Below are positions 1-23,894 of a stretch of DNA of 23,894 nucleotides, in pieces. Location: IMG/VR virus record IMGVR_UViG_3300042465_000182, positions 1 to 23,894 of that record. The stretch is one strand, 5' to 3'. This DNA comes from a virus. Under the pieces are notes generated by a model that saw only the letters and a program-made list of their open reading frames with translations, was not told the origin of the DNA and did no database searches. The position numbers and the translations under genes were made by a program. Numbering within the stretch: position 1 is the first letter of the stretch; the number at the start of each line of letters is the position of its first letter.

Positions 1-80
1 GTGTAGATTTTGCCGCCGACAAGAGGCAAGCCATCCGATCCGAAAATCTGTTGTTTGGGGGAGGGGGTTAAGCCAGCCAT
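1..80 (-). CDS. Tail fibre/tailspike-type protein, N-terminal fragment cut by the window edge
   Basis: Only the first 26 codons are visible; the rest lies beyond base 1. The start is ATG at 80-78, preceded by a GAGGT ribosome binding site at 91-87 with a 6-base spacer. The protein begins MAGLTPSPKQQIF and continues to GGKIYT. This opening (a 'PSPKQQ.F...G.PLVGGK.YT' pattern) is common at the N-terminus of phage tail fibres, tailspikes and other virion-attached proteins, where it precedes a collagen-like or beta-helical part. It begins 31 bases after the preceding ejection-protein gene, consistent with the end of a tail module. The pattern match is from memory of the family; the receptor-binding part cannot be seen, so the role is an inference. 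Confidence 0.65.
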   Translation of the reverse strand, partial: MAGLTPSPKQQIFGSDGLPLVGGKIY

Positions 81-111
81 TGGGTTACCTCAAGTTGTTT
101 TTTCATGGATA

Positions 112-1953
112 TTATGGAGCCATACTGTTTCTTGATCTAGATGGCGCCGCCAATTGATTTGGCTGTTTAAGTGATTCTTCAAGACGCTTGCTAGTTTGTC
201 GTCCACGTTCAAATTGTGCTGCTTGTTTTGCAAGCGGAAATCTAATTGCTTCAAGCCCCTCCAACCCTCTAACAACAGCGCCAGCGGTGTTTGGATAGTT
301 AACAGCACCAGGCTGCTTGACCAAAATATCTTTTAAAGCATCTCTTAAATCAACTATTTGATTGCGGCCTTGTTTACCAAACATATAGACTAATTTGTCG
401 TCATAGTCCAATTGTTTGACCATAGCGTTGAAATTCTTGTATGACATTTGATCACCTTTGGTGAGCAAATCTTTCAAGTGTTGAATGGTTTGGCCTTGCA
501 ATTCAGCATATGCCTGGCGGCCTTCTGGACCGGCTTTTTTCAGCAAACTGGTAACGGTTCGCATTTCTTCCAGGCTGCCATCCAATATGACATGCTTAAA
601 GATGTCCTCATAAGCCACTTGACGGTCTGCATAACCAGCTTTGGTGCCAAGCAATTTATCTACTCTGGACACATTTTCAAATTCTTTGGCCAGCTGTTTG
701 CGCTGCGCTCTAGCTGCACGGTACAGATCACCGCCAGCGTTGTCGGTGGCCTGGTCAATCAATTGTTTCAATTGCTTGGCATTTGCCGAGCCTTTGACTT
801 TGCCAACTTCTTGGTATACGTCTTCCAATGCGCGGATTGAAATTGTGCCCTTATTGCTTGGGTCATTCATTCTTAATGATTCAGCCACCGAGTCCAAAAT
901 TGGGTCCAGCTTTTGTCTCATTGTTGGTGTTTTTGTATTTATGAAATCAACAATGCTTTGGTATGGGACTTCTTGCAAAGTCTCACCGGCAGTGTCTGCA
1001 TCTGCATAAGCTTTCTTGTAAGCGTTGAATTTCTTTTCATACGCATTAACCACTGCTTTGTCAACAATTGTGCCAATTTTTCGCATTTGAGTCGGGTCTG
1101 CATACTCAGCGCCAGTTTGCTCGGTCATGCTTTCAAATTTTTGGGAAATGGCTTGTTTTTGTTGCTCTTTAAACCTAGCCATCTGTTTAATAAGTTCTTC
1201 TTTCTTGGCCTCACTAACACCAGAAATAGCGCCGCGCTCAATGTCGGATTCAAATTGTTGTTGAGCCAAAGACTTAGTGCGTTCACCAGCTGTAGCAGGC
1301 AGGTTCATTCTTTGCAGGCGCTCTTCTCGCATCAAGTCTTCGGCAGTAGTTGCAGCACCCATGCCTTGCATAGTTGGTTGTTGGCGGGTGAAAGTGCTTG
1401 TCAACATGTTTTTAGCAGGCGCAACGGCCTGCCTGACTACAGGGCTTAGTTGGTTGATTGCAGCAGGCGTAAGGGTGCTTAAAGCCGTGCCAGCACTGGT
1501 CAACGGTGTGGGCGGAACAGCTCCCAAAAAATCGCCAATTGCTTTGGTAATTTGTGGACCTGTCTCTGTGCGTGGTTGGTAAAACTGTTGGCTAGTTGCT
1601 TGGGCGGCTTTTTGTCCCATTTCCTTGCCCTGTGGTGTTCCATACCCACCGTAAGCCTCACCAAACATACCGGCAATTGGTGTTGCAATTGCACTGGCTA
1701 CATTACCAGCAATGATTGCTGGAGTCTCCACAAGACCCATGATCCGGTCACGCAAGGACACTTCAGCTTTGGGTAAAGTTGTAGTTTTTTCGGCGCCAGG
1801 TATATCAGCACCAACAAGGCCAACTTGTTTAAAAAAATCAGGCTTTGAAATTTTGTCTGCATAGAATTTTTTATGCAAAGCATCAGCCAATACAACATCT
1901 GGAACACTGTTGTATTCGGGGTTTTTTTGACGAAACTCAATAAGTGTTGCCAT
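112..1953 (-). CDS. Large virion ejection/internal protein (P22 gp16-like position)
   Basis: The 613-residue protein is probably carried in the virion and injected with the DNA. The N-terminus (about residues 1-50) has a 'F R.K.PEYN.V.D..LA.ALHKKFYAD' pattern that I know from many phage ejection and polyvalent virion proteins. A hydrophobic, small-residue-rich segment follows at about 70-100 (ETPAIIAGNVASAIATPIAG), which may insert into membrane. The rest is Ala/Gln/Lys-rich and largely helical, with likely coiled coils at about 200-300 and 360-430. It is the third of three consecutive ejection-type genes, matching the gp7-gp20-gp16 block of P22 in position but without recognisable sequence identity to gp16. 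The start follows the upstream stop by 9 bases, with AGGCGG as a plausible ribosome binding site. No transglycosylase motif is obvious. Confidence 0.65.
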   Translation of the reverse strand: MATLIEFRQKNPEYNSVPDVVLADALHKKFYADKISKPDFFKQVGLVGADIPGAEKTTTLPKAEVSLRDRIMGLVETPAIIAGNVASAIATPIAGMFGEAYGGYGTPQGKEMGQKAAQATSQQFYQPRTETGPQITKAIGDFLGAVPPTPLTSAGTALSTLTPAAINQLSPVVRQAVAPAKNMLTSTFTRQQPTMQGMGAATTAEDLMREERLQRMNLPATAGERTKSLAQQQFESDIERGAISGVSEAKKEELIKQMARFKEQQKQAISQKFESMTEQTGAEYADPTQMRKIGTIVDKAVVNAYEKKFNAYKKAYADADTAGETLQEVPYQSIVDFINTKTPTMRQKLDPILDSVAESLRMNDPSNKGTISIRALEDVYQEVGKVKGSANAKQLKQLIDQATDNAGGDLYRAARAQRKQLAKEFENVSRVDKLLGTKAGYADRQVAYEDIFKHVILDGSLEEMRTVTSLLKKAGPEGRQAYAELQGQTIQHLKDLLTKGDQMSYKNFNAMVKQLDYDDKLVYMFGKQGRNQIVDLRDALKDILVKQPGAVNYPNTAGAVVRGLEGLEAIRFPLAKQAAQFERGRQTSKRLEESLKQPNQLAAPSRSRNSMAP

Positions 1954-1962
1954 TTCAACCGC

Positions 1963-3654
1963 CTATTTATCTGTAAACAAACCCAAAGGATCAAATGAGT
2001 TTGTACCTGATTCACCAGGCACCAAACTTTGAATTGATTTTGCTCCTGGTCCAGCTTGAATTTCCATTGCTTTAATTGCCAATTCACGGGCTTTTTGTTT
2101 TTGTTTAATGACAGTAGCGTTTTCGCCTGGTTTGGGAAAATACAATTTTTCTGCTGTTATAAATTCCCCTGGTGAAATTGCTGCGCCTGATTCTTTTCGC
2201 AAAACTGCTGTGATAAAGTTAATACGTCCATTTACTACTTGTTGTTGTTCTGGACTCATGCCGCCCAAAATACCTGGCAACACATTAAAAATATCGTCTG
2301 TTGCTGCAGTGAATTTGTCACCAATAAAAGGAACAAGACCAACCACACCGCCAACCGTTCCTCTAATAACTCCAGTGCCTGTTTCTCCTTTGTTTTCAAG
2401 GTCTTTAAGCAAAGCATGAGAATCTTTCATTCTCATACCAAACGCGGTTGCATTACCTTGTGTTTCAGTCAATCCAGAAGATTTACCTTTTAATGCCTCG
2501 CCGCGAGGCTGAATGATTGGTGATGTAGTTACAGCAGCACCAGGCTTGTTTGCATTAGCAGGCGCTGGTGCGGCACCGCCAACAAATGGCGCATTAGCTG
2601 GTGGTGGAGTTTGACTAAGGGTAACTGGAAAAGCTTGCAGGGTTCGATTGTTGACGCCAACAATTGAACCGTCCTCGGCCTGTTGAATTGTGTAGCCAGG
2701 ATTGGCTTTTTCCCATGCAAATTTTTGCCGGTCAAAATTCAATCGGTCTTTGGCAAGCTGTTCTGACGATCCAAGATTAGCAATTGCTTTGTCATACAGT
2801 GGTCGATTAGGATGGTTTGGTGGCAATGCGTCACGCTCTGCAGTTAATCTCTTGATGTCGGTTGGCGTAATGTCCTGTTGTGAAGTAAATATATTTTCAC
2901 CGGCGCCAGTTACCAAATTTCTACCGACAACGTAAGGTTTACTAAGTGTTTCATATTGCTTATTGAGCAACTCAATTTGCTGTTTTGCTCTGGCGCTGTA
3001 TGGGTACCGTGTTTGCAAGTCTCTAATTTCTTCAAGTATTTGACTTGCTTTAGATGGCGCAGCAAGCGCGTTGGTTGGCGCGGGAGCCGCAGCAGATGCA
3101 GCCGCAGGCGCAAGCGCGTTGGTTCGCGTTTGGGTTTGTTGCTTAAGCCAATCTTTATAGGGTAATTCAGTTGTTTTGTCTTGTGTCCAGGCTTTGTAAG
3201 TCTCATCGTTCATCTCTGGAAAAGCCTGAGCGCCAGCAGCCGCAGGCAAAGTAGTAGCCTGCAAAGGTTGCGGTGCGGTGCGGTTTGCAAACGATTTGTC
3301 TTGCTGATACGCCAAAACTTTTTCGTTTGCTTCAAACAAACTTTGGCCCGCTGCTCGGACTTTTGCGTTTGGATGCCGCAGCATTTGCATAGCCGCATCC
3401 ATAGGGTCGTCAGTAGGTGCGCCGTTTTCTTTGGCTTTGGCCATAACTTGGGCTACAAAGTCTTGTGCTTCTTGCGCTTCTCGCAATGACGTCCGAACTT
3501 GACCCAACTGCGCTTGCGCCAATTCATTTTGAGTACCCGCAGCTCTTCTTTGATCTTGAGCAGCCAAAATGTTTTGCACTTGCCCATACTGAGCCAACGG
3601 GTCAGCTATTTGAAGTGGCTGAACACCAAGGGAAATTCTAGGATCAATAGGCAT
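1963..3654 (-). CDS. Virion ejection protein (P22 gp20-like position)
   Basis: The 563-residue protein is probably an internal virion protein delivered with the genome. It opens MPIDPRISLGVQPLQI followed by a Gln/Ala-rich helical region (about 20-130), a start I associate with phage DNA-ejection proteins. The middle (about 130-220) is low-complexity Ala/Pro, with NALA repeated near 'TRTNALAPAAAS' and 'PTNALAAPSK', reflecting a short direct repeat in the DNA near 3060-3125. The C-terminal domain (about 394-540) appears conserved and contains a Gly/Val-rich stretch (GTVGGVVGLVPFIGDKF, about 439-455) that could be membrane-active. It lies between the gp7-like gene and the 613-residue gene, with an AAGGA ribosome binding site upstream of the ATG at 3654. 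The exact role is inferred from position. Confidence 0.65.
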   Translation of the reverse strand: MPIDPRISLGVQPLQIADPLAQYGQVQNILAAQDQRRAAGTQNELAQAQLGQVRTSLREAQEAQDFVAQVMAKAKENGAPTDDPMDAAMQMLRHPNAKVRAAGQSLFEANEKVLAYQQDKSFANRTAPQPLQATTLPAAAGAQAFPEMNDETYKAWTQDKTTELPYKDWLKQQTQTRTNALAPAAASAAAPAPTNALAAPSKASQILEEIRDLQTRYPYSARAKQQIELLNKQYETLSKPYVVGRNLVTGAGENIFTSQQDITPTDIKRLTAERDALPPNHPNRPLYDKAIANLGSSEQLAKDRLNFDRQKFAWEKANPGYTIQQAEDGSIVGVNNRTLQAFPVTLSQTPPPANAPFVGGAAPAPANANKPGAAVTTSPIIQPRGEALKGKSSGLTETQGNATAFGMRMKDSHALLKDLENKGETGTGVIRGTVGGVVGLVPFIGDKFTAATDDIFNVLPGILGGMSPEQQQVVNGRINFITAVLRKESGAAISPGEFITAEKLYFPKPGENATVIKQKQKARELAIKAMEIQAGPGAKSIQSLVPGESGTNSFDPLGLFTDK

Positions 3655-3664
3655 GTTTTATTCC

Positions 3665-4396
3665 TTAGCCGATAGGATTGTTAACTACCAGCGGTCTATT
3701 TTGCAACGCGTTTATCATGTTTTGACCTTGGCTGTAGTTTAAATACGTACCTAAACCACCCGTCAAAGCGTTTGCCGTGCCAACGTACCCAGACGCCCGT
3801 GCGGCTGCGCCGCTGCCCATGAGATTGCCAACATTTGTCGACATATTCCCCGCAATATTTGCAGAACTTCCAGCGTAATTTTGACCAGAGGCACCGAGTT
3901 GTTGACTTGTAGTTTGGCCCATGCCTGTGAGCGACTGTAAAGGTCTTAAACGAGCGTCACGCTCGGCCTGATAGCGGTTGAATGCGTTGGTGTATTCTTG
4001 CGAGCCAAACTCTTGGCCAAACCGTTGTAGCGCCTTGCCAGTACCGCCAGACAGCAAGCCACCACGGGCCGCAGCAGATCGCTCCAAGGCTTTCTGGCCT
4101 TCGCCTAATCGAAATGCGTAACCTGGATCAGCCTTGAACTGATCCATACCAAAATTTGTGTATCTGGATGCGTTAACAAGTTCCGGCAACGCATTAACGC
4201 CAACGTCGTAAAAAGGCTTTTGCCTAGCCACGTCGCTTTCGTACATACGCTCTTGAAGAGCTAATTGCTCTTGAGAAGTTTGGCGTTCAAGTTGTGCAGC
4301 GCGATCCATTGCGCCAGCTTGTTCTCTTCCCGCTTTATTTGCTGAGTACGCACCTACGGCTGCGCTACCTACAACTGCTGTTGCTACCCATGTCAT
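3665..4396 (-). CDS. DNA transfer/ejection protein (P22 gp7-like)
   Basis: The 243-residue protein is probably one of the virion proteins ejected to form a conduit for DNA. It begins MTWVATAVVGSAAVGAYSAN, a hydrophobic Gly/Ala segment, followed by a Gln-rich helix (about 25-55). A conserved-looking block 'FKADPGYAFRLGEGQ..LERSAAARGGLLSGG..KALQRFGQEF.SQEY.NAFNRYQ' spans about 87-145. I recognise this block as typical of phage DNA transfer proteins. The C-terminal third is Gly/Ser/Asn-rich. I chose ATG at 4396 instead of the longer ORF start at 4444, because a strong AAGGAG site lies 6 bases upstream and the longer form would overlap the cupin gene by 47 bases. Confidence 0.75.
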   Translation of the reverse strand: MTWVATAVVGSAAVGAYSANKAGREQAGAMDRAAQLERQTSQEQLALQERMYESDVARQKPFYDVGVNALPELVNASRYTNFGMDQFKADPGYAFRLGEGQKALERSAAARGGLLSGGTGKALQRFGQEFGSQEYTNAFNRYQAERDARLRPLQSLTGMGQTTSQQLGASGQNYAGSSANIAGNMSTNVGNLMGSGAAARASGYVGTANALTGGLGTYLNYSQGQNMINALQNRPLVVNNPIG

Positions 4397-4397
4397 A

Positions 4398-4898
4398 TCA
4401 AACTCCTTGCGCCGGTATTTGCGGCAATGCTTCAACAGATGCAATCAATCCCAAATCGTCGTACGACGGGGCGATAACTTCATGTTCAATTTTATCTAGC
4501 TCAGTTTCAGACTCAAATTCAGTCAAATGGACAGTTGTCCATATTGTGTCTTCTAACGCACGAACCACACGTTTCAAGCCAACCTCTGAGATAAACGTGC
4601 AAGGTGCTTTTAAATGCTTTTCGCCAAACTCGGTGTATACGATAACTTCACCTTGCGTGATGAAATTGAGGTGCTGGTGCCGGTGTATTTTTCCGATTAC
4701 TATTGACCCTTTAGGGAGCTTTATCTCTCTGGCGTAAGTGCAACACCCATACTTTTCGTCTTTAGGTGAAAAATAATGCTTCAACGTGCATTCTTCAGCA
4801 ATAGATTCCACTTCGCCATTGGCAATCATGGCGTCTAATCCGGCTTGAACAGTCAAGACGTTTTGACGAAATTTAACCTTATCAATTACATCGTTCAC
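4398..4898 (-). CDS. Cupin-fold protein in the tail module, GTG start
   Basis: The 166-residue protein has a likely single cupin beta-barrel at about 55-125. The sequence IGKIHRHQHLNFITQGEVIV resembles cupin motif 1 (two or three His followed by a Gly-Glu), and 'YGCCTYAREIKLPKGS' precedes it as the expected strand. A clear second motif is weaker: 'TTVHLTEFESETEL' offers one His. The start codon is GTG (4898-4896), sharing GTGA with the stop of the upstream gene; GGAAGGGAAG just upstream is a good ribosome binding site. Cupins bind a metal or small ligand and range from enzymes to carbohydrate-binding or structural modules. Its place between beta-rich virion genes and ejection genes suggests a virion or tail role, but a metabolic enzyme is not excluded. 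Confidence 0.65.
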   Translation of the reverse strand: MNDVIDKVKFRQNVLTVQAGLDAMIANGEVESIAEECTLKHYFSPKDEKYGCCTYAREIKLPKGSIVIGKIHRHQHLNFITQGEVIVYTEFGEKHLKAPCTFISEVGLKRVVRALEDTIWTTVHLTEFESETELDKIEHEVIAPSYDDLGLIASVEALPQIPAQGV

Positions 4899-5230
4899 GA
4901 GACTTCCCTTCCGCTGACGCGCATGTTGATGGCACTGGCTGTACCTGCGATTGTGGAGATAAAACCCCCAGAAGGCAATATCTGGCCAACAAGTTCAGGA
5001 AAGATATAAGTCTCAGACGCGGCCAAGGTGCGTTGCTTGACGATCAAGTTGTCGTTGCTGGCGGTGCCCGTGGCGGTGACCAGGTTGACGCTGATGGTGA
5101 CTGACGAACCGCTGTAGTTGGTCGCTGTGAATTTGTCGATGATCGTGGTCACGCCATTGGCAATATATTGCGTTGTCTGCGTTGCCTCAACGGTTTTGGC
5201 TGGAACTAAATTTTTGGCGGTTACAGTCAT
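4895..5230 (-). CDS. Small beta-rich virion-associated protein
   Basis: The 111-residue protein is Thr/Ser/Val-rich, with alternating polar and hydrophobic residues throughout (for example VTISVNLVTATG, IVKQRTLAASETYIF), indicating an all-beta sandwich. No signal peptide or membrane segment is seen. I recognise it as a type of small protein often encoded beside phage tail-fibre genes, but I cannot name a family. The start ATG at 5230 has AAGGTG upstream with a 5-base spacer. It is coupled to the cupin gene by a GTGA overlap. A decoration or fibre-tip role is an inference from composition and neighbours. Confidence 0.6.
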   Translation of the reverse strand: MTVTAKNLVPAKTVEATQTTQYIANGVTTIIDKFTATNYSGSSVTISVNLVTATGTASNDNLIVKQRTLAASETYIFPELVGQILPSGGFISTIAGTASAINMRVSGREVS

Positions 5231-5241
5231 TGAAGCACCTT

Positions 5242-5922
5242 TTACAAAACAACCCAGCGGGAACCTGACGCAATTGTCACAGTCTGACCGCTAGCAATGG
5301 TGATCGGCCCAGCCGACATGCCTGAATTTCCAGTGGCTATAGTGTAACTCGTTGAAACGGTTTTGCTGTTGACGTAAATTCCGTTGCCAGCATTAAATTG
5401 CTGGGACAAGAATTCGCCCGTAGACGGCTTGTACAGCAACTTGGCATTGCTGATGTACGCCACCGTAAAACTGCCAGAAGTTGCGTTAGCGAATACAGGG
5501 TAGACATTGGTGGCCGTAGCAGTGTCGTTGGTAATCGTTGCGCCGCTGCCGCCACCTGAAGTTTGTTTTAAACTTCCAGTGTTATCGTACGCGCCATCAG
5601 TTGTCCATGTGTCGCCGACTTGCAAAGTAACATTAACAATTACCCTTGTGCTTGCGGTATTTAGATAGCCAACAGTTATAGTTACTGCGGCAGTGTCGTT
5701 GTTTTCGACAGTGATTGTGTTTATTATTCTTCTGGTAGATGCGGCGGGGGCGGCGACCACGGTCACTGGCGTAGTCCCGTTTAAAACGCCATCGTTTGCG
5801 CCTTCGGTAAAAGAAGTGCCGTTGTTATCTGCGTAGGCTGCGGTAAAACTTGGGTTTGTCGTTGCAGCAGCACCCGACATAACTATCGTTATGGATTTTG
5901 ATGTTGTATCTAAAACTATCAT
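5242..5922 (-). CDS. Beta-rich tail fibre-like protein
   Basis: The 226-residue protein begins MIVLDTTSKSITIVMSG. It is Thr/Ser/Ala/Val-rich and predicted all-beta, with no cysteine. The first half (about 1-110) reads as one beta-sandwich domain. The second half contains 'AKLLYKPSTGEFLSQQF', and the C-terminus repeats TIASG before ending SGSRWVVL. Such an ending occurs in phage fibre and virion proteins. I chose ATG at 5922 because GAGG lies 5 bases upstream and the start falls 7 bases after the previous stop; the longer ORF start at 5979 would overlap the fibre gene by 50 bases. Whether it is a separate fibre, a fibre tip or a decoration protein cannot be told. Confidence 0.6.
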   Translation of the reverse strand: MIVLDTTSKSITIVMSGAAATTNPSFTAAYADNNGTSFTEGANDGVLNGTTPVTVVAAPAASTRRIINTITVENNDTAAVTITVGYLNTASTRVIVNVTLQVGDTWTTDGAYDNTGSLKQTSGGGSGATITNDTATATNVYPVFANATSGSFTVAYISNAKLLYKPSTGEFLSQQFNAGNGIYVNSKTVSTSYTIATGNSGMSAGPITIASGQTVTIASGSRWVVL

Positions 5923-5929
5923 AGTTTCC

Positions 5930-7639
5930 TCATTGTAAGAACCACGCAAAAGCATAGGCATTGGTAGTTGAAGACGCAACAGAAGCCCAAGATGTATTTG
6001 TTCCGTCAGTAGTTAGATACTTGCCTGAATTAGTTGCTTGACTTGGAGCCAGTGCATTGAAAGCTGCGTTAGCCGTTGTTTCGCCAGTGCCACCGTTAAG
6101 GATAGGCAACGCCGTTCCTGAGTAGGTGATGGCCAAGGTGCCCGAGCTGGTGATTGGCGAACCGCTGACCGACAAGAATGACGGCACAGTCGCAGCCACC
6201 GAAGTAACCGTGCCACCAGGATTGCTGGAGTTAATCGTCTGGTTTGGCCAACTGCCAGTGATGCTGACGTTGGTGCCTGCAACCAGCGCCGGTGTGGCCG
6301 TGCCTGTACCGCCGTTGGCCACGGCCACAATACCTGTGACGTTGGACGCGGTGCCGGTGGTATTTTGGTTAAAGGTTGGCCAAGTGAACGTGCCAATACT
6401 AAAGTCCCCCGATTGCGGAACACCAAGGATCGGCGTCACCAAAGTAGGAGAAGTGGCAAACACCAGGGCGCCAGTGCCGGTTTCATCCGTCATTGCAGCC
6501 GCCAAATTGGCGCTAGACGGCGTGGCCAAGAAGGTTGCTACGCCCGTGGCCAAGCCCGTGATGGAGCCCACCGCAGGCGTGATCGTGGTGTTGGTAACCC
6601 CTGTGACTTGGCCTTGCGCGTTAGTGGTCAATACCGGCGTTTGTGTGGCCGAACCGTAAGTGCCCGCCGTGCCAATATTTGTAATCGAAAACTGGTTGGT
6701 AATTAGGGATAACCCTGTACCAGCGGTGTATGTTTGCACCGCAGCAAATTCAATAAACACCAGCGCAGTGGTGCCGACCGTGATTGGCAGCGCGGTTTGT
6801 TGGACCCAAGATGTGTTGGCGTTGACCGTGCCAAACAGCACCAGCATCATGTCGCCTTGGTCGATTTGGTCTACGCCTGAACCGCTGGTGTCGTAATCGG
6901 TTGCGCGGGTCAAAATGTAGGGGTTGCTTGCATCCCCAACTTGGGTAACCGTATAGACGCCGTTGTTGGCCCCTGCGGCCTCATCTTTCACCAGCACCCG
7001 CTTGTTAAGGTCGCCAGGCGACACAAACGTGTAGCTGTCCACAACCAACGCGCCGTTGGCGTTGGCAGTCAAAGTTGCGCCTACGCCGCCGGTGCCGTTG
7101 TTGTAGGTATTGGCTGGCAACACTGCAGCTGTGGCATAGCTACATGCCGTATGAAAATTGACGTTGGTGGCAATGCTGTCAACGTAGGACTTGTTGGCAA
7201 TATCGTTGCTTGATGCAGGCGCGGTGGTGATCGTGCCGCTGGTCAGCGTGACTGATGTGATGTCGGTGTTGGCCCCTTTGAGCGCAAATGGTGCGCCGCC
7301 CGCTGACGTGGACCCTGTACCACCGCTGCCAATTGCCAAAGTGCCGCCAAGGGTAATGGTGCCCGTGGTGGTAATTGGACCACCGCTGGCGGTCAAGCCT
7401 GTGGTGCCGCCCGACACATTGACCGATGTCACCGTGCCTGACCCACCGCCCGCAGTTGCGGGCGTTGGTGGAGGCGCAAGTTGCAAGTCATCTAAAGATG
7501 TCTGGTTGTTGCCGCTGCCGGTTAAAGTGAACAGGTTCAGAAAAAACCGATACCACTCACGCGACATCAACCCCGTGCGAGGGTCGATAAACTCGACCCG
7601 CGACGAAGGTAGGTTCGTTATATTAAGGTTTTCAGGCAT
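5930..7639 (-). CDS. Tail fibre protein with internal repeats
   Basis: The 569-residue protein probably forms a trimeric fibre attached to the tail. The N-terminus (about 14-40, 'EFIDPRTGLMSREWYRFFLN') matches the virion-attachment opening of many podophage fibres. The remainder is Gly/Thr/Ser/Asn-rich with GGTG motifs. A block at about 66-110 (GTVTSV...GPITTTGTITLGG...GSGGTG) recurs at about 475-520 (GTVTSV...SPITSSGTLAITY...NGGTG), a clear internal duplication. Three GGTG motifs are followed by similar 'T.....A' stretches, a known fibre feature. The central part (about 140-310, with 'NKRVLVKDE..GANNGVYTV') resembles another fibre repeat type. The start ATG at 7639 overlaps the gp10-like gene by 8 bases. 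No lyase or hydrolase motif was recognised. Confidence 0.75.
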   Translation of the reverse strand: MPENLNITNLPSSRVEFIDPRTGLMSREWYRFFLNLFTLTGSGNNQTSLDDLQLAPPPTPATAGGGSGTVTSVNVSGGTTGLTASGGPITTTGTITLGGTLAIGSGGTGSTSAGGAPFALKGANTDITSVTLTSGTITTAPASSNDIANKSYVDSIATNVNFHTACSYATAAVLPANTYNNGTGGVGATLTANANGALVVDSYTFVSPGDLNKRVLVKDEAAGANNGVYTVTQVGDASNPYILTRATDYDTSGSGVDQIDQGDMMLVLFGTVNANTSWVQQTALPITVGTTALVFIEFAAVQTYTAGTGLSLITNQFSITNIGTAGTYGSATQTPVLTTNAQGQVTGVTNTTITPAVGSITGLATGVATFLATPSSANLAAAMTDETGTGALVFATSPTLVTPILGVPQSGDFSIGTFTWPTFNQNTTGTASNVTGIVAVANGGTGTATPALVAGTNVSITGSWPNQTINSSNPGGTVTSVAATVPSFLSVSGSPITSSGTLAITYSGTALPILNGGTGETTANAAFNALAPSQATNSGKYLTTDGTNTSWASVASSTTNAYAFAWFLQ

Positions 7640-9074
7640 TGGTCGGGCTCAGAATCAATTCAGCGCCCATGATGGCAACTTTTACTGGATCGGTGCCAGA
7701 CACTTCATAGACCCTATCCCGCAGCTTCAGCGTCATGCCCAGCCGGCGCCAGAACACGCGCTGGTAGTACGCGCCGATCTTGCCCATTGGTGACCAATGC
7801 TCACTACTCCACGTATGGCCACCATCGTCCGACCAACGCAACATGACCTGCGGGTCGTCACCCTGGCCAGTGGCCAAACCAGTGCCAGATTCGCAGTCCA
7901 GTTGCAAACTGTGGTGAGCGGTACGCTTGAGGTTGTTTTGACCGCTGGGCAAGGCTCGCCATGAGCGCAGCCACTTTTGAGGCTCATCATAGTCAGCGTA
8001 GACATCCAAGGTCATTTTGTAAATGTTGCCATTTTCAAAGTCACCAACAATGGTGTTGCCAATAAAATTACATTGGCAGTTAGACCGATGACGGGTAAAA
8101 GAACCGTTGTCCCAGCCAGCACGTTCATGCCACGCTTGGGTGGCCACGTCGTAGACCCATGTGGCGTTAGCCGTGGGGAACGTCAGCACATAAAAGGCGT
8201 GGCCTTCTTGCTGGTATGTGTACGCAATTGCGTCTGAAATGTTGCGGTACTGGGCAATTGCATACTCAATGGCGTGGGTGGATACCCGTTGGCCGGTGTA
8301 GCCGTTTGCTCGGTAAACGATACCTTGGCCACGGGCATCAGTGCCGAGCCAAAACAAACCGTTGTCCAGCTTGGCCACTGAGAACGCAGCCACGCAACCA
8401 ATTTCGTTAAACGCGCCTTGGATGCGCGCCAAGGGAAAATCGGCCAAGCCAGCGTCGTACCAGACTTCGATTGAGTCGGTACCAAACATCCATGCTTCAC
8501 GGTGGTCTATGTTGATGGCCACCAAGCCGTCGGGTGAGCCTTCAGTGCTGGCAAAATCCAGCGGATCAACCGACAAACCATCCAACAAAGATGTCACCCA
8601 CACCTTTTGGCTATTGGGCTCATTGAACACAAAATAGCCGTCCAAGTAACCTACAGTCACCGCGCCAGGAAAATCTGGGTCAGTGATCTGTTGAAACACA
8701 TCGGTGACTTCGTTGTAGATGTAGCTGTCAGGATTGCAGGCAAAGAAAAGCTGGGTCCCGTTGTCAGCGATAGACACGGGGCCCGTGCCGGTCACATTGC
8801 CCAAAAAAGTGGGCGCTGCGGTCATGCTGTCAAGTTTGTAGACCTCGTTGCCAGACACCACAAAGATGTTTGACCCATTGGTCTGGTGGGCCCACAAAGC
8901 CCGAATAGGGCCTGTGCCAACTGTTTGCAAAAACTCCAACCCAGGGCACCGCGTCAAAAAAGCCGCAGTTTTGCCACCGTCTGGCGTGGCTTCTGGATAC
9001 AGATTGACCATGCGGTTGTCGGCAGCGTTGATGCTGCGAGCAACGTAGCTGGAGCCAAGAATTGGCGTTTGCAT
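7632..9074 (-). CDS. Packaged-DNA stabilisation protein, P22 gp10-like tail hub component
   Basis: The 480-residue length is close to P22 gp10 (472 residues). In P22, gp10 follows gp4 on the portal and plugs the tail so packaged DNA stays inside. The N-terminal 'ARSINAADNRMVNLYPEATPDG...TRCPGLEFL' and the series of beta-propeller-like strands ('ALWAHQTNGSNIFVVSGNEVYKL', 'LFFACNPDSYIYN', 'VGYLDGYFVFNE') fit the family. Its position directly after the gp4-like gene repeats the P22 order. The ATG at 9074 shares its A with the upstream stop (TGATG), so translation is probably coupled; no strong separate ribosome binding site is seen. Confidence 0.8.
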   Translation of the reverse strand: MQTPILGSSYVARSINAADNRMVNLYPEATPDGGKTAAFLTRCPGLEFLQTVGTGPIRALWAHQTNGSNIFVVSGNEVYKLDSMTAAPTFLGNVTGTGPVSIADNGTQLFFACNPDSYIYNEVTDVFQQITDPDFPGAVTVGYLDGYFVFNEPNSQKVWVTSLLDGLSVDPLDFASTEGSPDGLVAINIDHREAWMFGTDSIEVWYDAGLADFPLARIQGAFNEIGCVAAFSVAKLDNGLFWLGTDARGQGIVYRANGYTGQRVSTHAIEYAIAQYRNISDAIAYTYQQEGHAFYVLTFPTANATWVYDVATQAWHERAGWDNGSFTRHRSNCQCNFIGNTIVGDFENGNIYKMTLDVYADYDEPQKWLRSWRALPSGQNNLKRTAHHSLQLDCESGTGLATGQGDDPQVMLRWSDDGGHTWSSEHWSPMGKIGAYYQRVFWRRLGMTLKLRDRVYEVSGTDPVKVAIMGAELILSPTNA

Positions 9075-9790
9075 CAGTAATTACCGGCGTAGATGTTGAA
9101 CCGCTGACGTGAGGCCACAATGGCGTAAGGCATAGACATGATGTCGTCAGGATTGTTGATGCGCTTCAGGTTGCGCTTGCTGGTCATTGCAATGCGTTGC
9201 ACTTGGGGGCTTGGCTCCACGCCAAACTCAGGCGCAATTTCCATTGCCAAGTTATAAACAAACGCCCGCAGATAACCTGGTGGAAACAAGATATTGGTCA
9301 CCAAATTGGCAGGCTCACTTAACTTTTGCACACTGATAAAGTGCCATTCCAAGTCCCGTGTAGGACGCGGATAAATGTACATTTCAACATCAGGGTAAGT
9401 CATGTTGACAAAAATGACCTGCGGGTACGTGCTGGTCACAGTCTTGACTGCAATGCCGTTGTACTGTTGTTGGTTAATGAATTTGATACCGTAAGACACA
9501 TTGGTGCCTGGATCGCGGTAGTAGGTAGCGTCATCCAACAACACAGGACGCAGGCCAACAAAGTTGCCTGATGGGCCAAGAGTGCGCTTAATTTCACCGG
9601 CAGGCCAAGTAAACGTCTGATCTTGGGTGCTAAAAACCGATAGGCGTTCGGTGTTCCATGAATCAATCATCTGATTCAGCGCCATCAGCGAATCTTGAGA
9701 CACTGACGCGGAAGTTGTCTCACCTTCGGCCAACACACCAAGCAATCGCAATGCTCTATTGATTTGATCGCCAGCGGTATAGATGGCCAT
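9074..9790 (-). CDS. Head-tail adaptor / tail accessory factor, P22 gp4-like
   Basis: The 238-residue protein is probably the first tail component to bind the portal after DNA packaging. The N-terminal helical part 'AGDQINRALRLLGVLAEGE' and 'ALNQMIDSWNTERLSVFS' (about 5-55) is typical of the gp4-type adaptor family. A beta-rich middle follows, and the C-terminal helical part 'PPGYLRAFVYNLAMEIAPEFG' (about 172-192) also fits. P22 gp4 has 166 residues, so this protein is longer. A role like T7 gp11 is the alternative. GGAG lies 7 bases upstream of the ATG at 9790. It stands between a small conserved protein gene and the gp10-like gene, as expected for this module. Confidence 0.75.
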   Translation of the reverse strand: MAIYTAGDQINRALRLLGVLAEGETTSASVSQDSLMALNQMIDSWNTERLSVFSTQDQTFTWPAGEIKRTLGPSGNFVGLRPVLLDDATYYRDPGTNVSYGIKFINQQQYNGIAVKTVTSTYPQVIFVNMTYPDVEMYIYPRPTRDLEWHFISVQKLSEPANLVTNILFPPGYLRAFVYNLAMEIAPEFGVEPSPQVQRIAMTSKRNLKRINNPDDIMSMPYAIVASRQRFNIYAGNY

Positions 9791-9792
9791 GT

Positions 9793-9987
9793 TTATGCTC
9801 CTTGTTCGACCACCTCTGTGGGTCGGCTACGACGACGTTTGACTTCCAGTTCGTTGACGACAGGAGCCGCCTCAACAGGCGTGTCTAAAGTATATCGCAC
9901 CCAGCCATTTTTTTCATCAAACTCAGCTTCCATTTCCATGTAAGCTATTTTTCGGCCGTGAATTTCGTGCTGAAGATAAATTTGCAT
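9793..9987 (-). CDS. Small conserved phage protein of unknown function
   Basis: The 64-residue protein has an N-terminal beta-rich half (MQIYLQHEIHGRKIAYMEME, then 'NGWVRYTL') and a basic C-terminal tail with RRRSR (about 51-55). I recall similarly built short proteins, with an 'LEVKRRR' ending, between coat and adaptor genes of related phages, but know no function. The start ATG at 9987 has no obvious ribosome binding site; a GC hairpin lies just upstream (9995-10013), so initiation may depend on coupling or structure. It ends two bases before the adaptor gene starts. Confidence 0.55.
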   Translation of the reverse strand: MQIYLQHEIHGRKIAYMEMEAEFDEKNGWVRYTLDTPVEAAPVVNELEVKRRRSRPTEVVEQGA

Positions 9988-9994
9988 ATGAAGA

Positions 9995-10013
9995 AGGGGG
10001 TGATTAGCCCCCT
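9995..10013 (-). terminator. GC hairpin behind the head-fibre-like gene, possible weak terminator
   Basis: On the minus strand AGGGGG pairs with CCCCCT around a 7-base loop (CTAATCA). It lies 7 bases after the stop at 10021 and is followed only by TTCTTC, so it lacks a proper U-run. It may act as an mRNA stabiliser or weak terminator, and it sits directly before the start codon at 9987. Confidence 0.4.
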
Positions 10014-10020
10014 AGTTGGT

Positions 10021-10341
10021 TTAAGACAACAAACCAAGAGTTTGAAGTTTAGTTTCTAATTGCGTTACGCGGGCTTGCAAATTTGCAATCACCGACAACA
10101 CTGAATTACCCTCATCTTTGGTAACAAAACCAAATGGGGTTGTTTGAGTCAAGTCTTGAATTGCAAAGTCTGGCGTACCAGGTGCAGTAGACGTGATTGT
10201 AGTTAAGGCAGCAGTGTTGGCCGCAGGCTTAGTTGTTGGAGTAGCACCGTAGAACCCAGCAGTTCCACCAGATTTACCCATGACTGCGCCGTCAAGTTGT
10301 GCATCTTCAAATGCAACGCCTACAGCTTTTGTATTTGGCAT
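10021..10341 (-). CDS. Head fibre-like / capsid surface protein
   Basis: The 106-residue protein has an N-terminal 'VGVAFEDAQLDGAVMGKSGGTAGFYG' type region (about 7-32), a Thr/Ala/Pro linker, and a C-terminal heptad-like helix 'SVIANLQARVTQLETKLQTLG' (about 82-103) that should form a short coiled coil. I recall this layout from proteins annotated as phage head fibres (phi29 gp8.5 type), in which trimers stand on the capsid. Strong AAAGGA ribosome binding site upstream of ATG 10341. It follows the coat gene by one gene and sits between two hairpins. The name rests on pattern memory. Confidence 0.6.
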   Translation of the reverse strand: MPNTKAVGVAFEDAQLDGAVMGKSGGTAGFYGATPTTKPAANTAALTTITSTAPGTPDFAIQDLTQTTPFGFVTKDEGNSVLSVIANLQARVTQLETKLQTLGLLS

Positions 10342-10355
10342 GATTTTTTTCCTTT

Positions 10356-10378
10356 AAAAAATAGGGGCCGAAGCCCCC
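10356..10378 (-). terminator. Rho-independent terminator with UUCG tetraloop
   Basis: On the minus strand GGGGC pairs with GCCCC around a TTCG loop (377-364 in the 10 kb numbering), followed by TATTTTTT. It lies 8 bases after the stop of the 143-residue gene and 15 bases before the next start codon. UUCG loops are unusually stable, and this is the most canonical terminator in the window. Because genes on both sides belong to the same module, it is probably an intra-operon attenuator. Confidence 0.85.
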
Positions 10379-10386
10379 ATTTAGGT

Positions 10387-10818
10387 TTAAGACACGCGGT
10401 AAATTGAGTACGCTGCGTCACCTGTTTTGCGGAAACGGAACGTGCCAGATGTGTTGCTGGTTTTAGTCAGCGAATCTTGGATCGTGTCGTTACCAACAAG
10501 GGTGTTGCCCGTGCCAGCGGTGAAAACTACGTCATTTGCTGCATTGTCACCAATGTTGATGAACGAGCAATCAAATGTCGAGCCAACTTTAAGGCTAGAG
10601 AACGCAGCGTCAAGCAATGCGCCTGTTGGGAACACATAGGCACCTGCGTCTGTGCCGCCGGAGTCCATAGTGCACACACCGGCAGCCAAATTGTCTGCGG
10701 TGATAGTGACAGACGCGCCGGTCAATGCGACAGGTGCGCTAGTGTTGTAAAAACTGATTTCGCCAAGATTGCCGTCACCAACTTGGTAACCGCTTGCGCC
10801 GTTAGGTAAAGTAGCCAT
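10387..10818 (-). CDS. Beta-rich putative head decoration protein
   Basis: The 143-residue protein is Gly/Thr/Ala/Asn-rich with alternating hydrophobic residues, indicating a beta fold. It has three cysteines (in GVCTMDSG, FDCSFIN), no membrane segment and no signal peptide. The ending 'SGTFRFRKTGDAAYSIYRVS' resembles the C-termini of phage virion surface proteins. It is the first gene after the coat gene, has a strong AAGGA ribosome binding site, and is bracketed by two UUCG terminators, all suggesting a high-copy structural product. I cannot assign a family; a decoration or cement protein is an inference. Confidence 0.55.
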   Translation of the reverse strand: MATLPNGASGYQVGDGNLGEISFYNTSAPVALTGASVTITADNLAAGVCTMDSGGTDAGAYVFPTGALLDAAFSSLKVGSTFDCSFINIGDNAANDVVFTAGTGNTLVGNDTIQDSLTKTSNTSGTFRFRKTGDAAYSIYRVS

Positions 10819-10842
10819 GATTTATTCCTTTGAAAAGATTTA

Positions 10843-10862
10843 GAAAACGGGGCCGAAGCCCC
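10843..10862 (-). terminator. Rho-independent terminator behind the coat gene, UUCG tetraloop
   Basis: On the minus strand GGGGC (10862-10858), TTCG loop, GCCCC (10853-10849), then GTTTTC. It starts 7 bases past the coat stop codon. The U-run is short (four), so partial read-through to the next gene is likely. Confidence 0.75.
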
Positions 10863-10868
10863 ATTTGA

Positions 10869-12077
10869 TTAGCCCCACATGCGGCAGGCCATTTGTGGAC
10901 GGATTGTGCTGAAGCCATACAGAACGTCAATACGGCAAGGCATACGGTCGTTGTTGATGTCGTACTGACGAACAACGCGCAAGCTGATACCGTTATGAAC
11001 TGCGCGAGCAGCCATATCGACGCCTTGAGGCAACAACAAGTCGGCGGTCGCAAATGTGATCGCGTCTTTGTGGTAGATCAAGTTCTGAGCGTAGGCAGTA
11101 GAAGCAGCGCCAACAAATGTCACGGCCTTGCTAGTAGCAGGCAGCACGTTCATGGTGGCCAGTGCGTGGTTGGCCGAATACATAGGCGCAACAGTCACAG
11201 TCCAAGTGCCAGCCACAGCAGTGGCGGCAGCCAAAGCTACAAACTGGAACAAAGAGCCAGTGGTTTCACGGGTCTGTGGGTTGACAGCAAAGCAATCAGC
11301 AATAGTGAACACGTCGCCAGCGGCGATGGTAGTGGTCACAGAGCCTTGAGCCAGAGTCAAAGTAGAAGAGCCTTCAGAAGTTACAGCGGCGCTGGTTGTG
11401 GTGGATGCAGAAGCATCACGTGAGCCAGTGGTGTGCTGCTTGATTGACTGAGACATGTTGATCTCATCAAAGCCCAACACGCCAGTGCCCATCATGCCGT
11501 TCTTGAACTGCTTGCTGATGGTGTCGGTGGGGTTGAACAAACCTTTCATGCCTTCGACCAAACCAGCGTTAGCGGCTGGGTTGACGGTAGCGTAACGTGG
11601 TGACATCACGGCAGCGTTCTCGTTCAGCTTCTGTTGGGCTTGCAACAAGACCAAAGAAGTAGAAGGAGTGGTGCCTGGGGTGCCAACGGTGTTACCGATG
11701 GTTTTGTACGCATTGGCAACGTCAGCATCAATGCTGGAGGCCAACTGGCTGATACGAGGCTTCAACACACGCTCTGCGAAGTCGTCCAATTGCATGGTCA
11801 ATTCAGCAGATGTGAAGTTCACGCCGATGTGCTTTTGTGAAGCAACAGTCAAAGTGGTGAACTGTTCGTTGTCGTCCTGAACTTGCAGGGCGGCACCGTC
11901 AGTTACCAGAGCGCGGTCGGGTAAACGAATACGCAGTGTAGAACCAATCTTGGCACCTTCAACAGCAAAGCTGTCGTCGTACTGACGGTTCACGTTACGG
12001 GTGAGCACCAGGTTGTTCTCGAGAATCTCGAGAGCTTTGCGGGTGATCATGTCGATCGTTAAGATACTATTAGACAT
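10869..12077 (-). CDS. Major coat protein, P22 gp5-like
   Basis: The 402-residue length compares with 430 for P22 coat. The N-terminus 'ILTIDMITRKALEILENNLVL' and 'RQYDDSF...AKIGSTLRIRLPDR' (about 5-56), then 'QKHIGVNFTSAELTMQLDDFAERVLKPRISQLA' split around about 82-113, are characteristic of the P22 coat family, an HK97 fold with an inserted domain. A Thr/Ala/Ser-rich stretch at about 220-260 corresponds to the insertion-domain region. It lies directly after the scaffold gene, as in P22, has AAGGAT 7 bases upstream of ATG 12077, and is followed by a strong terminator, fitting very high expression. Confidence 0.9.
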   Translation of the reverse strand: MSNSILTIDMITRKALEILENNLVLTRNVNRQYDDSFAVEGAKIGSTLRIRLPDRALVTDGAALQVQDDNEQFTTLTVASQKHIGVNFTSAELTMQLDDFAERVLKPRISQLASSIDADVANAYKTIGNTVGTPGTTPSTSLVLLQAQQKLNENAAVMSPRYATVNPAANAGLVEGMKGLFNPTDTISKQFKNGMMGTGVLGFDEINMSQSIKQHTTGSRDASASTTTSAAVTSEGSSTLTLAQGSVTTTIAAGDVFTIADCFAVNPQTRETTGSLFQFVALAAATAVAGTWTVTVAPMYSANHALATMNVLPATSKAVTFVGAASTAYAQNLIYHKDAITFATADLLLPQGVDMAARAVHNGISLRVVRQYDINNDRMPCRIDVLYGFSTIRPQMACRMWG

Positions 12078-12100
12078 GGAAAAAATCCTTCAAAAATTGT

Positions 12101-12883
12101 TTAGCGGTTTTGTGCTTCCCACTTTTTTCGTTGTCTTGCTCTTTCAGCTTCAATCCACTGCGAATCGGTCATGGTCTTGGTAGACCGTGGATCAGTAGTG
12201 TCATAAGCTGGTCCCCCAGAGGAGCGAGCAGTTACAGGCGAAATCGGTGCTGGCGCAGACGTAGTTCGTTTCACGGGAGGATCGTTGGCCATTTTGGCCT
12301 CAATCTTCCCAATTTCTTTAGCCTGCATGATAGGCGCAAGACGAGAAATTCGATCTGCTTCCTTGGGGTTGGCGCCGAGGTAGTAAGCTACTTCAGGTCC
12401 TATGTCCGAGGCTCGGATCGACTCAGCCATCACGTCAGTAATTGGAAGTTTCGGGTTGTAGGCAACTTGTTCAAAGTCGTCGTACTTGTTCCGAGCTTCT
12501 TCTTCGCGTTCGTGATAAGACTCAAGAATTGCAGATTGCTGCCTTGCTTGTTCTCGCTGGGCTAACAGTTGTTCAGCTTTCTGATAGGCCAATGCGTCTG
12601 CATAGTCTTCAGGGCTGTCAAACTGATCGACCGGCGGGATACTTGCTGGCGCTCTCAGCGTCTGGGCTTCCGCTTGACGTTGATTCTGCTCTCTTTCCCA
12701 CTTACGTTGTTCTCTTGCAAGCCTTTTGCCAATTGCTGCATCAAGTTCATCTTGGGTAAAAACCCTTGACTCTTTTGCTTCGTCGGCGACTTCCGGCGTT
12801 TGTGTAGCTTCCTGAGTGGCCGTCACTTGTGGAGCTGGCGCGGAGTCTACTTCCGCTAAGGGTTGTTGGACTTCTTCAGTCAT
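12101..12883 (-). CDS. Head scaffolding protein
   Basis: The 260-residue protein would guide coat assembly and leave the head before packaging. It is highly charged, with a Pro/Ala/Gln-rich acidic N-terminus, then 'FTQDELDAAIGKRLAREQRKWERE' split around about 42-67, a long helical Glu/Gln/Arg region (about 80-135), 'GPEVAYYLGANPKEADRI' (about 162-179), a Pro/Ser linker, and a basic C-terminal helix ending ERARQRKKWEAQNR. The basic C-terminal helix is where P22 scaffold binds coat. Its position between portal and coat agrees. P22 scaffold has 303 residues. AGGAT precedes ATG 12883. Confidence 0.85.
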   Translation of the reverse strand: MTEEVQQPLAEVDSAPAPQVTATQEATQTPEVADEAKESRVFTQDELDAAIGKRLAREQRKWEREQNQRQAEAQTLRAPASIPPVDQFDSPEDYADALAYQKAEQLLAQREQARQQSAILESYHEREEEARNKYDDFEQVAYNPKLPITDVMAESIRASDIGPEVAYYLGANPKEADRISRLAPIMQAKEIGKIEAKMANDPPVKRTTSAPAPISPVTARSSGGPAYDTTDPRSTKTMTDSQWIEAERARQRKKWEAQNR

Positions 12884-12925
12884 TTTTGAATCCTAAGATC
12901 CCCTGGTGATCCGCACCAGTACGGG

Positions 12926-13201
12926 TTATTCATAAATCACGGTCATAGATACGTCACCAGAAATGACAACGTACAGACCTTTGTTGAATGCAATTCCACC
13001 AATATCGCCACTTAACATCCGAACAGATGCCGAAGTAGGCGTGAATTGATGAATTAACTCTGGGTCAGCTGTGTTTGCCGTGGCTGAATCATACATCGTA
13101 ACTCGCGGTGTAGTCGCCGCCGAGCTAACGAAAAAACCTTTAATCTTGCCAAACCCTACTTTGAGTTGGGTAGATGCCGTAATGTGTTTGTATTGTGACA
13201 T
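12926..13201 (-). CDS. Small beta-rich phage protein, second of a tandem paralogous pair
   Basis: The 91-residue protein is close to the 93-residue product encoded just upstream. Shared residues include QY.H at the start, Q.KVG.GK.KG.FVS, YD.AT, DP, FTP, LSGD.GGI.FNKGLY and the ending YE. The fold is probably all-beta with no membrane segment. It starts 5 bases after its paralogue's stop, with only a weak GAG ribosome binding site, so coupling is likely. Function unknown; a capsid- or portal-vertex-associated role is suggested only by location between the portal/DUF5856-like genes and scaffold. Confidence 0.6.
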   Translation of the reverse strand: MSQYKHITASTQLKVGFGKIKGFFVSSAATTPRVTMYDSATANTADPELIHQFTPTSASVRMLSGDIGGIAFNKGLYVVISGDVSMTVIYE

Positions 13202-13206
13202 GGTGT

Positions 13207-13488
13207 TTACTCGTAAAAAACCGTGCAGTTGACAGTTGTACCGCCTTTGTCAATGTACAGGCCTTTATTAAAATAAATACCGCCGTCATCGCCGCTTAAC
13301 AAATACATGGTGTTAGCCGATGGTGTAAAGGTATCAAGAATTACAGGGTCGCTAGTGCTGGATGTGGCAGTGTCATACACCGCCAAAGTAGGTGTGCCAG
13401 AGGCTGTGCTTACAAAAATCCCCTTGAGCTTTCCAGCCCCAACCTTGATCTGAGCGTCAGCGTTGTTATTGTGAAAATACTGTGCCAT
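13207..13488 (-). CDS. Small beta-rich phage protein, first of a tandem paralogous pair
   Basis: The 93-residue protein opens MAQYFHNNNADAQIKVGAGK and ends TVNCTVFYE. The pattern 'LKGIFVSTASGTPTLAVYD' and 'LSGDDGGIYFNKGLYI' is shared with the next gene at roughly half of positions. An AAGGA ribosome binding site lies 6 bases before ATG 13488. I recall single or repeated copies of such small proteins next to portal genes in environmental podophages, but no known function. Confidence 0.6.
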   Translation of the reverse strand: MAQYFHNNNADAQIKVGAGKLKGIFVSTASGTPTLAVYDTATSSTSDPVILDTFTPSANTMYLLSGDDGGIYFNKGLYIDKGGTTVNCTVFYE

Positions 13489-13497
13489 GATGTGTCC

Positions 13498-13860
13498 TTA
13501 TGCTAAGTATTTGAGTTTGTAGATGGTGCGAAGATAAATCTCAACAATGTTGTCAATAAGCTGTTGCAATGACGAATCTGTTTTGTCTGCAACCTTATAC
13601 CGAGCACCTTCGATTTCAGCCAACGAGCTTTCTAAAAACTCAATGATGTTGGAAGTCTTGGTTGCCGAATGCAAAGTGATGGGGCCAATCAAACCATGAC
13701 GGCCTTGGTAGGCTTCAGCAAAATCATCTGCCGCGCCAACAATGCGGTCATAGAAAATTTTAAGTGCTTCGTGCTTGCTGAAACTACGAGTATTTAAGTG
13801 AACGCTGTGCGTCACGTCCCGTGCTAGAAACAGTAAGCCTAAAAAATCAGCGGGTTTCAT
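13498..13860 (-). CDS. DUF5856-like helical phage protein
   Basis: The 120-residue protein is predicted almost entirely helical, with amphipathic helices suggesting a four-helix bundle somewhat like Dps/ferritin. Key patterns are 'MKPADFLGLLFLARDVTHSVHLNTRS' split at the N-terminus, 'FAEAYQGRHGLIG' (about 48-60), 'FLESSLAEIEG' and the ending YLRTIYKLKYLA. I associate these with the phage family DUF5856, whose function is unknown. Conserved-looking His (positions about 17, 21, 55) and Glu residues could bind metal, but this is speculation. The ATG overlaps the portal stop as ATGA, so it is translationally coupled to the portal. Confidence 0.7.
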   Translation of the reverse strand: MKPADFLGLLFLARDVTHSVHLNTRSFSKHEALKIFYDRIVGAADDFAEAYQGRHGLIGPITLHSATKTSNIIEFLESSLAEIEGARYKVADKTDSSLQQLIDNIVEIYLRTIYKLKYLA

Positions 13861-16124
13861 TGAGGCATTCCCATTTGTTGTTCAGGTGGCATCATTTCGC
13901 CTTCAGGTGGCGGCATACCACCCATAGGTGGCATCATTTCAGGCGGCATACCACCGCCTTGTGGCATCATTTCTTGTTCAGGCATCATCTCATATTGCTC
14001 GCGGCCTGGCATCTCATTGACCATATTTTGCGATTCCATCGCCGCGGCAACCACGCCCATGGCAATATCTTGAATCTGTTGCTCAGTCATGCCAGCTTGC
14101 ACCGCAGCAATTCGCTTGGTTTCGGCTTCGTACATCTTAACTTCAGCTTCAAAATCTTTGCGCTGCATGTCTTGCGCTTCAATCGATTTGCCGACGTTTT
14201 TAAGCATTTCATGCAACTGGTCAAGCTCTTGGCCCATTGCCTGCATTTGCTGTTCCGCTGCCTGCAACGCTGGTGGCTTGTCGCCGTCTTCCATGAGCTT
14301 GGGATCAATGGTTTTGGCAAACCGTTTGGCCATCTCTTGTGCGCCTGGCCAGTCCATGTTCTTCACAAACAAGTCACCGGCCACAGCCCACAAATTAGGA
14401 TTACCCTGCAGCAGCTGGGCCATTGCTTCCAAAGCTTCTTGGCGCTTGGTTGCATAGCCTGGGCCGGTGGCCACCACCACATCGTACTTGCCGACGTTAG
14501 GGTTGTAAATCTTGTCGATCACGATGTCAGGATTGTTCTGATCGGTAATCTTGCGGACGGCTTCCGGCTGGTCGGGGTTTAACTTGACCATCTTGGTTTC
14601 GCCGTCTACACCAATGATGCGGGCCACGCGCTGGGTGTCGTACACCTTGGGGATCAAGTCTACCAACTGACGCACGATGTGACGCACACCACGGGCCAAG
14701 TTGTCACCGTAATGGTAAGTGCCCACGTCACCCTCGCGCTGGCGAGCCAAAATGGCTTTGCCGCTGCGCTCATTGCTTCCCATGCCCAAAGATGCGTTGT
14801 ATTGGCCGGTAGACGCTTTGATGTCCTCAGACGCGCCAGCTTTGGCCTGCAACAGACCGCTCGACGCCATTGGTGGCTGGGCACGTGCAGGCAACGGCAG
14901 CACTGCACCTTGACCGTCGGTCACGTCTGGGTTGACTTCCAAATACGGCCAGTTGGTCGTGTTGGCCGTCTTCCACTGGTTTTCGTAGCCCTCAAACTGG
15001 CCACCGTAGCCAATGAATGGTGCCTTGGGCGCCAAGGCCAGCATCTCTGCTTCTTGGCTTACCCAGTAGTTGTACATGCGCTGGGCATCCTTGGCGTTAC
15101 GCACAAGGCCAGACACATACAAGCGGCCATCGACCTCAAACTCATTACCAACAATGCGAACTACGGGGATGTATTTCCCCGCCCAATCGCGTTCTTCAAG
15201 AATTTCATAACCGTTAATCTTGCAGTATTTAATTTTGACACGATCAGATTCACGAGATTTTTTAGGTTTTCCATACATTTCCTTTAATACTTTGTCGTCT
15301 TGTGTACCCTCAAAAGCAGTCAAATTGCCAGGGTACAGGTTAAGCGTTGCTCGGTCGTAATCTACATAGTAGTAGTCAGCAATGCGGATAGTGTCTTCGG
15401 TAAGCCACTGGCTCAAATTCTGGTCACCAACACCTAATGATTGCAGTGTGGTGATAGGCGCAGAGTTGGGATACATCCGCGCATATTCGTCTTTGGTGAC
15501 ATCTTCAGTGATGAAGCACCATTGTTGATCCGCGCCAGTTGGGTCTTGAATTGTTGGATCCATGTAGACGCTGAATGAGTTGCGTACGCGGCCAATCTTG
15601 ATGTCTTGGTCAAACGTGTTTTCGTCGCAGTATTCGGTCAGGATGCGGATGTAACCTTCGCCGTAGGAGACTTGGTTTTCACACGCGGTATCGTACGCGA
15701 CGTCAGCATCGCTGATGTATTCGATGTGTCTGACCATGCCGTTGAAGATTTCGGCGACTTCGATGTCTGCATGGTCGTCGGCTGGAATAACCTTGCCACT
15801 TGGGCGGTTCTGCCTTTGGTCATTGGTCACCTGTCTAACGTGCTGGGGTAGCTTATTGATCGTCAGACACGGTCTGGCGTTGATCGTTTGGCCTTGCACA
15901 GCACCACGGGTGGCCAACACGTCAGCAGGCCACTGCCAGCGATTGTCGGGTGAGCCAGCGTAGAACTTTAAATCATCAATCTCATCTTCACGGGACTCAG
16001 ACAGTGCGCCAATGGCCATGTCCAAGCGCGAGCGAGCAGTCGCCAAAACATTAGACGTTGAGTCCTTTTGCTTGCCACCGTTGGCCACAGCACCGGCTGC
16101 GGCGATGCCTGTGTAATCTGCCAT
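13857..16124 (-). CDS. Portal protein, P22-like
   Basis: The 755-residue length compares with 725 for P22 portal. A dodecamer would form the DNA channel at one head vertex and bind terminase and the gp4-like adaptor. 'LKFYAGSPDNRWQWP' (about 52-66), 'RPCLTINKLPQHVRQVTNDQR' (split around about 83-103), 'ENQVSYGEGYIRI' and 'FSVYMDPTIQDPTGADQQW' are P22-portal-family patterns. The C-terminal 130 residues hold a long helix region with many Gln/Met/Glu ('MQAMGQELDQLHEMLKNVG'), followed by a Met/Pro/Gly/Glu-rich tail (about 705-755). The start ATG shares its A with the upstream stop (TAATG). Confidence 0.92.
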   Translation of the reverse strand: MADYTGIAAAGAVANGGKQKDSTSNVLATARSRLDMAIGALSESREDEIDDLKFYAGSPDNRWQWPADVLATRGAVQGQTINARPCLTINKLPQHVRQVTNDQRQNRPSGKVIPADDHADIEVAEIFNGMVRHIEYISDADVAYDTACENQVSYGEGYIRILTEYCDENTFDQDIKIGRVRNSFSVYMDPTIQDPTGADQQWCFITEDVTKDEYARMYPNSAPITTLQSLGVGDQNLSQWLTEDTIRIADYYYVDYDRATLNLYPGNLTAFEGTQDDKVLKEMYGKPKKSRESDRVKIKYCKINGYEILEERDWAGKYIPVVRIVGNEFEVDGRLYVSGLVRNAKDAQRMYNYWVSQEAEMLALAPKAPFIGYGGQFEGYENQWKTANTTNWPYLEVNPDVTDGQGAVLPLPARAQPPMASSGLLQAKAGASEDIKASTGQYNASLGMGSNERSGKAILARQREGDVGTYHYGDNLARGVRHIVRQLVDLIPKVYDTQRVARIIGVDGETKMVKLNPDQPEAVRKITDQNNPDIVIDKIYNPNVGKYDVVVATGPGYATKRQEALEAMAQLLQGNPNLWAVAGDLFVKNMDWPGAQEMAKRFAKTIDPKLMEDGDKPPALQAAEQQMQAMGQELDQLHEMLKNVGKSIEAQDMQRKDFEAEVKMYEAETKRIAAVQAGMTEQQIQDIAMGVVAAAMESQNMVNEMPGREQYEMMPEQEMMPQGGGMPPEMMPPMGGMPPPEGEMMPPEQQMGMPQ

Positions 16125-16276
16125 TATTTTTTCTTTGCGGTTTTAGCTGACTCTTTAAAGTCTTTGGCCGTTGGCGCGTTCTTGCTGCCAGGCTTGTTCA
16201 TCTTCTCTTTAGAGCCAGCTGCAATACGGGCTTGCTTGGCGTGAATGTTTGCGTAAAGTCCAGGTTTAGTAGCCAT
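16124..16276 (-). CDS. Small basic phage protein (50 residues)
   Basis: This ORF runs from ATG 16276-16274 to TAA 16126-16124. It encodes 50 residues, starting MATKPGLYANIHAKQARI and ending in AKTAKKK, with 'KMNKPGSKNAPTAKDFK' in between. GGAAG lies about 10 bases upstream. The stop overlaps the portal start as TAATG, so translation is coupled to the portal. I recall very similar Lys-rich proteins beside portal genes in other phages; the function is unknown, and nucleic-acid binding is suggested only by charge. Confidence 0.75.
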   Translation of the reverse strand: MATKPGLYANIHAKQARIAAGSKEKMNKPGSKNAPTAKDFKESAKTAKKK

Positions 16277-16278
16277 GA

Positions 16279-16533
16279 TCAACACTTCCATCTTTTAAGG
16301 GCTGCTTTGGCACGCTCGCCGTCTTTGGCGTTGGCCGCTACAGCGCCCATTCTTGCACAAAATGAAGCCTTGCGGCCTTCGTCTGCCTTGGTCTTCGGGT
16401 TTGGTGCTGGCGGTTTAAGGTTGGAGCCTGTCTCTCGGTTGTACTTTTCGCGCCCTTTGGCCGTCAAACCAGCACCTTTGGAAACGGGTAGTTTCTCACC
16501 TCGGCCAACGCTAAGAGATACGTTTTTTTTCAT
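16279..16533 (-). CDS. Small basic phage protein, DUF6321-like
   Basis: The 84-residue protein begins MKKNVSLSVGRGEK and contains 'KGAGLTAKGREKYNRETGSN', a Pro/Lys stretch, 'GRKASFCARMGAV' and a basic C-terminus ending RWKC. The central pattern matches my memory of the phage family DUF6321; function unknown. The ATG at 16533 overlaps the terL stop as ATGA, so I prefer it to the in-frame ATG at 16545. Two cysteines (in SFCAR and at the last residue) are notable. The charge suggests contact with DNA or RNA during packaging, but this is inference. Confidence 0.7.
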   Translation of the reverse strand: MKKNVSLSVGRGEKLPVSKGAGLTAKGREKYNRETGSNLKPPAPNPKTKADEGRKASFCARMGAVAANAKDGERAKAALKRWKC

Positions 16534-18053
16534 GCGCCCATCCAACCAGTTACCGCAGTGCCCTGCGCGTTAAAACGTGTGTGCGCTGGTTCTTTGTATT
16601 CTCTGTGCGCCACAGGAAAAGCAAACGTCACTGCGAGCGCATCAGCTGCATCTGGTGAAGCTAAACCTCTTGCTCGCATTTCTTTTTTGCCTTCCAAAAA
16701 TATCGTTCCTGAAGAATCTGGTTTCTTCGTTGGACCCGTAAAATCAGCTTTCAGCTGCCGATCTGTGGGAATACTAGCAGATTTTAACCAGTTACGCATG
16801 TCATTCCACATTTCTGCTCGCTTATTTCCAAATGCTTGCGAGTGCTTGGCCTTGTTCCCAAAATTCACACCTCGGACCTTGTACCTTTGCTCGGTCAGCC
16901 GGTCAAGTATTCCATAACCCAAACCACCTTCATCAATGACGGTTAAGGTTGGTTTGTATTCTTCAATGGCCTCAATCACCCTGCCCACAATTTCCATCGT
17001 ATCTTCGCCCTTGTAACGCTTGATGGCCACCAAGTCGCGGCCCTGGCGTACCACAATCACCGTCGAATCTGCACCACCGCGGGCGGGGTCAACTCCCAAA
17101 ATGATCGGTGCCGTCAAATCCTTGTACCTTGGCCTTTGCATGGCGTCATCCACAATCATTGGGCTGATAAATTGATCTTCACCGGCTGACGGGAACTCAC
17201 CATACACCTCGACCTTGGCTTGGGCTGAGTCCTCGCCATATTCAGCAATGATCTGCTCATAAACCGACTTATCGGTGTCTTCCACCGTCCTGGCATCCAC
17301 AATTTTGGACGTCCAAAAGTTGCGTTTGGCGTGAAAACACTCAAAAAAGTAGCCTTCATTGCGCCGTGGGTTGGAAAATGCAAACCAGTACCTGTCCGGC
17401 GTGTTTTCTGTAAAGAATCCAGCTCCAACTTCCCAAATCGGGTTGGGGATACCGCTAGATTCGTCAAATATCAGCATCATGCCGTCTTGGTTGTGCACAC
17501 CAGCGTAAGAATCGGGGTTCTCTGCACTCCAAAGCTTGCCCTCGCAGGCCCAGTAGCGGGTGCCTTTACGCAAATCGCGCTCGACAAGTTCAGTTAACCA
17601 CTGCGCGGGAACTAGCTTGGTGGCCGAGATCTCCCACCAGTGCGAGTTAATGAGCATGGCTGCCCATTTGGTCAACTCTGCCCATGTCACTGAGCGCAGC
17701 TGGTTCTCGCTGTTGGCGCTGACAACAACCGAGCCACCAATGCGGGTGGTAAGCATCCACAAAATCAACCAGGACACCAAAGCAGATTTGCCAATGCCTC
17801 GACCAGATGACACGGCCATGCGGATGGTGTCATAGTCAATCAAACCCTTTTGTTTTTTGATGTGCGCGGTAATGTCTCGCAACACTTCCCTCTGCCATTT
17901 GCGTGGGCCGGTGAACTTCTCCAGCGGCGTGTTCTTCTGGCCCCAGGGAAAGGCAAACAGCACAAAAGCTTCTGGATCATCAGCAATGGCCGGTGACCAA
18001 AGCTCCACCATCAGCTTTTGTTCTTCTTCAGACTTGTATATCGTGGTTTGCAT
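16530..18053 (-). CDS. terL: Terminase large subunit (packaging ATPase and nuclease)
   Basis: The 507-residue protein cuts the DNA concatemer and drives it through the portal. The ATPase domain shows a Walker A-like SSGRGIGKS (82-90), Walker B MMLIFDE (192-198) and the coupling motif FSNPRR (226-231). The RNase H-like nuclease domain shows Asp322 (GVDPARGG), Asp374 (VIDEGG) and Asp468/Asp471 (SPDAADAL), the usual three acidic positions. All key residues are present, so it should be active. It starts three bases after the 636-residue gene and is coupled by ATGA to the next gene. It is separated from terS by about 2.4 kb, which is unusual. Confidence 0.95.
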   Translation of the reverse strand: MQTTIYKSEEEQKLMVELWSPAIADDPEAFVLFAFPWGQKNTPLEKFTGPRKWQREVLRDITAHIKKQKGLIDYDTIRMAVSSGRGIGKSALVSWLILWMLTTRIGGSVVVSANSENQLRSVTWAELTKWAAMLINSHWWEISATKLVPAQWLTELVERDLRKGTRYWACEGKLWSAENPDSYAGVHNQDGMMLIFDESSGIPNPIWEVGAGFFTENTPDRYWFAFSNPRRNEGYFFECFHAKRNFWTSKIVDARTVEDTDKSVYEQIIAEYGEDSAQAKVEVYGEFPSAGEDQFISPMIVDDAMQRPRYKDLTAPIILGVDPARGGADSTVIVVRQGRDLVAIKRYKGEDTMEIVGRVIEAIEEYKPTLTVIDEGGLGYGILDRLTEQRYKVRGVNFGNKAKHSQAFGNKRAEMWNDMRNWLKSASIPTDRQLKADFTGPTKKPDSSGTIFLEGKKEMRARGLASPDAADALAVTFAFPVAHREYKEPAHTRFNAQGTAVTGWMGA

Positions 18054-18056
18054 TGA

Positions 18057-19967
18057 TTAAGGTGCAGCCAGGTAATTGGTCGGCTGCTCTGGCGCCGGTT
18101 GTGGCGCCAACATGTTCTTTGCAGCAATTGCACCACCAGCAAGACCGGCAGTACCAAGCATTGCAGCGGGAGTGGCGGCACCATAGTAAAGCTCTCGCCA
18201 ATCACCTTCCTTCATCACCGGCTTGGTGCCCGTATACCCTGCCTGCTTATGCGCGGCCAGCGCGTCGCGCATTTCTTGCCATGACTGCTTGGGCAACAAC
18301 CTGTAGTCTGGATGGGCAAACTCATGGGGCTCCAACCTCTGGCGGTAAACATCCCACTTGCGCCACTGCTCGGGGAACAACTCAATCGCTGGGTTTGCGC
18401 CCCTAGACTCATCAACGTAGTCAACCACTCTTTTGTAAAACGGGTTGAAGTCTTGCAGCTGCTTGGGCTCGAACGCCAATTTTTCGGGCGTGGCCACTCC
18501 AGGTATTTCATTCAATTCGCCAGTTTTGGTGCGGTACATCTTCGACAATGATGATCCACCAATCACGTCAATGGCAGCCTTCTCCACCTTCTTTGTCGGC
18601 ACTCCCAAAATAGCTTCTTTGGTTGGATCCACTCCCAACTTACCACCCATGCGAAGCCTGAATGCCTCTCCCACAATCGGGTCATCCAGCATCCTCTCAT
18701 ACGAGTGCCGGATCATGTGCAAATCAACAGCTGACGTATTCGCACGGTTCAAGTCCAACCAAGGCGTACCAAGCGACGCGGTCTTGGGACCCAAACCAGG
18801 CACCTGATTCATCACCCGCAGGGTAACGTCGCGCATAGTCTCACCAGGCGCAATTTGAAACATCTCAGGCTTATCCAAAATCAACTTGGCCAACATCGCC
18901 TGATTCTTCAAATCTGCCGTGCCCAGCACTCCCATGCCACCGCGGCCAGCTGCCTGCACTCCCGTCTGCCCCTGCGCCGTGACAGATAAACCAGGCTCGC
19001 CAACCCTACCGGCCAGCGCCTTCAACTCATCCATATTCGTCAACCTCAACCGCTGCGCCAAAAACTCATTGGGCGTCAACGGCGCATTAGGCGACAACTG
19101 GGCAAAACTCAACCGGTTAAACATGTCCACCTGATCCGGATTGGCCACCTCATGCGTCCTGATCAACTTCTGCATCAGCTTGTCATGCACGTCCTTTGGC
19201 AGCGCCGCGGGATCAATATTGTTGGCCTTCATCCAGAACATGTCCGGCACCGTGAACTTACCCTCCAAACCACCAGGTATCTTGATCTCTCTCTTGCTGG
19301 TCAAGTCAGTAATGCCAAGCGACTTGGGCTCGGTCACCGTCATATTCACCCCGTGCTTTTCGCCCCAAGCCTTCCACTCAGCCTCAGTTGCCTTCGCACC
19401 TGGCGTCGTTGGCGCCTCACCCTTCATCCTTGTGCGCGTCGATAACGCATCATCAATCACCGACTTAGGCACATACCCGTTAATCTTAAAAGCCGGATTG
19501 TTCAATATCGAATTCGCTATGTCCGGATTGCCCTTCAATAACTTTTTCACCTCGGACCTCGGCACCGCGCTACCAGTGACTTCACCAGTAAAAGCCAAGT
19601 CGGCCAGCTCCTTATCCTTGCTGCTTAATTTCTCATACTGCTCCGTAATTTCTTGCAGTTTTTTTGCCCCAGATTTAACCAACTTGGTCATGCCCATTGG
19701 CGCAAACGACATTGCGCCACCCATAGTCATGTCCGTCAATTCTTGAAACGCTGCCTGGTCAGTAATTTTGGCCGGATTCTTTTTGTCCCCAAATGCACGA
19801 TCATTCAATTCGCGCCAGCGTTGTTGGGATTGCTGCAAATTCTGTAAAGCACCACTCATTGATCGGCCAAGACCCTGCATCTGTTGCGTACGGTTTGGGT
19901 CTTGCATATAACCAAGCATTGAACCCAATATATTTTTACCCGTAGGCGCCAGTTTGTTTGTGGCCAT
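18057..19967 (-). CDS. Large uncharacterised phage protein with HhH-GPD-like signature
   Basis: The 636-residue protein has no named family that I recognise. An N-terminal Gln-rich helical part (about 15-55) resembles virion/ejection proteins. A segment at 389-417 reads VPGLGPKTAS, 17 residues, then VDLH, which mirrors the helix-hairpin-helix plus 'VDTH' signature of endonuclease III-type DNA glycosylases, including a Lys (395) and an Asp (415) at the catalytic-type positions. No iron-sulphur cysteine cluster is present. The C-terminus has a small-residue hydrophobic segment (about 595-615, PAAMLGTAGLAGGAIAAK). I chose ATG 19967, 94 codons inside a longer open frame, because GGGGG lies 5 bases upstream and the upstream part encodes GC-biased nonsense over the origin region. 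Confidence 0.7.
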   Translation of the reverse strand: MATNKLAPTGKNILGSMLGYMQDPNRTQQMQGLGRSMSGALQNLQQSQQRWRELNDRAFGDKKNPAKITDQAAFQELTDMTMGGAMSFAPMGMTKLVKSGAKKLQEITEQYEKLSSKDKELADLAFTGEVTGSAVPRSEVKKLLKGNPDIANSILNNPAFKINGYVPKSVIDDALSTRTRMKGEAPTTPGAKATEAEWKAWGEKHGVNMTVTEPKSLGITDLTSKREIKIPGGLEGKFTVPDMFWMKANNIDPAALPKDVHDKLMQKLIRTHEVANPDQVDMFNRLSFAQLSPNAPLTPNEFLAQRLRLTNMDELKALAGRVGEPGLSVTAQGQTGVQAAGRGGMGVLGTADLKNQAMLAKLILDKPEMFQIAPGETMRDVTLRVMNQVPGLGPKTASLGTPWLDLNRANTSAVDLHMIRHSYERMLDDPIVGEAFRLRMGGKLGVDPTKEAILGVPTKKVEKAAIDVIGGSSLSKMYRTKTGELNEIPGVATPEKLAFEPKQLQDFNPFYKRVVDYVDESRGANPAIELFPEQWRKWDVYRQRLEPHEFAHPDYRLLPKQSWQEMRDALAAHKQAGYTGTKPVMKEGDWRELYYGAATPAAMLGTAGLAGGAIAAKNMLAPQPAPEQPTNYLAAP

Positions 19968-19986
19968 AAAAACCCCCGTTTTGATG

Positions 19987-20087
19987 GGTTGAATATACCA
20001 AATAAAAGCTGGCGCAGGGAGTTCCGAATTAAAACAGAAGGAGCTGTGTATGGCTCGGGTGCTATGCGCCAGCAAGGTCGAATATAC
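19987..20087. repeat. Paired direct and inverted repeats upstream of the 636-residue gene
   Basis: GGTTGAATATAC (19987-19998) recurs as GGTCGAATATAC (20076-20087). Inside, GCTGGCGCA (20008-20016) is the exact reverse complement of TGCGCCAGC (20065-20073). On the minus strand the inner arm is followed by TTTTATTT. The block may be an operator, a leader structure or an eroded element; no ORF explains it. Confidence 0.5.
19992..20000 (-). promoter_or_regulatory. Candidate extended -10 promoter for the late/packaging operon
   Basis: On the minus strand TGGTATATT fits an extended -10 (TGnTATAAT-like). It would start RNA near 19985, 18 bases before the ATG at 19967. No good -35 is visible 17 bases upstream. 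It lies just downstream of a terminator-like element, a sensible place for a fresh promoter. Confidence 0.35.
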
Positions 20088-20090
20088 ATT

Positions 20091-20120
20091 AAAAATAAAA
20101 AAAATTGTGCGCGGGGGCAC
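20091..20120 (-). terminator. Possible rho-independent terminator at the end of the early operon
   Basis: On the minus strand a GC-rich segment with a short stem (GTGC, 6-base loop, GCAC; alternative CGGG/CCCG pairing) is followed by AA and a run of eight T, then ATTTTT. The stem is weak but the U-run is strong. It would stop transcripts coming from terS before the next operon. Confidence 0.4.
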
Positions 20121-20235
20121 CCGTTCTCGCGGTACTTTGCGCCGGACCCTCCCCCCCCCCGTCGGGCCAGCTGGCGGGCAGGCAGGGGCACCGGCGCCGG
20201 CCACGCGGCGGCGGGCCATAAGCCAGCGCAGGCGG
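20107..20235. other. GC-rich non-coding block with C10 run, candidate packaging (cos/pac) region
   Basis: The block is far richer in G+C than its neighbours and contains a run of ten C at 20151-20160, GGCGCCGGCC and GCGGCGGCGGG. It lies between terS and the packaging operon. Open frames through it have biased, Arg/Pro/Ala-rich translations and no ribosome binding site, so I read it as non-coding. Terminase recognition sites often lie close to terS; that is the only basis for the cos/pac suggestion. Confidence 0.3.
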
Positions 20236-20239
20236 GAAG

Positions 20240-20343
20240 TTATCCACAAGCTGAGAGCGTTATCAGGCCAAGGTTAGACACATTGGCCTGTGGATAAGTG
20301 CAATCTGTTTATTTGCTAAGCATATTCCTGTGAGTTATCCACA
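20240..20343. other. Candidate replication origin with three DnaA boxes
   Basis: The perfect 9-mer TTATCCACA occurs at 20240-20248 (+), 20289-20297 (-, as TGTGGATAA) and 20335-20343 (+). Between the first two, CAGGCCAA (20264-20271) and TTGGCCTG (20283-20290) form an 8-bp inverted repeat that runs into box 2. An AT-rich flank with a repeated TTATGTAAG-like motif extends to about 20410 and could be the unwinding element. Three exact copies in 104 bases are very unlikely by chance. The host initiator DnaA would bind here; the phage primase-helicase could then be loaded. Confidence 0.7.
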
Positions 20344-20442
20344 ATCGACTTAACATAATGGACATCGTGTAAAATGGATTATGTAAGCGTTATGTAAGTA
20401 TGTATATGAATCAACAGGTTAGCGTTGAAAGATATGCACATG
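20344..20442. other. AT-rich non-coding flank of the putative origin
   Basis: About 100 bases without a supported gene between DnaA box 3 and the terS stop codon. It is AT-rich, with two near-identical TTATGTAAG units at about 20379-20398, and reads as a possible DNA-unwinding element. No convincing promoter was seen. Confidence 0.4.
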
Positions 20443-20919
20443 CTACTTTGGCTCTACGTCGGTAATGTCGTCCACCTTGGCCATACCAATTTGCACCCTG
20501 GCTTGCGCCTGCTCCAATGCTTGAATAACGCTGATCCGGTTATCGCTGACGCTGACGTCGAGCCGGTCACCATACGTGCGTGGCTTAAGCTTGCTGGCCA
20601 CCCACTTACGCGCATCAACCTGCAGGCGCTTCTGGTTCACCCAGGCGCTGACTGCGACGCCTTCTAAGTGGTCTGGGATGGGTTGATCGGCCAGCTCGAC
20701 TATTTCCTCTGCCAAACGGTCTGCTCGCTGCTCTACGGCCTTTTGATAGGCTTCTTTGAGCTTATCGTTGGCCTGCAGCATTCGCCAGGCGTGAACGTAG
20801 CTTGGCATACCAGGCTCGCGCAAGGCGCCAGACAAGCTAGCGCCGCTGCTGATCTTGTCCAAGATGCCAGGCCAAATGTCTTCGGTGTATTCGATCGGTC
20901 TGCCGCCCAAATTCTTCAT
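20443..20919 (-). CDS. terS: Terminase small subunit
   Basis: The 158-residue protein would bind the packaging site and pass DNA to the large subunit. The N-terminal 'GGRPIEYTEDIWPGILDKIS' (4-23) is a DNA-binding-domain opening common in small terminases, followed by 'SLSGALREPGMPSYVHAWRML' split over about 28-48 (a helix-turn-helix-like part). A long helix 'KLKEAYQKAVEQRADRLAEEI' follows. 'RLQVDARKWVASKLKPRTYGDR' split around about 98-119 ends the conserved part and is a pattern I know from this family. The ribosome binding site is weak (AAGGGC). It lies downstream of rusA and upstream of the putative origin. Confidence 0.85.
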   Translation of the reverse strand: MKNLGGRPIEYTEDIWPGILDKISSGASLSGALREPGMPSYVHAWRMLQANDKLKEAYQKAVEQRADRLAEEIVELADQPIPDHLEGVAVSAWVNQKRLQVDARKWVASKLKPRTYGDRLDVSVSDNRISVIQALEQAQARVQIGMAKVDDITDVEPK

Positions 20920-20985
20920 GTGCTTTGCCCTTTTAGATAAAACCTATCGGCACCGCGGTGTCGATAGTCGAAATCTCGCGCGTAA

Positions 20986-21093
20986 TTATTTCAAAACCTC
21001 GGGCGCGAGAATCGCCCACCCCCAAAAAAACGGGGTACTCACGACAACCGCTTTCCCCCAAAAGCTGGCGGCAACTGATACCAGCGCCGTCAT
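20986..21093 (-). CDS. Possible 35-residue hydrophobic small protein
   Basis: An ORF of 35 codons starts at ATG 21093, overlapping the rusA stop as ATGA, and ends at TAA 20988-20986. The product begins MTALVSVAASFWGKAVV and continues with a hydrophobic aromatic stretch (TPFFWGWAILAP), consistent with a single membrane-spanning segment. There is no clear ribosome binding site beyond coupling. It may be a real tiny membrane protein or chance; about 66 bases without a gene follow before terS. Confidence 0.3.
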   Translation of the reverse strand: MTALVSVAASFWGKAVVVSTPFFWGWAILAPEVLK

Positions 21094-21428
21094 GCTATCA
21101 CTTCAATCTCAACCGCGTAGACTTTGGGACCATCTTTACGCTGGTAGTACTGCCAATCCAAATTTTTGTGGCCATCATCAACGCCAAGCCAATCAGCTAC
21201 CCCATCCCTCACCGCTTTGAAGGCTGACTGCAGGTTATCGCCATCCAAGGCTCTTGGCGCCACTCTGGTCAACACCAGTGTGCAAGGTGGGTCTGGTGGT
21301 GCTGCAACCGACGCCAATGCGTTGAACGCTTTTGCACGGTGACTTTTGGCCAATTTGGCCTTCACAGCCCAATGCAACCTTAAGTTCGCAACCGACACAA
21401 TCTTAATCGGCACCCTAATTTCAATCAT
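21090..21428 (-). CDS. rusA: RusA-type Holliday-junction resolvase
   Basis: The 112-residue protein would cut branched DNA made during replication or recombination, so that terminase receives linear concatemers. The key pattern is 'RALDGDNLQSAFKAVRDGVADWLGVDD' split over about 59-85; Asp62, Asp64 and Asp84/85 match the three acidic catalytic positions of RusA (120 residues in E. coli). 'PPCTLVLTRVAPR' supplies the preceding strand. It is placed between the primase-helicase and terS, a common phage setting. The ATG at 21428 overlaps the stop of a small upstream ORF as ATGA. Confidence 0.85.
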   Translation of the reverse strand: MIEIRVPIKIVSVANLRLHWAVKAKLAKSHRAKAFNALASVAAPPDPPCTLVLTRVAPRALDGDNLQSAFKAVRDGVADWLGVDDGHKNLDWQYYQRKDGPKVYAVEIEVIA

Positions 21429-21607
21429 TCAATCCCCCATTTCCCAACTTCCCCACTTTCCCGTCCTTCCGATCCTATCCGGCCCATCCGCCATCCGATC
21501 CTTCCTGTGTCTATAGACACAGGAGGAAGGATTCGGATGATTGGCGGGGTGGGAATCCGGATGGTTTCGGATGACTTCGGATGATTCGGATGATGTTTCG
21601 GATGCAT
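21425..21607 (-). CDS. Possible 60-residue low-complexity protein over the repeat array
   Basis: This ORF begins 6 bases after the primase-helicase stop and ends in an ATGA overlap with rusA, which is the spacing of a real operon gene. Its sequence is low-complexity (HHPNHPKSSETIRIP at the start, then Gly/Arg-rich), because it reads through the TTCGGATG repeats and the palindrome. Its first part nearly repeats the last residues of the primase-helicase (HPDHPKASETIRIG). It may therefore be a duplicated tail rather than an independent gene. AAGG lies too close to the ATG to be a good ribosome binding site. Confidence 0.3.
   Translation of the reverse strand: MHPKHHPNHPKSSETIRIPTPPIIRILPPVSIDTGRIGWRMGRIGSEGRESGEVGKWGIE
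21503..21524. repeat. Perfect 22-bp palindrome with extended stem
   Basis: TCCTGTGTCTA (21503-21513) is followed directly by its exact reverse complement (21514-21524). The pairing resumes after a 3-base bulge (21525-21527): 21498-21502 pairs with 21528-21532. No U-run follows on either strand, so it is not a canonical terminator. A protein-binding site or cruciform in the repeat region is more likely. Confidence 0.75.
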
Positions 21608-21658
21608 CCTTGTTCATCCGATTCGGATGGTTTCGGATGCTTTCGGATGGTCTGGATG
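21532..21658. repeat. TTCGGATG iteron-like array
   Basis: Eight exact TTCGGATG copies start at 21532, 21566, 21576, 21585, 21597, 21622, 21632 and 21642. Variants TCCGGATG (21556) and TCTGGATG (21651) extend the series. Most spacings are 9-12 bases, about one helical turn. Two inverted CATCCG copies (21485-21490, 21492-21497) lie across the palindrome. The array covers the last codons of the primase-helicase gene and the gap behind it. Such phased arrays are typical of initiator-binding iterons, but they may also be expanded coding repeats. Confidence 0.75.
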
Positions 21659-23659
21659 ACTCCGATACCCCCCATCGACCTCTACCACCATGCCCTTGGC
21701 AATCATACTTTTGACTACTTCCCAAAATCTATTGTTCTTCACCCCATGCTCTTTGGCGCTGTCTCTCCACTCATCGTACTGTGCTGGATGGCTCAAATTA
21801 TCTTGCTCGCGCTTGAGCTCAATCAGCACCAGGCACTCCATGACCAGCTTTTGGTTTGGTGAGAGATAGGTCTTTTTCTGGACCTGGCTGACTAGGCCGC
21901 TGATGTCCACGCCAACAAGGTACGCACCCTTCACTGGCAAATTGTGCTTGTCCAAGATGGGTAGATCGACTTGAGTGATCTGAAAGTTCTTGGCCGCTGG
22001 CATCTCAGCATCTTTCATCTTTCTAGACTCAAACTGGATGGTCTTGGTGCCTGAGTCCAACGCCACTTTGTACTCAGCATCCAACGCACCCCGTAGAGCT
22101 GTAGACCCTCTGCTGCGCTCTTTGTCCATGGCGCCACTATGGTGGACCACCAAGACGCAACACTTCCATGGTTGGCGCAGGTAGGTGTCTAGGTGCTGGA
22201 TGAAGGCATTCATGTCTTGGGTGCTGTTCTCATCGCCGCCCATGTTTCTGGCCACTGTATCGATGATGATCATGCTAGGTATGCAGCCGGCATCTGCGCT
22301 TAACTGTTTGACTGACTCAGCCACAATGGCCGCCTCAGTGCTGTCGTACAGCTGTGCAGCTCGGTGGCTTTTGTATAACGGTGCCCCGACCAAACTTGTG
22401 GCATTGCCCAGCTCCCATGCTTTGAACCGCCTGGCCAAGCCGTTATGGCCTTCACCGGCAATATAAAACACCGCCCCTTGCTGTACTTGGTGCCCGTGCC
22501 ATGGCTTGCCAGTGGCAATGCAGCAGGCTATGTCAATCGACACAAAGCTTTTGCCACCGCCTGGGTCACCAAACACCTGCGCCAGTGAGTCGCTCTCAAT
22601 GTAATCATCCACCACCCAATGTATTTGGGTCAGCTGCAAGTTGTCTGCTCTGGTGAACTCAAAGGCCAGCTTGTCCTTCACTGGCCCTGCCACGCGCTCA
22701 ATTTGCTCTTTTACCGCGTCCAATCCCTGCAGCACGTGCAGGTCGTTGAAGTCTGTTGGTTTGTTGGGCAAGTCAGACTCCGAAAAATTAGGGTAAACAA
22801 CCTCGCCAAATACTAGTGCAGCTGCAGCCTTGCCCTTGGCCACCCCTGGGTTGCCCTCGGTGAACTGGTCATTGTCTGCGCCAATCACAATGCGCGAGCC
22901 AGGAAACATCTCTTTGGCAGCCTTGGCCACCTTGGCCAAGTTGCCACAGTCAAACGCCACCAACGTGGTGTAACCCGTCGCCTCATGGATACTGGCGCAA
23001 GTGGCAAACCCCTCACCAACAAAGATCACCTTGCGGTTACCGCGCAGCTCATAAAAACCACCTTCGATCTTGCCACCTTTGAGAAACCGTTTGTTGCCAT
23101 CAGCATCAATGGTTTGGTAGCTCAGTATCTCTCCCGCCTGGTCAATCACCGGCACCACCAACCTACCTGCACGGTCAATCTTGATCCCATGGGGCTCAAT
23201 ACGCTTACGCACAAGGTAGGGATGGTCTGCGCTGGCGTCCGTGTAGGTCGATACCTCTTCCTCTGCCCGATCCGCTGCCTGGGCCTGTGACGCCAACCGT
23301 TCAGCTTCTCGCTTGGCCTTGAACTCAGCCACCCACTTGTCATGCTCGAGCCTCTCGCTAAAGCTCATGCCCCGCCCAGTGTCTGCCACCCACTTGGCCT
23401 CAAATGTTGGCTCCTTCCAGCAGCCACATACACCCACAGGGATCTTCCCACTCAGGTGCAATATGTACCAACCGTCCAGCGCCCCCTTCTTGCTCGACAC
23501 ATGAGGCACCCTGTGAATCTCACCATCAGCAATCAATTCTTTGATGGTTAAGCCACTGGCTTCACAGTGCCTGCGAAAGCTCTCAACGGGGTCTACCAAG
23601 TCAGTTGACGCCGTGGCAGCTGCAAAGCCGTTGGGAAATATGCTCGATAGACTGCTCAT
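21614..23659 (-). CDS. TOPRIM primase - RepA-type helicase fusion
   Basis: The 681-residue replication protein has an N-terminal region (about 20-130) with no clear zinc finger, then a TOPRIM domain: 'VIFVGEGFATC' (about 211-221, catalytic Glu), 'IVIGADND' (257-264, Asp pair) and 'DFND' (303-306). A RecA-fold helicase follows: Walker A GDPGGGKS (364-371), 'AVFYIAGEG', Walker B MIIIDT (463-468), CCVLVVHHSG (500-509) and 'RSRGSTALRG' (515-524). A winged-helix-like C-terminal part and an HP/SE-rich tail end it. The helicase matches RSF1010 RepA-like and phage AAA_25 proteins. The ATG at 23659 overlaps the regulator stop (ATGA) with GGAGG 7 bases upstream, so I reject the longer start at 23710. 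Confidence 0.88.
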   Translation of the reverse strand: MSSLSSIFPNGFAAATASTDLVDPVESFRRHCEASGLTIKELIADGEIHRVPHVSSKKGALDGWYILHLSGKIPVGVCGCWKEPTFEAKWVADTGRGMSFSERLEHDKWVAEFKAKREAERLASQAQAADRAEEEVSTYTDASADHPYLVRKRIEPHGIKIDRAGRLVVPVIDQAGEILSYQTIDADGNKRFLKGGKIEGGFYELRGNRKVIFVGEGFATCASIHEATGYTTLVAFDCGNLAKVAKAAKEMFPGSRIVIGADNDQFTEGNPGVAKGKAAAALVFGEVVYPNFSESDLPNKPTDFNDLHVLQGLDAVKEQIERVAGPVKDKLAFEFTRADNLQLTQIHWVVDDYIESDSLAQVFGDPGGGKSFVSIDIACCIATGKPWHGHQVQQGAVFYIAGEGHNGLARRFKAWELGNATSLVGAPLYKSHRAAQLYDSTEAAIVAESVKQLSADAGCIPSMIIIDTVARNMGGDENSTQDMNAFIQHLDTYLRQPWKCCVLVVHHSGAMDKERSRGSTALRGALDAEYKVALDSGTKTIQFESRKMKDAEMPAAKNFQITQVDLPILDKHNLPVKGAYLVGVDISGLVSQVQKKTYLSPNQKLVMECLVLIELKREQDNLSHPAQYDEWRDSAKEHGVKNNRFWEVVKSMIAKGMVVEVDGGYRSHPDHPKASETIRIG

Positions 23660-23874
23660 GCCTGTGCCTCCAACAGTTCTGGCCATATGGCCTTCCAGCT
23701 GCCCTGGCACACCATCTTCCGGCTTACTCTTCCCGCAGTCTCCTGCTCTATCCTAACCGCCTCCCAAGCACTCATTTCACGCCTGCCGGTCAAGCATTGG
23801 TACAGGTACTGCTCATTCATGCCAACTTTTTCTGCCAGTTGTCGGCGCTCATCTGGTGTTATTTGTGTGTTCAT
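23656..23874 (-). CDS. YdaS/Cro-type helix-turn-helix regulator
   Basis: The 72-residue protein has a helix-turn-helix at about 9-45 ('RRQLAEKVGMNEQYLYQCLTG', 'REMSAWEAVRIEQETAGRV') followed by 'SWKAIWPEL' (about 59-67). The 'IEQET.GRVSR...W..IWPEL' ending is typical of YdaS-type Cro-like regulators found in prophage early operons. It probably binds operator DNA upstream of its own operon. The ATG at 23874 has no good ribosome binding site within the visible 20 upstream bases. It is the first visible gene of the replication operon and is coupled to the primase-helicase by ATGA. Confidence 0.8.
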   Translation of the reverse strand: MNTQITPDERRQLAEKVGMNEQYLYQCLTGRREMSAWEAVRIEQETAGRVSRKMVCQGSWKAIWPELLEAQA

Positions 23875-23889
23875 AGACCGTGGAGTCTA
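23874..23889. promoter_or_regulatory. Possible operator at the regulator start codon
   Basis: TAGAC (23874-23878) and GTCTA (23885-23889) form a 5-bp inverted repeat with a 6-base spacer, overlapping the regulator's start. It could be an autoregulatory site for the encoded Cro-type protein, but short repeats like this arise by chance. Confidence 0.25.
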
Positions 23890-23894
23890 GCAGA

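Follow-up and report, generated by a model that had tools for sequence, protein, structure and literature searches.

Does the large protein encoded beside terL in this virus contig contain a DNA glycosylase domain, and what might such a domain do for a phage? An earlier note had pointed to an endonuclease III (EndoIII)-like HhH-GPD signature in an open reading frame of 636 residues, here called P0001. The window, that is, the whole stretch of DNA analysed, is a 23,894-base virus contig that may be a fragment.

Position and extent of the gene

The gene for P0001 lies between terS and terL, all three being on the minus strand, and a P22-type head module encoding portal, scaffold, coat and ejection-like proteins lies downstream of it.

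18057-19967, minus strand: P0001, whole open reading frame, 636 aa, ATG at 19967, open to the stop codon
16530-18053, minus strand: terL, directly downstream of P0001 (phrog_2, E 3e-45)
20443-20919, minus strand: terS, upstream of P0001 (phrog_1482, E 1.5e-33)

The coordinates and length given in the earlier note were confirmed, and the strand, which it had left unstated, was assigned; its placement of the gene beside terL was correct and is made more exact by the position between the two terminase genes. A longer reading from a TTG start (730 aa, from 20249) was rejected because the extension crosses the gap between terS and the P0001 gene with its run of G residues, and because the open frames of the nearest relatives begin only about 5-20 residues before MAT. 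The run consists of ten G residues (20151-20160, minus strand) and is a possible slippage site or a weak point of sequencing.

A 104-base segment of the same gap (20240-20343) holds three perfect copies of the DnaA box (TTATCCACA); none was found elsewhere in the window (0.14 expected), and at least one such box was present in the same gap of all 12 relatives checked. The cluster is a candidate replication origin.

Predicted fold of the core

AlphaFold2 was used to generate a long model with the family alignment (mean pLDDT 84.9, pTM 0.83) and a domain model of residues 245-562 (mean pLDDT 84.9, pTM 0.84), and both were compared with known structures by VIA-align. HhH-GPD glycosylases accounted for 50 of the 50 matches listed for each model. 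The best match of the domain model was OGG2 of M. jannaschii (3knt; Z 13.6, rmsd 3.3, 198/207 residues), followed by OGG2 of T. maritima (3n0u; Z 13.4 over 198 residues), to which the long model was aligned with Z 12.4 over 195 residues; a Z near 13 can be reached by chance for some all-helical models. After OGG2 came OGG1 (human OGG1 about 9), H. pylori MagIII and C. acetobutylicum Ogg at Z 8-9, and then EndoIII (1orp, Z about 7.4) and MutY (Z about 7). Sequence identity to OGG2 within the structural alignment was 13-14%, and the alignment ended at residue 304 of the domain model (P0001 residue 548), paired with OGG2 residue 207. Foldseek alone gave weak OGG matches for both models (E about 0.4-1), mixed with unrelated helical proteins.

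18324-19214, minus strand: HhH-GPD (OGG2-like) domain, residues 252-548, from the AlphaFold2 models and VIA-align
18777-18803, minus strand: VPGLGPKTA helix-hairpin-helix, residues 389-397, with K395 at 18783-18785
18717-18728, minus strand: VDLH, residues 414-417, with D415 at 18723-18725
19086-19127, minus strand: DMFNRLSFAQLSPN, residues 281-294, candidate equivalent of OGG2 FCILTAN and EndoIII LLSAQ in the DNA-intercalation region
18303-18377, minus strand: invariant C-terminal block LFPEQWRKWD..R.R.EPHE..HPD, residues about 531-555, from invariant alignment columns

At the motif, the domain model places a helix (134-144), the five-residue loop VPGLG with the hairpin glycines, and a second helix (150-160); D415 stands just before the helix at 172-176, as in the HhH-GPD family. 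The core of P0001 thus modelled very probably has the HhH-GPD fold. An unrelated predicted fold had been named in advance as evidence against the proposal, and HhH-GPD was found in both models. The HhH-GPD part of the assignment therefore stands, and its EndoIII part is replaced, since the nearest fold in these models is that of OGG2 (Z 13.6 vs about 7.4), EndoIII being farther. Of the domain boundaries first proposed (residues 250-440), the start was retained and the extent was too narrow: the modelled domain reaches from about 252 to 548, in addition to a conserved N-terminal extension from about residue 130.

Catalytic-type residues and profile comparisons

The translation of P0001 bore out the motif positions and the spacing of 20 residues between Lys395 and Asp415 reported earlier, as did the E. 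coli nth sequence (LPGVGRKTAN...VDTH) the spacing of 18 given for EndoIII. The spacing in M. jannaschii OGG2 is also 18, and hhalign placed a two-residue insertion in P0001 between Lys and Asp relative to OGG2. A loose HhH-GPD pattern matched P0001 once and matched none of 20,000 shuffled versions of it.

K395 and D415 were invariant in 55/55 non-redundant homologues, down to about 50% identity, and fall within the most conserved stretch of P0001 in this alignment; their loss among homologues was the other result that the earlier note had said would tell against it. The motif regular expression fitted 128 of 129 homologue copies, a set in which some contigs are counted twice, and in the sole exception K and D are both present and His alone is lost. 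Nucleotide comparisons among relatives gave dN/dS of 0.02-0.09, and the family is under strong purifying selection. The motif is accordingly not a product of chance, given the shuffling result, the retention of both residues in all relatives examined and the purifying selection.

In profile comparison with a mixed HhH-GPD alignment, hhalign gave a score of 33.9 (P 3e-4; best of 60 column shuffles 21.7), and the match fell exactly on the hairpin, pairing it with those of OGG2 and EndoIII. Another run against OGG2 (the M. jannaschii sequence, identical to PDB 3fhf) aligned K395 and D415 with the OGG2 Lys and the Asp of IIDRH, respectively (P 0.02); this Lys is the residue mutated to Gln in the DNA-bound structure 3knt. 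In comparison with OGG2, hhalign also paired DMFNRLSFAQLSPN, which is largely invariant among homologues, with EWFKELCFCILTAN, and the C-terminal block, as far as residue 548, falls inside the region that the structural alignment matches to the end of OGG2.

The Pfam HhH-GPD model PF00730 matched neither P0001 (E 10), nor any protein in the window, nor any of 38 family members (E 1), and it detected the HhH-GPD family in 14/14 control genomes, so that P0001 lies beyond the reach of that model. Pfam HHH gave a weak match in 14 of the 38 members. P0001 matched no family in Pfam and no model in NCBIfam, and nothing useful was obtained from the PHROGs scan, PDB sequence searches with P0001 alone or a PDB profile search. 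Because the HhH-GPD model misses the family, it is assigned, on its predicted fold and residues, to the superfamily and to neither OGG2 nor EndoIII within it. On the models, the view that it is a divergent, previously unannotated HhH-GPD branch of phages is well supported.

Relatives of P0001

Relatives were found in at least 84 IMG/VR contigs, and the core (about residues 108-600) is conserved across 72 IMG/VR loci. Translated-protein searches of deposited phages and plasmids yielded no homologue, nor did a GTDB genome scan with P0001, which used short exact patterns and could miss distant prophage copies. In the clade of the window the order terS, P0001 gene, terL, portal is conserved, and homologues usually lie within the terminase-portal block. 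More distant phages have the homologue either in the interval from terL to portal or immediately behind portal and a gene of the phrog_858 type; in one contig (L128) a tail-spike-like gene precedes it. The close phages DSL-LC05 and isolate ctNMl277 have no homologue, terL directly following the small-subunit gene. Since these two phages lack the gene and no deposited phage was matched, the gene is regarded as accessory, and an essential role in packaging is ruled out by the same two phages.

The window itself has a phrog_858 protein (13498-13860, minus strand) after the portal gene, and relatives of it are encoded directly before the P0001 homologue in the divergent contigs L118, L121, L122, L123, L125 and L126.

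Homologues range from about 600 to 1800 aa, with a variable N-terminal part. Four contigs (L005-L008) carry homologues 94-98% identical to P0001 only from about residue 87-102 onward, and by their sequences the differing N-terminal part is an exchange of N-terminal modules. Among the 13 long homologues (900-1800 aa), ART-PolyVal was detected in four, on the N- or C-terminal side of the glycosylase-fold domain; for the three matches visible over their whole length the score exceeded the curated cut-off. P0001 itself has one recognised domain only.

Comparison with known enzymes

P0001 resembles OGG2 (MjOgg, 3knt/3fhf; Tm1821, 3n0u) in predicted fold, in the K/D catalytic pair, in the hairpin and in having no Fe-S cluster. 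It contains no cysteine and therefore no 4Fe-4S cluster. It differs from OGG2 in the wider spacing (20, not 18), in carrying about 250 more residues before and about 90 after the aligned domain, and in being the product of a phage gene in a packaging block. To EndoIII (Nth), the likeness consists of the helix-hairpin-helix motif and the fold (Z 7.4 to 1orp); structural similarity is lower, P0001 lacks the Cys residues and 4Fe-4S cluster, and the spacing is again 20 vs 18.

OGG2 recognises 8-oxoguanine through its C-terminal Lys. The likeness of the models to OGG2 suggests oxidised purines as substrate; however, nothing at the chain end of P0001 corresponds to this Lys, the domain ending at about 548 of 636 residues and the protein in ...NYLAAP, and the LFPEQWRKWD block stands in the aligned region, so that a substrate other than 8-oxoguanine is quite possible. 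A search of the open literature, which was not exhaustive, found no phage-encoded 8-oxoguanine glycosylase of the P0001 kind.

Proposed function and rival explanations

P0001 is probably an active glycosylase and/or lyase, and, to go by the models, there is a reasonable likelihood that it is specifically an active glycosylase/AP lyase of the HhH-GPD fold. By analogy with the family, DNA would be gripped along its backbone by the hairpin together with the helices next to it, and a base would be flipped into the pocket; D415 would help to activate K395, which would attack C1' and release the base, and a Schiff base on K395 followed by beta-elimination would nick the strand. Base removal or nicking is thus predicted to depend on K395 and D415.

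The context of the gene suggests late expression, and the position in a late packaging block together with the ART-PolyVal fusions in relatives makes a virion-carried protein the most likely setting. On these two grounds a virion-borne role is plausible, and the chances that P0001 is delivered by the virion are put at about even. Polyvalent proteins have been described as injected with the DNA in terminase-portal phages (Iyer et al. 2017, PMC5512222); the main text of that paper contains neither the word glycosylase nor the term base excision. Some homologues of P0001 resemble these proteins in being fused to ART-PolyVal and in being encoded beside packaging genes in terminase-portal phages. 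Polyvalent proteins carry several unrelated enzymatic domains in one chain, as do the four long homologues with ART-PolyVal; P0001 itself shows no second recognised domain. In the setting taken as most likely, P0001 would be packaged in, or ejected from, the virion and would act at the start of infection, removing a damaged or modified base in the entering phage DNA or attacking host DNA. A bolder reading, for which we give a probability of roughly 0.35, is that virion-delivered polyvalent proteins include this glycosylase/AP lyase among their modules and that it is injected with the phage genome; the whole chain, from an active HhH-GPD enzyme to its carriage in the virion, has about the same probability. 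On the bolder reading the enzyme might mend the DNA that enters, damage host DNA or disable competing phages, or take out a base that marks DNA for defence.

A late-made enzyme that acts inside the cell like OGG2, cleaning 8-oxoguanine from phage DNA before packaging and not carried by the virion, would fit OGG2 as the closest fold and a gene adjoining terS and terL, which handle DNA during packaging. We consider it rather unlikely, as the large size, the variable N-terminal modules, the Gly/Ala-rich tails and the ART-PolyVal fusions would be unusual for a repair enzyme, and about 90 residues follow the domain here, whereas OGG2 reads 8-oxoguanine with its C-terminal Lys. It is also unlikely that the fold has been repurposed to bind DNA, for example in the packaging motor or in ejection, and does not cut the glycosidic bond: the position in the packaging block, the very divergent sequence and the general use of HhH hairpins as DNA-binding elements are consistent with this, but Lys and Asp, which binding alone would not need, are invariant in all relatives, and two close phages manage without the gene.

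Glycosylase folds have also been proposed for the pyrophosphorylases of phage thymine hypermodification, and P0001 might modify bases on such a fold instead of removing them. Phages carrying alpha-glutamyl/putrescinyl thymine pyrophosphorylases are known (PMC9599517), but the identification of P0001 with the known thymine-modification enzymes is unsupported, since it matches no Pfam family; no further gene for base modification was recognised in the window proteins that were scanned, which is a weak argument because the record may be a fragment. We regard the base-modification reading as very unlikely. It is scarcely credible, finally, that the motif arose by chance in a helical phage protein of unrelated origin: the weak Foldseek E-values and the level that Z can reach by chance for helical models would allow it, yet the shuffles gave no match, the motif is conserved among homologues, only HhH-GPD enzymes appear among the structural matches listed, and motif, secondary structure and fold agree. 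A simple helical bundle is likewise disfavoured by the hhalign column shuffles, the VIA-align matches and the sequence shuffles.

If the reading as an injected module is right, the family has a counterpart on the bacterial side. Bacterial DNA glycosylases are known anti-phage weapons, among them Brig1, which excises glucosyl-hmC from T4 DNA (PMC11078745). The parallel between Brig1 and P0001 is the putative use of a DNA glycosylase in phage-host conflict; Brig1 is a bacterial defence, whereas the P0001 gene belongs to a phage. The P0001 family would bring the same chemistry to the phage side, an injected glycosylase of this type being the phage counterpart of the bacterial enzymes, and a base-excision module would join the list of polyvalent-protein domains. 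A candidate function is thereby offered for an unannotated family present in over 80 environmental phage contigs.

Another protein near terL

A protein of 88 aa (16279-16545, minus strand) matches the C-terminal ends of much larger phage families of unknown function (phrog_10346, 438-525 of 525; phrog_3477, 859-928 of 928), and from these alignments it is taken to be a C-terminal tail domain that occurs here as a protein of its own.

Follow-up and report, generated by a model that had tools for sequence, protein, structure and literature searches.

A DnaA-box cluster adjoining a dif-like Xer site beside terS in a P22-like podovirus and related phages: a possible plasmid-like replicon core

The stretch of DNA analysed here (the window, 23,894 bases in length) was identified as that of a P22-like podovirus, in which genes for portal, coat, scaffold, head closure and DNA-ejection proteins as well as terL and terS were assigned by means of PHROGs (Table 1). 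A sequence-only reading of the window had placed three DnaA boxes between terS and the packaging genes and proposed them as a probable phage origin. The boxes were indeed located there, in non-coding DNA on the 3' side of terS, between the terS stop and the start of the ORF preceding terL; in L027 and other relatives, terL directly follows the module of boxes and Xer site without such an intervening ORF. The primase-helicase that the phage was said to encode was likewise found, with matches to both PF13481 and PF13362. Elsewhere in the window, a 120-aa protein encoded downstream of the portal gene (13498-13860, minus strand) is kept in relatives and matches PHROG 858 (starvation-inducible transcriptional regulator) and DUF5856.

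Table 1. Features of the terS-terL region and the replication gene of the window
Feature	Position	Strand	Basis or remark
terL, large terminase subunit	16530-18053	minus	PHROG 2, E 3.3e-45
Long ORF between module and terL	18057 to about 19966	minus	without Pfam or PHROG match
GC-rich flank, 83% GC, C run, then A/T tract	20141-20239		composition
DnaA box 1, TTATCCACA	20240-20248	plus	exact match; majority frequency 1.00 in 19 distinct close-clade sequences
DnaA box 2, TTATCCACA	20289-20297	minus	exact match; majority frequency 0.90 in close clade
DnaA box 3, TTATCCACA, 4 nt from XerD arm	20335-20343	plus	exact match; majority frequency 0.97 in close clade
dif-like Xer site: XerC arm ATTTTACACGA, centre TGTCCA, XerD arm TTATGTTAAGT	20348-20375	minus	arms-only host dif profile
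AT-rich flank, 34% GC, TTATGTAAG direct repeat	20376-20442		composition, repeat search
terS, small terminase subunit	20443-20919	minus	PHROG 1482, E 1.5e-33
TOPRIM-AAA_25 primase-helicase	21614-23710	minus	PF13481 E 4.4e-36; PF13362 E 8.8e-10

As the earlier reading had stated, the three exact copies of TTATCCACA (two on the plus strand and one on the minus strand) all lie within 20240-20343, and they are the only copies in the window. The number expected by chance was 0.14 per whole window, and three copies occurred in 0/100 shuffles; when one mismatch was permitted, just two further sites appeared in the whole window, both outside this interval. A fourth box position beside the terS stop has decayed in the window and is intact in relatives such as L005. 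The inverted repeat reported between the boxes was present between boxes 1 and 2 (CAGGCCAAGGT/ACATTGGCCTG, 20264-20290), and is retained in the closest relatives, not in the next clade. Regarding the AT-rich flank, the description applied to the terS side of the cluster, not to the opposite side, which is strongly GC-rich. The sequence of the AT-rich flank varies between clades, and it is a possible candidate for the unwinding region. The GC-rich flank probably belongs to the 5' region of the gene that follows. Ahead of this gene, a G-run/GC-rich stretch leading into a AATTTTTTATTTTTT tract (20085-20239) is conserved, with a counterpart at this position in most of the terS loci (L004-L083); since it also occurs in relatives lacking both the boxes and the Xer site, it represents a separate element. 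A search of the region against Rfam gave no match.

Adjoining box 3 on its terS side, inside the AT-rich flank, we found a 28-mer resembling a chromosomal dif site, which was absent from the sequence-only reading. Scored with an arms-only profile built from 31 host sites, it reached 33.8 bits (host sites, 26-38), compared with 1.7 for the next non-overlapping position in the window, and by simple arithmetic about 3e-6 matches as good would be expected in the window. In the relatives' loci, the 420 bp after terS contained TTATGTTAA 55 times, against 3 occurrences in the other 841 kb, and each of 22 records scoring at least 21 bits had one high-scoring Xer site, with the second best at 12 bits or less. 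At the level of sequence, the DnaA-box and dif-like motifs themselves are strongly supported.

The dif site of Rhodoferax ferrireducens reads ACTTGATACGA TGTATA TTATGTTAAGT (Carnoy and Roten, PMC2731167), and a scan of 201 genomes from the family of a Rhodoferax MAG gave host-type sites such as ACTTTATACGA TGTATA TTATGTTAAGT; as TGTATA was contained in the scan pattern, the scan alone is no proof of an invariant host centre. In two phage sites (L071 and L074) both arms were identical to those of host dif (ACTTTATACGA/TTATGTTAAGT) and the centre was TGACCA, and variant XerD arms (TTATGTAAAGT) were found in some phages and also in some hosts. Judging from the dif arms together with co-binning in MAGs, the host is probably a Burkholderiales bacterium of Comamonadaceae type.

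The boxes recurred at the same locus in relatives. For 80 loci with related TerS, in which the 420 bp downstream was taken as the region after terS, the 33 kb after terS contained 114 perfect boxes and the other 817 kb contained 7 (3.43 versus 0.0086 per kb, about 400-fold), and at least one perfect box followed terS in 64/80 loci. Within the clade of the window (19 distinct sequences), conservation of the linkers was 0.73 and 0.76, lower than that of any of the boxes (Table 1). The DnaA consensus TTATNCACA has its free position at position 5, and variation among the boxes falls mainly at this DnaA-tolerated position; box 2 reads TTGTCCACA or TTATGCACA in some relatives. In the dnaA neighbourhoods of ten host-family genomes, TTATCCACA accounted for 14/14 of the TTATNCACA sites, which were few per genome.

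The spacing between boxes and Xer site was also regular. The first box lay 10 nt past the XerD arm in the same orientation in 113/152 distinct contexts, and the second at exactly +41 in 86/152; the first of these positions was mostly occupied by TTATCCACA, and at the second TTATGCACA or TTATCCACA predominated. Part of the 152 contexts came from a pattern scan (XerD arm, 5 to 30 nt, box) in which the spacing was free and the second box optional; where the context came from another search and its XerD arm was intact, a TTATNCACA box was found at +10 in 49/56. The arrangement differs by clade: 10 nt and a direct box, 4 nt and an inverted box (the form of the window's clade), or about 55 nt in L027-like phages. 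Relative to terS, the module can be on either side and in either orientation. In six loci (L050, L053, L058, L059, L065 and L079), the Xer-plus-boxes module was inverted relative to terS and flanked on both sides by direct repeats, e.g. GTAAGTA(A/C)GC(A/G)CTCACTAAC.

Phages of three TerL clades carry the module next to terS. Contigs from the pattern scan that bear it beside terS include two whose TerL is 31-32% identical to that of the window (L209 and L214) and one whose TerL is barely related (L225: 21%, E 0.025), and the TerS proteins of all three are as diverged as their TerL. A common flank, GAATACCGAAGCA(C/T)TCA, was observed directly upstream of the XerC arm in L209, L191, L231, L264 and L214; its occurrence in phages with strongly differing TerS suggests that the module has been exchanged as a cassette. 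We also considered TTATCCACA as the binding site of TerS (pac), which is disfavoured since this 9-mer persists next to TerS proteins that are strongly diverged or unrelated. When the 48-nt module consensus was compared with annotated phages and plasmids by blastn, only partial matches at chance level were obtained, and the close relatives among annotated phages, DSL-LC05 (TerL 72%) and MW202483 (TerL 67%), had no dif-like site of comparable score in the parts examined.

Presence of the module was associated with a type of replication gene. An AAA_25 primase-helicase was encoded in 23/26 records with the module versus 0/8 without it (Fisher p 9e-6, shared descent ignored), the exceptions being G001, G010 and G013, and in whole records its domain lay 1.8-2.6 kb from the module, except in one case (3.9 kb). 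Four records have boxes with degenerate Xer sites (G006, G009, G228 and G245), and one (G005) was left out of the test because its contig breaks just after terS; again with shared descent ignored, p became 0.005 when the former were counted as lacking the module and 6e-5 when the latter was. Conversely, a family-A DNA polymerase was encoded in 1/26 records with the module versus 4/8 without, and TerL relatives of the window at about 82-83% identity that have this polymerase lacked the module. The linkage to AAA_25 and the absence from these close TerL relatives indicate that the module is tied more closely to the replication genes than to the terminase. ERF recombination genes, considered as a possible substitute for the Xer site, were found in 3/40 records, one of them module-bearing, giving no clean trade-off.

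The proposal of an origin thus stood in part: it agrees with the conserved boxes, the variation at a tolerated position and the linkage to the primase-helicase, whereas cumulative GC skew, proposed as a check, revealed no consistent switch at the module in 7 complete circular relatives, although skew is a weak origin test in these phages, where it seems to follow the coding strand. The adjacent dif-like site at fixed spacing makes a plasmid-like origin-plus-resolution cassette more likely than a plain origin. With confidence a little above even, we therefore lean towards the module being a plasmid-like replicon core, in which a host-DnaA-assisted origin would be combined with a site for circularisation or resolution by host XerCD. 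Host DnaA would bind the three boxes and help open the adjacent DNA, the TOPRIM-AAA_25 primase-helicase of the phage would be loaded at the opened DNA, and a host polymerase would copy the genome. Since no tyrosine recombinase (PF00589, Phage_integrase) was found in 35 phage records (0/35; controls, 14/14 positive), host enzymes would be needed for recombination: host XerC and XerD may bind the dif-like site and recombine two phage copies, thereby circularising the terminally redundant DNA of the virion or resolving multimeric circles, and the altered central hexamer would discourage recombination with host dif. Circularisation or multimer resolution as the purpose is suggested by analogy with P1 loxP and plasmid sites such as cer. 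A stronger version appears to us unlikely: a horizontally shared cassette in which DnaA, bound in fixed phase beside the XerD arm, would initiate replication and at the same time permit Xer recombination only between phage sites. If DnaA and XerCD did act as one machine, genome circularisation, the initiation of replication and the packaging region at terS would be coupled without a phage recombinase.

Several features of the module would also fit other roles. The boxes could be accessory sites of the Xer reaction, at which DnaA, in fixed phase next to the XerD arm, would build a synaptic complex limiting recombination to two phage sites, much as ArgR/PepA do at ColE1 cer, while replication starts elsewhere. 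The fixed distances of the first and second boxes from the XerD arm in most contexts (10 nt and +41) would be explained in this way, as would the joint gain and loss of boxes and Xer site and the missing origin signal in GC skew; however, an origin agrees with the module being linked to the primase-helicase and not to the type of terminase, the spacing varies by clade, and DnaA as an accessory protein of Xer recombination was not found in the part of the open-access literature available to us, so that we regard this role as rather improbable. Slightly less probable again is that the boxes serve to replicate an excised form, the 28-mer being an attP through which XerCD integrates the phage at host dif, as in integrative mobile elements exploiting Xer (IMEX) of the VGJphi type. 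The arms match host dif, many phage centres share the TG on the XerC side with the host TGTATA, and the phages have no integrase of their own (0/35). Against it, several centres do not start with TG, TGTATA itself was found in 0/152 phage contexts, the combination of XerD arm and box occurred in 0/401 host-family genomes, and the TerL relatives near that of the window in the genome collection were on short MAG contigs only, none in a chromosome; the last two results make common integration unlikely.

The boxes might instead titrate host DnaA or place the late operon under DnaA control, the Xer site being an independent neighbour, and this we consider very improbable. A late gene does follow downstream of the boxes, and the region yielded one promoter-like match; yet the promoter/terminator scan remained at chance level (1 promoter-like match versus 0.9 expected), the module precedes terS in L225, L240, L247 and L260, and neither the fixed Xer spacing nor the linkage to the primase-helicase would be explained. 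If the combined origin and resolution site is the correct reading, a widespread group of uncultured freshwater tailed phages would start replication and circularise via host DnaA and XerCD from one compact non-coding cassette, and tailed phages lacking their own recombinase would join those that exploit Xer. The altered central hexamer would then hint at how a phage escapes recombination with host dif, the dif arms would serve as a sequence tag predicting hosts, and a testable question is raised about a role of DnaA in Xer recombination.

In the portion of the open-access literature accessible to us, such a combination of DnaA boxes and a dif-like site in tailed phages had no earlier description, although a prior one is possible. 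Compared with chromosomal dif of the Comamonadaceae type (R. ferrireducens, PMC2731167), the phage site has the same 28-bp organisation (11+6+11), the XerD arm TTATGTTAAGT and a host-type XerC arm; the chromosomal centre is TGTATA and that of the phages TGNCCA and others, and chromosomal dif lies at the chromosome terminus, whereas the phage site lies beside DnaA boxes. IMEX phages and proviruses (CTXphi, VGJphi, TLCphi, microvirus- and PM2-like), as far as the accessible sources describe them, likewise have a dif-like site, use host XerCD and encode no phage integrase; those reported in this open-access literature are filamentous or non-tailed phages that use dif for integration, whereas the present phages are tailed and no integrated copy was found in the genomes searched. 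In phage P1, loxP is close to pac and the DnaA boxes belong to oriR; its Cre and RepA are phage-encoded, and oriR and loxP-pac are separate loci. Like P1, the present phages combine DnaA boxes with a recombination site close to the packaging region; they differ in that host XerCD would serve instead of Cre and that the boxes adjoin the recombination site. The plasmid sites cer and psi also consist of an Xer core with protein-binding accessory DNA on one side (cer-type resolution sites are reviewed in PMC5357621), but there the accessory DNA, recognised by ArgR/PepA or ArcA/PepA, is on the XerC side, whereas the DnaA boxes of the phages are on the XerD side. Finally, oriC and DnaA-dependent plasmid origins share with the module a cluster of consensus boxes, an AT-rich flank and linked replication genes; unlike oriC, to which chromosomal dif lies opposite, the phage cluster is placed beside terS of a tailed phage, together with its dif-like site.
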